Origin: an uncultured Bacteroidales bacterium
Lineage (GTDB): Bacteria > Bacteroidota > Bacteroidia > Bacteroidales > UBA4417
Length of the DNA stretch: 64,000 bases
Direction: 5' to 3'
Assembly: GCA_903879715.1 (NCBI GenBank)
Contig: CAIRMR010000077.1
Coordinates: 27,239-91,238 of the forward strand
The notes beneath the pieces are model-generated. The model was not told where the DNA came from. It saw only the letters and a list, made by a program, of their open reading frames with translations, and searched no databases. The translations under genes were made by a program, and so were the position numbers. This document shows positions 1-64,000 of the stretch, in pieces (positions within the stretch are counted from its first letter, which is position 1; the number at the start of each line of letters is the position of its first letter).

Positions 1-444
1 TTGGTTTGTGGCTGCTTCATAATAAACTGAATCTATTGGCAACGACTCATTCAAAAAGCAGGGACTCGATTTATATGTATCGCCTGCTTTTGTAACTATG
101 GTCAGGGTGTATGTTCTGCCGACTACACCTTGTAGGCCATTGGCGGAGGTCGCGTAAATACCGGTTGCCTGTTCCGACAGTACTTCGGAATTGCCCGCAT
201 TATCCTCAATAGTGACTTTTGCGCCCATTACCGCTATATCCTTGGCGAGAGTTGTGTACTGAGTATTGAATGGCAACGCGTTTGACAGGCGGATATAATA
301 TGGCCCCGGGCCATTCGTTACCCTGCCTGTTACGGTTAATATGGTTTTATCCTGTTGAATGGACGGATCATCATAAATTACCTGGCACGAAGTGACTGCC
401 AGTAAAAATATGATTTCCCAAAGCAACAGTTTCAATTTCTTCAT
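1..444 (-). CDS. DUF4249-family lipoprotein, N-terminal part (runs off window start)
   Basis: Hand translation from ATG at 444: MKKLKLLLWEIIFLLAVTSCQVIYDDPSIQQDKTILTVTGRVTNGPGPYYIRLSNALPFNTQYTTLAKDIAVMGAKVTIEDNAGNSEVLSEQ...; lipobox-like LAVTSC; immediately downstream of a TonB receptor as usual for DUF4249. Not in the ORF track because it is truncated. Confidence 0.8.
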   Translation of the reverse strand, partial: MKKLKLLLWEIIFLLAVTSCQVIYDDPSIQQDKTILTVTGRVTNGPGPYYIRLSNALPFNTQYTTLAKDIAVMGAKVTIEDNAGNSEVLSEQATGIYATSANGLQGVVGRTYTLTIVTKAGDTYKSSPCFLNESLPIDSVYYEAATNQ

Positions 445-461
445 TTTATTGGTTATGGCCG

Positions 462-3218
462 TTAGAAAATAAAATTATATGTAAGAGTTGGAATAGGTTT
501 ACCGATGATATACATTTTATATAGGCTGTACATTCGGTAGTCATTTAATGAGGATGGCTGATCTTTTTTATAGAAAATTGAATACGCGTTCTTACGCCCG
601 TAAACATTTAATATTGATAAGGTCCAGCTCCCTTTCCACTTCTTTTTTAGTCGCAAAGTCTCATCCAGGCTTATGGATAAATCAAGACGATGGTATGTCG
701 GCAGGCGGTATTTATTCCGGTCGGAATATTCGATAACCCAGTTGGTGCCAACCTGGTATTTGTACTCCGGCAAAGTAATGGCTCTTCCCGAATTAAAACT
801 GAAATTAGCAGAAGCCCTCCACCGGCGGTTGAAATGATAGGTTGACATAACGGTTAAATTATGTGGCTTATCATAACTCGAAGGATAGTAAGTATTGCTG
901 TTTATTGTTTCTTCAGAAAAAACGCCGGATGTCTTTTTGAAAGATCGCGAATAGGTGTAACTAACCCAGCCGTCCAGTTTTCCGGAATTCTTTTTAATTA
1001 AAACCTCGACTCCATAATTCTTTCCTTCAGCGTTAATTACCGCTGTCTCCAGGTATGGGTTTAACGTTAGTTCGGCACCGTTTTTATATTCAACCAGGTT
1101 TTTAATGTTTTTATAATACAATTCCACAGAGGTTTCAAAAGTATTTTGTTTGAAATTCCGGAAATAACCGAGTGCAATCTGATCGCATACCAGCGGTTTG
1201 AAATACGGATCGCTCAGTTTCCACCTGTCTTCGGGAGTGGAAACGGAGGAATATGAAATCAGCGATATATATTGATTCGACCGGTTGTAGCTGAGTTTAA
1301 CCGAACTAGCCATGTTCACCCGGTATTTAATTGAAATACGGGGTTCAATGCCTTGATAGGAAGTGATAACATCTTTATTCCCGTAAACTATAGAATCGGT
1401 TATAGCGTATACTGACTTGCTGATTCCCGGTTGATACTGGTAAATTGTATTTGCGCCTAGCAAACTATATACCGAAAACCTGATTCCGGCAGTGATACTT
1501 ATTTGTTTATTTATCTCGTAACTATCAGTAAGGTACACAGCGTTTTCAAAAGCTTGTTCCGTATTGAGTTTAAACGGGAGAATCAGCGAGTTCGAATCCG
1601 AAGGATTTATTTTGCCAGGTTGTATCTGGTAGTAGATGGTTTGAATTCCAAAGTCGAATTTATTCTTACCCGGCGAATACGTAAAGTTGAGCCTGGCAGT
1701 TTTATAATTCAGGTCTGAAACTGTAGTACTTTTTTCAAAATCATTCTTGATATCATACTTGTTAATATTGTATTTGCTGAAGCTCACATTCAGGGTTGCG
1801 TTCAGCCTGTAACTAAATTCATGACTCCATTTCAGCGTGCCTATATCATTGCCATAATTGTAATTTAACTCCGAAGCGTATTCCATTACATCGTAACTGC
1901 GATAATAGAAAAGGGATAAACTATTTTTTTTGTTTATTTTCCAATTGATTAAGGTATTGAAATCGTAAAAACTGGCTGTACTGTTTTTGAGGTTAACATC
2001 CGGCATTAAGTGCAGCAGGTAATTGGAATACGTCGATCGTCCTCCCATTAAGATGGATAATTTGTTCTTTATCACAGGAATTTCGAGGTTTAAGCGGCTA
2101 TCAAGTATCCCTATGCCACCACTTGCGTGAAATGCTTTGTCGTTATCATGTTTTAGATCAATTGTTACAATCGACGAAACCCGTTCGCCATATTTGGCCG
2201 GAATGTCGCCTTTGTATAAAGAAACATTCGAAATAGCATCCGAACTTATAACTGAAACCAATCCAAACAAATGGGCTGTGTTGAAAACGGGTGCTCCCTC
2301 AATTAAAATCAGGTTTTGATCGTTGGCTCCTCCGCGCACATTGATTTCGGCTCCGAATTCACCTACGGATTTAACTCCCGGAAGCATGGTGAGGCTTTTC
2401 AGTATATCTTTTGTTCCCATCATAGCCGGAATCTGCTTAATGGCTTTCCGGTCCAACTGAACAAGGCTCATTTGATTATTGGAAATATTCTGGTCAGGTC
2501 GGCGTGCCCAGACTTCAACTTCGTCGAGTTTGACGGATTTTTCGAAAAGTGAAATATTGTAATTACCACTGCCTAAAAGTTTTACATTAAAAAAAGTAGC
2601 TTCCAGTCCCAGGCATTCTACCATAATTTTATAACTCCCTACCGGCAGTTTGAGGGTATAACTACCGTCAATATTTGAGGTTGTCCCAACATTTATATTT
2701 TTAATATAGATGGAAGCGCCTGGAATAGATTCGTTTGTAGTACCGTTTATTATATATCCTTTGATTTCAGCAAATTTTGAATTGTCTTTCGTACTTATGC
2801 TGCCGATTGTAGTAAAATCTGAATCAGTTTTCGTTTGCTTTTGAGCATTGTTCGACTGATGCAGGTTTGATTTTTCTTTAAGATCAGCCACTTCTTTCTT
2901 TGGCAGGAAGATATACGCACCCTGTACAATATAATATTGATATGCGGTTCCGAAAATAACGCGATCAACGGTTTTTGCCAGAGGCATTTTCGTGAAATTT
3001 TGATTGATGGTTATGTCTTGGAACCATTCAGGTTCATAATAAAATTTAACAGAATGATTATTTTCTATATCATTCAGGAAACTTATCAGGGATACATTCT
3101 GAAAATTACCGGTTATCAGAACTGATTCGGCAGTTTGGCAATCCGATCTTTTTATAAAAAAGAAGATGAATAGAAATGCAGGTATAAGTTTGAAATGTGC
3201 AAATTGGGGTTTAATCAT
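462..3218 (-). CDS. TonB-dependent receptor with carboxypeptidase-like regulatory domain and N-terminal STN-like domain
   Basis: 918 aa; IKGYIINGTTNESIPGASIYIKNINVGTTSNIDGSYTLKLPVGSY domain, plug motif NVRGGANDQNLILIEGAPVFN, C-terminal beta-barrel. Confidence 0.9.
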   Translation of the reverse strand: MIKPQFAHFKLIPAFLFIFFFIKRSDCQTAESVLITGNFQNVSLISFLNDIENNHSVKFYYEPEWFQDITINQNFTKMPLAKTVDRVIFGTAYQYYIVQGAYIFLPKKEVADLKEKSNLHQSNNAQKQTKTDSDFTTIGSISTKDNSKFAEIKGYIINGTTNESIPGASIYIKNINVGTTSNIDGSYTLKLPVGSYKIMVECLGLEATFFNVKLLGSGNYNISLFEKSVKLDEVEVWARRPDQNISNNQMSLVQLDRKAIKQIPAMMGTKDILKSLTMLPGVKSVGEFGAEINVRGGANDQNLILIEGAPVFNTAHLFGLVSVISSDAISNVSLYKGDIPAKYGERVSSIVTIDLKHDNDKAFHASGGIGILDSRLNLEIPVIKNKLSILMGGRSTYSNYLLHLMPDVNLKNSTASFYDFNTLINWKINKKNSLSLFYYRSYDVMEYASELNYNYGNDIGTLKWSHEFSYRLNATLNVSFSKYNINKYDIKNDFEKSTTVSDLNYKTARLNFTYSPGKNKFDFGIQTIYYQIQPGKINPSDSNSLILPFKLNTEQAFENAVYLTDSYEINKQISITAGIRFSVYSLLGANTIYQYQPGISKSVYAITDSIVYGNKDVITSYQGIEPRISIKYRVNMASSVKLSYNRSNQYISLISYSSVSTPEDRWKLSDPYFKPLVCDQIALGYFRNFKQNTFETSVELYYKNIKNLVEYKNGAELTLNPYLETAVINAEGKNYGVEVLIKKNSGKLDGWVSYTYSRSFKKTSGVFSEETINSNTYYPSSYDKPHNLTVMSTYHFNRRWRASANFSFNSGRAITLPEYKYQVGTNWVIEYSDRNKYRLPTYHRLDLSISLDETLRLKKKWKGSWTLSILNVYGRKNAYSIFYKKDQPSSLNDYRMYSLYKMYIIGKPIPTLTYNFIF

Positions 3219-3666
3219 ATTCTAAGTCCGGCATTTAGACTAACATCAATCTGAAATGGAGGGTAAATTTCTATGCATCTCAAACTAGTCTTGTTTTACA
3301 TTCGTGAGTAAGCGGTCTTAGAAAGCATTTTTGGTATTCTTAGCACCTGCTTTTTCCAGCCTGGTCACTTTTAATCTGAACTTCAAAATTACAAACAAAT
3401 CTAATGCGCATCATTCTGATCAGATTAAAAAGCCTGAATTATTAATGAGCCGGTATGCATTTCATTCAGCACAATTCCAATTCTGTTTTCAAACAGGCAT
3501 GGTATATAAGTCTTGATATATGAAACATCTTAGCCAATTTCTTATTACCCAATAACTTATATTTACTTATATAGAATAGTTCCATATTATCGGTTTTGAA
3601 CTTATTTCTTTGCCTATTGTTATTTCAATAACAAAAAGAAATTAATTTTGCAAAAAATTATAACCC

Positions 3667-4077
3667 ATGAATTTATCACACATCGAACACATCGGAATTG
3701 CTGTTAAGAGTTTGGAAATCAGTATTCCATATTGGGAAAAAGTATTTGGTCTGAAATGTTATGCTGTTGAAGAAGTTACCGACCAGCGGGTTAAGACAGC
3801 TTTCTTTATGGTAGGACAAACCAAGATTGAATTACTCGAAAGCACAGATGCTGAAGGTCCAATCGGAAAATTCCTTGAGAAAAAAGGAGAAGGAATCCAT
3901 CATATCGCTTTCGCGGTGAAGGATATCGAAAACGCTTTGACCGAAACCGAAGCAAACGGTATCCAGCTTATCGATAAACAGCCGCGTAAAGGCGCTGAAG
4001 GCATGAGTATTGGTTTCCTGCATCCGAAATCGACATTTGGCGTACTCACTGAACTTTGTGAAAATAAAAATATATAG
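3667..4077 (+). CDS. mce: methylmalonyl-CoA epimerase
   Basis: 136 aa, MNLSHIEHIGIAVKSLEISIPYWEKVFGL...EGIHHIAFAVKDI glyoxalase/VOC fold; start of the decarboxylase operon. Confidence 0.92.
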   Translation: MNLSHIEHIGIAVKSLEISIPYWEKVFGLKCYAVEEVTDQRVKTAFFMVGQTKIELLESTDAEGPIGKFLEKKGEGIHHIAFAVKDIENALTETEANGIQLIDKQPRKGAEGMSIGFLHPKSTFGVLTELCENKNI

Positions 4078-4175
4078 TACAAGAGTACTCTGTGCATAGT
4101 GCCTGGTGCTCAGAGTGCAATGCACTCAGTACTTAGCACTGTGCACTAAAACAAATTTAATTAGAAATATAACCA

Positions 4176-5735
4176 ATGGCAATTGAAGACAAAATCAAGC
4201 AACTGCTTGATAAACGTGAGCTTGCAAAACTGGGTGGCGGCCAGAAACGTATTGACTCCCAGCACAAAAAAGGAAAACTCACTGCCCGCGAACGCATTGA
4301 TTTATTGCTCGATGAAGGAAGTTTCGAAGAATTCGATATGTTTGTTTCGCACCGCTGTACCGATTTTGGTATCGAAAACGAACAATACCTTTCGGATGGC
4401 GTAGTTACCGGTTATGGTACTATCGATGGACGCCTGGTATATGTTTTCTCGCAGGATTTTACCGTTTTCGGCGGATCATTAAGCGAAATGTATGCCAAGA
4501 AGATTTGCAAGGTTATGGACCAGGCCATGAAAGTGGGCGCACCGGTAATCGGTATAAACGATTCAGGCGGAGCCCGTATACAGGAAGGCATTCAGAGCCT
4601 GGCAGGTTATGCTGAGATTTTCCAGCGTAATATTATGGCTTCGGGTGTGATCCCACAGCTATCAGCAATTTTTGGCCCTTGTGCAGGCGGTGCTGTTTAT
4701 AGTCCGGCCCTTACTGATTTTATAATTATGTCGAAAACAAACAGTTATATGTTTGTTACCGGTCCTAAAGTTGTAAAAACAGTTACCGGTGAAGTGGTTA
4801 CCGACGAAGAACTGGGCGGAGCCATGGTGCATGGATCCAAATCCGGAGTTTCGCACTTTGTAGCTGAGGATGAACAGGAAGGAATCCTGCTACTGCGTAA
4901 AATACTCAGTTACCTGCCACAGAACAACCTCGAAGATCCGCCATTGGTTCCCTGTATTGATCCTATTGATCGACTGGAAGAATCTCTGAATGAAATTGTT
5001 CCGGAAAATCCGAATAAGCCTTATGATATCAAAGATGTAATCCATCTGATTGCTGATAATAACGAATTCCTGGAAGTAGCCCGTCACTTTGCGCCTAATA
5101 TTGTTGTCGGGTTTGCGCGGTTCAACGGTATGTCAGTTGGTATTGTTGCTAATCAGCCCAATTACCTGGCCGGAGTGCTGGATATTAATGCTTCGCGCAA
5201 GGCTGCACGCTTTGTTCGTTTCTGCGATGCTTTCAATGTTCCTATCCTTACACTGGTTGATGTTCCGGGATTCCTTCCCGGCACTGCACAGGAATATGGC
5301 GGAATCATTATTCATGGTGCTAAATTGCTGTTTGCCTATGGCGAAGCAACTGTTCCAAAAGTAACGGTTATACTTCGTAAAGCGTATGGCGGAGCTTATG
5401 ATGTTATGAGTTCCAAGCATTTGCGTGGTGATATTAATTACGCATGGCCTTCAGCCGAAATTGCGGTTATGGGTCCTAAAGGCGCGATAGAAGTGCTTTA
5501 CCATAAAAAGCTTGCCGAAATTGAAGATCCGTCAGAAAGGGAAGTGGAATTCCATAAATACGAAAACGAGTATAAAACCAAATTTGCAAATCCATACGAT
5601 GCTGCAAAATATGGCTTTATCGATGATATCATTGTACCGCGCAACACCCGATTCAGGGTTATAAGGGCATTCCAGGCTTTATCCACCAAGAAGGATGTCA
5701 ATCCGCCCAAGAAACACTCAAACCTGCCGTTATGA
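4176..5735 (+). CDS. mmdA: methylmalonyl-CoA decarboxylase alpha subunit / propionyl-CoA carboxylase beta-type carboxyltransferase
   Basis: 519 aa; [86 protein letters not shown] motifs. Confidence 0.95.
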
Positions 5736-6139
5736 TATTATCAACATTATTGATTGTAGAAGCCGGTGAACGGGTTGCGGCTAAATCTGCTGATGAGTTT
5801 GGCAAAATGGATCCGACAGGCATAGCTATGGCTTTGATTGCCATGACCATTGTGTTTTCCGCTTTGATTTTTCTGTATTTCACGTTTAAATACATTGCCA
5901 GACTATACACTATCGATCTGAAAAAGCGCTTCCGGAAAAGTCGTCCGGATATTGTGCACAGCGAAGAACACCAGGAAATATCAGGCGAGACTCTTGCTGC
6001 CATTTCGCTGGCGCTTCACCTATACCATCAGCAGGTGCAAGGATTGGAAGATGCTGTAATGACCTTTAAAAATGCGGCTAAAACATACTCTCCATGGAGT
6101 TCGAAAATTTATGGATTACGCAAAACGCCTAATAATTAA
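5732..6139 (+). CDS. OadG-family (sodium pump decarboxylase gamma subunit) membrane protein
   Basis: Single N-terminal TM segment ([26 protein letters not shown]), overlaps mmdA stop by 4 nt, followed by biotin carrier. Confidence 0.8.
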
Positions 6140-6142
6140 ACA

Positions 6143-6586
6143 ATGAAGAATTTTAAATTCACTATAAACGGAAATGAATACGATGCCGAAATTATTGGTA
6201 TCGAGGATAGTACTGCAGAAGTATCGGTAAACGGAGTTACTTATTCAGTTGAGATTGACCGGAAATTGCAGACTATTAAAACACCTAAACTGGTCCGTAC
6301 ACTGGCTGTCCCATCCACTGATTCGCATCCTTCCGTTTCAAAAACAGCAAATCCTTCGGCTCCAAAGGGAACAGGAAATATAAAATCACCATTACCCGGT
6401 GTTATTCTCGAAATTTATGTACGCGAAGGCGATGATGTAAAAATCGGACAGAAACTGCTGATGCTTGAGGCTATGAAAATGGAGAACATCATCAACGCAG
6501 ATAAAGAAGGACGGGTTGCATTCATCAAAGTGGGTAAGGGTGATAGTGTGATGGAAGGTGATATTCTTATTGTAATCGGAGAATAG
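6143..6586 (+). CDS. mmdC: biotin carboxyl carrier subunit of methylmalonyl-CoA decarboxylase
   Basis: Biotinylation motif LLMLEAMKMENIINADKEG near C-terminus; Ser/Pro linker. Confidence 0.92.
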   Translation: MKNFKFTINGNEYDAEIIGIEDSTAEVSVNGVTYSVEIDRKLQTIKTPKLVRTLAVPSTDSHPSVSKTANPSAPKGTGNIKSPLPGVILEIYVREGDDVKIGQKLLMLEAMKMENIINADKEGRVAFIKVGKGDSVMEGDILIVIGE

Positions 6587-6590
6587 CGGT

Positions 6591-7784
6591 ATGGATACTT
6601 CTCAAAATTTCTGGACTTTTCTGTCCGATCACCTGTTTCAGTTCCTTGGAGAAACTGCGTTTTTAAATTTTACGATGGGTCATGTGGTTATGATCCTAAT
6701 TGGTCTTGTCCTCATCTTCCTCGCAATTGCCAAAGGATTTGAGCCTATGTTGCTGATTCCTATCGGATTTGGCATTCTTATTGGTAACATACCCTTTGCC
6801 GGAGCCGAACATATACTCTCTGATGATCCCGAAAACCTGCAAATTGGTATTTACCAGAGCGGTAGTGTAATGAATTACCTGTATTTTGGTGTAAGGTATG
6901 GTATCTATCCTCCACTGATCTTTTTAGGCATTGGTGCTATGACCGATTTTTCGGCTTTGATTTCCAATCCGAAACTTATGCTCGTAGGTGCGGCGGCTCA
7001 ATTAGGTATTTTTGGCGCTTATGCCGCTGCTCTTGCACTGGGATTTTCACCATCCGAAGCTGGGGCAATTGGCATTATCGGAGGAGCTGATGGACCAACT
7101 GCTATCTTCGTAGCATCCAAACTTGCACCAGATCTGGTTGGGGCAATCGCAGTTTCGGCCTATTCATACATGGCGCTGGTACCGGTTATTCAACCACCGG
7201 TTATGCGGTTATTGACTACTGAAAAGGAACGTTTGATCCGCATGAAACCTCCACGTACCGTTTCGAAACTTGAAAAGATACTTTTTCCCATCATCGGAAT
7301 GCTTTTCACGTGTTTCATAGTGCCTGCCGCCATCCCCTTGCTTGGGATGCTTTTCTTTGGCAACCTGCTGAAAGAAAGCACTGTAACCAAACGCCTGGCT
7401 GACACAGCCAAGGGGCAGATGATTGATATAATAACCATTCTGATCGGGCTCACAGTAGGTGCCTCTACTCAGGCTACAACTTTCCTTACCGCCAAATCTG
7501 TAGGAATTTTTGCCCTTGGAGCTTGCTCATTTATTATAGCAACTTTTGGAGGAGTGATGTTTGTGAAAATTTTAAACCTCTTTCTGAAAGAAGGCAACAA
7601 AATAAATCCCCTGATAGGGAATGCCGGAGTATCAGCTGTACCTGCAAGTGCGCGGGTATCACAGGTTATCGGGCTTCAATATGACAAAACTAATCATTTA
7701 CTGATGCATGCCATGGGACCCAATGTTGCCGGAGTTATTGGCAGTGCGGTAGCTGCAGGGGTTCTGCTTAGTTTCCTGTTCTAA
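6591..7784 (+). CDS. mmdB: sodium ion-translocating decarboxylase beta subunit
   Basis: 397-aa polytopic protein; GAIGIIGGADGPTAIFVASKLAPDL motif, C-terminal NPLIGNAGVSAVPASARVSQ. Confidence 0.95.
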   Translation: MDTSQNFWTFLSDHLFQFLGETAFLNFTMGHVVMILIGLVLIFLAIAKGFEPMLLIPIGFGILIGNIPFAGAEHILSDDPENLQIGIYQSGSVMNYLYFGVRYGIYPPLIFLGIGAMTDFSALISNPKLMLVGAAAQLGIFGAYAAALALGFSPSEAGAIGIIGGADGPTAIFVASKLAPDLVGAIAVSAYSYMALVPVIQPPVMRLLTTEKERLIRMKPPRTVSKLEKILFPIIGMLFTCFIVPAAIPLLGMLFFGNLLKESTVTKRLADTAKGQMIDIITILIGLTVGASTQATTFLTAKSVGIFALGACSFIIATFGGVMFVKILNLFLKEGNKINPLIGNAGVSAVPASARVSQVIGLQYDKTNHLLMHAMGPNVAGVIGSAVAAGVLLSFLF

Positions 7785-7881
7785 GAGTTCAAAGTTTCAA
7801 AAGCCCAGAAAAACAGGACTTTGTTTTTAAAAGAAGCACTGTTTCTTTTGTTAAAAATAAAATCTCTGATTATTCGCAAAG

Positions 7882-7909
7882 AAAGCTCCGATAATCCGGG
7901 GCTTTTTTT
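7882..7909 (+). terminator. rho-independent terminator after the mmd operon
   Basis: AAAGCTCCG-ATAAT-CCGGGGCTTTTTTT stem-loop followed by T run. Confidence 0.75.
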
Positions 7910-7961
7910 ACTTTTACAAATCGTAAGCTTCTCACAGAAATATTTTTAATCCACTCATATT

Positions 7962-8579
7962 ATGTTAATTATAGGAATCGCCGGTGGCTCGGGATGCGGT
8001 AAAACTACAGTTGTACGCGAAATCATTAAACGCCTGCCCAAAAATTCCGTTGCTGTGATTCCGCAGGATGCTTATTACTGGGACAACGGACATCTTTCAC
8101 CGGAAGAAAAACTCAGTATCAACTTCGATCATCCGAATTCTATTGAGTGGGATCTTTTAGTGCAACATATTGACGAGCTCCGCCAGGGAAAAAGTATCGA
8201 AATGCCCGTATATTCCTATATTGAATGCGCCAGGCTGAAGGAAACAGTAAGGATTGAGCCTCGTAAGGTTATAATTATAGAGGGTATTTTAATTTACAGC
8301 GATCCTGAACTGATTAAACGCATGGATATCAAAGTGTTTGTTGATGCCGAAAGCGACGACAGGCTGATGCGAATTATACGACGCGATACGGTTGAACGTG
8401 GCCGCGATCCAATGCAGGTACTTGAGCATTATACGCGTTGGGTGAAGCCTATGCACCTACAGTTTATAGAACCGACCAAGCGGAATGCCGATATTATTGT
8501 TCCGCAGGGAGGCGAAAATAAAGTGGCTATTGATATACTGGCTTCCAGGATTAAAATGAAACTGGACTCGGGGGATTGA
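7962..8579 (+). CDS. udk: uridine kinase
   Basis: Walker A GIAGGSGCGKTTV, QDAYYWD, INFDHPNSIEWDLL, RIIRRDTVERGRD motifs. Confidence 0.93.
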   Translation: MLIIGIAGGSGCGKTTVVREIIKRLPKNSVAVIPQDAYYWDNGHLSPEEKLSINFDHPNSIEWDLLVQHIDELRQGKSIEMPVYSYIECARLKETVRIEPRKVIIIEGILIYSDPELIKRMDIKVFVDAESDDRLMRIIRRDTVERGRDPMQVLEHYTRWVKPMHLQFIEPTKRNADIIVPQGGENKVAIDILASRIKMKLDSGD

Positions 8580-8656
8580 GAAAAGTTAATGGTTAAAAGT
8601 TAATAGAAAATGGGGGATTATTAGATCCGACATCCGACATCAAACATCCGACATTA

Positions 8657-9103
8657 TTATTCATTATCCGCCGCAAACCATTCCGCATACGATGTAACTG
8701 TTTCGCGCAATAGCAAATGATGTAGCTTTACATTTGCAGGAAGTTGATTCTTCAGCCTTTCAACAAAATCGATAAGCATATTTTCGCTGGTTGGCTGGTA
8801 ATCGACCAGGATGGTTCGTCCAAACATCTCCGCATCAACGTTAAAATCATCTGCTGATTCGCGCTTAAGTACCAGGGCATGATCGAACTCATCAATAATA
8901 CTTTTACGTACTATTTTCTTCAGGTCACCAAAATCCATTACCATACCTAGTTTTGTGGAGGTAGTGTCCGAAACCGGGATGCCGGTAACTGTTACCAGCA
9001 GTTCGTATGAATGCCCGTGAATATTGCGGCAAAGCCCGTCGTAGCCTTTAAGGGCATGAGCCATTTCGAATTTAAATTCTTTTGTAAGTCGGATGGTTTG
9101 CAA
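8657..9103 (-). CDS. queD: 6-carboxy-5,6,7,8-tetrahydropterin synthase
   Basis: Zn-binding CRNIHGHSYELLVTV, GMVMDFGDLK, DHALVL, PTSENM motifs. Confidence 0.9.
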   Translation of the reverse strand: MQTIRLTKEFKFEMAHALKGYDGLCRNIHGHSYELLVTVTGIPVSDTTSTKLGMVMDFGDLKKIVRKSIIDEFDHALVLKRESADDFNVDAEMFGRTILVDYQPTSENMLIDFVERLKNQLPANVKLHHLLLRETVTSYAEWFAADNE

Positions 9104-9213
9104 TGGTAATTGTTTTATTGTTCTGGCTGATTTCTATGGATTGAAAAGATGCTATCAATATAAAAGTTCCGGGTGCCATGTGCCAGTGGAAACAGGCACC
9201 CGGAACGAGGAAT

Positions 9214-10305
9214 TTATTTTTTAATTATCCTTGCATGGTAAATTGTACTGTAGTTGTCGTTCATCATCCTCACAAGATAAAATCCAGAAGGTGCATTTTC
9301 CAGATTCAATAAGGCTTTGTCACCTGATATTGTAACCGGGGCAAAAACCGGAATACCTGTTGAAGAATAAACAGTAAAAGCAGAATTTTGTTGATTAAAA
9401 TCAGAAGGTAAAGTTACGGTACATATGTCGGAAACCGGGTTTGGATAAACCTGCAACGCAACTTTGGCATATTCGTTTGTAATGCTTGTATTTAGTACCC
9501 AGACGCTGTTGACATATTCTGGATGATCGATATATGGATTTCGATTATGTTGAATGGCATAAATAGCATTATTCCGGGCAATTTCCTTGTCGCTTACAGG
9601 ATCAGCTGCATTCCATGCAAGCAAAACATTAAGTATCCAGGTGTCGAAGCAGGGGTATGCTGTTCCGTTGAGGGTAGATTGTGCTTCTGCATTTGAATTC
9701 CATGAAACTACTACGTTTTCATAACGTGTTACCATATAGAAATAAGTGCGGGCAAGATCACCTTTGTATTCATCAATGGGTTCGAATACGATACCTGTAT
9801 ATCCTGGTGCAGAGCAAGGTCCGAGTTTTGAGCCATTCTTCGAAGTCCAGGAAGGTGAACTAACCGTTCCATACGGATAATTACTTCTCTGCCCATTAAC
9901 TTTTCCATCTGTTGGGTACAGATGAAAGACATCAACATTCATTGGTGCAACATCACCAAACCAACTTTTTGGAAAACTATGCTCACGGTTGTAACAGTCG
10001 CCTTCTACACTATATGTGCCACATTGGCTGCTGCCCAGTGTATATTCGTATGGAGGTGTTCCGCCTGGCACATCTGAATAAATATCCCAGACTTTTCCGT
10101 TGGATTTTTTATCTGTGGTATAAAAAGCATTCCATACTCCCGGAGTATAGCTTACGGCTGTATGGCCTTTAATTATATTATACAAGGCTGTCTTTAGCGC
10201 TGCGCCAGTTTGCCCGGTAGCAGCATTGTAATATCCTGTAGGTATTTGTGCTTTTGTAATTACTAGAATTGTAATAAGCAGGAAGGTGAGTAGCGTTCTT
10301 TTCAT
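9214..10305 (-). CDS. endonuclease I family nuclease with T9SS C-terminal sorting domain
   Basis: NREHSFPKSWFG...MNVDVFHLYPTDGKVNGQRSNYPYG motif of the endonuclease I family; signal peptide; C-terminal VYPNPVSD...GFYLVRM...ARIIKK. Confidence 0.88.
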   Translation of the reverse strand: MKRTLLTFLLITILVITKAQIPTGYYNAATGQTGAALKTALYNIIKGHTAVSYTPGVWNAFYTTDKKSNGKVWDIYSDVPGGTPPYEYTLGSSQCGTYSVEGDCYNREHSFPKSWFGDVAPMNVDVFHLYPTDGKVNGQRSNYPYGTVSSPSWTSKNGSKLGPCSAPGYTGIVFEPIDEYKGDLARTYFYMVTRYENVVVSWNSNAEAQSTLNGTAYPCFDTWILNVLLAWNAADPVSDKEIARNNAIYAIQHNRNPYIDHPEYVNSVWVLNTSITNEYAKVALQVYPNPVSDICTVTLPSDFNQQNSAFTVYSSTGIPVFAPVTISGDKALLNLENAPSGFYLVRMMNDNYSTIYHARIIKK

Positions 10306-10352
10306 TTTTACAGATTAATTGGTTTTGTTTTTAGATAGTTATGTTTATTTGT

Positions 10353-10922
10353 TTAGATTCCGAAATTTGTCAGGTTTAATATCAGTTTTATAGCAGCCGC
10401 AAGCAGAAGCAGACCCCCAATAGGGCCAAACCTTAGTTTAAAAGCACCGGAGCCTATTCGGTTAGCCACCCAAAGCCCAAGCAAAATACCTGCCAATAAA
10501 AATATTCCAGTCACCATCCAGTGCATGTATGGATGTAACGAAAGTACCCCAATCGCCGTACCTATAAACAAGGGCATAATTCCTTCGGCAAGAGCTGTAA
10601 ACATAACAACTTTATTATCGGTAAAGTCAAATGCTTTTTCATCAGCCTGAGTCCAGATTCCCGAGAGCAATATTTTCAAGCCGAAAACAAGAAATACGCT
10701 GAGGCTGATCATCATATTTACGCGTACATCTGCACTGCAAAATTTATTTCCGGCCCATATACCAACACCCGCCATTATAAATTGAAAAAAGAACATTACT
10801 CCTGAATAATTAACTTTGCGAAGTAAAGGCTCCTTTGAAAGCACAATTCCAGCATTCAGGTATGTTGTCCATGAATTAAAAACAAGTGCAATCGCCAGAA
10901 TAAAAATTTCAAAATTGTTCAT
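10353..10922 (-). CDS. MntP-like (DUF204) putative manganese efflux membrane protein
   Basis: 189-aa six-TM-type protein; LAIALVFNSWTTYLNAGI and DFTDNKVVMFTALAEGIMPLFIGTAIG resemble the MntP fold; family assignment by eye. Confidence 0.5.
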   Translation of the reverse strand: MNNFEIFILAIALVFNSWTTYLNAGIVLSKEPLLRKVNYSGVMFFFQFIMAGVGIWAGNKFCSADVRVNMMISLSVFLVFGLKILLSGIWTQADEKAFDFTDNKVVMFTALAEGIMPLFIGTAIGVLSLHPYMHWMVTGIFLLAGILLGLWVANRIGSGAFKLRFGPIGGLLLLAAAIKLILNLTNFGI

Positions 10923-10943
10923 TTCTTCAAAGTACCAGAATTC

Positions 10944-11408
10944 CTATTTGGTTAGATAAATCAATGCAGATATTTTTTCAAGATAGGTACGATCTGTTTC
11001 ATCAAATGAATTTAATGAATCGCTGTCAACATCCATAACGGCAAGAATATTGTCCTCATTATCCCGAACCGGAACAACTATTTCGGAACTGGCGCGTGAA
11101 TCACAAGCTATATGGCCGGGAAATTTATGTACATCGGGCACTATTATGCTTTTATTTTGCTCCACAGCTGCAATACAAACGCCTGTATCTTGTAATACCT
11201 GGCAGGCAACGGGACCCTGGTATGGCCCAACGATCATTTTGTCATCGTGAAGAAAGTAAAATCCACACCAGAAAAAATAGTCGAACTTATGGCTCAACAC
11301 GGCAGCAATAGTTGCCATCCTGGCTACAGGATCATTGGTTTTGGTAAGTAAATCCTCAAGCTGTTTGATAATCCGCTGATAACGGCCTTCTTTTTTTGAT
11401 TTATCCAT
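10944..11408 (-). CDS. GAF-domain free methionine-(R)-sulfoxide reductase-like protein
   Basis: FFWCGFYFL...GPYQGPVACQVLQDTGVCIAAV...VPDVHKFPGHIACDSRASSEIVVPV; the three cysteines of the fRMsr family are present. Confidence 0.88.
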   Translation of the reverse strand: MDKSKKEGRYQRIIKQLEDLLTKTNDPVARMATIAAVLSHKFDYFFWCGFYFLHDDKMIVGPYQGPVACQVLQDTGVCIAAVEQNKSIIVPDVHKFPGHIACDSRASSEIVVPVRDNEDNILAVMDVDSDSLNSFDETDRTYLEKISALIYLTK

Positions 11409-11527
11409 CCGTTAAAAAATAGCCGACAAAGATACAAACTTAGAATGGGAATTCTAATATTACTTTCACTCCCCAAATTCCTGTAAAAAGCCTGATTATC
11501 CGAATATAAAATAATACCTGAAGCAAA

Positions 11528-12844
11528 CTATTTAACCACAAGTTTCACAGCATCAGAATAATTTCCGGAATCAACATTTACAAAATATATTCCGGATAAA
11601 AGATTTAACTGCATCGAATTTTGAATTGTGCCTGCCATTATTTTCTCATGCATCAGCCTTCCGTTTATGTCAAAAATTCTGACATGGCGGGACCCTGTTG
11701 CTGTACTGAATTCAAAATTTAAAACTCCGCCTGCACATGGATTTGGATAAATGTTGAAATCCGAAAGAGCTGGTGAATGACTTAATCCGGTTGTATTTGT
11801 CAGGAATGCATTTAAAGCAACAGTTGGTTTTCCACTCGAACTCCAGCAACTCAAAGGATATCCTCCGGTCCAGTTTCTTTCGCCTTGTGGCTCCCAGTAA
11901 ATTACACCCAGGCCTTTGCCTGCCGGCACCGCCAGGGTTTTTCCGATCACAGCTACAAGCATATTATACGTATCCTGAGCCTGGGTATCAAGTCCACCCA
12001 CTTCTACTACCATAACTTCTTTGCCATACCTCGCCGCCATATCATTCATATTATTCGCAAGGTAGTTTATTGATAAATTATAATCTTTATGGCCTGTAGG
12101 CGATATCCAATACGGATAATAGGATAATCCGATAATATCATACCGTACTCCCTGAGTTTTGGCATTATCAAAAAACCACCTGAACTTGCTATTCTCATTG
12201 CCTCCTTCCAGGTGAATCACTACTTTTATTGAGCTATCTACAGCTTTGGCTGCATCGTATCCCTTATTGAGCAATTGGCCCAAATTTGTCCAGTTAGAGG
12301 AACTTCCATCAGGCCATAACATTCCACCCGCAATCTCGTTCCCTATCTGGGCCCATGCCGGTGTAACTCCGCATTGTTTAAGTGTATCCAGAACCTCAAA
12401 AGTGTGGGTATAAACATCTGTAAGTAATTGATTGAAAGTATGACTGGCCCATGCTGCTGGTTTTGCCTGATGCCCGGGGTCTGCCCATGTGTCACTGTAA
12501 TGGAAATCAATCATCACCCTAATTCCCATGGCCTGCGCCCGCATCGCCATAACTACTGTTTCCTTTTTACTGCAATGCCCGCTGGTTTTATCATTCGACG
12601 GATTTACCCATACCCGTAACCGAATTGTATTGATCTCTTTGTCTTTAAGTATCTGTAGACAGTTAGTCTGTACACCGGCATTGTTATAGAATTTAAAGCC
12701 GGTAGCTTCCATTTGTGGCAGCCAGCCAATATCAGCGCCTTTTACAAACTGGGCTTTCACAGTGTCGGAAATTACATTAGCCAGGAAAATAAAACAGAGT
12801 ATGTATATGCGTTTAAAAGTGTATGAAAACAGGCGTTTTTGCAT
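11528..12844 (-). CDS. arabinogalactan endo-beta-1,4-galactanase (GH53) with T9SS sorting domain
   Basis: FVKGADIGWLPQMEATGFKFYN...NTIRLRVWVNP...VMIDFHYSDTWADPGHQ KPAAW ... QIGNEIAGGMLWPDG; C-terminal IYPNPCAGG...GIYFVNV. Confidence 0.92.
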   Translation of the reverse strand: MQKRLFSYTFKRIYILCFIFLANVISDTVKAQFVKGADIGWLPQMEATGFKFYNNAGVQTNCLQILKDKEINTIRLRVWVNPSNDKTSGHCSKKETVVMAMRAQAMGIRVMIDFHYSDTWADPGHQAKPAAWASHTFNQLLTDVYTHTFEVLDTLKQCGVTPAWAQIGNEIAGGMLWPDGSSSNWTNLGQLLNKGYDAAKAVDSSIKVVIHLEGGNENSKFRWFFDNAKTQGVRYDIIGLSYYPYWISPTGHKDYNLSINYLANNMNDMAARYGKEVMVVEVGGLDTQAQDTYNMLVAVIGKTLAVPAGKGLGVIYWEPQGERNWTGGYPLSCWSSSGKPTVALNAFLTNTTGLSHSPALSDFNIYPNPCAGGVLNFEFSTATGSRHVRIFDINGRLMHEKIMAGTIQNSMQLNLLSGIYFVNVDSGNYSDAVKLVVK

Positions 12845-12965
12845 AAATCATTTTATTTTTTTTCTGCAAAGTTAACAGGAATATAACTCTGTTATAGATT
12901 GATAGCATAATATTTACGGTTACGCATAGCCAGGAACGGGTATCAATAAAGGGCTTTATTGAAAA

Positions 12966-13688
12966 TTAAACCAGAAAGCTTTTATCGATATACCTCTGAA
13001 AATTGACTTTGTATTGATCACTTACAGGGATATATACATTTCCATCAAAAACTATACGGCTGCGCTCAACCACCGAAATCTTTGAAAGGTTGACGATAAA
13101 CGAACGGTGGACTCTCATAAAACGATCCGAAGGCAGATTTTCCTCAATGGATTTCATGCTAAGCATCGTCATTATTGGTTTATCGTTAACCAAATGTATT
13201 TTGATATACTCATGTTGGCTTTCAATGTATTTGATATCATCCAGTTCGATGCGGATAAGTTTATAATCTGATTTTACAAACAAATAATCCGCGTTTGCCC
13301 TGATGCTTTCCTGCTGACTATTTGAGGTTAGATCCATAAGATTTTTAACCTTATTCGCCGCTTTCAGGAAGTTGGTGAATGTGATTGGTTTAAGCAGATA
13401 ATCAACTGCTTCGACCTGGAAACCCTCAACTGCATATTCGCTGTAGGCTGTGGTGAATACAATATAAGGTTTGTTAGTCAGCGATTTTATAAATTCCATT
13501 CCGCTGATATCTGGCATATTAATATCGATAAACAGGAGCTGAACATCGGTTGAGTCCATGATGGTCATAGCCTCAGCGGCACTCCGGCATTCAGCCACCA
13601 ATTCCAGGAAAGGAACTTTCTGGATATACCCCGCTATCTTTTTTACTGCCAGCGGTTCATCGTCAATGGCTATACAACGTATGTTCAT
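12966..13688 (-). CDS. LytTR-type response regulator
   Basis: Receiver (AIDDEPLAVKKI, IDINMPDISGMEF, TTAYSEYAVEGF) plus LytTR DNA-binding domain (FMRVHRSFIVNLSKI). Confidence 0.93.
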   Translation of the reverse strand: MNIRCIAIDDEPLAVKKIAGYIQKVPFLELVAECRSAAEAMTIMDSTDVQLLFIDINMPDISGMEFIKSLTNKPYIVFTTAYSEYAVEGFQVEAVDYLLKPITFTNFLKAANKVKNLMDLTSNSQQESIRANADYLFVKSDYKLIRIELDDIKYIESQHEYIKIHLVNDKPIMTMLSMKSIEENLPSDRFMRVHRSFIVNLSKISVVERSRIVFDGNVYIPVSDQYKVNFQRYIDKSFLV

Positions 13689-14761
13689 ACCGGGATGGTG
13701 AGGTTAACTTCAAATTCATTTTCTTTGTCGGAAATATCCAGTTTGTAATCCTTTTCGTATAACAGAATCAGGCTTTTTTTAATATTCTCCAGCCCAATGC
13801 CCGCATATTCGTCAAATTGATTCGCAACGGTTTTATGTTTGCTGTTTTTAATGATACAATTCAGTGTTTTTTCATGGATCTGTATTTCAAAATAAATATA
13901 GGATTTCTTCGGGTAACTTACTCCATGTTTAAATGCATTTTCGAGCAATGAAATAAACAACATGGGCGGTATTTTAATGTCCGGAATCTGCTCAGGAATC
14001 AAAACCGAAACTTCTACTTCATCCGAATGCCTGAGCTGCATGAGCGAAATAAAACTATAAATAAATTCAATTTCTTTTTTCAGTTCAATGGTATTTTGGG
14101 CCGAATCGTAAAGTAAATACCGCATAAGTGTCGAAAGCCGTTCGACCGCATCCTGCGCTTTTTCCGTATCCATTTCAATAAGTGTATGAATATTGTTTAA
14201 TGTATTCATAAAAAAATGCGGACTTACCTGGTGCTTCAACAGGGCAAGGTTTGTTTTAAGTTGTTCTTTCTCGGCATCTTTCCTCAGTTTCTCTTCACTC
14301 AGCCATTTCGACATCAGTTTAATGGTTGTTCCTGCACCTACTAACAAAATGCAGATAATGAAATTGTCCGCAAAAGCCATAACGGGCGGTTTCCCCATGG
14401 GTTTATTCAACTCAGGCGGAGTTAAACCTTCCGGAGTTGTCACTATTTCAGAACCGGGCTGTCGTGGAGAGCCTGATGGAGCTAACAGGTTAACTGCAAT
14501 CACAATTGCAACAAGGGCCGATACCAAAACAAAGTAAGAGCGGTATTTTTTTTTCAAAAGTAAGCGGGGTACAAGGATATACACATTGACAAGGAAAAGA
14601 ATGAGATATCCAGACAAATGTGCCCAGTTTTTTGTTACCTCGTGCCAGTTGATCTGGCCTGAACTTCGTTCGCTGAAATACGGTACTGAAAAAACGAACG
14701 TCCAAATCAGGAAGTATGACAAAAATTCAATTTTCCGGTTGTCTAAAGAAAGTCCTTTCAT
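13685..14761 (-). CDS. LytS/YehU-type sensor histidine kinase
   Basis: HQVSPHFFMNTLNNIHTLIEMD (His_kinase motif), PPMLFISLLENAFKHG; overlaps regulator start by 4 nt. Confidence 0.92.
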   Translation of the reverse strand: MKGLSLDNRKIEFLSYFLIWTFVFSVPYFSERSSGQINWHEVTKNWAHLSGYLILFLVNVYILVPRLLLKKKYRSYFVLVSALVAIVIAVNLLAPSGSPRQPGSEIVTTPEGLTPPELNKPMGKPPVMAFADNFIICILLVGAGTTIKLMSKWLSEEKLRKDAEKEQLKTNLALLKHQVSPHFFMNTLNNIHTLIEMDTEKAQDAVERLSTLMRYLLYDSAQNTIELKKEIEFIYSFISLMQLRHSDEVEVSVLIPEQIPDIKIPPMLFISLLENAFKHGVSYPKKSYIYFEIQIHEKTLNCIIKNSKHKTVANQFDEYAGIGLENIKKSLILLYEKDYKLDISDKENEFEVNLTIPV

Positions 14762-14783
14762 TCTACAAATGTATGTAACTTCG

Positions 14784-17138
14784 TTAAAACTGTATTTTAT
14801 AAATCACATTCGGAAAGAACCCGAGCTGGTAGGTGGTGCTTATCGACTGGCTTCTTTCATCATAGCTTTGCGAGAAAACGTTTTTATTGTTTGTAATGTT
14901 TTGCAGGTCGATGGCAAACGACTGTGATAGTTTTTTCGTCCGGCTGTTAAGCGTATAACCAAGCTTGAAATCCAAACGGAAGTAATTGGCGTAAAAATCC
15001 GAATATGCATCAGTAGATAATTGTTCGCGGCCAGTTGCGTTGGAAACTTCCAGATTAATAGGGGTATAAGCCCTTCCCCCGGCATTGGTGCATTTGATAT
15101 CGGCTGAGATTTTATTTCGTTTTTCACTTCCTACGCTCCATTCCTTACCTCCCAGAATATTAAAAACATATTTCCCGTTGAATGCGGTGTTTCTTTCCAC
15201 TCCATCGCTTCCTTTGTATTTGGAACTGTAAATGGATGAGGTAAATAATCCATAGTATCCATGGCTGAAAAATTTCTCTATGGTCAGCTCTAATCCGTAG
15301 TTTGTTCCGGTTCCGCTGTTTGCCAGGCTGTCCTCCAGATCAGTTTTAAAACCAGCTCCGGTATTCAGCATGGAGTAGCTACTCGAAAAAGTATTTACAG
15401 GAACGTTGTAGAGATATTGGTAATACGCTTCTGCTTTTAAGCGCCAGTCCTTGATGGGTTGCAAATCGTAACCCAATACAAAATGATGGCTTTTGGTAAA
15501 ATCAAGGTTTTCATTGTTATAAACGTAGGATCCATCTGCAACCTGAGTCTGTAAAAAGTAAACATTAATGGGTTGCATCTGCGAATGAAGTCCATAGCCC
15601 AACGTAAGGCTGCTTTTGCTGTTGACATCATATTTTAATCCCAGACGCGGCTCAACAGACAGCGAATTATTCAGGAAAAACATTTGAGAATGCACACCTG
15701 CATTGAGTGTAAGTTTGTCATTAAAACTATATTTGGCATGCACGTAAGCCTGCGCCAGATTGGTGTAACTGTCATAATCCCAGATCTGTTTCCAATCATC
15801 TGATATTCTTTCTTTTGTCCGGTAATAAAGATTCAACCCGATCAGTTCATCCTGAATACCCACCTTTATAAATAGCTTTGAATTTATTTTTGAATTATAA
15901 CTTGTAGAAAAATTATATCCTGTTTTAGTAACCTTATTGTCCGATTTTGTAAATGTGGAATCGCTCATCCGGTCAACGTCATAATCCGTTTGCCCCGACT
16001 TTGAATAGTTTATTCCAATATTGGAGCTGAAATACGATTTGCTGTTAATCTGTTTGAAATGCTTTACCCCGACAATACCTATTTGACTGCTCAAATCATG
16101 CCCTGCTCCATTTCCATACAAGGAACTTGAGCTCCCACCTTCAATGTTAATGCTGCTTGTTGCCATGATTCCAAACAAGGTAAACTTGCCCAATTTACTG
16201 TTTCCGCTGCTTACATTAAATGATAAATCCTGGTACGAAGGCAATGCCGTGGTGCCTATATCAATACCTACCGCCTGGGCAACGCCTGCCAGTGCATAGC
16301 GGTAACCCACCAGGTACGACGAGCCTTTTGACTTACTGATTGGTCCTTCGGTGGTAGCTTCCAGACCGGTAATCAGTCCTGCCTGCAAAGTGGTTTCCCG
16401 TTTTTGCGTATTCCCGTTTCTGAAACCCAGGTCGAAAACTCCGGCAGTGGCATTGCCATATTCAGCAGGGAAAGCTGAAGTGAGGAAATCGGAACTTTTT
16501 AACAGGTTGGTATTTAATGCGCTCACTGCCCCGCCGGTAGTTCCTACTGTTGCAAAATGGTTGGGGTTTGTAACATTCATCCCATCAATACGCCACAATA
16601 CGCCAACCGGCGAATTGCCACGGATTACGATATCGTTTCTGGAATCGTCGGGAGCGCTTACTCCCGCAAAATTGGCGGCCAGGCGCGCCGGGTCGCTACG
16701 CCCGCCAGCATAGCGGTTCACCTCTTCGGTTGAGAATGTACGGGCGCTTACCGGAACTAAATTATTTATAGTCCCGGCCTTACGGTTAGCGGTTATAATC
16801 ACTTCATTCAGCAGTTTTAAATCCTCTTCCATGGCAATATCCAGCACAACTTCTTTCCCGGAGGTTACCACTACGTTGGAGGCAAAAACATCTTTATAAC
16901 CAATGTACGAAACCTTTATTTCATGCCTGTCAGGTGCCACATCGGGCAAAACATATTTCCCATTTGCGTCGGTTACAGTTCCATTGTTAGCCGTTTTATT
17001 GATTATCTGAACCGTTGCACCAGGAAGGGTGATTTGAGAAAGCTTATCGGTAACAACACCACGTATATTTTGCCTGTTGTTTTGAGCAAAAGTGAGTTGG
17101 GTAATAAAAAAGGGAATTATAAATAAGTATTTTTTCAT
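14784..17138 (-). CDS. TonB-dependent receptor, carboxypeptidase regulatory-like
   Basis: 784 aa; IRGVVTDKLSQITLPGATVQIINKTANNGTVTDANGKYVLPDV; plug DIVIRGNSPVGVLWRIDGMNVTNPNH. Confidence 0.9.
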   Translation of the reverse strand: MKKYLFIIPFFITQLTFAQNNRQNIRGVVTDKLSQITLPGATVQIINKTANNGTVTDANGKYVLPDVAPDRHEIKVSYIGYKDVFASNVVVTSGKEVVLDIAMEEDLKLLNEVIITANRKAGTINNLVPVSARTFSTEEVNRYAGGRSDPARLAANFAGVSAPDDSRNDIVIRGNSPVGVLWRIDGMNVTNPNHFATVGTTGGAVSALNTNLLKSSDFLTSAFPAEYGNATAGVFDLGFRNGNTQKRETTLQAGLITGLEATTEGPISKSKGSSYLVGYRYALAGVAQAVGIDIGTTALPSYQDLSFNVSSGNSKLGKFTLFGIMATSSINIEGGSSSSLYGNGAGHDLSSQIGIVGVKHFKQINSKSYFSSNIGINYSKSGQTDYDVDRMSDSTFTKSDNKVTKTGYNFSTSYNSKINSKLFIKVGIQDELIGLNLYYRTKERISDDWKQIWDYDSYTNLAQAYVHAKYSFNDKLTLNAGVHSQMFFLNNSLSVEPRLGLKYDVNSKSSLTLGYGLHSQMQPINVYFLQTQVADGSYVYNNENLDFTKSHHFVLGYDLQPIKDWRLKAEAYYQYLYNVPVNTFSSSYSMLNTGAGFKTDLEDSLANSGTGTNYGLELTIEKFFSHGYYGLFTSSIYSSKYKGSDGVERNTAFNGKYVFNILGGKEWSVGSEKRNKISADIKCTNAGGRAYTPINLEVSNATGREQLSTDAYSDFYANYFRLDFKLGYTLNSRTKKLSQSFAIDLQNITNNKNVFSQSYDERSQSISTTYQLGFFPNVIYKIQF

Positions 17139-17393
17139 AAATATTTTCTTTTAATTAATTGGTTCTACGAGGAATTGAATGGAATTAAAAGGCCAGAAGA
17201 CCGAAGTCAGAAGAAGGAAGAAAGTGATGATTGGAGATTTATTCCTAATAATGAGAAGCGATTTGAAGAAAAGTAATTGACCAGAAAAGCTCTACTTTCA
17301 TAGAATAAAAAGAAGTTGTCAGGAGAACTTCTGACTTCCGTCTTCGGACTTCAGGCATTTTTAATTCCCCCTTCTAACTGGCAATAGAACCAT

Positions 17394-18344
17394 TTAATTC
17401 AGTTGTTTTGTGCTACCGGCTTCAACCGTAAACGCTTTGCCATTTATTTTCACAAACACGTCTATCGAACTCAAATTGGTAACCATGCTTTTATCCACCG
17501 AGAATTTGAGATTTTTAAAGGCATTCATATAATCCGTTAATCCTATTTGTGTTGTGTAATATATATCCGGATTTTGGGAAACCATTTTGAAAAACTTTTC
17601 CACTTCTGCCCATTTGTTTCCTGGTCCTTCATATTCCCAACTGTGTCCCCAGACATAAAACAGGGCCAATGAGTTCACCTTTAGAAAATCAGTGGTAAGC
17701 TGATAAAATTGAGCTAATTCTCTGCTGTCGTTTGCCGTGTCGTTGGGTATATAATTTGTTTTCCCGAATAAGTGAATAGTGGGTTGCCATTTAAGCATAT
17801 CAACGGGCATACTGAAATTGTATGTATCGCCCACAGTTCTGGCATATTCAATACCTAAACCACTTATTGCCTCGATTACAAAATCATTGGTGTTTCCAAA
17901 TGGATACGACATTCCACGAACGGGATAAGAGGTCAGCCGTTCCAATTCTTTCCTGTCTTCCAGCACTTCATAAATCACATCTACCTTCGACAAAGTAGTC
18001 AGGCTTGGGTGATTTGAAGTATGCCCGGATACTTCGTGTCCTTTGTATAGTTTTTTAATTTCATCTTTGGTGAGATAATCTTTTGTTCCGAGTTTATTGG
18101 AATTGAGATGAAAAGTCCCCACAAGGCCATACTCATTCATCAATTTCACCAAATGTCTGTCGGAAACATTTCCATCATCAAAACTCAAAATCAAAGCTTT
18201 GGGTTTGCCTTGCGGGAAAAGCATTTCTACTGGAGTACTGCTCATTATGGGAGCGGTATTGGTTTGAGCATTTGCTGAATTGATAACGGTTAGCAAAGCA
18301 ACTATTACAATCGTTAGTTTCAGTTTAATTTTCATGATTTTCAT
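17394..18344 (-). CDS. polysaccharide deacetylase (NodB homology) family protein
   Basis: ALILSFDDGNVSDRHLVKLMNEYGLVGTFHLNSNKLG...GHEVSGHTSNHPSLT...RGMSYPFGNTND. Confidence 0.9.
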   Translation of the reverse strand: MKIMKIKLKLTIVIVALLTVINSANAQTNTAPIMSSTPVEMLFPQGKPKALILSFDDGNVSDRHLVKLMNEYGLVGTFHLNSNKLGTKDYLTKDEIKKLYKGHEVSGHTSNHPSLTTLSKVDVIYEVLEDRKELERLTSYPVRGMSYPFGNTNDFVIEAISGLGIEYARTVGDTYNFSMPVDMLKWQPTIHLFGKTNYIPNDTANDSRELAQFYQLTTDFLKVNSLALFYVWGHSWEYEGPGNKWAEVEKFFKMVSQNPDIYYTTQIGLTDYMNAFKNLKFSVDKSMVTNLSSIDVFVKINGKAFTVEAGSTKQLN

Positions 18345-19613
18345 TTATTTAATTGTCCTTACCAGACGTACATAGTTTAATACACGTTCCTCTCCTTCGC
18401 CTGTTCCTACTGTCTTCTTGTCGAAACGCACAGCACCGGCACCGTGAAGGTTTTCTCCGTTTCCATCTTCTGCCTGTCCAAATGCCACATACCAGGCAGA
18501 AGGATATGAACCATTTGCCATTGACATAGCCGAAGTACTTGTCCAATAATAAGGATAGTCTGCCTTTCCTCCATCGTTTAGGATACTAGTACAACTAAAC
18601 AAAGCATTTATTGCTGGGCCTACATTCGCTGTGTTGGTTGCATAAGGCGATCGTTTGTAATCTACAAGACTTTGTAATTCCTTTGTATTAGGTAAACGCC
18701 AATCGTTGTGACCTAGATAATTTGCATTATTCTGCGTTTGCGCATATGCCAAAGCATCTTCCCAATCAATACCCGAACCATTGTCATTTTGTTGCCACAT
18801 CAAGCCGGTAGCTAAATCGGAAATAGTACCATCATTATTGTTTTGAAATAAATTAACACCATAGGAAAGATTACCACGTACACAACGAACCTGATGCTTT
18901 GGACCTACACTGATACTATACGATTTAATATGTCCGGTGCCAAAATTTACACCGAAGGCTAGTTCTGCGCCAGGCGTTTCCCCATTTGCACTTATATTGC
19001 CCATTACTCCGGTATATTTGTCGCTACTCCAAAAAATTGTGTGGCTCAGCTCTTGTTCATCTGTATAGGTAATATCAAAATAATCCGTATCAATATAAGG
19101 CCATCCTACACTTGCATCCCATAAAGAGTAAAGTTCCTTGATGGTCGGTACTCTCCAGTCGCTATAGCCACCGTAGTTTTGTTTGTTTAAATTGTCAACT
19201 ACGGTTTGGATTGAAGCCCAATAATAAGTGCCACTGTCATAAGTTTTCTGCCAAGTTAAGCCGGTAACTTCGTCTTTTACCGTAAGTCCATCGCTGCTTT
19301 TTGTGTAAGCAGGAGTTGTATGGATAAACTGAGCATCCTGACCGAAAAAGGCTTCTCCCATAACAGGTGTGATAATGTTGCCGGCACTGTCCCAGCATTT
19401 GGTTTGACTTGTGCTTATAACCGGATAGCAACCTGCGTAAGCCGCATCACGAGGAACGACTTGTAAATCTCCGGAAACTGTTGAAGTATCATCTTTTTTG
19501 CATCCTGCCAGATTCATAATCAGAAGGATTAAAAAGCCTGTCAAAACTGATATAAGCTTCATTTGATTTGCTTTTGATTTCATTTTGCTTAAAATATTGA
19601 TTTTATTTCCCAT
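18345..19613 (-). CDS. DUF1566 (Lcl C-terminal) domain lipoprotein, two repeats
   Basis: Repeated VTGLTWQKT...YGGYSDWRVPTIKELYSL and ATGLMWQQNDNGSGIDWEDALAYAQTQNNANYLGHNDWRLPNTKELQSLVDY; lipobox NLAGC. Confidence 0.88.
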   Translation of the reverse strand: MGNKINILSKMKSKANQMKLISVLTGFLILLIMNLAGCKKDDTSTVSGDLQVVPRDAAYAGCYPVISTSQTKCWDSAGNIITPVMGEAFFGQDAQFIHTTPAYTKSSDGLTVKDEVTGLTWQKTYDSGTYYWASIQTVVDNLNKQNYGGYSDWRVPTIKELYSLWDASVGWPYIDTDYFDITYTDEQELSHTIFWSSDKYTGVMGNISANGETPGAELAFGVNFGTGHIKSYSISVGPKHQVRCVRGNLSYGVNLFQNNNDGTISDLATGLMWQQNDNGSGIDWEDALAYAQTQNNANYLGHNDWRLPNTKELQSLVDYKRSPYATNTANVGPAINALFSCTSILNDGGKADYPYYWTSTSAMSMANGSYPSAWYVAFGQAEDGNGENLHGAGAVRFDKKTVGTGEGEERVLNYVRLVRTIK

Positions 19614-19743
19614 TAATTTTTGTCTTTTTGTTTTTGTGAAGCAAAAGTATAAGATGTTAACTTATTCATAAAATACAATCACCCAATTGCAAGATTGTAT
19701 CACCCGAAACTGTATTTAGTTCACCGAATGGTTTTATAAAAAA

Positions 19744-19780
19744 GACGTCTTCAGCTACATTATATTTAGCTGAAGACGCC
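19744..19780 (-). terminator. hairpin terminator downstream of the Spy-like pseudogene
   Basis: gacgtcttcagcta / tagctgaagacgcc arms (13 of 14 paired), with A-run on + strand (T-run on - strand) outside the stem. Confidence 0.75.
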
Positions 19781-19813
19781 CGATTCGGATACTTTTCCTT
19801 CTTCTTTCACTAA

Positions 19814-20143
19814 TTATGGCCTGCCTTCTTCCGGGCCTTTCGGACGAGCAGCTTTTTCCAGTTCAAGGTATTTTGTGTATGAAGCTGCGGGAATTGCCAG
19901 CTTCACTTTTTCATCCCTGATTTTTTAAGAACATCAACCTTAGCTTTTTCAGGCCGTGCAGGAGGTGCGGTGGATTTGCTTATCTCAACAAAAAAAACAC
20001 TTGAACGCTTCAATCACTTTCTCATTTCTCAATTTGTTGGGCTTTAGCGGTGGCATCGCCGCATAGGAGCCTGAATACCGGGTGATCTGCCATGTCAGCC
20101 GGAAAGCGTCACGGAGAAGGCGGAAGGATTTGCAGCTCAACAT
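19814..20143 (-). pseudogene. degenerate paralogue of the 21764-22159 Spy-like protein
   Basis: Pieces in different frames align with the intact copy: PLKPNKLRNEKVIEAFKCFF / VEISKSTAPPARPEKAKVDVLKK / IRDEKVKLAIPAASYTKYLELEKAARPKGPEEGRP* versus PLKLDKSQTEKVSAAFKEFFVEMDK..NPPARPEKSKIDVLAKKRDDKIKPVLSKDQFPTYLALEEASRPPMPND. N-terminal half not recognisable. Confidence 0.8.
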
Positions 20144-20184
20144 TTAATGTTAACCGAAGATGCTTTTTGATATTAGCATTTCAA

Positions 20185-21543
20185 TCAGAGCGCCCCGGCC
20201 TCAGTTGAACGTTGGCTTACCTGCTGCTTAAGTTGAATAAGTGCCGAATTCAGATCACTAACACCATTCGTAAGAAAGGTAAAACCTGTTTTCTCTTTTG
20301 CAGCAGATTCCATGATCAGATTATACAAATTATCATAAGTAGTGTTCATCTTGGTTGGCTCGAAAACAGTTGAGGCAAATTCCTTGGCATACTTTTTATA
20401 TTGCGCATAATAAGTTGCATCAGTAGCGATATAATTGATAAAAGGCCAATCACTGCCAATGCTACTCAGATCCATATTAATTGCTCCATCCATTTTTCCT
20501 GTCTGAAGTGCTTCATTATTATCCCAGGGAATCCAAACAAATTTTGATATTGTCGGATCGTTATACAAGTAGTAATTATGCGTCATCCTGCCGTAGGTAT
20601 CCCAGTTTTGCATTACGGTATTGGCTGCCAGCCATTTCAGGTATAGATTCATATCAATTTTTGATTCCAGGAGTGTTCGCCATGCAGCAGGATCAGATGT
20701 TCGCAAGCTGCTTTGCAAGGCATCATATAAGGATTTTATGTCTGACCAATCTGCCGCATCCTCATTTGTCTTTTTATAGAAATCAGCGGTGTTGTAAGTT
20801 CCTGATGCAAAACTTGCAGACGTACCTTCCGGTTTGTAAAGGTTCCCTTCATCACTGCCGAATTGGGTTTTAATAACCGTATTATCCACTTCCTCAACCA
20901 TGGTATAAAGACCAAAGTACAGCGATTCGCCGGCATAATTAATATAAACCTCGTAGTAAGCTGATTTTGCCGAAGGCACACCAAACTCCCTGAACAGATC
21001 GCCTGCCACCTTTTCGCGCATCAGCGACTTATCCTCAAAATTATTGTTCAGATTTAACTGCTTGAAGCCATAAAACCGCTGATCCTTTATTGCCGGATAG
21101 GTTTCCTCATACTGATCAAAATCCAGTTTAAAAGAATATTTTTTTATTCCCGCGGCATAGGTTGACACTAAACTGGAATTTCCTTTTACCCTTATGCCTA
21201 CTTTGTACCATTGGATGTCATTAAAATGAAAATCACAGGTCACCCAGATCGGTTCAAAAAATTCATCAAGAGTTTGGCCCGGATCGGCATGAGGCATATT
21301 AGCCAGATCTTGCTGAATGGCAGCCCAATCGGTGCTGCTGATCACAATATCCAGGCGCTGAACGCTGTTCTGGGGAAACACCTTCTCATAGTCCGTATCA
21401 GCAGCTTTACTATGGGTTGCTTCAGTCCAGTCAGGAGTTTCAAGGGTGGTAACTTCAACTTCTTCATTTGTTACTGCTGTTTTTTCGCAGCTGTAACAAA
21501 ACAAGATCAGTAAAAATGAAAGTAGTTTTATGGTATGTTTCAT
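20185..21543 (-). CDS. CotH kinase family lipoprotein
   Basis: IRVKGNSSL...KYSFKLDFDQYEETYPAIKDQRFYGFKQLNLNNNFEDKSLMREKVAGDLFREFGVPSAKSAYYEVYINYAGESLYFGLYTMVEEVD...FVWIPWDNNEAL; lipobox FCYSC. Confidence 0.92.
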   Translation of the reverse strand: MKHTIKLLSFLLILFCYSCEKTAVTNEEVEVTTLETPDWTEATHSKAADTDYEKVFPQNSVQRLDIVISSTDWAAIQQDLANMPHADPGQTLDEFFEPIWVTCDFHFNDIQWYKVGIRVKGNSSLVSTYAAGIKKYSFKLDFDQYEETYPAIKDQRFYGFKQLNLNNNFEDKSLMREKVAGDLFREFGVPSAKSAYYEVYINYAGESLYFGLYTMVEEVDNTVIKTQFGSDEGNLYKPEGTSASFASGTYNTADFYKKTNEDAADWSDIKSLYDALQSSLRTSDPAAWRTLLESKIDMNLYLKWLAANTVMQNWDTYGRMTHNYYLYNDPTISKFVWIPWDNNEALQTGKMDGAINMDLSSIGSDWPFINYIATDATYYAQYKKYAKEFASTVFEPTKMNTTYDNLYNLIMESAAKEKTGFTFLTNGVSDLNSALIQLKQQVSQRSTEAGAL

Positions 21544-21763
21544 CCGGATTGTATTTTGAAAAAATGTAACTAATTTGTCTGATCACTTTGCATTTTTGCC
21601 ACAGATTTCACGAATTTCACAGAGTTTAAACTGCTTTCAGCAGTTTTTGAAATTAAATTAAATTTGATGAGCAATTGTCTGTGGAATCTGCGTAATCTGT
21701 GGCATATATATGCTTATCAATACTTTAGGCAAAATAATTATTCGCGGAAAAATAAATTGTGGT

Positions 21764-22159
21764 TTATTTGTGTTCATGTTTCTGGTCATTTGGCATCGGT
21801 GGTCTGGATGCCTCTTCCAAAGCCAGGTAAGTGGGGAATTGATCTTTCGAAAGAACAGGTTTTATTTTATCATCCCGTTTTTTTGCCAGAACATCAATCT
21901 TCGATTTTTCAGGTCTTGCTGGTGGATTAGCATTTTTATCAACCAGTTTATCCATCTCAACAAAGAATTCTTTGAACGCAGCTGATACTTTTTCTGTCTG
22001 TGATTTGTCGAGCTTAAGAGGCTGGCAGATTTTGTGCTCTACCAACTTCATGCGTTCTTCCATACTTGGTGGTTTCATCCCATCATTTCCGGGTTGTGAA
22101 AAACATACGCTCCCCATCAGGAGAATCATCAGGACTATTGCAAATTTAATTGTTTTCAT
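21764..22159 (-). CDS. small secreted Spy/CpxP-like (LTXXQ-type) hypothetical protein
   Basis: 131 aa with signal peptide (MKTIKFAIVLMILLMGSVCFSQ) and charged helical body. Confidence 0.55.
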   Translation of the reverse strand: MKTIKFAIVLMILLMGSVCFSQPGNDGMKPPSMEERMKLVEHKICQPLKLDKSQTEKVSAAFKEFFVEMDKLVDKNANPPARPEKSKIDVLAKKRDDKIKPVLSKDQFPTYLALEEASRPPMPNDQKHEHK

Positions 22160-22379
22160 AGCTTAGGAATTTAGGTTGTTGATAATGGCTGCAAATGTAG
22201 ATTGCCTGTTAATTGATGAAAAATATATTCACCGTGCAACCTGATTTTATCTCTTAATAGCGGTTTTTTATCAATGAAACTTTAGTTGCCTTTGTGTGAA
22301 TTGAATGCTTTTTAGCATGAATGCATAAAGTGGCAGGTATAAAACCTTTACCTTTGATCCCTTAAAACCAATATTTTTT

Positions 22380-23534
22380 ATGAAATTCCAGGGTCATGTT
22401 AAATCGCGGCTTCCCAATGCCGGAACATCTATATTTGCTGTCATGTCGGGCCTTGCCAACGAAGTTGGAGCTATCAATCTTTCGCAGGGATTTCCTGATT
22501 TTCCCATTTCCATGGAACTGGTTGAGCTGGTGAATCACTATATGCACAAAGGATTTAATCAATATGCGCCTATGCCCGGTGTGCTTGCTTTACGCGAAGC
22601 TATTGCCGCAAAAGCATTTGATACTTTTGGAATTACTTACGATCCGGCTACTGAAATCAATATTACGGCTGGTGCCACCGAAGGAATATTTTGTGTGATA
22701 ACGGCAATGATCCATCCCGGAGACGAAGCTATTATTATAGAGCCGGCTTATGATAGCTATGCTCCTGCGGTTGAACTATGCGGAGGAATAGTTCGCTATT
22801 CATCCTTGCAGGTTCCATCCTACACCGTTAACTGGCCGGAAGTGAAAAGCCTGATCAACAGCCGTACCAAGATGATCATGATCAATACTCCTCATAACCC
22901 GACCGGCAGTGTGCTTTCCGCAGCCGATCTGAAGGAACTTGACCATATAACCCGCAACTCCAACATCGTTGTGATGAGCGACGAGGTATACGAACATCTT
23001 ATTTTCGATGGCATCAGGCACGAAAGCGTTTGTTATTATCCCGAACTGGCCGAACGCAGTTTCGTGATTGGCTCGTTTGGAAAAACATTTCATACTACCG
23101 GATGGAAAACCGGTTTTATCATGGCACCGGCAGTTTTGATGGCCGAAGTAAGGAAAGTTCACCAGTTTGTGGTTTTTGCTTCCAATACGCCTGTCCAGCA
23201 TGCTGTTGCTGATTATCTGAAGAATAAAGATAACTATTTGCAGTTGCCTGCGTTTTATCAGCAGAAACGCGACTTATTTACCGGATTGGTAAAAGGGTCA
23301 CGGTTCAAAATAATTCCTTCGTACGGCACCTATTTCCAGTTACTTGATTACAGTGCAATTTCCGATGAAAAAGAAATGGATTTTGCCGTGAGAGTAACAA
23401 AGGAATTTGGAGTGGCATCAGTCCCGGTTTCGCCTTTTTATCACGACAAACAGGATAATCATGTACTGCGTTTTTGTTTTGCCAAAACTGAGGAAACATT
23501 GATCAAAGCAGCGGAAATATTATGTACGATCTAA
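22380..23534 (+). CDS. methionine aminotransferase (YbdL-type class I/II aminotransferase)
   Basis: FKSRLPNAGTSIFAVMSGLANEVGAINLSQGFPDFP...INTPHNPTGS...SDEVYEHLIFDG...GSFGKTFHTTGWKTGF. Confidence 0.88.
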   Translation: MKFQGHVKSRLPNAGTSIFAVMSGLANEVGAINLSQGFPDFPISMELVELVNHYMHKGFNQYAPMPGVLALREAIAAKAFDTFGITYDPATEINITAGATEGIFCVITAMIHPGDEAIIIEPAYDSYAPAVELCGGIVRYSSLQVPSYTVNWPEVKSLINSRTKMIMINTPHNPTGSVLSAADLKELDHITRNSNIVVMSDEVYEHLIFDGIRHESVCYYPELAERSFVIGSFGKTFHTTGWKTGFIMAPAVLMAEVRKVHQFVVFASNTPVQHAVADYLKNKDNYLQLPAFYQQKRDLFTGLVKGSRFKIIPSYGTYFQLLDYSAISDEKEMDFAVRVTKEFGVASVPVSPFYHDKQDNHVLRFCFAKTEETLIKAAEILCTI

Positions 23535-24316
23535 ACATAACTCTTATCCAGCCCGACCTGGTTTGGGAAGATAAAAAAAGCAACCTGCTGAAGTTTGAGG
23601 ATTTCTTTCAGAAAATCGATCGAAAAACTGATTTGATTGTTCTGCCTGAAATGTTCAGTACCGGTTTCGTAGTTGAGTCACGTGAACTGGCTGAAGATAT
23701 GTCCGGACCAACCCTGGAATGGATGGCCAAACAGTCAGCCAAAATGAAAAGCGTAATTACCGGCAGCCTGGTAATCTTCGAAAATGGGAACTATTTCAAC
23801 CGCCTGATCTGGATGGAACCTACAGGTAAATGCCTGACTTACGACAAACGGCATTTATTCCATCCCGGCAACGAACATGAGCAATTCTCACAAGGTTCTG
23901 AAAAGCTGATTGTTGATCTCTTTGGCTGGAAAATCTGTCCGCTGGTTTGTTACGACCTGCGTTTCCCCGTCTGGAGCAAAAATACCTGGACGAATGGAAC
24001 CTATGAATACGATATTTTGTTGTATGTCGCCAATTGGCCGGCCGCCCGTAGTTATGCTTACCGTCAGTTACTTATTGCCCGTGCCATCGAAAACCAGTGT
24101 TATGTGGCAGCAGTAAACAGGGTAGGAGTGGATGGAAAAGGAACCAATCACCAGGGCGATTCAACCCTTATCGATTTTAAAGGCAAGCATCTTTTAGAAA
24201 TTGCGCCGGATGTGGAAGAAATGGAAACTCTGAGTCTGAAGTACGATCAACTTGCCGATTTCCGTAAAGGATTTACAGTTGGGATGGATTGGGATAATTT
24301 TGAAATAAAGGGTTAG
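23522..24316 (+). CDS. omega-amidase / nitrilase-superfamily amidohydrolase (YafV-type)
   Basis: Glu-Lys-Cys triad contexts VLPEMFSTGF, YDKRHLFHPGNE, ICPLVCYDLRFPVWSKN; overlaps aminotransferase by 13 nt. Confidence 0.9.
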   Translation: MYDLNITLIQPDLVWEDKKSNLLKFEDFFQKIDRKTDLIVLPEMFSTGFVVESRELAEDMSGPTLEWMAKQSAKMKSVITGSLVIFENGNYFNRLIWMEPTGKCLTYDKRHLFHPGNEHEQFSQGSEKLIVDLFGWKICPLVCYDLRFPVWSKNTWTNGTYEYDILLYVANWPAARSYAYRQLLIARAIENQCYVAAVNRVGVDGKGTNHQGDSTLIDFKGKHLLEIAPDVEEMETLSLKYDQLADFRKGFTVGMDWDNFEIKG

Positions 24317-24469
24317 GTTTAGGGGTTGGGATTTAAGGATACAGGGATTTGAGTTTTCACCATCCAGACATGTGGTCAGACTATAATTTGAAATTTAGAT
24401 CATATTTACGCACATGTAAATATATTCGCAATAAATTAAAAACATTTACGTCTGCGTTAATCTAGTTTG

Positions 24470-24477
24470 TATCTTTG
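24470..24477 (+). promoter_or_regulatory. candidate Bacteroidota -7 element (TAnnTTTG)
   Basis: TATCTTTG about 25 nt upstream of ATG 24502; only a weak -33 match (TTTA at 24445). Confidence 0.4.
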
Positions 24478-24501
24478 CCTAGTGCATTAACCGCTGATAA
24501 T

Positions 24502-25719
24502 ATGTATAAAAAATATCTCAAAACTGATATTATAAAGCGCCCTTTATACTTTGAAAGAATGTTGCCTTTTATCAGCAAGGACGTAATTAAAGTATTGGTG
24601 GGCCAGCGAAGAGTTGGTAAAAGCTTTATTCTATATCAGCTGATCGAGCATATTGCTTCTGAAAATTCAGGAGCTAACATTGTTTATCTGAATAAGGAAT
24701 TGCCAGATTTTAACTCTATAAAATCGGATTCCGATTTATTGGAATTTGTAAAGAAGTTCGAAAAACAGACAAATAATTTTCTTTTCCTGGATGAGGTACA
24801 GGAAATAGACAATTATCCATCAGCCTTGCGGGCATTACTTGCCGAAGGGAAATGGGATATCTGGTGTACAGGAAGTAACGCAAGTTTTTTATCGGCTGAT
24901 ATATCAGGTAGTCTCAGTGGCCGACATATAGAATTTGAAATTAATCCATTGAACTATACAGAGTTTATTGAGTTTCATTCAATGGTTCATTCTGCTGAAA
25001 GTATTCAATTGTTTTTAAAATATGGAGGATTACCCTATTTGCGAAAACTACCTTTAACTGACGAAATTGTATTTGAATATTTGAAAAATATTTATAATAC
25101 AATTCTTTATAAAGACGTAATTGCCCGGCACAACATCCGCAACAACCGCTTTGTTGAAGATTTAGTAGTGTACCTTGCAGATAATACCGGATCAATTGTT
25201 TCGGCAAAAAAAATAAGTGAATATTTAAAAAATCAGCGGATCAATATTTCACCAGTGCGTGTAATTGAATACCTTAACCATCTGACTAAATCATACTTCG
25301 TTACTAAGGTTAACCGCTCTGATTTAAGAGGTAAAAGAATATTTGAGTTTGGTGAAAAGTATTACTTCAGAGATATTGGTTTACGAAATTCTATTTTAGG
25401 GTTTAAACCTGCGGATATAAATAAAATTCTCGAAAATGTAGTATTAAATCATCTCAAATCATATGGTTATGATTGTTACACCGGAGATTATACGGGCCGT
25501 GAAATTGATTTTGTTTTTGAAAAGAATCAGAAAAAGATTTATGTACAGGTAACATATCTTCTGGCAAGTCCTGATGTAATACAGAGGGAATTTGGGAATT
25601 TAAAACTTATAGATGATAACTATCCCAAATTTGTAATATCGATGGACGAATTGCAATTCGACAATGACCAGGGTATTCAACATATCCGTTTAAAGGATTT
25701 TCTGACCCTGAAATTTTAG
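24502..25719 (+). CDS. AAA_14/DUF4143-type ATP-binding protein
   Basis: VLVGQRRVGKSFILYQLIEHI Walker A; FLFLDEVQEIDNYPSALRALLAEGKWDIWCTGSNASFLSADISGSLSGRHIEFEINPLNYTEF; start moved from TTG 24475 to ATG 24502. Confidence 0.9.
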   Translation: MYKKYLKTDIIKRPLYFERMLPFISKDVIKVLVGQRRVGKSFILYQLIEHIASENSGANIVYLNKELPDFNSIKSDSDLLEFVKKFEKQTNNFLFLDEVQEIDNYPSALRALLAEGKWDIWCTGSNASFLSADISGSLSGRHIEFEINPLNYTEFIEFHSMVHSAESIQLFLKYGGLPYLRKLPLTDEIVFEYLKNIYNTILYKDVIARHNIRNNRFVEDLVVYLADNTGSIVSAKKISEYLKNQRINISPVRVIEYLNHLTKSYFVTKVNRSDLRGKRIFEFGEKYYFRDIGLRNSILGFKPADINKILENVVLNHLKSYGYDCYTGDYTGREIDFVFEKNQKKIYVQVTYLLASPDVIQREFGNLKLIDDNYPKFVISMDELQFDNDQGIQHIRLKDFLTLKF

Positions 25720-25760
25720 TTTTCGATCACATAAAAACTATTTACGCAAGAGGAATCTTA

Positions 25761-26327
25761 ATGGAAAAATATTTAATTATAGGCTTAGGTAACATTGGTG
25801 AAGAATACGCCAACACCCGTCACAATATTGGTTTTATTGTGGCTGATGCATTGGCAAGTGATCTGGGTGTGAAATTCACAATTGAACGTCATGCATACAT
25901 GGCCGAAGCCAAGCTGAAAAACAAACTCCTTATCATCATCAAGCCAACTACATACATGAATCTGAGTGGCAAGGCGGTGAAATACTGGATGGATAAAGAG
26001 AAAATACCGATTGAAAATATACTTGTGGTTACTGATGATGTTGACCTCGAACTGGGTGTTTTGCGTTTGCGGACTAAAGGCAGTGGTGGAAGCCACAATG
26101 GACTGAATCATATAATCGAAACGCTTCTGTTTTCGGATTGGTCGAGGCTCAGGTTTGGAATTGGCAAGGACTATGCGCGTGGTTTCCAGGTTGATTATGT
26201 TATCGGGCAATGGTCGAAAAAAGAAGAAAAAATCCTCGGTCCGCGAATTGATATGGCGGTTTCAATTATAAAGAGTTTTGTGCTGGCAGGAGCAACGCAG
26301 ACAATGTCGGAGTTTAATAATAAGTAA
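25761..26327 (+). CDS. pth: peptidyl-tRNA hydrolase
   Basis: LIIGLGNIGEEYANTRHNIGFIVAD, KPTTYMNLSGKAV, TDDVDLELGVLRLRTKGSGGSHNGLNHI. Confidence 0.95.
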   Translation: MEKYLIIGLGNIGEEYANTRHNIGFIVADALASDLGVKFTIERHAYMAEAKLKNKLLIIIKPTTYMNLSGKAVKYWMDKEKIPIENILVVTDDVDLELGVLRLRTKGSGGSHNGLNHIIETLLFSDWSRLRFGIGKDYARGFQVDYVIGQWSKKEEKILGPRIDMAVSIIKSFVLAGATQTMSEFNNK

Positions 26328-26567
26328 AAGTAGTCTTCACTAAGTTCTAACAGCCGAAAGTATTGTCAGATAAGCATTCTGGCTCATACTCTTTCTCTTA
26401 GGACTGGAGAGTTGATTTATACAACCGTCTTATTTTAAAGGCAAGTTAAAAAATGAAGCATTTATATTTTTACCACTTTAGCATTCACGACAGAATAATT
26501 CCTTCCATCTCTCAAAAGAAAAGAATCGTTTACAATTATTCTAAGGACTAATACAAATCGCAGAACT

Positions 26568-26942
26568 ATGAGTTCAAAAATCGATAACCTTCACCTGAAT
26601 TATAAAATCTGGCTCGAAACCTCCGGGAATATTGGAGTGTTTGGCGATAAGAAGTGCGAGCTTCTAAAGGCGATTGATGAAACGGGTTCCCTGAATGAAG
26701 CCATGAAAAAACTTGGATTGACTTATCGCAAAACCTGGGATAACCTCAGGAAAATTGAACAGGAACTTGGTTTTCCACTTATAAAACCTACCCGTGGCGG
26801 TGCCGAAGGCGGCAGTACAGTGCTTACCGTTGAAGCAAAAATCATTATTGCAGCTTTTGAAAAATTTCACCAGGAATATGATTCAATTATCCAAAACGGA
26901 TTCGAAGCGATTATAGCCGATCTGAAACAAAAAATTAAATAA
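26568..26942 (+). CDS. ModE N-terminal-like / LysR-type winged-helix transcriptional regulator
   Basis: GDKKCELLKAIDETGSLNEAMKKLGLTYRKTWDNLRKIEQELGFPLIKPTRGGAEGGSTVLT. Confidence 0.85.
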   Translation: MSSKIDNLHLNYKIWLETSGNIGVFGDKKCELLKAIDETGSLNEAMKKLGLTYRKTWDNLRKIEQELGFPLIKPTRGGAEGGSTVLTVEAKIIIAAFEKFHQEYDSIIQNGFEAIIADLKQKIK

Positions 26943-27310
26943 GCATAGCTGATTTTGTTTTAGGATGTATTGCATGGCTGGAAGTCAGAAGACGGAAGAC
27001 CGAAGCCTAAAAACCGCAGACTCAATTATATTCAACTTTTGTTATGACTATTGTTTCGTTTCAAAAACGTTTTCAATTTCGTTTACTAAATTTTATTGTT
27101 TAATCATTTTAATCTTTCCCATAGGATCTGTTGCATACTCCCTACTCCCTACTCCTGACTTCAGACACTCACTTCCACTATCTTTAATAAATTTTCTACC
27201 ACCGAATAAAACTTTCAATTTTCACTTGCCGCCTCTTAAAATATTGATACTTTTGCCACCGAATTGCAAAAATATGCAATTCGATAAAAACAAATCAAAA
27301 TCGGTATTTT

Positions 27311-28939
27311 ATGAACAATGCCATTTACAATTTTCCGCTTCCTGCTAACGAACCGGTACTAGAATACAAAAAGAACAGCCCTGAACGGAATCAACTGGAC
27401 GATGAATTAAAACGTCAACTTCGGAATCCAATCGAAATACCGCTGATCATCGGAGGGAAAGAAGTCCGGACAGCACAAACCGGGCAGGTTCGTATGCCAC
27501 ACAATCATTCTCATGTGCTTGCAACCTATTATAAAGCAACCGAAAAGGAAGTTCAAATGGCCATTGATGCAGCGCTTGAAGCTCATCGGATCTGGTCGGA
27601 TCTATCCTGGACAGTTCGTGCCTCTATATTGCTGAAAGCAGCCGAACTGATTTCGGGTAAATACAGGGCTGTGATGAATGCTGCTACCATGTTAGGCCAG
27701 AGTAAAAACATCTACCAGTCGGAAATTGATTCGGTATGTGAAACAATTGATTTCCTTAAGTTTAACGCCTATTTTGTATCTCGGATTTACGAAATGCAGC
27801 CCCGTTCGGCTTTCAACCAATTGAACAAAATGGAGTTCCGGCCGTTGGAAGGGTTTGTATTTACCGTGAGCCCTTTCAATTTTACATCCATTGCTTCTAA
27901 TCTTAATATGGCTCCGGTCATGATGGGGAACACCACCGTGTGGAAACCAGCTACCACATCTTTGCTTTCCAATTACTACCTGATGAAGATATTCCAGGAA
28001 GCAGGTCTTCCTGACGGAGTCATAAATTTTGTACCAGGCAGCGGAGCTTTAATTGGTAAGGTTGCGCTTGCATCACCCGACCTGGCAGGCATTCATTTTA
28101 CAGGTTCAAACACTACGTTTAACTATCTCTGGAAAGAAGTGGCTGATCAATTGCCTCATTATAAATCGTATCCTCGGTTAATTGGTGAAACAGGCGGCAA
28201 GAATTTTATTTTTGTGCATCCCACGGCAGTTCCCAAAGAGGTAGCTGTAAATGCATTTCGTGGAGCTTTTGAATACCAGGGTCAAAAATGTTCGGCAGCA
28301 TCCAGAATGTATGTTCCTGTTTCTCTTTGGACTGAAGTAAAATCAGAATTGATCAGAATTAGTTCAGATGCAACGATGGGAGATGTTACCAATCCTGGAA
28401 ATTTTATCAATGCGGTAATTGATGAAGGTTCGTTTGATAACTGTATGGACTATATAAATTATGCGAAAGCTTCTGATGATTCTGAAATTATTGCCGGTGG
28501 AAATGGAAATAAAAGTGTAGGATATTTTGTTGAACCAACGATTATCGTTACTTCCAATCCAAAAGCCAGATCCATGGAAGAAGAGATCTTTGGCCCGGTA
28601 TTAACCATATTTATTTACGAGGACAATAGGCTGCAGGAAACAATTGAGCTTTGCAATACTACTTCACCTTATGGGCTTACCGGCGCAGTTTTTGCCCGCG
28701 ACAGGGTTGCCGCTTCCGATATGTGTGAACAGCTGCGGTATGCAGCAGGTAATTTTTACATCAACGATAAACCAACAGGCGCTATTGTCGGGTTACAGCC
28801 GTTTGGCGGATCACGTGCATCGGGAACCAACGATAAAGCAGGTGGCGAATTTAACCTGATCCGCTGGATCAGCCCACGAACTATTAAAGAGACATTTCAG
28901 CCGGCAACTGAATACCGGTATGGATATATGATGGAATAA
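27311..28939 (+). CDS. pruA: L-glutamate gamma-semialdehyde (1-pyrroline-5-carboxylate) dehydrogenase
   Basis: 542-aa aldehyde dehydrogenase; FVFTVSPFNFTSIASNLNMAPVMMGNTTVWKPA, GETGGKNFIFV, FEYQGQKCSAASRMYVP. Confidence 0.92.
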   Translation: MNNAIYNFPLPANEPVLEYKKNSPERNQLDDELKRQLRNPIEIPLIIGGKEVRTAQTGQVRMPHNHSHVLATYYKATEKEVQMAIDAALEAHRIWSDLSWTVRASILLKAAELISGKYRAVMNAATMLGQSKNIYQSEIDSVCETIDFLKFNAYFVSRIYEMQPRSAFNQLNKMEFRPLEGFVFTVSPFNFTSIASNLNMAPVMMGNTTVWKPATTSLLSNYYLMKIFQEAGLPDGVINFVPGSGALIGKVALASPDLAGIHFTGSNTTFNYLWKEVADQLPHYKSYPRLIGETGGKNFIFVHPTAVPKEVAVNAFRGAFEYQGQKCSAASRMYVPVSLWTEVKSELIRISSDATMGDVTNPGNFINAVIDEGSFDNCMDYINYAKASDDSEIIAGGNGNKSVGYFVEPTIIVTSNPKARSMEEEIFGPVLTIFIYEDNRLQETIELCNTTSPYGLTGAVFARDRVAASDMCEQLRYAAGNFYINDKPTGAIVGLQPFGGSRASGTNDKAGGEFNLIRWISPRTIKETFQPATEYRYGYMME

Positions 28940-28962
28940 ATTTTTAATAACGAATAGAAATT

Positions 28963-30498
28963 ATGACTTTAGATTTAAATCTTTTAGGAATTGAAGCAGT
29001 AAATCCCGGAGCGAGTACCGGAAGCGAATGGCTTGATACCCAAGGCGACGTGACCGCTTCGTATACGCCGGTTGATGGTTCGCTGATCGCGAAAGTAACA
29101 AACGCTACCCTTGATGACTATGAACATATTGTAGCCAAAGCCCAGGAAGCCTATAAAAAATGGCGCATTGTTCCGGCTCCGAAACGCGGTGAAGTTGTTC
29201 GCCAGATCGGTGAAGCACTGCGTGAGAAAAAAGCTGAACTTGGTTATCTTGTTTCGCTTGAAATGGGTAAAATTTACGAAGAAGGCCTGGGTGAAGTTCA
29301 GGAAATGATCGACATCTGTGAGTTCTCGGTAGGACAATCCCGCTTGTTGAACGGGGCAACCATGCATTCCGAGCGCCCGTTCCACCGCATGTACGATCAA
29401 TATCACCCGATTGGAATTGTTGGAATTATTACCTCTTTTAATTTCCCTGTTGCTGTATGGGGATGGAATGCCATGCTGGCTGCCATCGCCGGTGATGTGG
29501 TAATCTGGAAACCCAGTTCAAAAACACCGCTATGCGCATTGGCTGTTCAGAAAATTATTGCCGAAACACTTCGCGTAAATAATGTACCGGAAGGGGTTTT
29601 CAATATGATCGTTGCGAAATCATCTGTTTTGGGCGATAACTTTGCTGCCGACAAACGCATTTCTTTGATCTCGGTAACGGGATCAACAGCTGTTGGCAGG
29701 AGAGTTTCCGCCATAGTTGGCACCCGTCTCGGAAAAACTATCCTTGAATTAGGCGGCAATAATGCTGTGGTTATTTCAAAACATGCCGACCTGGATATGA
29801 CTTTGCAATCCGTTGTATTCGGTGCAGTGGGAACCTGCGGGCAACGCTGTACTTCTACCCGCCGTCTCATCATTCACGAATCCGTTTACGAAACAGTTAA
29901 AGAACGCCTGGTTGCGGCTTATAAAAGTATCAGCGACCGTATCGGCGATCCACTTGAAAAAGACACGCTCGTCGGACCTTTGGTGGATGGAACAGCTGTG
30001 AAAAACTTCCTTCATGCCATTGACGAAGTTCAGAAAGAAGGTGGAAAACTGGTGTATGGCGGTACAAGCCTTAAAGGCGAAAAATACCCTAACGGTAATT
30101 ACGTTTTGCCTGCTGTGGTTGAAGCTGAAAACCATTACAAAATGGTTCAGGAAGAAACTTTTGCCCCTATCGTTTACCTTATAAAATACAGCACTATTGA
30201 AGAAGCAATCGCTCTCAATAATAATGTTCCTCAGGGTTTATCATCCTGTATTTTTACCGAAAACCTGGTGGAAGCAGAGACATTCCTCTCCGAAACCGGT
30301 TCCGATTGTGGTATTGCAAACGTAAATCTTGGAACTTCCGGAGCTGAAATTGGTGGTGCCTTTGGTGGCGAAAAAGATACAGGCGGTGGCCGTGAATCCG
30401 GTTCCGATGCATGGAAAGCTTATATGCGTCGCCAGACCAATACCATTAATTTTAGTGGACAAACAGCATTGGCGCAGGGAATTACATTTGACTTTTAG
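28963..30498 (+). CDS. aldehyde dehydrogenase family protein, ALDH7/alpha-aminoadipic semialdehyde dehydrogenase type
   Basis: HRMYDQYHPIGIVGIITSFNFPVAVWGWNAMLAAIAGDVVIWKPS, LELGGNNAVV, GTCGQRCTSTRRL, GGAFGGEKDTGGGRESGSDAWKAYMRRQTNTINF. Confidence 0.88.
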   Translation: MTLDLNLLGIEAVNPGASTGSEWLDTQGDVTASYTPVDGSLIAKVTNATLDDYEHIVAKAQEAYKKWRIVPAPKRGEVVRQIGEALREKKAELGYLVSLEMGKIYEEGLGEVQEMIDICEFSVGQSRLLNGATMHSERPFHRMYDQYHPIGIVGIITSFNFPVAVWGWNAMLAAIAGDVVIWKPSSKTPLCALAVQKIIAETLRVNNVPEGVFNMIVAKSSVLGDNFAADKRISLISVTGSTAVGRRVSAIVGTRLGKTILELGGNNAVVISKHADLDMTLQSVVFGAVGTCGQRCTSTRRLIIHESVYETVKERLVAAYKSISDRIGDPLEKDTLVGPLVDGTAVKNFLHAIDEVQKEGGKLVYGGTSLKGEKYPNGNYVLPAVVEAENHYKMVQEETFAPIVYLIKYSTIEEAIALNNNVPQGLSSCIFTENLVEAETFLSETGSDCGIANVNLGTSGAEIGGAFGGEKDTGGGRESGSDAWKAYMRRQTNTINFSGQTALAQGITFDF

Positions 30499-30553
30499 TG
30501 TCTGCTTTCAGTGTCTGCACACCCGCAGGGTGTCTGATACTGAAAATACTTTG

Positions 30554-30598
30554 CAAAAAGGGAAGATCCGGAAATCAATTCAGGGTTTCCCTTTTTTT
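30554..30598 (+). terminator. rho-independent terminator
   Basis: AAAAAGGGAA ... TTTCCCTTTTTTT arms downstream of the ALDH gene. Confidence 0.6.
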
Positions 30599-30743
30599 AT
30601 TTTGAAGCTGTGCACGGCGGGAATAACTTTTTGCAACGTTTAAAATTATTCCCTTAATTTTGATCCCGGATTGTTTTCAACTGACATTTGAATTCAGGCT
30701 TCCTCCTTTTTACCCATTACCCATTTTCTATTTTCCATAATCC

Positions 30744-32078
30744 ATGCCCTCCAACACACCATCAATAAAAAAAATCTGGGTTATCTCCTGGCCAATTATG
30801 ATCAGCCTGTTAGCTCAGAATATTGTGAATGTTACCGATACGGCTTTCCTTGGTCATGTGGGAGCCGTGGAATTGGGAGCATCAGCTATTGGAGGACTGT
30901 TTTATGTAACTCTTTTTATGGTGGCTTACGGATTTACAACCGGGGTTCAGATATTGATTGCCCGCAGGCACGGAGAAAAGGATTATCCGTCAATCGGCTC
31001 CATTTTTGATAACGGGTTTTATTTCCTGGGATTTTCAACCCTTATTATTACAGTGCTGATTCTTTTATTCGGGGCGCAGATACTTAAACCGTTTATCAAG
31101 TCGGTTGATGTTTTTGCAGCAAGTACGATCTATTTGAAATACAGGATTTTTGGTCTGTTTTTCGCTTCCTCGGCTTTACTTTTCCGTTCATTCTATACAG
31201 GCATTGCGTTTACAAAGTATATCAGTATCAGTGCTGCGATTATGGCCGGCCTTAATGTGATTCTCGATTATGGAATGATATTCGGCAAGTTGGGCTTCCC
31301 GGAAATGGGTATTGCCGGTGCCGGACTGGCTTCCTCAATTTCTGAAGCTTGTGCACTTTTGTTCTTTTTTGCTATTACAGCCCGCAGAGCCCACCTGGAA
31401 AAATATAAACTGTTTGCATTTGTGAAGCCTGACTTATCAATAATAAAAAGAACGCTGGATGTATCGCTTTACATCATGATTCAATTCGTTTTATCACATG
31501 CGGTTTGGTTTGGATTTTTCCTGCTTATTGAGAAAATGGGAGAAACTTCACTGGCAGTTTCCAATATTATCAGGAGCATTTATATGTTACTGATGATTCC
31601 TGCATGGGCCATGAGTTCAGCTACCAGCAGCATTGTAAGCAATGCAATTGGCGCAGGCTTTTCGAAGCAGGTAATTCCTATCGTTAATAAAATTCTTATT
31701 TTCAGTATGGGAATCATGCTGGCAATTGTATTTCTGGCTGCTTTTGTTCCTCACTTTATGATTTCCATTTATACCAGCGATATCAAATTGCAGCAAGCAT
31801 CAGTTGCTTCGTATTATATTATACTGGGAGCTGTATTTCTTTTTTCGGCAACCATCGTTTTATTTAATGGCGTTCTGGGTACCGGCAACACGCGCAGCGG
31901 ACTTGCTATTGAGGTATCTACGTTGATCTTGTATCTTGTATTTGCCTGGTTTCTGGCAATAAAACTTCAGGCACCTATAGAGGTTGTATGGCTTTGCGAA
32001 TATATGTATGCGATTGTTCTGGGATCGCTATCGTGGCTCTATCTGAAAAAAGGGAAATGGGAAGGAAGAGTTATCTGA
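30744..32078 (+). CDS. MATE family efflux transporter
   Basis: 444 aa, 12-TM-type; SWPIMISLLAQNIVNVTDTAFLGHVGAVELGASAIGGLFY; C-terminal YKKGKWEG-like end. Confidence 0.92.
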   Translation: MPSNTPSIKKIWVISWPIMISLLAQNIVNVTDTAFLGHVGAVELGASAIGGLFYVTLFMVAYGFTTGVQILIARRHGEKDYPSIGSIFDNGFYFLGFSTLIITVLILLFGAQILKPFIKSVDVFAASTIYLKYRIFGLFFASSALLFRSFYTGIAFTKYISISAAIMAGLNVILDYGMIFGKLGFPEMGIAGAGLASSISEACALLFFFAITARRAHLEKYKLFAFVKPDLSIIKRTLDVSLYIMIQFVLSHAVWFGFFLLIEKMGETSLAVSNIIRSIYMLLMIPAWAMSSATSSIVSNAIGAGFSKQVIPIVNKILIFSMGIMLAIVFLAAFVPHFMISIYTSDIKLQQASVASYYIILGAVFLFSATIVLFNGVLGTGNTRSGLAIEVSTLILYLVFAWFLAIKLQAPIEVVWLCEYMYAIVLGSLSWLYLKKGKWEGRVI

Positions 32079-32286
32079 GAGTGGGTGAGTGGGAGATGGG
32101 AGAGTGGGAGAAAAGCGAGGATTTTTTGGTTTTTGATTCGTGATTTTTAATTCTTTATACGTTTGACTTACACCTTACACCTTACACCCTTTCATCCTCT
32201 GGTTTTTCTGCAGGTTTTACAACCCTAAAAAGATTATTCCTATCTTTCGGCCTTCAAAATCAAAAATTACGTTCTAATAAAGTACT

Positions 32287-33213
32287 ATGGAGTGGTTTGT
32301 AATTGTTAATCCCAATGCCGGGAAACGAAAAGGAGAAAAGGATTGGCTCGAAATAGCGGCGCAGCTTACTTCAGCTAATATTGAGTTTGTAAGTGTTTTT
32401 ACCGAACATCGGGGACATGCCGTTGTATTGACTCGTAAATATATCGAAAACGGATACCGTAATATTATCGTGGTTGGGGGTGATGGCACTCTGAACGAAG
32501 TAGTGAATGGAATTTTTACCCAGGCGCATGTGCCAACTGACAGGGTTGTGTTGGCTATGATCCCGGTTGGAACCGGAAACGACTGGTGCCGGATGTTTAA
32601 CATTCCAAACGATTACAAACAGGCCATAAGCCTTATTACTAAACGGAAAATCTTTATTCAGGATACAGGAACCATTAAATATGTCTCTTCCGAAGGGCAT
32701 GAAAAAACACGGTACTTTATCAATATGGCCGGGATGGGATTTGATGCCCTGGTAGCCAAGAAGACCAATACACAGAAAGACCTTGGGAAGAGTAATCCAA
32801 TGTCGTATGTGGTAAATATTTTATCAAGCTTGTTTTTATACACCAGTACAAAAGTTAACATTTTGCTTGATGAAGAAAAAATCGCATCCGATATTTTTAG
32901 TATGAGTGTCGGCATTTGCCAGTATAATGGCGGGGGCATGAAACAAGCTCCCGGTGCTTTGCCTGATGATGGTTTATTTGATATGACGCTTATAAAACCA
33001 ATCGGGAAATTCAAAATAATCCGCAATATTATCAAGCTTTTCGATGGTAGTTTCACGAAACTGCCAGAGGTAAGTACATTCCGTTCCTCAAAAATTATTA
33101 TTCATTCCGAGCCGCCAATGTTTATGGAAGCCGACGGGGAATCATTAGGCCACACTCCTTTTGTGTTTAATATCCTGCCTCAAAGTTTATTTGTAGTGAG
33201 TGGTCTAAAATAA
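32287..33213 (+). CDS. diacylglycerol/lipid kinase family protein (YegS-like)
   Basis: IVNPNAGKRKG, IIVVGGDGTLNEVVNGIF, IPVGTGNDWCRMF. Confidence 0.92.
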   Translation: MEWFVIVNPNAGKRKGEKDWLEIAAQLTSANIEFVSVFTEHRGHAVVLTRKYIENGYRNIIVVGGDGTLNEVVNGIFTQAHVPTDRVVLAMIPVGTGNDWCRMFNIPNDYKQAISLITKRKIFIQDTGTIKYVSSEGHEKTRYFINMAGMGFDALVAKKTNTQKDLGKSNPMSYVVNILSSLFLYTSTKVNILLDEEKIASDIFSMSVGICQYNGGGMKQAPGALPDDGLFDMTLIKPIGKFKIIRNIIKLFDGSFTKLPEVSTFRSSKIIIHSEPPMFMEADGESLGHTPFVFNILPQSLFVVSGLK

Positions 33214-33544
33214 AAAAATCCAAATAAAAAATTCCAAGCCATAAATTCCAGGTCTCAAATTCCAAAGGGTGAGTCCGCTCCAATAACCCAACTAAATGAA
33301 AACCACGGAGGCACAGAGAACACAGCGGCACACAGAGCATTGTTGGTCAGCACTATAAACTTTGTGAAACTTAGAATTTTTGTGCTTTTGCGAAAAAAAA
33401 AGACTTTTCGGCGTGGACACAAGGGCAAACATTTAAACATTATGGTATAAAGTGATTAGCTTTTAAAACCAGGTCTTGGGTCTTGGGTCTTGGAATTTGA
33501 AATTTGGGTCTTGGAATTTAGAATTTGAAACTTGGGTCTTCCTT

Positions 33545-35173
33545 TCAGAGGTCATTGCCAGCTCTTTCCTTCCAATCCCCTGATTTTTTTATAAGACTAA
33601 TCAACATCGGAATGGCTTCAATTTCAGGTATATTTTTATGGGCCACATCCTTTCCTTTATAAAGTGTAACCTTCCCGGGACCAGCCCCAACATAGCCGTA
33701 ATCAGCATCGGCCATTTCGCCGGGGCCGTTTACAATACAGCCCATAACAGCTATTTTCAGCCCTTTCAGATGTTGAGTCTCAGCTTTAACATGCTGAAGC
33801 GTTTTTTCGATATCAAAAAGAGTACGGCCACAGGAAGGACACGAAATAAACTCGGTTCGGGTAATACGGGCACGGGTTGCCTGGAGTATCGCAAAAGCAG
33901 TGTGGTTAACTGTTTCAGGTGAAATATTTTGTGCAACCGGCCAAATGGCATCCCCGATTCCATCAATCAGTATGCTACCGAAATCAATCGCGCTGTCGAC
34001 CTGGAAACGAAGCAGGTTGTTCGTCTGATAGTTGTTTTTTAATATGACAGGTTTTGAACTTTCAGGATTAATTTTTTCAAGCTGAAGCCGCACTTCAACG
34101 GCATTTCCTTCCAGTATTGAAAGCAGTTGGAGGTTATGGCCAGGTAATGTCCCGATAACAGAAAAATGCTCATCAACCAAACAATTATCTCCATCTATAT
34201 CCGCAATAACACCGACAGGATAATTTCCTCCAATACCCGAAACTGCATTAGATTGGCGCTTAGAAAAAGGTCCTGTTTCCGAAGTTGAGTGAAAGGTAGT
34301 TAACTGACTTCTCTGTTTTCGCGAATTATTATAGCGTTCAGTGATTGCAAGGGCGACAGGTATTTCAATTTCGGGCGCGCCGGTAAGCGAAACGCGTATT
34401 GTGTCTCCAATTCCATCTTCGAGCAATGCACCGATTCCGGCGGCAGATTTAATAATTCCATCTTCGCCATCACCGGCTTCGGTTACTCCGAGATGCAATG
34501 GGAAGTTCATTCCTTCAGCCTGCATTTTTCGCGCCAGCAACCGGGTTGACTGCACCATTACGCGGACGTTACTCGATTTCATGGAAAATAAAACATTCAG
34601 AAAACCTTCATTGATACAGATCCGTCCAAATTCCAATGCGCTTTCCACCATTCCTTCGGGAGTATCGCCATACCTGTTCATTATGCGGGAACTTAGCGAT
34701 CCGTGGTTGGTGCCTATCCGGATGGCTGTCCCATTTTGCTTGCAGATTTTGAGCAATGGATTCAATCGTTCGGCTATCCTTTCAAGTTCCTCCTCGTAAG
34801 CTTTATCTGTGAAGGTTTTATTTGAATCTCGCTTATCCGTATAGTTCCCGGGATTTATTCTCACTTTTTCAACTATACCTGCGGCTATTTCAGCGGCATG
34901 TGGATTAAAATGAATATCTGCAATAAGCGGGACTTTAATTCCTTTTGAACGTAATCCTTTCTTAATTAAAGCCAGGTTATTGGCCTCGGTAATTCCCTGC
35001 GCCGTTATGCGTACCATTTCGCAACCGGCATTTACAAGGCGGATACTTTGTGCTACAGTTGCTTCAATATCATTGGTGTCGGTATTGGTCATGGACTGTA
35101 CCCGTATGGGATGATGTCCTCCAACAGGCAAATCGCCAATGGTAACAATACCGGATGTATAAAGTGAAATCAT
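33545..35173 (-). CDS. ispG: (E)-4-hydroxy-3-methylbut-2-enyl-diphosphate synthase
   Basis: PIRVQSMTNTDTNDIEATVAQ, ADIHFNPHAAEIAAGIVEKVRINPGNY, LHLGVTEAG, C-terminal FISCPSCGRTLFDIE...IAVMGCIVNGPGEMADADYGYVG; extended version typical of Bacteroidota. Confidence 0.96.
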   Translation of the reverse strand: MISLYTSGIVTIGDLPVGGHHPIRVQSMTNTDTNDIEATVAQSIRLVNAGCEMVRITAQGITEANNLALIKKGLRSKGIKVPLIADIHFNPHAAEIAAGIVEKVRINPGNYTDKRDSNKTFTDKAYEEELERIAERLNPLLKICKQNGTAIRIGTNHGSLSSRIMNRYGDTPEGMVESALEFGRICINEGFLNVLFSMKSSNVRVMVQSTRLLARKMQAEGMNFPLHLGVTEAGDGEDGIIKSAAGIGALLEDGIGDTIRVSLTGAPEIEIPVALAITERYNNSRKQRSQLTTFHSTSETGPFSKRQSNAVSGIGGNYPVGVIADIDGDNCLVDEHFSVIGTLPGHNLQLLSILEGNAVEVRLQLEKINPESSKPVILKNNYQTNNLLRFQVDSAIDFGSILIDGIGDAIWPVAQNISPETVNHTAFAILQATRARITRTEFISCPSCGRTLFDIEKTLQHVKAETQHLKGLKIAVMGCIVNGPGEMADADYGYVGAGPGKVTLYKGKDVAHKNIPEIEAIPMLISLIKKSGDWKERAGNDL

Positions 35174-35199
35174 TTCTTTCTGGAAAAGGTGCTAGCTGC

Positions 35200-35772
35200 T
35201 TACCCTATTATCCCTTTGAGTTCAGGATCGTTTTCAACCAATTTTTTCAAAGCTTCCTTGCAAAGGTACTTCTTGGTTTTGGCATAAAACTCTGATTTAT
35301 AGCCCATATTTTCAGCAATTTCTTTTGCCGACATTTTAGTAAGGAACAATTTCAGAAGTTTCTGGCAATCTTCACTCAGATGATCAAACTGCCTGATGAA
35401 CGACTGGTATTTTTCTTCATATTCCAGGTGTACTTCAACGCCCACCTCGGGTGCATCCAGGAAACGTGTAAGTTCATCCTGGTTTTTATACGTCATCCGT
35501 TTACGTTTCAGCCTCTGGAGCCAGATATTTTTACTGATAGAATAAAGATACGTGATGAACGAAGAACTCAATTCAAAATCATCATCTTTAATTTTGGTTA
35601 AAATAACCAATAACGCTTCCTGGAATACATCTTCGGCATCTTCTTCGAGGCCCGCGTTATTTTTGATCAGATATTTAATGGTGGGGAAAAATTCCTTATA
35701 CACATAGCGAATGATAAAATCACTATTAAGCCGGAGGCCTTCAACTATGGCGAAATCAGAATAGTGAATCAT
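35200..35772 (-). CDS. ECF-type RNA polymerase sigma factor
   Basis: EEDAEDVFQEALLVILTKIKDDDFELSSSFITYLYSISKNIWLQRLKRKR; region 4 helix CQKLLKLFLTKMSAKEIAENMGYKSEFYAKTKKYLCKEAL. Confidence 0.9.
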   Translation of the reverse strand: MIHYSDFAIVEGLRLNSDFIIRYVYKEFFPTIKYLIKNNAGLEEDAEDVFQEALLVILTKIKDDDFELSSSFITYLYSISKNIWLQRLKRKRMTYKNQDELTRFLDAPEVGVEVHLEYEEKYQSFIRQFDHLSEDCQKLLKLFLTKMSAKEIAENMGYKSEFYAKTKKYLCKEALKKLVENDPELKGIIG

Positions 35773-36415
35773 TTCCTCTGCAAGGGTATTACTTCAAATT
35801 AATTTGAATCCTGCAGAATATCTCTTTGCATCACGATTAAGGGTATGAATCTCAGATCCTTAATGCAGGTTTCAGTGGTTTTCGGGTTGTGAAGGTAATA
35901 AATTTTTTAAAAACCTGACTCCAAAGATTTAGCATTTCTCAACAAATCATTGTTATGGTGTTTAATGTCAGGCACTTAATGGCTGGGTATTTTTTTTCAA
36001 ATATCGCAATAACTCAATATTTCCGTTTTTATAGGTACATCATTGACGCGTTTTGGGTACTTATCGCTGCTTGCAGATCGAAAGCTTTAAATTATTTTGT
36101 TTAGTATGGCTCAATAATTACCTCACTAAAGCTATTCTTGCCGATTTTGCTGTGTAATCTTCCTAAAGCTGTGCCTCAGGTAATTCTTATTAAATTTTGT
36201 CCGGTATTAGGTTTCGGGTTTTTACCCTTCTAAAAGTTTTTGGCCTTACTTGTGAGTTCTAATGATAAACTCTTGTTTTACTGATCTCTTTAGCAATATG
36301 ATAAATCGTTGAGGATTCACTTTGGAAATATATTTACTTCGTAGAATAATTGACCAAATATACTAAAAGTCGGTTTGCTAAGTTATTAGTATGGATCCAC
36401 CTATTATCAGGTATT

Positions 36416-38746
36416 ATGACGTTTTTGAGCCGTATTCTATTGGTATTTTCAGTACTGGTAGCAACAGTTTATTATGCTGTTGCACAAAGTTTAAGCTATA
36501 ACCAATGGCAGGATCATTTGCCATATAACAATTGCATTGCGACAGCCGAAGCCGACAATCTTATTTATGCTGCGACTCCATACAGCCTGTTTTATTTTAA
36601 TAAAACCGACAACAGTAAAAACCGGCTGAATAAAGTTACCGGTGGACTTTCGGATATTGGTATCAGCAGTATTGCATTCTGCTCTAAGCTTAATACATTG
36701 GTTGTCGCTTATTCAAATACAAATATCGACCTGGTTAAAAGTTCGGAAATAGTGAATATTCCGGATATAAAACGAAAACAAATTTTAGGGAATAAAACCA
36801 TTAACAGTATCCTCGTTATCGATAAGCTTGCATACCTGGCATGTGGTTTCGGAATTGTAGTGCTTGATATTGAAAAGGAAGAAATTAAAGACACCTATTA
36901 CATTGGGCCTTTAGGCTCACAGATCGATGTTAAAGACCTGACTTTTCACCCGGAAGATACTAAGTTTTATGCAGCCACCGAGAAAGGTATTTTTTCAGCC
37001 TTAGCGTCAGACAATCTTGCTTATTATGTAAACTGGATACAGGAGAAATCAATTACAGGATCAACTGGTAATTTTAACCTGGTTGAATCCTTTGGGGGGA
37101 AAGTGTATGCCAATAAAACGAAATATCTGAGTGGTACGGATACATTGTTCATGAAAGAAGGTAATAGCTGGACCTATTTTGCCCCGGACAACCATTCAAA
37201 CCACACTTCGCTGAAAGCTTGTGGTGATCGACTGTTACTCTGTAGTGATTTAAAAGTGGAGACATATAAACCTGATGGCATTTCAGATGTGATTTATTAT
37301 ACGTACAACCCGGGTACCATCAGGCCTTATGATGCATTGATTGATAAGGATGGCAAAATCTGGATTGCTGATATTGCCCAGGGATTATGGCGTATTGGCG
37401 AAGATTACATAGGGTCAAATTTTACGTTTAACGGTCCTTCTGATATTATGGTTTCAGCAATGGATGTTAGCGGAAAGCAATTATGGGCCGTTCCCGGAGG
37501 AAAAGATGGCGCTTTTGGAAGTTTATTCAGAGCAGCACAATGCTACACATTAGCTAACGGAACCTGGAGTAGTTTTAACGGGACTAACACAACTGCGCTA
37601 TCTAATGTTCGTGATATACTGAGTGTTGCTGTTGATCCTCACAAAAGTGACCATGCTTTCATGGCTACCTGGGGATATGGGATACTCGAATTTGACGATG
37701 GAGCATTAAAAGAGATTTATACGCCGGAAAATAGTGCATTACAATATGTAATTGGTTTTGGCTATGGATATATCCGGATTGGGGGCGTTGCTTTTGACCA
37801 GGATAATAACCTTTGGGCTACCAATGCACTTGCACCAAATGCTTTGTTGTTGCGAAAACCTACAGGGGAATGGAAATCATACAACCTGGGCGATTCCGGT
37901 TCCGGTATCGACGTTGCAAATGTTGTGATAGATAAGGACAATCAGAAATGGATTCAGCTCCGCGCTTATGGGTTATTTGTTTTTAATGATAACAATACGC
38001 TTGATAATACCGCAGATGACATGAAAATGAAGCTTACCAGTGCTAACGGTCTCCAAAATGTGACAGCTACAAGTATTGCCAGCCTGGCAATTGATAAGGA
38101 AGGACAATTGTGGCTGGGTACCGACCAGGGAGTAGCCAGGATTTTTTCGCCTGGAAATGTTTTTACTGGTGGTGACTATGAAGCACAGCGTATAATGGTT
38201 GAAGAGGAAGGATATCTTCATCCTTTGCTCGAAACTGAAGCCGTTACTGCTATTGCTGTAAATGGGAATAATGAAAAATGGCTTGGTACCGACAAGGCGG
38301 GTGTATTCCTGATGTCAGCTGACGGTGCCACACAATTGTTGCATTTTACCGAAACCGATAGCCCTTTATTGTCAAATACGATTACATCGATAAAAATTGC
38401 CAGTAACGGAGAAGTTTATTTTGCTACCTCACGTGGTATTGTATCCTACAAAGATTACAAAATAGAATCAGCTGCCAGCCTCGATTCATTATTTATTTAT
38501 CCAAATCCTGTAAGACCCGAATACAAAGGCCCTGTTTATATAAGCAACCTGGTTGAAGAGTCGAATGTTAAAGTAACCGATATCAGTGGTGGATTGGTTT
38601 GGGAAACCCAGGCCCAGGGCGGACAGGTAATCTGGGATGGATATAACCTGAACGGTCGTAAGGTTAATACCGGGGTATATTATATTTTTGTTACTAATGC
38701 CGATGGGAGCCAAAAGAAAGCAGGAAAAGTGCTGTTTGTAAGGTAG
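36416..38746 (+). CDS. PorZ-like T9SS-associated protein: two-component-regulator-type beta-propeller with C-terminal sorting-like domain
   Basis: About 776 aa from the likely ATG 36416 (MTFLSRILLVFSVLVATVYYAVAQ signal peptide); SYNQWQDHLPYNNCIATAEADNLIYAATPYSLFYFNK; repeated propeller motifs DKDGKIWIADIAQGLWRIG, DKEGQLWLGTDQGVARI; C-terminal FIYPNPVRPEYKGPVYISNL...GVYYIFVTNADGSQKKAGKVLFV. Confidence 0.75.
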   Translation: MTFLSRILLVFSVLVATVYYAVAQSLSYNQWQDHLPYNNCIATAEADNLIYAATPYSLFYFNKTDNSKNRLNKVTGGLSDIGISSIAFCSKLNTLVVAYSNTNIDLVKSSEIVNIPDIKRKQILGNKTINSILVIDKLAYLACGFGIVVLDIEKEEIKDTYYIGPLGSQIDVKDLTFHPEDTKFYAATEKGIFSALASDNLAYYVNWIQEKSITGSTGNFNLVESFGGKVYANKTKYLSGTDTLFMKEGNSWTYFAPDNHSNHTSLKACGDRLLLCSDLKVETYKPDGISDVIYYTYNPGTIRPYDALIDKDGKIWIADIAQGLWRIGEDYIGSNFTFNGPSDIMVSAMDVSGKQLWAVPGGKDGAFGSLFRAAQCYTLANGTWSSFNGTNTTALSNVRDILSVAVDPHKSDHAFMATWGYGILEFDDGALKEIYTPENSALQYVIGFGYGYIRIGGVAFDQDNNLWATNALAPNALLLRKPTGEWKSYNLGDSGSGIDVANVVIDKDNQKWIQLRAYGLFVFNDNNTLDNTADDMKMKLTSANGLQNVTATSIASLAIDKEGQLWLGTDQGVARIFSPGNVFTGGDYEAQRIMVEEEGYLHPLLETEAVTAIAVNGNNEKWLGTDKAGVFLMSADGATQLLHFTETDSPLLSNTITSIKIASNGEVYFATSRGIVSYKDYKIESAASLDSLFIYPNPVRPEYKGPVYISNLVEESNVKVTDISGGLVWETQAQGGQVIWDGYNLNGRKVNTGVYYIFVTNADGSQKKAGKVLFVR

Positions 38747-38842
38747 CGTTTAGTTTAAGGTTGTTTGCCTCCATTTACTCATAATTTAAAGTAGGTTAAG
38801 GTTAAGGCGTTTGTCGTGTCCCCAATGCTAAACCGTACTCGC

Positions 38843-38908
38843 AACCTCAACCTTAACCTCAACCTCAACCTCAACCTTAACCTTAACCTCAACCTCAACC
38901 TCAACCTT
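38843..38908 (+). repeat. 11 tandem AACCTY hexamers
   Basis: AACCTC AACCTT AACCTC AACCTC AACCTC AACCTT AACCTT AACCTC AACCTC AACCTC AACCTT, uninterrupted. Confidence 0.97.
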
Positions 38909-38956
38909 ATTGGATGTTTTTCTAATCCTATTTCATGTCATTATGATGTACCAATT

Positions 38957-39685
38957 ATGATTCTGTCAACCAAAGGAGTCGTTCTCCATTGCATGGATTA
39001 TTCCGAAACCAGCATTATTGCCAGGGTTTATACTGAGCAGTTGGGGCTGCAGACCTATATTGTAAAAGGGGTACGTAAAAAAGGTGCCAGGATAAAACGA
39101 AACCTGTTTTCACCTCTTTCCATTATTCAGCTTGTCGCAAACCATAAAGAAGGAGAAGGAATGCGCGTAATGCGCGAAGCTTCCTGCGAATACCAGCTCA
39201 ACGGTATTGCGACAGATATGGCAAAAACAGCTGTCAGCATTTATATCAGTGAGTTGCTTGCGCATTCCGTTTCAGCTCAAATGGCTGATCCGAATCTTTA
39301 TGGATTTATTGAAGACGCCATCCTGAACCTCGACCGCGCAACCGGATCTATTGCTGGTTTTCCCTTGTCATTTACCATTGGTCTTACCCAATTTATGGGT
39401 TTTGATCCGCATAATAATTTCAGTGCGAACGAGACTTTTTTTGATATGGAAGGTGGTAATTTCTGCCCGCATCCACCAGGTCATCCATATTATTTATCAT
39501 CTCCGTTAAGCGACAAACTTTCAGAAGTACTTACAGCGCTAAATGCCGGTGATGTGAGCATAGTGGCGGATCATGCAACACGAAGTGAATTATTATCGAA
39601 AATGCTGGAATATTTCAGAATACATATTCCCTCTTTTGGCGAAATAAAATCGGTAAAGGTGCTAAGCGATGTTCTTAAAGATTGA
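38957..39685 (+). CDS. recO: DNA repair protein RecO
   Basis: MILSTKGVVLHCMDYSETSIIARVYTEQLGLQTYIVKGVRKKGARIKRNLFSPLSIIQLVANHKEGEGMRVMREAS; start moved from 38816 because the ORF-track N-terminus is just the translated hexamer repeat (NL)11. Confidence 0.88.
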   Translation: MILSTKGVVLHCMDYSETSIIARVYTEQLGLQTYIVKGVRKKGARIKRNLFSPLSIIQLVANHKEGEGMRVMREASCEYQLNGIATDMAKTAVSIYISELLAHSVSAQMADPNLYGFIEDAILNLDRATGSIAGFPLSFTIGLTQFMGFDPHNNFSANETFFDMEGGNFCPHPPGHPYYLSSPLSDKLSEVLTALNAGDVSIVADHATRSELLSKMLEYFRIHIPSFGEIKSVKVLSDVLKD

Positions 39686-40028
39686 TGGAATTTATGCCCT
39701 CATCACCAGGTCAGTAATGCTGAAATGGAAAATCAATATTTAAGAGCGCTGAAAATCAGTTTAAATGCAAATATTTAAAATGCAGTGCAAAAATCCTTTA
39801 TTTACAGGATATTATTCAAACATTTAATGTTCTACATTTGTAATGTGAAACGCACGGGAAAGTGAATTGGTAGTCCGTGAGTGTATTTTTTGTGCTGTTA
39901 TAGTTCGTCAAAAGCCAGCTAAAAACAAAAACGGATGCTTTATAATGATTTCTGATCAAACGTTTTTATAGTTTTTTTGCTTATCAATGCTTACCAGTTC
40001 TTTATAAATCTCATAACCAAATTTGCTT

Positions 40029-40449
40029 ATGACAAACCGAATACTCCTTTCTTTATTCATAATTTCTTTATTTGCTTCCTGTTCCTCATCAGGCAAGTTA
40101 ACAAGTGATTCAAATAGCCAGCGACTGATTTTCGGAAATGGAGGCGGTTTTACCGGCATATATACCACTTATGAACTTTTTGAAGATGGAAATGTTTTTA
40201 TTCTTTTGCCTGACAATACATTCCAGCCACTTAAAAAAATCAGGAAAAAAGAAAGCCCGTGAACTTTTCTCACAAGCAGATAAACTAAAAATAGCACAAC
40301 CTGAATTTAATCATCCCGGCAATATGACCTGGTTTATTACAATTCAGGCTAATGGAATGATAACTGAATATAAATGGGGTGATGCAAACAATTCTGTCCC
40401 TAACGAAATAGAAGATTTGTACGACCAATTGAATACTATTGTTAAATAA
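40029..40449 (+). pseudogene. frameshifted small lipoprotein gene (MTNRILLSLFIISLFASCSSS... + ...KARELFSQADKLKIAQPEFNHPGNMTWFITIQANGMITEYKWGDANNSVPNEIEDLYDQLNTIVK)
   Basis: Two overlapping ORFs (40023-40262, 40138-40449) read as one protein if the frame shifts by +1 in the A-rich stretch 40233-40250; first has a lipobox (LFASC), second has no start/leader of its own. Confidence 0.65.
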
Positions 40450-40456
40450 AACCGGA

Positions 40457-43400
40457 ATCATGAAACAAGTATCTACCTTCCTCTTAGTATTAATAATTTT
40501 AAATGTAAGCTTGCCTCTCCAGGCACAGAATAACGCTTTTTCGGTCAAGAAAAAGCTGCCTGGTTCCACAAAGGTCTCTCCACAGCCAATTCAACCTTTT
40601 AGTACAGCAAAAAAGGCAAGTTCTATACCACAATCCCAATTTCAGCCTTTGCAAGCCAATTTCAGCTCGTTGAAATTAGACCGCCAGGTATTTTCAAATC
40701 CCGGGTTTAATGCAAATGGAAGACTTGTTTTTGTGGAAGGCCAACTGCCTTCAACTGCCAAATCAGTAGGAAAAGCATTGACCGAAAAAGAAGAATGTGC
40801 TGAATATCTAACGGCATTGCAACAAGTGCTGGGAATTTCAAATCCATCTTCTGAATTTGAAATTGTGAAATCGGATTACGATGAAATAGGGATGCAACAT
40901 ATTAAACTGGCCCAGAAGTTTATGGGAATCCCGGTTTATGGTGGCGAAATATACCTGCATAAACGCAATGGAAACATTGATCTTTTCAATGGAAATAGTT
41001 ATCCAACACCAACAATAAATTCGGTTGTCCCTGTAATTGCTGTATCATTTGCCAGTCAGCAGGCAGTTAACGATATTAAATCACGAACCACATTTCGTGA
41101 ATTACTTCTTGAAGAAAAGGCTTTTTTAAACTACACCGGCCCTGAATCGGAGCTGGTGGTTTATCATAAAAATGATTTATTGAAGTCCGAAAGGCTTACC
41201 TGGCATCTCACCGTTCGTCCTAACCTGGTTGAACGTTGGGAGTATTTTGTAGACGCAAAAACCGGAGATATCCTGCATTTTTACAATAATACGCAGAGCG
41301 ACGGCGATGTTACTGTTACTGCTTTAGATCTGAACAACGTAAGCCGCAGCTTTCATGCATATCTTCAAAGTGGCATCTATTACCTTGCTGACATATCGCA
41401 GCTTATGTATGACTCCCAGTCAGGAAGTGGAACCATAAAAACCTATGATGCCAACTATACATCCACAGGTGCAGATTTTTCCGCATCTCTTGTCACTTCA
41501 TCAAGTATTTCAACCTGGCCTGCCAAAGCCGTTTCAGCTCAATATGCTGCTACTGCCACTTATGGATATTATAAAAATACGCATGGCTGGAATTCTATAA
41601 ACAACAAAGGCTGCGACATTCCTTTGATTATTAACATTACTAACGAAGATGGCAGCAGCATGGAAAATGCTTTCTGGAATGGGACAGCCGCTTTTTTTGG
41701 TAACGGGGGAACTACGTTTAAACCTTTGTCTGGTGGTTTTGATGTGGGAGCACACGAGCTTGGGCATGCGGTTGTCGGAAATTCTGCTAACCTCGAATAC
41801 CAGGGGCAGTCGGGTGCACTGAACGAAAGCTTTGCCGATATCTCAGGTGCTATGCTCGATCGCGAGGATTGGAAAATAGGAGAAGATGTGGTAAGAGCCA
41901 CTGCAACAGCTTTTCCGACGGGCGCATTGCGCGATATGTCGGATCCGCATAATGGTGGATCAGGGCTAAGTTCGCCATCGTGGCAACCCGCTCATATGAA
42001 TGAAATTTATTCCGGAACCAGCGACAATGGAGGAGTGCATATCAATAGTGGCATTCCTAATTATGCTTACTACCTTTTTGCTACGCAGGTAAGCAAAGAA
42101 AAAGCAGAAAAGATTTTCTACAGGGCTTTGTTTAATTATCTTACACGCTCCTCGCAGTTTATTGACCTCAGGCTTACTGTAATTCAGGCTGCAACTGATC
42201 TTTATGGTGCCGGCTCAACCGAAGTAACAGCAGCAAAAAACGCGTTTGACCAGGTCGGAATTACTGATGGAACAGCAACAAATGTAGAGAACCCAATTCC
42301 CGTAAATCCAGGGAGCGACTACATCCTGTTAGTAAATACCTATAATTTAGACCCTAATACCTTGTATGTGTCAAACACTACAGGTACACAATTCTTGCCC
42401 ATTTCCCTGACGCCTGTAAACAGCCGCCCAAGTATAATGGACGATGGAAGCGGTGCAGTCTTTGTTGCTGGTGACAAAACGATTCAGGCTATCAACCTTA
42501 CTTCACCGTATGATGAGTTTCCAATGCAGGGTCAGGCTATCTGGGGAAATGTTGCCATATCAAAAGAAGGTGAAAAAATTGCTGCAGTCACAAACGCTCC
42601 GGATTCAACAATATGGGTATACAGTTTCCGGAAAAAGCAATGGGCTTACTTCCACCTGTATAATCCCGGAACTCAAACCGGAATCCGGACGGATAACGTG
42701 CTTTATGCTGATGCGTTAGAATGGACTTTTGATGGCGAATATATTATGTATGATGCGTATAACCAGTTTAATAATAATTCAGGACAAGCTGCTGATTACT
42801 GGGATGTGAGCTTTATTAAGGTTTGGGACAATGCTACCGGCGATTGGGCTGATGGCTCTGTTTTCAAGATGTTTACTAATCTGCCGGAAAATGTAAGCAT
42901 TGGAAACCCTTCCTTTGCGAAAAACTCTCCGTATATCGCGGCTTTCGATTATATCGATAATTCCGTTGCCGTTAGTGATGTTACCATTCTCTCCGTTAAT
43001 CTCGAAACAGGTAATGTTGGCGAAGTTTACAATAATGGTGAAATGCTTGGATACCCAAACTATTCGAAAAACGATGATAAAATAATATTTAATGCAACAA
43101 CCGGAACTGACAATGTTGTTGGTGAAATTTTGATGCAGCCGGATAAAATTAGTCCTGCCGGACAGGCATCTTTACTGATTCAGGATGCAAAATGGGGTGT
43201 TTGGTACTCAACTGGAGTAAGGACTGTGGATGTAAAAGAAGGTTCTGCTAAAAATAAAATTCATATTTATCCGAACCCGACTGCTTCAAAAGTATCTATT
43301 CAACTCTCCGGGTTTAACCAGGAAGATGGAAAAATAGAAATGTTTGATATTAGCGGAAAGAAGCTTTCATCGAATATATTCAAATCCAAGCAGGCAGAAT

Positions 43401-43495
43401 CTGAAATAGATTTATCCGGATATAGCAAGGGCGTATATTTGCTGAAAGTGAGTAACAGTAAGGCTACTGCCACTATGCAGGTAATCCGGAAGTGA
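40457..43495 (+). CDS. M4 (thermolysin-like) metallopeptidase with FTP propeptide and T9SS sorting domain
   Basis: Zn motif DVGAHELGHAVV, NESFADISGAML, HINSGIPNYAYYLFA; C-terminal IHIYPNPTASKVSIQLSGF...KGVYLLKVSNSKATATMQVIRK. Start at MKQVSTFLLVLIILNVSLPLQAQ preferred. Confidence 0.92.
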   Translation: MMKQVSTFLLVLIILNVSLPLQAQNNAFSVKKKLPGSTKVSPQPIQPFSTAKKASSIPQSQFQPLQANFSSLKLDRQVFSNPGFNANGRLVFVEGQLPSTAKSVGKALTEKEECAEYLTALQQVLGISNPSSEFEIVKSDYDEIGMQHIKLAQKFMGIPVYGGEIYLHKRNGNIDLFNGNSYPTPTINSVVPVIAVSFASQQAVNDIKSRTTFRELLLEEKAFLNYTGPESELVVYHKNDLLKSERLTWHLTVRPNLVERWEYFVDAKTGDILHFYNNTQSDGDVTVTALDLNNVSRSFHAYLQSGIYYLADISQLMYDSQSGSGTIKTYDANYTSTGADFSASLVTSSSISTWPAKAVSAQYAATATYGYYKNTHGWNSINNKGCDIPLIINITNEDGSSMENAFWNGTAAFFGNGGTTFKPLSGGFDVGAHELGHAVVGNSANLEYQGQSGALNESFADISGAMLDREDWKIGEDVVRATATAFPTGALRDMSDPHNGGSGLSSPSWQPAHMNEIYSGTSDNGGVHINSGIPNYAYYLFATQVSKEKAEKIFYRALFNYLTRSSQFIDLRLTVIQAATDLYGAGSTEVTAAKNAFDQVGITDGTATNVENPIPVNPGSDYILLVNTYNLDPNTLYVSNTTGTQFLPISLTPVNSRPSIMDDGSGAVFVAGDKTIQAINLTSPYDEFPMQGQAIWGNVAISKEGEKIAAVTNAPDSTIWVYSFRKKQWAYFHLYNPGTQTGIRTDNVLYADALEWTFDGEYIMYDAYNQFNNNSGQAADYWDVSFIKVWDNATGDWADGSVFKMFTNLPENVSIGNPSFAKNSPYIAAFDYIDNSVAVSDVTILSVNLETGNVGEVYNNGEMLGYPNYSKNDDKIIFNATTGTDNVVGEILMQPDKISPAGQASLLIQDAKWGVWYSTGVRTVDVKEGSAKNKIHIYPNPTASKVSIQLSGFNQEDGKIEMFDISGKKLSSNIFKSKQAESEIDLSGYSKGVYLLKVSNSKATATMQVIRK

Positions 43496-43554
43496 TTTTA
43501 TGAGGTGGTAATGAGGTTGAATATACCAGTTTCATTAAATAAAAAAACTTCAGC

Positions 43555-43586
43555 AAAGAGGCTTTTCTTAATTGAGAAGCCTCTTT
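43555..43586 (+). terminator. rho-independent terminator
   Basis: AAAGAGGCTT-TTCTTAATTGAG-AAGCCTCTTTT. Confidence 0.75.
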
Positions 43587-43821
43587 TCATTTTACCGCGG
43601 AGGCACGGATTGCACAGAGTTCCTCTTAGTGATTCTTAGTGTCCTGAGTGCCTTAGTGGTTTTCTTTTTACCCTAAAAGGCACAAAATTTAAATTTCTTT
43701 TCTCCGTGTTCCTGGGTGTCCTCCGTGCCTCCGTGGTTTTTCTTTCAGATACCAGGGAACCAAATGTAAATATGTTCTTTCCATGGCTTCTTCCAGCCAA
43801 TTCTATCTCACTTCATTTTCC

Positions 43822-43829
43822 TATCTTTG
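43822..43829 (+). promoter_or_regulatory. candidate -7 element (TAnnTTTG) for lysS
   Basis: TATCTTTG, 16 nt before ATG 43846. Confidence 0.45.
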
Positions 43830-43845
43830 CAAAAAAATTTCAAAA

Positions 43846-45576
43846 ATGAATTTTGAATTAAGCGAACAGGAACAAATCAGACGTAATTCATTAACCGAAC
43901 TCAATGCACTTGGAATAAATCCTTACCCGGCCGAGAGTTTTCCCGTAAATGTTACTGCCCAGGCAATCCTTAACGACTATAACCCTGAAAACCATCATGC
44001 TTTCCAGGATGTGACCATCGCAGGCCGCATTATGACACGCCGCATTATGGGCGCTGCTTCCTTTGTTGATCTGCAGGATAGCACCGGTCGTATTCAGTTA
44101 TATATAAAACGCGACGAGATCTGTGAAGGCGAAGATAAAACCCTTTACAATACTGCTTTCAAACGGCTGATGGATATCGGCGATATTATCGGCGTAAGCG
44201 GTTATGTTTTTATCACGCAAATGGGTGAGATTTCAATCCATGTGAAATCGCTGAAATTGCTCAGCAAATCATTGCGGGTATTGCCTATCGTTAAAGAAAA
44301 GGACGAGCAGGTTTTCGACGCTTTCAGCGATCCTGAAGTGCGTTACCGCCAGCGTTATGTCGACCTGATCGTAAATCCCGAAGTCCGCGAAGTGTTTGTT
44401 AAACGTACTCGCCTGGTTAATACCATGCGCAATTTCCTGAGCAGCAAAGGCTACCTCGAAGTTGAAACACCAATCCTTCAGCCACTTTATGGAGGCGCAG
44501 CAGCACGTCCTTTTAAAACGCATCACAACAGCCTCGACATGACGCTGTATATGCGTATTGCCAACGAACTTTACCTCAAAAGGTTAATTGTTGGCGGGTA
44601 CGATGGCGTTTTCGAATTCTCCAAAGACTTCCGTAACGAAGGCATGGATCGTTTCCATAATCCTGAGTTCACACAAATGGAGCTTTACGTAGCTTACAAA
44701 GATTACGAATGGATGATGGATGCCGTTGAGGAAATGGTCGAGCGCATTGCCATCGATTTGCATGGAACCACAAAAGTTCAGGTTGGCGATAATGAAATTG
44801 ATTTCAAACGCCCGTGGAAACGCTTTACCATGTTCGAAGCTGTTCAGCATTTCACTGGTGTGGATATTTCGGAAATGAGTGAAGACGAACTTCGCGCTAC
44901 CTGCAAAAAGTTTAATATCGAAACCACTGAAAGCATGGGCAAAGGCAAGCTTATCGATGAGTTATTTGGTGAAACCGCCGAAGCCAAACTGATACAGCCC
45001 ACATTTATAACCGATTACCCGGTCGAAATGTCGCCGCTGGCTAAAAAGCACCGTACCAAACCTGGCCTGGTTGAACGTTTCGAAGCTATTTGTAACGGTA
45101 AGGAACTCTGCAATGCCTTCAGCGAATTGAATGATCCTATCGATCAGCGCGCTCGTTTCGAAGAGCAGCTTGAGCTGGGAAAACGCGGTGATGATGAATC
45201 TATGGTACTCGACGAGGATTTCCTCCGTTCACTTGAATATGGTATGCCGCCAACTGCGGGACTAGGAATTGGAATCGATCGATTGACAATGATCATGACC
45301 AACCAGCAATCGATTCAGGACGTTCTTTTCTTCCCCCAGATGCGCCCCGAAAAAGCAAGCGTAGTTACAGGAGCAACCGATGAAGAATTTGTTGCTCTCG
45401 GAATCCCTGCCGAATGGGTGCCTGTTCTGCGCAAAGCAGGAATCAAAATGCCTTCCGATCTTGCTGAATCTAATCCCAATAAATTGCTTCACGAATTAAG
45501 CGGGTTGCGTAAAAAACTTAAACTCGAAATCCCTTCGCTGCGCCTCGAAGAGGTTAGTGCGTGGTGCGGGAGATAA
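43846..45576 (+). CDS. lysS: lysyl-tRNA synthetase (class II)
   Basis: [97 protein letters not shown]. Start moved from 43783. Confidence 0.95.
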
Positions 45577-45595
45577 AGCTTACAAATTGCTTGGA

Positions 45596-45628
45596 AAACC
45601 TTCTCTGGAAACGGAGGAGGTTTTTTTT
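45596..45628 (+). terminator. rho-independent terminator of lysS
   Basis: AAACCTTCTC-TGGAAAC-GGAGGAGGTTTTTTTT. Confidence 0.75.
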
Positions 45629-45742
45629 GTTCCTCAATATACAGGCTGTATGTTTCCTGAAACTATGAAACGATTTATTTCCTTGTAACTAATCAGTTTA
45701 GCTAAAATAATGAATAACAGGTATATTTTTACAAGAAATGAA

Positions 45743-46999
45743 TTATTGTTTAATAAGTAAAGTGTTAATGATTAGTGATTTGCCTTTTACTACAACCAGG
45801 TATGATCCATTTGCTAAATTGTATTTTTTAAGTGCAATTTCAATTTCACTGCCAGAAACAGTGATCTTGTCGGAAACTAGCAGATAACCTGTTAAAGTTG
45901 AAATATGTAATTCTACGTTTTCGTTTACCGGCTTTGGTAGTCTGACGATTGTTTTAGTGGTGGCCGGGTTAGGGTAAAGTATTGATTTTTGAAATTCTGC
46001 TAAGTCTGATGTTCCGGTTGTGAAATCAGTAAACGCAGTTTTAAGCGCGTCGTAGGCTAAAGTAGTATTTCTGTATATGTCAACAATCCCCCACCATTCT
46101 TCATTTGCAAAATTATCGTAAGGTATCGAGTTAACGAAACCTGAAGCATCGTGAATGCTTCCATTTCCACTTTTCCACCATTCATCAACAAACGCAAAAA
46201 ATGTTATACCCGCGCACTGATCAAGCTTTCCTTTTATGCTATTCCATGTATTCAGATCGGCGGTAGCCTGATTTTGCTGGTTTTCTATTCCTTGAGTATT
46301 ATTGTATCTATCACCTCCAGCTTCGGATAGATAACAGGGTTTAGCTGAAGCGGCAGCAAACGAAGTAATAGCTCCCGAGGGATTATCCCACCGGTATACA
46401 TTCATACCCCAAACATCAACTGCAGGACAAAGTCCCAGAACATTTGATGCTGGAACCTCGCCATGAGCAGTTGATACGGGGTGTTTGGGATCTGCTGTAT
46501 GAATGGCGGTAGCTGCTTCATTCAGAATTTTATACCAATTATTTATGTCGTTAGTAAACCATTCCGGGTGGTAATTATATTCATTCCCTAATTCCCACAT
46601 AAGAATGGCTGAATGATTTTTATAGGTGTTGATATAATTCAGGTATGTTTTATGATATATATCGGGATATGAAGTATTATAATTCGGAAACCCTATTATA
46701 ACCTTTATACCGGCAGTAGCAAATTTATCAAGTACACCCGTATTGGTTATAGGAATGTATGTGCGGATGGTATTTATATTTGCATCTTTCATTAGTTGAA
46801 TATCTTGATCGATATGTGAAAAATCAAGCGGAGTTGAACTATTGCTACCGATAGCAACAGGATTGTAACAAACTCCATGTATTTTATAGACAGATCCGTT
46901 AACTAAAATATTTCTTCCCTGAGTAGTAACTGTTGTCTGAGAAAACAGACAAGTGGGAATCAGAACGAAAAATAAATGGAGAAGAATGCTCGATTTCAT
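45743..46999 (-). CDS. TIM-barrel glycoside hydrolase-like protein with T9SS sorting domain
   Basis: INGSVYKIHGVCYNPV...DIQLMKDANINTIRTYIPI...HSAILMWELGNEYNYHPEWF...CYLSEAGGDRYN (acid/base and nucleophile-like Glu positions); C-terminal ILYPNPATTKTIVRLPKPV...GSYLVVVKGKSLIINTLLIKQ. Confidence 0.8.
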   Translation of the reverse strand: MKSSILLHLFFVLIPTCLFSQTTVTTQGRNILVNGSVYKIHGVCYNPVAIGSNSSTPLDFSHIDQDIQLMKDANINTIRTYIPITNTGVLDKFATAGIKVIIGFPNYNTSYPDIYHKTYLNYINTYKNHSAILMWELGNEYNYHPEWFTNDINNWYKILNEAATAIHTADPKHPVSTAHGEVPASNVLGLCPAVDVWGMNVYRWDNPSGAITSFAAASAKPCYLSEAGGDRYNNTQGIENQQNQATADLNTWNSIKGKLDQCAGITFFAFVDEWWKSGNGSIHDASGFVNSIPYDNFANEEWWGIVDIYRNTTLAYDALKTAFTDFTTGTSDLAEFQKSILYPNPATTKTIVRLPKPVNENVELHISTLTGYLLVSDKITVSGSEIEIALKKYNLANGSYLVVVKGKSLIINTLLIKQ

Positions 47000-47254
47000 A
47001 ATAACTGTCTTTTATTTTAACTTAGGTTATTAATTAGCTGGCAAGCTTTAAAGTAATATAAAGATAAGACATTCTTTCGGATATTTATTTACTCTAGTGA
47101 CGGACCTTTTGGATATTTATCAGTTAAGGATTAACTGAATATATAGAAATATTTGAATATTCTACTGGGGGCTGTATTGCTCTGTTTTTTGTGATTTTTA
47201 ACGCTGATATGATGCTTTTTTTTAGTAGAAAAATGCAATAGAGACCTCAAAATG

Positions 47255-47288
47255 AAAAAACCTTCCCGCAGTAGCGAAAAGGTTTTTT
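47255..47288 (-). terminator. probable (bidirectional) terminator
   Basis: AAAAAACCTT-CCCGCAGTAGCGAA-AAGGTTTTTT; lies downstream of the minus-strand gene 47322-50828. Confidence 0.7.
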
Positions 47289-47321
47289 GCTTTTGAGATG
47301 AACCTACAGCTTAAGCTGGAA

Positions 47322-50300
47322 TTACTTTACCCAAACTTTCTTAACCATATTGACATTTAAAGTGAGTACCTTCACTATATAAATGCCGGTGGCATCAAGG
47401 TCAATCCTGTTAAGTCCCTGCACTGCGGGTAAGGAACGAATAAGTTTACCTTCTGCATTGTAAACATAAATATCGCCTTTGGAGCTATCCTTCATGTTCA
47501 CAAAAAGAGTTTTATTGAAACTGTAAGCAGCAGCCAGTGAACTCTCAGAAGGTTTTATGTTTGTGGTTAATGCTGTTACACTTCCACTTCCGGTTACATC
47601 CACTGAACTAGCTCCGCCACCTGCATTTGAAATAGCTTCATTAGTATATAATCCCTCATTCAGCCCGGCTTTCAGAATAACATAAACCGGAGTGCTTTCA
47701 AGAGTTGACGTTGTGTAGGGGATGGTAACACTACCACTGAAGATGATGTTATCGTCCGATACCTCATAATTCGTGCTGCCTGTCACGGTAACAATGCCAG
47801 GAGGATTGCTGAGAAAGCTTCCGCTAAGGTTGTAGATTTGTGAAGTTGAAGGTCCATTACTGTAAACGTATGTCAAACCATTTAAGGTTGATGGTGTAAT
47901 TGACAGAACAGGTGTATTTTCAGCGGTTGTAGTAACCGTAATAACATTTGAATTGGCGGTTGTAACGCTCCCGCTTGTTGCCCTTACCCGGTAGTAATTT
48001 GGAGTTGAAGCAGCAAGGCCGGTAACAGGCTGTGAAACAGTATTTACCGAATAGTTTTCCCAACCGGCAATAAAGGAAGGTACCGAACCCCCGGAGATAA
48101 TTTTGACATCGTCTAATGCCAGGTTCCCTGAACTCTTCGTATATGTATACCTGAATTTTACAATGTTGGCAGGTAGTGCAGGATTTGATGAAGACGTATA
48201 GGTAATTGTTGTGCCTGAAGTAATTAACGATGAGATACTTTCAATAGTCACCCATGAGCTTCCGTTGAACCCTTCGATCTTTAATGCACTCACGGCATCG
48301 GTAGTTTGACCTTTGTACCAGAAACTCAATTGGGTAGCGGCTGAAGCAAGTGTTGCTGTTTCAACAGCATCACCTGAAGCATCCAGTTTAAGGGATGGCG
48401 ATGCTGCTCCATAATTTCCTGTTGTTGTATAAGTGCCTCCGATGGCAGTAAAGGTCCAGCCCGCAGGTGCCGTGGTACCACCGCTGAATCCTTCGGTAAG
48501 GGTAGATGTTCCTCCTCCGATACTAAATGTAGGATAAGCAGATACATCGAGATTGTATGTTGTTGCTCCTTCAACCGCTTTCCAGTTAGAGGTAAAACCC
48601 GTCGATCCTATTCCCGAAGCCACTGTAGCTACCGGAACAGCCAGCGCTGCTGTAGTAAAACTTAAATCACTTCCGTAAGCTGTGCCTGCGGTGTTGGTAA
48701 CATAAGCCCGCACATGGTAAAGTGTACCCGGCACCAGACCAATGATTGCGCTTGTATACGTACCGGTACCTGTACCATCGGTTGTAAGTGAGTTAGCAAT
48801 TGTTGGATTAACTGATGTACTCCAGCAGACACCGCGGGTAGCGGTGTTTCCTCCGTCGGCTGTTACATTCCCACCGCCGGTAGCTGTTGTGGCGGTTATA
48901 CTGGTAATAGCTGAAGTTGTAACTTCGGCCTGACCGGGGATAAATGAAAGATCACTTCCGTTAGTAGTTCCATCGCTATTGATAGCTACCAGACTAAAGT
49001 GATAGATTGTTCCCGGGGTAAGACCTGTGATTCCGGCATTTACAGATACATCAGCTGATCCGGCACCTGCTGATACTGTCGCAGTAACATTTCCATATGC
49101 GTTAGTTGTTCCCCATTTAAAATAATAATCGGTAGCCAGCGCATTCGGGTTTACAGTCCCGTTTAATGTAGCTGCTGATGCAGAAACTGCAGTTGCCGCT
49201 AAAGTGATAACAGTTGGAGTGGACATCAGTTTAAAGCTGGCGATTTTGGTTTTGCTGGTACCACCACTTCCAACATATTGGTTTGTGTACCAGAAAGTTT
49301 CATTATCTGTTGGGTCAACCGAAAGTAATGAATAATCGCCCCAGCGTTCAGCATCGGTTTGCGAATAGGAACCGGTTTGAATTATTTCTTCCGCGACATC
49401 CAAAGTACTGTTGGCACTGGCATATGCGCTGCCTGATTGTCCGCAATAACGTATACCCGGATAGACAGTTGAGCTTGAAATGGAATATCCTAAGCCGATT
49501 TTCCCCGTGGCGTTCAACATTATACTGCCCATCCACCTTGAATTTGCATCTGGCGCGTACGTGCCTTGTTGGCGTATGCTCCAGTTTCCGGTGGTTTTAC
49601 GTAATTCATACCAACGGATTCCTGCATGATCAGTTGCATCCACATCAACTGTATGGCAGCATACAATGGATTGATACGTGCCAAAATTTCGGTATTGAGG
49701 TACATTCATGATCACCTGGGGAACAGCATCTAGCTCCTGCGTTGTGCCTGGTTGTTTAATGTTAGTCCAGTCGGCACCAAAGTCACTGTCAAAGGCAGAA
49801 ACACCGAGTTGCTGAGTCCGGGCAAATGAAGATGAAGCAGGAGTAGTCCAATTAACACTTAATTCATAAATCCAGAGCTGGTCACTGCCACCAGCAATAG
49901 CGTCGTCGTTCATAGCAATAAATAGGCCTGGTGATCCGGCTGGCGCAAAAGTGCCATCGTTGTCGATGGGAGGTATGCACATAAAACCATCGATGGAAGT
50001 TGGCCTGTTAGGATTGTCAAAAGCAACCATTTTAGGACTTGCCGCTCCTGCAATCATGGCTTCGCGCTCAAATACGTAGATGTCTGTGCCTGGATCAGTA
50101 TTGGTAGCCATATAATACCCGTCGCGCCATACGCCCATTTTTTCATAATCCGGTGTATTGGCTACATCAAAAGAATACGCGTAATAAGTACCGGTAGGAT
50201 CAGGGGAGGAGGAAACCGCTATCAGCATATATTCATTTGATCCGCAAAGCGAGAACTCAACGAAAAGCCATCTGTCAGCCTGGTCATCATATAAAATTAT

Positions 50301-50828
50301 TGGGTCCCCGTCATTACATGAAGATCCTGTAACACTTCCGAATACAAGGTTAAGATCTGTAGGTCCGGCTAATTTTGTGCCTGTTTTATCATATATGGCA
50401 TAAGTTGTATTAACAGTCTGGAAATAATGGTTTGGTCCAACTGACCCATTGCAATCAGGAGGGAAATAGGGGGAAGTTTGTCCTTCAAAATTCCGTATCG
50501 GTGCTTTTTTCTTGCTTTGATTTTTTCCCATTTCTTTCTGCCATGTAGCATCCGGTCCTTTGGGAAATGCCGTCGAGGAATATGGATACGTACGATCTTT
50601 CAGTTTTGGATTGAGCAGTTTCTTATTGGCCTTGGTAACCATTAGGTTGTATTCTTCAGCCGAAACTGCCGGTAAGTCCCTTAAAGCTTTGGTTTCACCT
50701 AGGAATGTTCCTGTGTTTATTGAAACTGGTGTTGCAACTTTATCCTGTGCTTTAAGTTGAATGGTAAAAGTAAACGAGATAAGGGCCAGTAAGGCTAACT
50801 GGCCTTTGAACGATAATTGAAATTTCAT
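47322..50828 (-). CDS. large secreted protein with fibronectin-III-like repeats and T9SS sorting domain
   Basis: 1168 aa; signal peptide; FN3-type repeats (AATLNGTVNPNALATDYYFKWGTTNAYGN..., TTATGGGNVTADGGNTATRGVCWSTS...); C-terminal KDSSKGDIYVYNAEGKLIRSLPAVQGLNRIDLDATGIYIVKVLTLNVNMVKKVWVK. Confidence 0.85.
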   Translation of the reverse strand: MKFQLSFKGQLALLALISFTFTIQLKAQDKVATPVSINTGTFLGETKALRDLPAVSAEEYNLMVTKANKKLLNPKLKDRTYPYSSTAFPKGPDATWQKEMGKNQSKKKAPIRNFEGQTSPYFPPDCNGSVGPNHYFQTVNTTYAIYDKTGTKLAGPTDLNLVFGSVTGSSCNDGDPIILYDDQADRWLFVEFSLCGSNEYMLIAVSSSPDPTGTYYAYSFDVANTPDYEKMGVWRDGYYMATNTDPGTDIYVFEREAMIAGAASPKMVAFDNPNRPTSIDGFMCIPPIDNDGTFAPAGSPGLFIAMNDDAIAGGSDQLWIYELSVNWTTPASSSFARTQQLGVSAFDSDFGADWTNIKQPGTTQELDAVPQVIMNVPQYRNFGTYQSIVCCHTVDVDATDHAGIRWYELRKTTGNWSIRQQGTYAPDANSRWMGSIMLNATGKIGLGYSISSSTVYPGIRYCGQSGSAYASANSTLDVAEEIIQTGSYSQTDAERWGDYSLLSVDPTDNETFWYTNQYVGSGGTSKTKIASFKLMSTPTVITLAATAVSASAATLNGTVNPNALATDYYFKWGTTNAYGNVTATVSAGAGSADVSVNAGITGLTPGTIYHFSLVAINSDGTTNGSDLSFIPGQAEVTTSAITSITATTATGGGNVTADGGNTATRGVCWSTSVNPTIANSLTTDGTGTGTYTSAIIGLVPGTLYHVRAYVTNTAGTAYGSDLSFTTAALAVPVATVASGIGSTGFTSNWKAVEGATTYNLDVSAYPTFSIGGGTSTLTEGFSGGTTAPAGWTFTAIGGTYTTTGNYGAASPSLKLDASGDAVETATLASAATQLSFWYKGQTTDAVSALKIEGFNGSSWVTIESISSLITSGTTITYTSSSNPALPANIVKFRYTYTKSSGNLALDDVKIISGGSVPSFIAGWENYSVNTVSQPVTGLAASTPNYYRVRATSGSVTTANSNVITVTTTAENTPVLSITPSTLNGLTYVYSNGPSTSQIYNLSGSFLSNPPGIVTVTGSTNYEVSDDNIIFSGSVTIPYTTSTLESTPVYVILKAGLNEGLYTNEAISNAGGGASSVDVTGSGSVTALTTNIKPSESSLAAAYSFNKTLFVNMKDSSKGDIYVYNAEGKLIRSLPAVQGLNRIDLDATGIYIVKVLTLNVNMVKKVWVK

Positions 50829-51176
50829 AAGGGATTTTATATTTAAGTTACAAAAATAATAAAATATCGTATTGCTTGACTAGAAATAGTAAAACGTATA
50901 ACTAATTAAATGGTATAGAATTTTATATGATACAGATTATCAATAGAATATAAATAGTTTGGGATAAATTCTCTCATGTAAAATAAAATCTATTACAGTT
51001 AAGATACCTTACATATTCCAGCAAAATTTTCATAATACATCTCAATTTACACTCATTTATTATTTAGTACTTCATGCAACCATTTATTCTTCTTTTTACC
51101 CTTTGTTTAGTATAAGTTGCTTTCAAAAGAAAGCAGGTAAAAATTGTTGGTTTTTTAATTTAATAACGTAATCTAA

Positions 51177-51560
51177 ATGAAGCTAATATTATTGTTTCTA
51201 TTAATGTTTAGCATTGTATCCTGCGCCAAGCAAAATGAAGACAAAATGAAGGTTAAAACGATTGGCCAGATAACCGGAGAATGGCAATGGTTATCCACTT
51301 GCGGTGGAATAGTTGAAAACTGCGTATACGCATCGGACACTAATTATGCTGTTATCGACTTTGGATCAAACGGCAAATTTGTAGAATTGCATAATGGAAC
51401 TGTTTACATGGAAGCAGATTATAGAATCATTAAAGTAAATGAAACTTCAGGGAGATTAAGGTTTACCGGTCAAAAATATGAAAGCACAGTCTCGATAGTA
51501 AATAATAAGTTGGAAATAGGCCGAGGCGAATTAGTAGACACCTACAAAAAAATAAATTAA
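51177..51560 (+). CDS. hypothetical lipoprotein
   Basis: Lipobox MKLILLFLLMFSIVSCAKQ; lipocalin-like compact beta protein (GEWQWLSTCGGIVENCVYASDTNYAVIDFGSNGKFVEL). Confidence 0.7.
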   Translation: MKLILLFLLMFSIVSCAKQNEDKMKVKTIGQITGEWQWLSTCGGIVENCVYASDTNYAVIDFGSNGKFVELHNGTVYMEADYRIIKVNETSGRLRFTGQKYESTVSIVNNKLEIGRGELVDTYKKIN

Positions 51561-51567
51561 TATAACG

Positions 51568-52314
51568 ATGTGCGTCAACAGGATAATTAAACTAACATTC
51601 TGTTTTATCAGTTTTTGTACGCTGCTGTTGTCCGGAAACCTTCATGCCCAATCGAAGGAAGATGTTCTTTATTTATCCAATGGAAGCATTTTAAAAGGTA
51701 AAGTCATTGAAAATATTTCAGGCGGTAAAACCAGTATTAAAATTGTTGGAAACAATATAATTGTAGTTCCTGATTCATTAATTAAAATGCTATTGTTAAA
51801 TCAGGCAATTCCAGTAAAAGAATGCTCGAATATTGCTTCACCTGTGGAAATGACTTCAAATGTCAATTTCTATGGTGGATCGCAGAATTCAGGTGGTTTC
51901 ACATTCATCACTTCTTACCGTTTCCCGTTCCGATTGGCTACAGGCGTTGGTATGGGAATCGAATGGTTTGATCATCAGCAAATCCCGTTTATAGCCGATA
52001 TAAAGTATTGTTTCCTGAAAGGTTGGTGGTCGCCGTATATTTATGCACAAGGCGGCTATGCCGTTCCCCTGTCACAGGAAGGAGAAGACGAATGGACTGA
52101 AAACCATGGGGGTGCTCTCGTTGGCACGGGCATTGGTGTGCGTTTCGACTTTACACGTCGAAATGCATTGGTTTTCAGCTTAGGATACAGGTATCAGAAA
52201 ACAGAAACACTGCTCAATCTGTATCCCTGGTCTTCAACTTATCCACAATACGAAACTACACGTTACGATGAATATAAGCGGATAACATTCTCTTTTGGAT
52301 TCCTGTTTAATTAG
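51568..52314 (+). CDS. secreted/outer-membrane beta-barrel-like hypothetical protein
   Basis: Signal peptide; VLYLSNGSILKGKVIENISGGKTSIKI then beta-strand-rich region ending KRITFSFGFLFN. Confidence 0.7.
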   Translation: MCVNRIIKLTFCFISFCTLLLSGNLHAQSKEDVLYLSNGSILKGKVIENISGGKTSIKIVGNNIIVVPDSLIKMLLLNQAIPVKECSNIASPVEMTSNVNFYGGSQNSGGFTFITSYRFPFRLATGVGMGIEWFDHQQIPFIADIKYCFLKGWWSPYIYAQGGYAVPLSQEGEDEWTENHGGALVGTGIGVRFDFTRRNALVFSLGYRYQKTETLLNLYPWSSTYPQYETTRYDEYKRITFSFGFLFN

Positions 52315-52360
52315 TGGAGATGCAAGCATCGGGTCACTGACCTGAAGCCAGGAGCAACCA

Positions 52361-52398
52361 GAAAATAGTTAATAGAAAATAGTTAATAGAAAATAGTT
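52361..52398 (+). repeat. 14-bp tandem repeat (gaaaatagttaata, 2.7 copies)
   Basis: gaaaatagttaata gaaaatagttaata gaaaatagtt. Confidence 0.95.
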
Positions 52399-52498
52399 CC
52401 TTTGGACCTCAACCTCAAAACCATCTACCTCTTTAGATCAGAACCAGAAACATGAAACTTTTAGTTACCACAGTCAACCAAACCAAAAAATAGGCACC

Positions 52499-53788
52499 AT
52501 GAAAACCATGAAATTATTCCTCTCAGCACCCCTGGCGATTCTCATGATTATGAGTATGATCTCGTGCAAGGACAGTTCGGTTATTTACAGGAAATATACT
52601 GCCAATGTACCTCAGTATATGTCGTACGACGAAATGCGTAAACCTGTTAAATCTACTTCAGGTTATGCGATTCAAACTGCGGGGAAAATATATATTCAGG
52701 GAAACTACCTGTTTGTAAACGAAAAATACAAGGGAATCCATGTATTTGATAATTCAAACCCGGCGTCTCCGGTAAACCTTGCCTTTCTGAACATACCGGG
52801 AAATGTTGATCTGGCTGTTAAGGGAAATTACCTCTATGCCGATAATTACGTGGATCTGATTGTGCTTGATATTTCAAACCTCAATGCACCCGTTGAAGTG
52901 GCCCGGATCAAAGATATATTTCCATATACAATTCCGGAAATTACCGATAATAATCCCATATACGATATCGACCAGACACTGGGTGTAATTGTTGGCTGGG
53001 AGGTTAAAGACGTTACTGAAGAGGTGGAGGAGAATAACGTAACGCGTCCTTACTATTATTACGATAAAGGTATAGGTGCCGTTATGTTTAACGAAAGCAG
53101 CGGTGCTCCGACACAAACCGTTGGTATTGGTGGTTCAATGGCCCGGTTTATAATTAACGGCGATCAGTTTTATGGCTTAAACCAAACTAATATGCAGGTA
53201 ATTGATATCTCAGATCCTTTAAATCCCACAGTGGGAATTAAAATTGAAATGTTCCGGATGGTCGAAACCGTATTTATCGACAACACTAACTTTTTTATTG
53301 GAACACAAACAGGAATGCTTATTTATGATATTACACAACCGGCTACACCCGTTTATAAGTCGGAATATAACCATTTCCAAAGTTGTGACCCTGTGGTGGT
53401 TCAGGATAATTACGCCTACGTTACATTAAGGCAAGGCAACCGTTGCGGCAACTGGCAGAACGTGATGGAAGTAATTGACTTGAAAGACATAATGAGCCCG
53501 GTGTTAGTTAAAAGCTACTCTATGTCTGAGCCGTATGGACTTGGTATCGACAATAAAACCCTTTTTGTTTGCGATGGACAGGCAGGTTTAAAGATTTACG
53601 ATGCCAGTGATCCGTTGCGTATTGATATTAATATGATAAAACAATATAACAATCTGAAAGCCTTAGATGTAATTCCTTATAATAATGTGTTGATCATGAT
53701 CGCCGAAGATGGCATTTACCAATACAATTATACAGATCTGCAGAATATTAAGCTGCTGAGTAAAATTCCTATTGGAATAGTAATGTAA
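52499..53788 (+). CDS. LVIVD-repeat lipoprotein
   Basis: Lipobox MSMISC; repeats such as YLFVNEKYKGIHVFDNSNPASPVNLAFLNIPGNVDLAVKGNYLYADNYVDLIVLDISNLNAPVEVARI. Confidence 0.88.
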   Translation: MKTMKLFLSAPLAILMIMSMISCKDSSVIYRKYTANVPQYMSYDEMRKPVKSTSGYAIQTAGKIYIQGNYLFVNEKYKGIHVFDNSNPASPVNLAFLNIPGNVDLAVKGNYLYADNYVDLIVLDISNLNAPVEVARIKDIFPYTIPEITDNNPIYDIDQTLGVIVGWEVKDVTEEVEENNVTRPYYYYDKGIGAVMFNESSGAPTQTVGIGGSMARFIINGDQFYGLNQTNMQVIDISDPLNPTVGIKIEMFRMVETVFIDNTNFFIGTQTGMLIYDITQPATPVYKSEYNHFQSCDPVVVQDNYAYVTLRQGNRCGNWQNVMEVIDLKDIMSPVLVKSYSMSEPYGLGIDNKTLFVCDGQAGLKIYDASDPLRIDINMIKQYNNLKALDVIPYNNVLIMIAEDGIYQYNYTDLQNIKLLSKIPIGIVM

Positions 53789-53919
53789 ATGGAATGAGTT
53801 ACTTAATTTTAGTGTTAGGTGTAATTGAGGAAAGACACACATATGGATTTTTAATGATACTAACGCAACTTTTTTTACAAATTAAGCATCTTTAATAACG
53901 AACTTTAAAATTTTAAATC

Positions 53920-54456
53920 ATGAAAGGTAAAATTTATTTATTGGCGTTTTTTCTTACAATTTTCATGTCATGTTCAAAAGAGAACAATTCAACTAAACAA
54001 GGATTTACTTATTCCAATTTTGAGAATAATTTAAAATCTGACATGAATTATAATTCAATTGTTGCAAAATTTGGAGAACCTTCGAATGACATTGGAAGTG
54101 GCATCCATATTTATGTTTACCAATTGATTGATTCCACAGAAATTTGGATTGGATATGCTGATAAAATCATATATGCAAGGCATATGGATAAAAATCAACA
54201 AATCTTAAATACAATTATTGAGGATAAGCCATATTCGCTAACGTATGATTATTTTAAGGATAATCTGAAACCTGATATGATTTATAATTCAATTGTTGCA
54301 AAATTTGGAGAACCTTCGAATGACATTGGAAGTGGCATCCATATTTATGTTTACCAATTGATTGATTCCACAGAAATTTGGATTGGATATGCTGATAAAA
54401 TCATATATGTAAGGCATATGGATAAAAATCATCAAATCATTGAGAATATAATTTAA
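53920..54456 (+). CDS. lipoprotein with two near-identical BamE/SmpA-like domains
   Basis: Lipobox FMSCSK; two copies of MIYNSIVAKFGEPSNDIGSGIHIYVYQLIDSTEIWIGYADKIIYxRHMDKNxQI. Confidence 0.75.
   Translation: MKGKIYLLAFFLTIFMSCSKENNSTKQGFTYSNFENNLKSDMNYNSIVAKFGEPSNDIGSGIHIYVYQLIDSTEIWIGYADKIIYARHMDKNQQILNTIIEDKPYSLTYDYFKDNLKPDMIYNSIVAKFGEPSNDIGSGIHIYVYQLIDSTEIWIGYADKIIYVRHMDKNHQIIENII
54048..54204 (+). repeat. intragenic direct repeat, copy 1 (157 bp)
   Basis: Matches 54282-54438 with 2 mismatches by eye; offset 234 bp (78 codons). Confidence 0.95.
54282..54438 (+). repeat. intragenic direct repeat, copy 2 (157 bp)
   Basis: See copy 1. Confidence 0.95.
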
Positions 54457-54503
54457 CGATTGTCTTGAATTTGATTAACAAATATTCAACTACACCTAAT
54501 ACG

Positions 54504-54610
54504 GCCTAAATTTAATGCGGGTTACAGCGAATTTTGAAAGTTCATTTTTGTTTAATAACTTTACATCGGCTGATTAAGAATCGGTATTTAAACCCGCACT
54601 AAATTTAGCC
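54504..54610. repeat. long intergenic inverted repeat (attC-like geometry)
   Basis: Arms gcctaaatttaatgcgggtt (54504-54523) and aacccgcactaaatttagcc (54591-54610), 18/20 paired, 67-nt spacer. Confidence 0.85.
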
Positions 54611-54647
54611 CGGACCCGTTCTAAATCTCCCTGAAAAAATTAGATAA

Positions 54648-55061
54648 ATGCTCAAAACTCTCACAATAGCCATTCTGTTTTCAATAGCTTTTATTTCGTG
54701 TCAGAAACTTGCAGATACGATAGATACAGGGAATCCGGAACTCATCGGTAGCTGGATCGACCCGCAATATGCAGATACCCTGGTAACATATACAAGAGCC
54801 GAAAACCTTGTGGAAAACCAATATGGGATTAAATTTGAATCCAATAGCAAACTCATACAACGCCAGAACAGCGGATGGTGTGGCACTCCTCCTATAAGTA
54901 CAGCTGACTATGAAGGGACGTGGCATTGGAATGATTCAATTGTGAATTTCACAGTCGGTTACTGGGGTGGAACTGCTGATGTTTCCTGGAAAATTATAAC
55001 TTTGAACAACCGGAAACTGGTTGTCTCTGTTTTAAAGTCGGAGTATCATCAAGGGAAGTAA
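54648..55061 (+). CDS. hypothetical lipoprotein (lipocalin-like)
   Basis: Lipobox IAFISCQK; LIGSWIDPQYADTLVTYTRAENLVENQYGIKFESNSKLIQRQNSGWCGTPPISTADYEGTW. Confidence 0.7.
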   Translation: MLKTLTIAILFSIAFISCQKLADTIDTGNPELIGSWIDPQYADTLVTYTRAENLVENQYGIKFESNSKLIQRQNSGWCGTPPISTADYEGTWHWNDSIVNFTVGYWGGTADVSWKIITLNNRKLVVSVLKSEYHQGK

Positions 55062-55204
55062 ATTATTGGCGATTACTTTTTATTTTGGTTCAGGCTTTTT
55101 CTTTTTGAAGACCTGGTTCATGAAGAAAACAAGCAACTTGTATGTTAAGCGTAGAAAATAAATACTCTTGATTATTTATTGACATACTTAAATAAACATG
55201 TCGG

Positions 55205-55616
55205 ATGAAAAACCTTATCATAATTATTATAACATTGATTCCTTTTATTTGCGGTTGTAAAAAAGAAAATGAAAAAGTTCCGATTTTATCAGATAGGCGG
55301 ATAAGAGAAATTGCGTGGAATTCATTAAGCGATTATGACAAGTCAACTGTGATTGTTAAGTGGCTACAGGCACCTTTAGGCAAATCAAAATTTGATGGAA
55401 TTCGTGCTTACTATGGAGAATTACAATTTCCAGGCAAAGGGTAATGTGGTACCATTTAATAATCCTGTAATTTCCATAGGACTTGAAAAGCAATGGAAAT
55501 CATGGACTTTCCAACTACAAGCCTTTATAAAGCCCAGACTGAAAGAGGTTTTTTACAAGCCAAAAGAACTGGAATTTGGTGTTGGAGTCGGGATAAAACA
55601 CAAGTTTTGGAAGTGA
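55205..55616 (+). pseudogene. two overlapping lipoprotein/outer-membrane-protein gene fragments, possibly frameshifted or fused remnants
   Basis: 55205-55444 has a signal/lipobox (ICGC) and stops after 79 aa; overlapping +1-frame ORF 55392-55616 looks like the C-terminus of a beta-barrel (GLEKQWKSWTFQLQAFIKPRLKEVFYKPKELEFGVGVGIKHKFWK). Confidence 0.5.
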
Positions 55617-55725
55617 AATAGATAAATTTACGTACCTGATCTCTGATTTGAATTCGCATATTGCCTTTTCAAATTTTCAAAAAAACTTTTTTTAGTTTAG
55701 TAAGGGAAATTATCGGGTAGTCTAA

Positions 55726-56586
55726 CTATATTTTTATCTTTTCGAATCCTTGCCCATAAACACCCATCACGTTGTTTACCGACATAAAAGCGCTCTGGTC
55801 AACCTCTTTAATAATACGGAAAATCTGGCTGGCTTCAGGTTTCTTTACCATTACAAGCAAGACCTTGGTTTGCTCTCCTGAATACCATCCCTTGCCATCA
55901 ATAATTGTAATTCCGCGGCCTACTTCTTTCCCGATACGGTCAGCAATTTCATCGTATTTTTTCGAAAAGATAAATATCTGTACCGATTGTTTCGACCCGG
56001 TAAAGAGCAAGTCTATGGTGTAAGATGCAATACCCATAGTCACATAGCCATAAACTATTTTTTCAATCGACTGGAATAAGAGGTAGGAGGATGCAATAAT
56101 GAAAACGTCAAGATACAGTATGATACGGCCAGGGCTGATATTCTTATACTTGTTAATGATCATGGCTATAATATCGGTTCCGCCGGTGCTGCCGCCCTGA
56201 GTGAATACAATACCTACACCTGCTCCGCCTAAAATCCCGCCTAGTACTGTCGACAGGAAATCATCGTTGATAATTGGTTCGGTTATAAATTGCTGTAACA
56301 GCGAAAACAGCACCGAAAGTACCACAACGCTGAATATGGTTTTTACGCCAAAACTCCTTCCCAGGATCTTAATGGCAAACACTATAAGTACCGCATTAAT
56401 AATGAGGTAACTTATGCCCAGAGGGAAACCTGTCCCGAAAAATATAAGAGTTGAAACACCTGTAATGCCGCCGCCCGTAATTTTTGCCGGGATCAGAAAA
56501 GCGGTCCAGCCGAGCGCAGTCAGAAATAGTCCGAATGTCATTATCAAATGCGAGCGGATAAGTCCGGCAGTAATTTTAATTTTCAT
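55726..56586 (-). CDS. YitT family membrane protein
   Basis: LGWTAFLIPAKITGGGITGVSTLIFFGTGFPLGISYLIIN; QGGSTGGTDIIAMIINKYKNISPG; C-terminal DUF2179-type FIFSKKYDEIADRIGKEVGRGITIIDGKGWYSGEQTKVLLVMVKKPE. Confidence 0.93.
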   Translation of the reverse strand: MKIKITAGLIRSHLIMTFGLFLTALGWTAFLIPAKITGGGITGVSTLIFFGTGFPLGISYLIINAVLIVFAIKILGRSFGVKTIFSVVVLSVLFSLLQQFITEPIINDDFLSTVLGGILGGAGVGIVFTQGGSTGGTDIIAMIINKYKNISPGRIILYLDVFIIASSYLLFQSIEKIVYGYVTMGIASYTIDLLFTGSKQSVQIFIFSKKYDEIADRIGKEVGRGITIIDGKGWYSGEQTKVLLVMVKKPEASQIFRIIKEVDQSAFMSVNNVMGVYGQGFEKIKI

Positions 56587-56647
56587 GTTTTTCTAACTTC
56601 TTTAATGGGTAGTTACAGGAATTTTTTAATGTATACAAAAAGTATAA

Positions 56648-57532
56648 CTAAGTATTCCTGATCAAAGCTTTTTCAGTATAAATGGTTTTGTTTTCCTTTG
56701 ATAATTCTATGATTGAATAAAACAGTTCCTCCGGGTGCGCTATAAAAAACCGGTTTCCTTTAACTGTGATATTCCTGCAAATGGATTTCTTAATGTTTTT
56801 TTTCAGAAACCCATTGATATTATTATTTTTGATTTGCGGATGAGCTGCCAGCGTTTTTACGATCTCAAACGTACCATCTTCTTTCTTAATCTTTGCTTCG
56901 AATACTTGATCCAGCCTGGTTTTTATAGGAAATTTCTGTTTCATTACATCTTCCGGACAGTGCACGAACGACATAAAATTCGCGTTCACACCAATTCCGG
57001 CTATAATGCCGCCCATTTGCATTGCCAGGTAATACGGACTTTTTTCGCCACAAGGATAAATATCTGTATGATGTGATCCGGTAATAGCTTCTGCATTTTT
57101 ACCAATAGCGACAATACTGTTGATCGGGTGAAGGCTGCGTTTTGCACCCGGATAGCGTCTTGCCATTTCCGACAACATTCCCAAAGCCGAAGCTGAACGG
57201 CGAACATCAAAAACCTTTCCTGACTTCAGGTATTCCTCGGCCCGGTATGTAAAATGCCAGCATGGAAAAACAAGAGTGCCTGCTACACCCACAGTTTCGA
57301 GTAAGATTTCGAGCAACCTGAGCGCATCGAATTTGATATTCAGATTATCAACTGAGCTGTGGATGAAGACAATAGAACCCTTCGAAATATTCAATTCTTC
57401 GGTTAATATTCGGCTGAATTTCTGTTCGCTGAGAGGCGCATACCAGGTTTCCAGAATTGTACGGTAAATTCCCCTGAGACGTATAAAAACCTCCTGTGGA
57501 AATAATCGGAATATGATACGGCTGATGAACAT
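56648..57532 (-). CDS. AAC(3)-family (aminoglycoside N3-acetyltransferase-like) acyltransferase
   Basis: ISKGSIVFIHSSVDNLNIKF, GTLVFPCWHFTYRAEEYLKSGKVFDVRRSASALGMLSEMARRYPGAKRSLHPINSIVAIGKNAEAITGSHHTDIYPCGEKSPYYLAMQMGG; start moved to 57532, directly after the upstream stop codon. Confidence 0.88.
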   Translation of the reverse strand: MFISRIIFRLFPQEVFIRLRGIYRTILETWYAPLSEQKFSRILTEELNISKGSIVFIHSSVDNLNIKFDALRLLEILLETVGVAGTLVFPCWHFTYRAEEYLKSGKVFDVRRSASALGMLSEMARRYPGAKRSLHPINSIVAIGKNAEAITGSHHTDIYPCGEKSPYYLAMQMGGIIAGIGVNANFMSFVHCPEDVMKQKFPIKTRLDQVFEAKIKKEDGTFEIVKTLAAHPQIKNNNINGFLKKNIKKSICRNITVKGNRFFIAHPEELFYSIIELSKENKTIYTEKALIRNT

Positions 57533-57533
57533 G

Positions 57534-58583
57534 CTAATCGGTCTGGTTCTGTTGATATAAATGCTCGAAAGTTGTAAATTCAATGTCAGGGTATTTTTCA
57601 CGCGCCATTTGAATAAACTGCTCCATCAACGTGAATGAATAATCACCCATAGTTTTTGGATGAGAGCAGGTAGCCAGGTTGAGTGTTTCAAAATGCCTGA
57701 ACTTCTGAACATTGTAATCCAGTATCCGCATCAGGTATTTCGCCGAAAGGGTATGGTTATCGAATGTTAGCATACGAGAAGAAAACAGCATCCGCAGTTG
57801 CTCCATCCGGCTTCCAGGATTTCCTTCATGTATCATTGTTCCGTGACTTTCCGGTGCCCTGTAAGCAAAGTGCTTTAATTTAAAGCGCGTCGGTATTTCG
57901 AAAGGCGTTTTGGGAATGGCGGCTACCGGTATTTCTAAAATACCTGAGCCGGCTGACCTTCTGAAATCGCCGTCGTTCCCGATATACCAGTTAGGCATTG
58001 GCGGCACTTTCCTGAAATCAATCAGGGATAATGAGGATACAAAATAATATTTCAGAACAACAGAGCTGTCGTACCGGATTCCGTTTTTAGCCAGTTCATT
58101 GAAAATTTCTTCCGATCCGGGTTCTATATTATAACCTCCGGCCCTGAAAGCAAGTACGTTGTAATCACTTTTAGCTTTCCGGCAAACTTCCTCAAGTAAT
58201 GTTGTACCCATTTTCACAATACCACCAATGCTTTGCTCAATATTGTTTTCGAAATTTGTCAGGCTATAATCTCCCGAAGGAATCACAACTCCATTTACGT
58301 AGCCGGAAGTCAGCCAATGAGGATGCAGATGAAGTTGTACATCATGTCCAAGCCCAACGGCTTTTTGTAATTGATTAGTATATGGCTTATAAAAACCCTC
58401 GTTATCCCATTCTTTATAACGTATGGCGCTAAGAACATCGGTAAATAAAGTAACAGGGACATCGTTTCTACTGGCTGATTCAAAAAGTCGTTCGGTAGGA
58501 TCGAAAAGTGCTTTCTTGTAAGTTGTTTTCAGGCTGCCCAAAGGTAACTCATGATCGAAAGTCAGTAACAGCCTTATTTTCAT
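57534..58583 (-). CDS. NodB/WalW-like polysaccharide deacetylase family protein
   Basis: LLTFDHELPLGS, GHDVQLHLHPHWLTSG, VLAFRAGGYNIEPGSEEIF. Confidence 0.8.
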   Translation of the reverse strand: MKIRLLLTFDHELPLGSLKTTYKKALFDPTERLFESASRNDVPVTLFTDVLSAIRYKEWDNEGFYKPYTNQLQKAVGLGHDVQLHLHPHWLTSGYVNGVVIPSGDYSLTNFENNIEQSIGGIVKMGTTLLEEVCRKAKSDYNVLAFRAGGYNIEPGSEEIFNELAKNGIRYDSSVVLKYYFVSSLSLIDFRKVPPMPNWYIGNDGDFRRSAGSGILEIPVAAIPKTPFEIPTRFKLKHFAYRAPESHGTMIHEGNPGSRMEQLRMLFSSRMLTFDNHTLSAKYLMRILDYNVQKFRHFETLNLATCSHPKTMGDYSFTLMEQFIQMAREKYPDIEFTTFEHLYQQNQTD

Positions 58584-58591
58584 TTGCGTCC

Positions 58592-58828
58592 TTAAAATTG
58601 TTTGCTTTCGATAAGTGAAACCAGGTCGGCAATGTTTTTTATTGAAGCCAGTTCCTTGAAGTCGAAATCAATATCCAGTTTTTCTTCGATAGCAGTTATT
58701 AATTCAGGATGTGTAAGGGAATCCCAGCCATTTAATGTGTCAGGCGAATCGGCCAACGTAAGTTTAAGCCCGGGCCTTTTAAGTAAAGCAGCAAAAATCT
58801 CAGTTATTGTATCAACGGTTGTTTGCAT
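58592..58828 (-). CDS. stand-alone acyl/peptidyl carrier protein
   Basis: 78 aa; phosphopantetheine site LNGWDSLTHPELITAIEEKLDIDFDFKELASIKNIADLVSLI. Confidence 0.92.
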   Translation of the reverse strand: MQTTVDTITEIFAALLKRPGLKLTLADSPDTLNGWDSLTHPELITAIEEKLDIDFDFKELASIKNIADLVSLIESKQF

Positions 58829-59497
58829 TTATCTCAATTTTATTTCCATCAATACCCGGGTATTTCCCGAATAAAAATTCAAAATCGTAGGATTCAACGA
58901 AGTCTTTTCTTCAATGCTTTCAAATCCATATTTCTGATGTGCCCGTAAAGATACTGAATTCTGCTTTATCAGCTGGACATGGGCGGCTTTCACCTCGGGA
59001 TGTTTCTTTGTCAGATCACTTAGTAAGGCCTTTACCAGCATGCTGCCAATATTATGACCGCGAAATTGCTCAACGATATAAATAGATTCAAATTGTATCG
59101 TTCCGGCTTTTCGTCTGATCGAAATTTCATCAACGATTGGTGCCGATAATTTGTAGTTAATAATATTTTCCTTTTTCAGAAATGTCTTTAACGCACTGAT
59201 TTTCAATATGCCTGAAGCAATTCCGTTTTCACTTTCAAGCCAGGCTCCGTAAGCCCCTGCTTGAGCTCCATTAACTTCGGCGATTTTAAAATTAGCCAGG
59301 CTAAACTCAAAATTACCAATTTTCTCTTCAAGTATTTTTCTTAATACGGTTCTGAATTCTGACTCATTGATACCGAATAGTTTACAATAACTTATTGAAT
59401 TCCCCTTGCCTTTTTCAGCTTGTACAATAGTTTCGATTATAAACTCAATATCTGAGTCTGCCGCATTCCTGATCTGGATTCCTGGCTGCATTTCCAT
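58829..59497 (-). CDS. GNAT family N-acyltransferase
   Basis: ESIYIVEQFRGHNIGSMLVKALLSDLTKKHPEVKAAHVQLIKQNSVSLRAHQKYGFESIEEK. Confidence 0.88.
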   Translation of the reverse strand: MEMQPGIQIRNAADSDIEFIIETIVQAEKGKGNSISYCKLFGINESEFRTVLRKILEEKIGNFEFSLANFKIAEVNGAQAGAYGAWLESENGIASGILKISALKTFLKKENIINYKLSAPIVDEISIRRKAGTIQFESIYIVEQFRGHNIGSMLVKALLSDLTKKHPEVKAAHVQLIKQNSVSLRAHQKYGFESIEEKTSLNPTILNFYSGNTRVLMEIKLR

Positions 59498-60993
59498 CAG
59501 TTAATTTTTATGATCTGATCCGTTAATTCCCTTTTGTCGATCTTTCCGTTCAGGTTATATGGAATGTTTTTTACAGGATAGATGTTTCCGGGAAGCATAT
59601 AGTCTGGTATCTTCTTTGAAAGAAATTCAACAATTTCGTCTTTATTTAATTCAGCTTTTGAAGTATAAACCAGGTTAAGCACCTGCTGGCCATTTTTATT
59701 ATTTGAAGTAACAATCACTACTGCTTCATCAATTCCGGGAAAATTTTGTGCGTGAAATTCCAGTTCATTGATTTCAACACGGTAACCGTTAATCTTTACC
59801 TGGCTGTCATTCCTTCCACTGAAAAAATAATCACCATCTTTATCTATCCGGCAAAGATCGCCTGAACGATAAAATACTTGCTTTTCAATAGCAAAGAATG
59901 CTGTTTCATTCTTCCCGGGATCATCGATGTATCCAGATGTTAGTTGCGAGCCGCTGATACAGAGTTCTGCATTCGTTTCAAGTGCTCTGACAGGTAAATT
60001 TCCTTCGAAGAGTCCAAATTCAGTATCTTTAAAAGGTTTGCCAATGCAGGCTATGCCATGATATTCTTTAAATGTATTCTGGTGACAAATATATGAAGTG
60101 CAAAATATGGTGGCCTCTGTCGGGCCATAAACATTATATGTAACAGCATACGGTACGCTTTTTTGCCATTCCTTAACCAAATCAGATTTTAATGCTTCGC
60201 CGCAAAACAACCAATGTTTAATTGAAGGAAGTGTGATTTTTTTAAAAAATGGTTTCAGGTAACCCACAAATGATGGAACACTTAAAACATGGGTTATGCT
60301 TTGTTCTTCAATCAACTGTATCGCGGCCATCTGCTTAAAAGGAGTTTTCGGCAGCGTAAAAACCGATGCGCCATAAAACAAAGGAACCAGGTACGAAAAT
60401 ACCGAAAGGTCAAATGTAAGTTCAAATACCTGCAGAAACCTGGATTGTTCATTAATATCCAGATTCATACGGTTAACATTATCAACAAATGCCATTAAGT
60501 TATCCATGCTGATTGGAACACCTTTTGGTATGCCAGTGCTGCCGGAGGTGAAAAGTATATAAGCCGGATTATCAGTTTGAGTTACTTTTAACTCTGATAT
60601 GTCTTTTTCTCCTTTTTCAGCCTGAAAAAACAGGTGATTATTTGTCGCGCGGAACTCGTCACTAAGACCTGAAAAATCGGAGCAAAATATGGAACTTACT
60701 TTTGAAAGCCGGATAATATGCGTGTTTCGCTCATCCGGGTGGGTTGGTTCAATTGGAATATATGTAATACCCGATAGTAAAGCGGCCAGTATGGTAGAAT
60801 ACGTTTCAAAATCCTGGTTGGCAATTATACCTATTGCGTTTAATCCGCTATTGTTTTGAAGGAGTGAAGATTGAATCCTGGCTACACTCTGTATCAATTG
60901 AAAATAAGTATAATTTTTCCCATCGATATTAAACGCAATACTATCTGGGTAAGTCTTAATGGATTTATAAAGGATTTGTGAAAGGCTTGTCAT
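59497..60993 (-). CDS. stand-alone adenylation enzyme (AMP-binding, DltA/NRPS-A-domain type)
   Basis: NPAYILFTSGSTGIPKGVPISMDNLMAFVDNV, TYNVYGPTEATIFCT, FYRSGDLCRIDKDGDYFFSGRNDSQVKINGYRVEINELE, IPYNLNGKIDKRELT. Confidence 0.93.
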   Translation of the reverse strand: MTSLSQILYKSIKTYPDSIAFNIDGKNYTYFQLIQSVARIQSSLLQNNSGLNAIGIIANQDFETYSTILAALLSGITYIPIEPTHPDERNTHIIRLSKVSSIFCSDFSGLSDEFRATNNHLFFQAEKGEKDISELKVTQTDNPAYILFTSGSTGIPKGVPISMDNLMAFVDNVNRMNLDINEQSRFLQVFELTFDLSVFSYLVPLFYGASVFTLPKTPFKQMAAIQLIEEQSITHVLSVPSFVGYLKPFFKKITLPSIKHWLFCGEALKSDLVKEWQKSVPYAVTYNVYGPTEATIFCTSYICHQNTFKEYHGIACIGKPFKDTEFGLFEGNLPVRALETNAELCISGSQLTSGYIDDPGKNETAFFAIEKQVFYRSGDLCRIDKDGDYFFSGRNDSQVKINGYRVEINELEFHAQNFPGIDEAVVIVTSNNKNGQQVLNLVYTSKAELNKDEIVEFLSKKIPDYMLPGNIYPVKNIPYNLNGKIDKRELTDQIIKIN

Positions 60994-61372
60994 TACGTTT
61001 TTAAATTCGGATTTATTTCTGGTGTGTTACGGCCCCAATAACCATTTCGAATAGCATGTGTTAACTGTGACTAACAGGCCGAAACACTTTTGCTATTCTA
61101 TTTCAAAAATACTCATTTATACTGAAGTTGATGCAATATTGTTAATTCTTTATAGATCAAGCCTTGTATGAAGGTCGCCAATTTGAAAATAATCAGGTAA
61201 TTTAGCGAAACATAAATATCTGGTTCATTACTACTGATTTTATCAACTAATCAGAGGGAAAACATCCCTGCTCTTTTTTTTCCAATGAAGTTAGTTTGAG
61301 AATCCATAAATAATTAATTTTATCCCCCAATTGCTCTCCGAAAAAACACCTTAAGTTATTTATTCCTTTTTT

Positions 61373-63718
61373 ATGAAATCCTTGACTTTTACAATTGGCC
61401 TGTTGTTCATGATTACATTAACTGCTATAGCAGGCAGGGTGGAACAGACCTATCATTTCAGAAACCCATCAGTATGGCAAACCGGCGAATATCAGCGGTT
61501 TGAACTTGAAAACACCATGCTCACTGCGTTGCCCGGCCAACCTGCTTTGCCTTACCAACAGGTCAAACTTATACTTCCGTTAGGGGAATCTGCCCTAAGT
61601 ATAGAAATCCTCTTTTCCGATCCGATAACGCTTCCCGGAAAGTTTACTATTTCCCCTCAGCAGCAAGTACGGCCTGTTTCAGCCGGAAGCTCCGGGATTT
61701 TTATAAAAGATGATGCAATTTATAATCGGAATGCTGCATTTCCGTCTAATCCCAAAGGGCAACTGCTCACAGCTTTTCTTAATGGACACTCGGTAGCGCT
61801 TTCTACTTTTACACCAGTCAGTTATAACCCGGTTACAGGGCAACTCAGCTATTTTACCTCAGCACATGTGATTGTGAACACCACTCCCGATTCCAAAGCT
61901 GCGATTGCATTGAATAACATGGCTTTTAAAAACAATGAAGTTCTAAAAATGGCGGATAATAAAGAAATGGAATCAGCTTACTCATTTAAACGGCTTGCTC
62001 CAACTATTCCTTATGATTTATTAATACTAAGCACAACCACGTTTAAAAACTCCTTTACTGCTATGCAGGCTAATTATCTCAAGGAGGGTATTTCTTCCAA
62101 AGTGGTTACTCTTGATAGTATTACATCTACTATGACGGGAGTGGATGTCCCCGAAAAAATCAGGAATTTTATTTACCAGGAATACCGAACCCACGGGATT
62201 CAATATGTATTGCTGGGTGGCGACGATGAACTGATCCCTCACCGTGGACTATATTGTTATGTACAATCCGGATCAGGATACTCCGATAGCAATATACCTT
62301 CCGATTTGTATTACTCAGCCCTTGATGGCAACTGGAATACTGATGGTGATGCGCTTTGGGGTGAGCCAGGGGAAGAAGATCTATTGCCGGATGTAGCTGT
62401 TGGCCGCATGCCATTCAGTGATGCCACTGAATTGGAGCAAATGCTGAATAAAAGTTTCAAATACCAGTTTACTCCGGTTGCAGGCGAATTTCGGAATATA
62501 CTGATGGCTGGTGAAAGCCTCTGGACAACAGAGCCTTACATCACATACGGTAGTGATTATCTTAACTTACTGATAGGAGAACATTCCGACAACGGATATG
62601 CAACTTCCGGTATACCTGCAGATTATGCCTTTGATGCCATGTATGATGAGGTTAAAACCTGGACAAAACAGGAATTGATGGATCATATGAACCAGGGACG
62701 TCCTATGCTGAATCATTCCGGCCACTCAAACCAAACCTATGTGATGCGCCTGTCTAACAGCGATATTACTAATGCTAATTTTTATGGATTGAATGGCGTC
62801 GATCATAACTTTACAATTGTTTATACCCATGGATGCGATTGTGGCGCTTTCGATTACAGCGATTGCATAGCCGAAGAAATGGTGACTATCAATAATTTTG
62901 CTGTTGCTTTTATTGGTAACTCGCGTTATGGTTGGTTCAACGAAGGGCAGACTGAAGGACCTTCAGCTCACTTACACCGTGAGTTTATGGATGCGTTGTA
63001 TGCCGACAGTCTCAACCGCATCGGTCGGGCACACATGGAATCGAAAATTGCATCTGCTGCCTGGGTTACCGCCCCTGGACAATGGGAACCCGGCGCGTTA
63101 CGCTGGTGTTTTTACGACTGTAATCTGCTAGGTGATCCTGCATTAGCTGTATTTACGGATAATCCAGTTTCTTTTGATACAGACTTTCCAGCTATAGTAA
63201 ATATGGGAATGGCTTCGATGAGCGTAAGTGTAAGCAGTTCTGGTGTGCCTGCTGTAGGACTGACTTGCGTTGTGATGAAAGATGGCATCATAATCGGGAA
63301 ATCTGTAACCGATAAGTCTGGAAGTTCTGTTATTTCTTTTAATGTAATGGTACAAGATCCTGGCGAAGCACAGCTCATTGTCTCGGGTTATAATTGTATT
63401 CCTGTTTCCTATAATCTTAATTTTGTTGACAATACGAATAATCCGAAATTAACTGAAAATCAATTGAACATGACTATCTATCCAAATCCGGCAAATGGAA
63501 AGATAGTTATTGGTGCCAGGTTGTCAACGAAAAGTGATTATGATTTAAAATTGTATGATAGTAAAGGCAAACTAGTTCTTACGAACATACATAATACTAC
63601 AAATAGTGAGTGTTTGATTAATGAAATAGTCGATGTTTCAGTATTGAAGCCAGGCTATTATACCTGTGAAATAAAAACTGATAAAAACAGAGTTGTAAAA
63701 TCTTTTGTTGTTTATTAG
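61373..63718 (+). CDS. C25 (gingipain-type) cysteine peptidase with T9SS sorting domain
   Basis: QYVLLGGDDELIPHRGLY, catalytic-region RPMLNHSGHSNQTYVMRL and FTIVYTHGCDCGAFDYSDCIAEEMV; C-terminal MTIYPNPANGKIVIGARLS...GYYTCEIKTDKNRVVKSFVVY. Confidence 0.9.
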   Translation: MKSLTFTIGLLFMITLTAIAGRVEQTYHFRNPSVWQTGEYQRFELENTMLTALPGQPALPYQQVKLILPLGESALSIEILFSDPITLPGKFTISPQQQVRPVSAGSSGIFIKDDAIYNRNAAFPSNPKGQLLTAFLNGHSVALSTFTPVSYNPVTGQLSYFTSAHVIVNTTPDSKAAIALNNMAFKNNEVLKMADNKEMESAYSFKRLAPTIPYDLLILSTTTFKNSFTAMQANYLKEGISSKVVTLDSITSTMTGVDVPEKIRNFIYQEYRTHGIQYVLLGGDDELIPHRGLYCYVQSGSGYSDSNIPSDLYYSALDGNWNTDGDALWGEPGEEDLLPDVAVGRMPFSDATELEQMLNKSFKYQFTPVAGEFRNILMAGESLWTTEPYITYGSDYLNLLIGEHSDNGYATSGIPADYAFDAMYDEVKTWTKQELMDHMNQGRPMLNHSGHSNQTYVMRLSNSDITNANFYGLNGVDHNFTIVYTHGCDCGAFDYSDCIAEEMVTINNFAVAFIGNSRYGWFNEGQTEGPSAHLHREFMDALYADSLNRIGRAHMESKIASAAWVTAPGQWEPGALRWCFYDCNLLGDPALAVFTDNPVSFDTDFPAIVNMGMASMSVSVSSSGVPAVGLTCVVMKDGIIIGKSVTDKSGSSVISFNVMVQDPGEAQLIVSGYNCIPVSYNLNFVDNTNNPKLTENQLNMTIYPNPANGKIVIGARLSTKSDYDLKLYDSKGKLVLTNIHNTTNSECLINEIVDVSVLKPGYYTCEIKTDKNRVVKSFVVY

Positions 63719-63824
63719 TTTAGCCGGCTGTTTTAATTATCCTACGGTTAAAAAGCAAAAGTTAGTATCAGCTTTTTTTAGATTCTTTATTCTTCGGTTT
63801 AGCTTCGTTCTCAATTGTATAAAC

Positions 63825-63861
63825 AAAAAAAGCTGTCATAATTAATATAACAGCTTTTTTT
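63825..63861. terminator. bidirectional terminator between convergent genes
   Basis: AAAAAAAGCTGT-CATAATTAATAT-AACAGCTTTTTTT. Confidence 0.8.
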
Positions 63862-63875
63862 ATGCATGTTTTCAA

Positions 63876-64000
63876 TTATTTAATTCCGGTAATGAATTTA
63901 TCAGTAAGCAGCGAATAAATAAGTTTGGCTACCAGGTAATCAGGGGCTTTGTTTTCCTTGTTAGGTACAAGTTCCGTGATGTCAAATCCAACAATATTTA
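63876..64000 (-). CDS. agmatinase/arginase (ureohydrolase) family, C-terminal fragment (runs off window end)
   Basis: Hand translation ...NIVGFDITELVPNKENKAPDYLVAKLIYSLLTDKFITGIK*; typical VGFDITEL(V)P end of SpeB-like proteins. Not in the ORF track. Confidence 0.7.
   Translation of the reverse strand, partial: NIVGFDITELVPNKENKAPDYLVAKLIYSLLTDKFITGIK

Follow-up and report, generated by a model that had tools for sequence, protein, structure and literature searches.

A five-gene Bacteroidales operon as a candidate cassette for carrier-protein-dependent N-acyl exchange on an envelope amino sugar

The window, a 64,000-nucleotide stretch of DNA from an uncultured Bacteroidales bacterium, contains a compact operon of five genes which on balance probably encodes a cassette that uses a carrier protein to exchange the N-acyl group of an amino sugar in the cell envelope. 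From the features described below we infer the substrates, the order of the steps and the N-acetylation of the aminoacyl group in the following scheme. An adenylation enzyme (A) would adenylate a small amino acid, either glycine or alanine, and load it onto a dedicated carrier, where an N-acetyltransferase (GNAT) would acetylate the amino group of the bound amino acid. A deacetylase (DAC) would take an amino sugar, probably in the cytoplasm at the nucleotide-sugar or lipid-linked level, and strip an N-acetyl group from it. An AAC(3)-fold enzyme (AAC3), proposed to be an acyl-carrier:amino-sugar N-acyltransferase, would hand the carrier's (N-acetyl)aminoacyl group to the sugar amine exposed in this way. 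The group delivered is probably N-acetylated glycine or alanine. The leading, though unproven, candidate for the target is the linking sugar of the type IX secretion system (T9SS), and it is quite possible, if somewhat short of an even chance, that a Wbp/Vim-type diamino sugar, serving in this role, is the acceptor. The initial annotation had the anatomy and broad logic of the operon right, and its idea of carrier-based activation followed by transfer to a deacetylase-exposed amine is supported by the conservation of the gene set, by a DAC clade associated with carriers and by vim-linked relatives of the operon parts.

The five genes lie on the minus strand between 56648 and 60993 and are, in order of transcription and preceded by a promoter-like site, as follows.

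61104..61136, minus strand: promoter-like site of Bacteroidota type (TTG ... TATTTTTG), weakly matched by pattern between the divergently transcribed genes
59497..60993, minus strand: A, stand-alone amino-acid adenylation enzyme, DltA/AlmE-like, 498 aa (PF00501, E=6.4e-54)
58829..59497, minus strand: GNAT N-acetyltransferase, 222 aa (PF13673, E=4.4e-6)
58592..58828, minus strand: carrier protein (ACP), 78 aa (PF00550, E=3.1e-6)
57534..58583, minus strand: DAC, predicted CE4-fold deacetylase, 349 aa (AlphaFold model match to CE4 deacetylases)
56648..57532, minus strand: AAC3, AAC(3)-fold (Antibiotic_NAT) N-acyltransferase, 294 aa (PF02522, E=1.2e-31)

The co-directional, almost gapless arrangement described earlier is borne out by the open reading frame coordinates and by the junctions: the stop of A and the start of GNAT overlap by one base (TGATG, 59499-59495), the ACP start at 58828 directly abuts the GNAT stop at 58829, 8 bp separate ACP from DAC, and DAC and AAC3 meet at TAG-C-ATG (57536-57530). 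The AAC3 start was set at the ATG at 57532, the alternative listed GTG at 57601 being one that would overlap DAC, and the promoter-like site precedes the A start by 111-143 bp. The block is also conserved beyond the source genome, with an identical gene order in three further genomes from the genus (G009, G005 and G013; A identity 45-74%) and a matching order in two more (G003 and G008) as far as their contigs reach, the edge falling within A, so the five-gene set is not a product of chance. A scan of genome contigs with DAC returned one close relative only. The neighbouring C25 peptidase, which had been taken to suggest an envelope link, has been retained only in G009, a close relative; G005 and G013 lack it next to the operon, and a link to it was rejected.

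What does the adenylation enzyme activate? Its binding-pocket code, DLFFLCVIFK from the alignment, appears by its residues to be of the DltA/AlmE small-amino-acid type, which supplies the specificity prediction that had been proposed as a check. The top PDB match to the pocket region is 4oxi, which we take to be AlmE, followed by DltA structures; the 4oxi pocket reads DLHVFCLIA against DLFFLCVIFK in the window, and D235, C301 and K517 are kept in A in the alignment. A lack of the catalytic Lys/Thr motifs, raised earlier as a possible refutation, is not the case, because A retains the lysine of motif A10 as well as LFTSGSTGIPKG, its A3 motif. The enzyme scores 302 bits with TIGR01733 (cut-off 317), and falls below the cut-offs of the DltA model NF003417 (301 bits; cut-off 476) and of TIGR01734 (297 bits; cut-off 560). 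In the carrier the phosphopantetheine serine is S37 within GWDSL (alignment; codon 58720-58718), and a phosphopantetheinyl transferase (PPTase) of family PF01648 is encoded in the source genome.

The GNAT model (pLDDT 94.7) matches the canonical acetyl-CoA GNAT folds 1u6m/4m85, and the protein has the acyl-CoA loop RGxNIG. GNAT sits between A and the carrier in about ten other genomes, and the A-GNAT-carrier triad recurs in other Bacteroidia, usually with an MBOAT acyltransferase next; a literature search found no paper on such A-GNAT-carrier-MBOAT loci. Because the triad persists at loci with an MBOAT as the transferase, and because GNAT is fused to the carrier at one locus (L100), GNAT appears to be part of the activation step. 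Its retention across unlike transferases, the fusion and the acyl-CoA loop make it very likely that GNAT acts on the carrier-bound amino acid, which is more likely than the sugar to be what it acetylates. On this point the initial annotation is corrected.

This bears on an alternative in which the aminoacyl group is left unacetylated by GNAT and transferred as such, so that the sugar would become N-glycylated or N-alanylated and keep a free amine like that of known T9SS linkers. Such linkers do bear free Ser and Gly (PMC7468200) and Ala (PMC11969387), and AlmE/AlmF and DltA/DltC hand over free amino acids (PMC12930378), but the same retention of GNAT, fusion and loop argue against free transfer here, which is judged unlikely.

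The deacetylase has no Pfam match, and by sequence it matches TIGR03006 only (E=0.0014). Its model (pLDDT 89.7) matches the CE4 polysaccharide deacetylase 3rxz (E=4e-8, TM 0.49/0.58), and the protein has variant NodB motifs, FDHE / HLHPH / RAGG / HPK, in which D10, E12, H85, H87, H89, R147, G149, H308, P309 and K310 are invariant across 26 homologues. On this model DAC combines the predicted fold with the NodB-type motifs of carbohydrate esterase 4. Its partner AAC3 belongs to PF02522 (110.5 bits; gathering score 25) and retains the HSS, RSxHPxxS and HxxED motifs, and DAC and AAC3 co-diverge (r=0.94 over 28 loci; Mantel 0/5000). Aminoglycoside resistance or small-molecule tailoring, with AAC3 acetylating an antibiotic and the operon a minor secondary-metabolite cluster, is very improbable, for despite the PF02522 membership and the AAC(3)-type HP motif the NCBIfam AAC(3) models stay far under cut-off (67.9/270 bits), AAC3 has a CE4 deacetylase and a carrier as partners, and its relatives lie in glycan and vim gene contexts; as a resistance gene AAC3 was ruled out on these scores and this context.

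The clade to which the window's DAC belongs comprises 12 loci (support 100/100), and a carrier gene is present at all 12 of them, alongside loaders that are unlike one another. Apart from the A+GNAT type, which includes the window, the loader is an SDR with an AMP ligase (L021 and L023, where the carriers were called from the DSL motif and that of L021 has no Pfam match), an SDR and ligase with LuxE and LuxC (L056, L055/L200), FkbH (L170; TIGR01686, E=3e-83) or a KAS III-like protein (L171/L172). Unlike loaders with a constant carrier fit an acyl-carrier donor with interchangeable acyl groups, and the window operon is made up of two recombined modules, A-GNAT-carrier and DAC-AAC3.

The proposed envelope or A-LPS connection, in which the target of the window operon is still a candidate, gains independent support from the vim linkage of relatives; the C25 neighbour is weak evidence. 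In Flavobacterium-type genomes distant DAC-AAC3 pairs lie within the operon for the T9SS linking sugar, in the order WecB-VimE-AAC3-DAC-VimA. Among 45 DAC loci, a VimE gene lies within four genes at 16 and a VimA gene at 22. The Flavobacterium-type pairs may differ in function, since they have about 25% identity and no adjoining carrier gene. Other Bacteroidales have a distinct A-carrier-GNAT-AAC3 set immediately upstream of VimE-VimA, such operons occurring in four families, or six counting partial loci. These sets differ from the window operon in their GNAT (161 aa) and in gene order, and their AAC3 is divergent, with HSS lost and the HP motif partly lost; most of their A enzymes have the pocket DLHxFCLIAK, close to 4oxi. 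At one locus of this type (L183) a window-clade DAC stands beside VimE. Mere co-occurrence with VimE was dropped as evidence, because VimE-type DUF7033 is near-general (331/395 class genomes), and only adjacency was counted. In the source genome the window operon adjoins neither VimE/VimA nor any glycosyltransferase; VimE-VimA-like genes lie elsewhere, without an A-carrier-GNAT-AAC3 insert, and the VimE-like gene scores 167/440 bits, the VimE matches in these genomes being far under the equivalog cut-off. A search across the genus for the insert-type AAC3 found none, with weak matches to window-type AAC3 only, and no Wbp genes stood out around the one WecB-like gene and vimEA, the places searched in the source genome. 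Two PorU sortases above cut-off are encoded there. An N-acetylated aminoacyl group cannot itself be the amine used by PorU, a point against the N-acyl-exchange reading. It is a speculative and rather doubtful suggestion that the operon provides a tRNA-independent carrier route to an amino-acid-bearing PorU linking sugar, replacing or supplementing VimA, with the plugged-in loading module setting the acyl group so that linkers differ among Bacteroidota.

The same chemistry might act on the sugar of an O-antigen, exopolysaccharide or other glycan unrelated to the anchoring of T9SS cargo, a serious possibility though well below even. Several DAC relatives lie near other glycan genes and not vim genes, with glycosyltransferase and flippase genes near L055/L200, a sugar-aminotransferase-like gene (read from sequence) adjoining the L055 carrier and an RmlA-like gene (likewise) near L022; L020 has a PMT-like gene upstream. 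Such glycan settings also speak for the main reading of an envelope amino sugar. Carrier-dependent N-acylation of O-antigen Qui4N has been proposed in F. psychrophilum (WfpD/WfpG, PMC6519341), and an Aeromonas capsule contains N-acetyl-L-alanyl-Qui3N (PMC8625153). Against this, AAC3 (and DAC) repeatedly adjoins VimE/VimA, and does so in two separate arrangements; L183 is a further point against it.

In Prevotella intermedia an N-alanyl deoxyhexose linker was described in 2025, and its authors call the pathway that adds alanine to the deoxyhexose unknown (PMC11969387); the operon and its relatives offer a genetically delimited candidate chemistry for this step in an A-domain with carrier, a CE4 enzyme and an AAC(3)-fold transferase. 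As relatives of the operon parts adjoin genes for the T9SS linking sugar, this surface-attachment sugar chemistry becomes testable. If true, the reading would assign a function to AAC(3)-annotated genes commonly read as antibiotic resistance. The loci also provide an example of a cassette built on a constant deacetylase-transferase pair, around which the acyl-donor module changes.

The operon is, as first described, neither a standard NRPS nor a Dlt system. No condensation or thioesterase domain was found in the five proteins, A being a stand-alone enzyme, and a domain search of the five genes found no MBOAT DltB or DltD beside A and the carrier. DltABCD D-alanylation likewise has a DltA-like enzyme and a small carrier, and the earlier remark that a Dlt partner is missing holds for the window operon but not for the triad, which a Dlt-like MBOAT accompanies in other genomes. 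AlmEFG, which modifies lipid A with glycine in V. cholerae, similarly uses a stand-alone A enzyme and small carrier to load a small amino acid, but AlmG acts on lipid A whereas the window transferase, of PF02522 and not AlmG type, would act on a sugar amine, and GNAT and deacetylase are additional. WfpD/WfpG of F. psychrophilum, also in Bacteroidota, share a dedicated carrier and acyl transfer to a nucleotide amino sugar, and differ in a PglD-type transferase and fatty-acid-like loaders, with no A-domain or deacetylase named there (PMC6519341). The Wbp/Vim pathway of P. gingivalis and T. forsythia makes the T9SS linking sugar (PMC7468200). VimE and VimA were not found in the window operon: its DAC has no VimE-model match, AAC3 lies outside the VimA family, and its route for the amino acid would run through an A-domain and a dedicated carrier, with an extra GNAT. 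The two systems are nonetheless alike in logic, as VimE, a CE4-type deacetylase, is proposed to free a sugar of its N-acetyl group and VimA, a transferase, to add an amino acid, and in Flavobacterium-type genomes the pathway shares operons with relatives of DAC and AAC3.

We lean modestly towards reading the operon as a carrier-dependent system that exchanges the N-acyl group of an amino sugar, because its parts list and the swapping of its modules support this. As initially annotated, the five genes occupy 56648-60993 on the minus strand, and gene calls and sequence bear out the junctions: a TGATG overlap between the adenylation enzyme (A) and the GNAT, a GNAT stop (58829) abutting the carrier start (58828), an 8-bp gap before the deacetylase (DAC), and TAG-C-ATG (57536-57530) between DAC and the N-acyltransferase (AAC3), whose start codon is most likely the ATG at 57532. 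Profile searches matched these proteins to Pfam AMP-binding (A), GNAT, PP-binding (carrier) and Antibiotic_NAT (AAC3), and gave no Pfam match and a mere trace of TIGR03006 for DAC. In structure comparisons an AlphaFold model of DAC (pLDDT 89.7) matches CE4 polysaccharide deacetylases, and that of the GNAT matches ordinary GNATs dependent on acetyl-CoA; the NodB-like motif residues of DAC (FDHE, HLHPH, RAGG, HPK) are largely invariant across 26 aligned homologues. Elsewhere in the window, a small lipoprotein-like ORF (53920-54456, plus strand) has two nearly identical halves, an internal duplication of 'FGEPSNDIGSGIHIYVYQLIDSTEIWIGYADKIIY'.

The window contig belongs to a 6.07-Mb Bacteroidales metagenome assembly. 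The full gene order is present in G009, G005 (with ~290 bp of repeat-like DNA between DAC and AAC3) and G013, and is visible as far as the contig edges in G003 and G008. G010 and G028 retain DAC-AAC3 with A-GNAT-carrier replaced by a carrier, a FabG-like SDR and a different AMP ligase, so the operon is built of two modules. For gene neighbourhoods we relied on a simple ORF caller and a small number of references, 'absent' meaning none seen within the stretch fetched. Low-complexity repeats (WLLVAGCW-type in translation) lie between DAC and AAC3 at locus L020 (14151-14540) and just 3' of AAC3 at L021 (4500-4838).

DAC homologues occur in 51 of 395 genomes of the class. Within four genes of DAC, 27 of 45 loci examined carry AAC3, 22 a VimA-like gene, 21 WecB, 16 a VimE-like gene and 10 an SDR, counts to which one densely sampled genus (f69 g73) contributes many related genomes and in which, as in all loci below, VimE and VimA are matches below cut-off. 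DAC and AAC3 distances correlate (r=0.94, 28 loci), a value inflated by shared ancestry. The DAC tree unites the 12 carrier-associated loci, the window among them, in a single group (100/100), with VimE-operon loci on the opposite side. Each of the 12 has a carrier gene in its neighbourhood, and at least four types of loader occur among them (A+GNAT; SDR+ligase, either alone or with LuxE/LuxC; FkbH; KAS III-like).

When the GNAT was used as query across the class (395 genomes), A and GNAT, mostly with a carrier, were found in about ten further genomes. These loci (L100-L116; GNAT and carrier are fused in L100) usually continue with a member of one protein cluster, the three members scanned being MBOAT acyltransferases, and are sometimes accompanied by GDSL-lipase-like proteins; our literature search found no paper on the A-GNAT-carrier-MBOAT layout. 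Since this layout and that with DAC-AAC3 share the activation step, the simplest reading is that the GNAT works on the amino acid while the carrier holds it. Another cluster in the window's own genome (L024, G000:C163:15000-34900) holds carriers, an AMP ligase and, on a reading of the sequence, several MBOAT-like proteins.

In alignments the window and two relatives share the A pocket DLFFLCVIFK, and several MBOAT-linked enzymes have DLMILCVIFK; for comparison, DltA has DLMFLCTVA and 4oxi, which we take to be AlmE, DLHVFCLIA. At the established code positions, Asp235, Cys301 and Lys517 indicate that the predicted substrate is an alpha-amino acid, and bulky residues that it is probably small, Gly or Ala. 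The role of AlmE with glycine has been described (PMC12930378).

Genomes of f69 g73, a genus that we read as Flavobacterium-type, have the order WecB-VimE-AAC3-DAC-VimA-UPRT; for P. gingivalis it has been proposed that VimE deacetylates the T9SS linking sugar and that VimA aminoacylates it (PMC7468200). An order-wide AAC3 search yielded a second operon type, toroid-like 400-aa protein-A-carrier-GNAT (161 aa)-divergent AAC3-VimE-VimA, mostly adjoining a dnaX-like gene:

L174, L177, L179, L180, L181, L182, L188, L190: second operon type
L178, L183: second operon type, partial

It is present in G580, G481, G684, G602, G557, G452, G603 and G506, from four Bacteroidales families, and is cut by contig ends in G487 and G644; in G602, G557, G452 and G506 the carrier ORF went unreported by the simple caller, with room for it present. 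Its A pocket is mostly DLHxFCLIAK, close to 4oxi/AlmE, and in G644 (L183) a DAC of the 12-locus group adjoins the VimE-AAC3-GNAT-carrier-A set. The window's genome has dnaX-like, VimE-like, VimA-like and UPRT genes arranged alike without the insert, and two tandem PorU-type T9SS sortase genes (L140, L141; G000:C24:64958-72097), both above the curated cut-off.

By analogy with these relatives, rather than from the operon's own neighbourhood, the leading specific idea is that the acceptor would be the T9SS linking sugar. Acetylation of the amino acid by the GNAT, if it occurs, would give a product that blocks the nucleophile for PorU instead of supplying it; the linker's second amino group or a different sugar could then be what is modified. 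Among known systems, the A-GNAT-carrier-MBOAT loci of Bacteroidia have a Dlt-like layout with an extra acetyltransferase, and the carrier/SDR/ligase/LuxE/LuxC loci of the DAC group resemble the set in Aeromonas flagellin glycosylation islands (PMC7874193).
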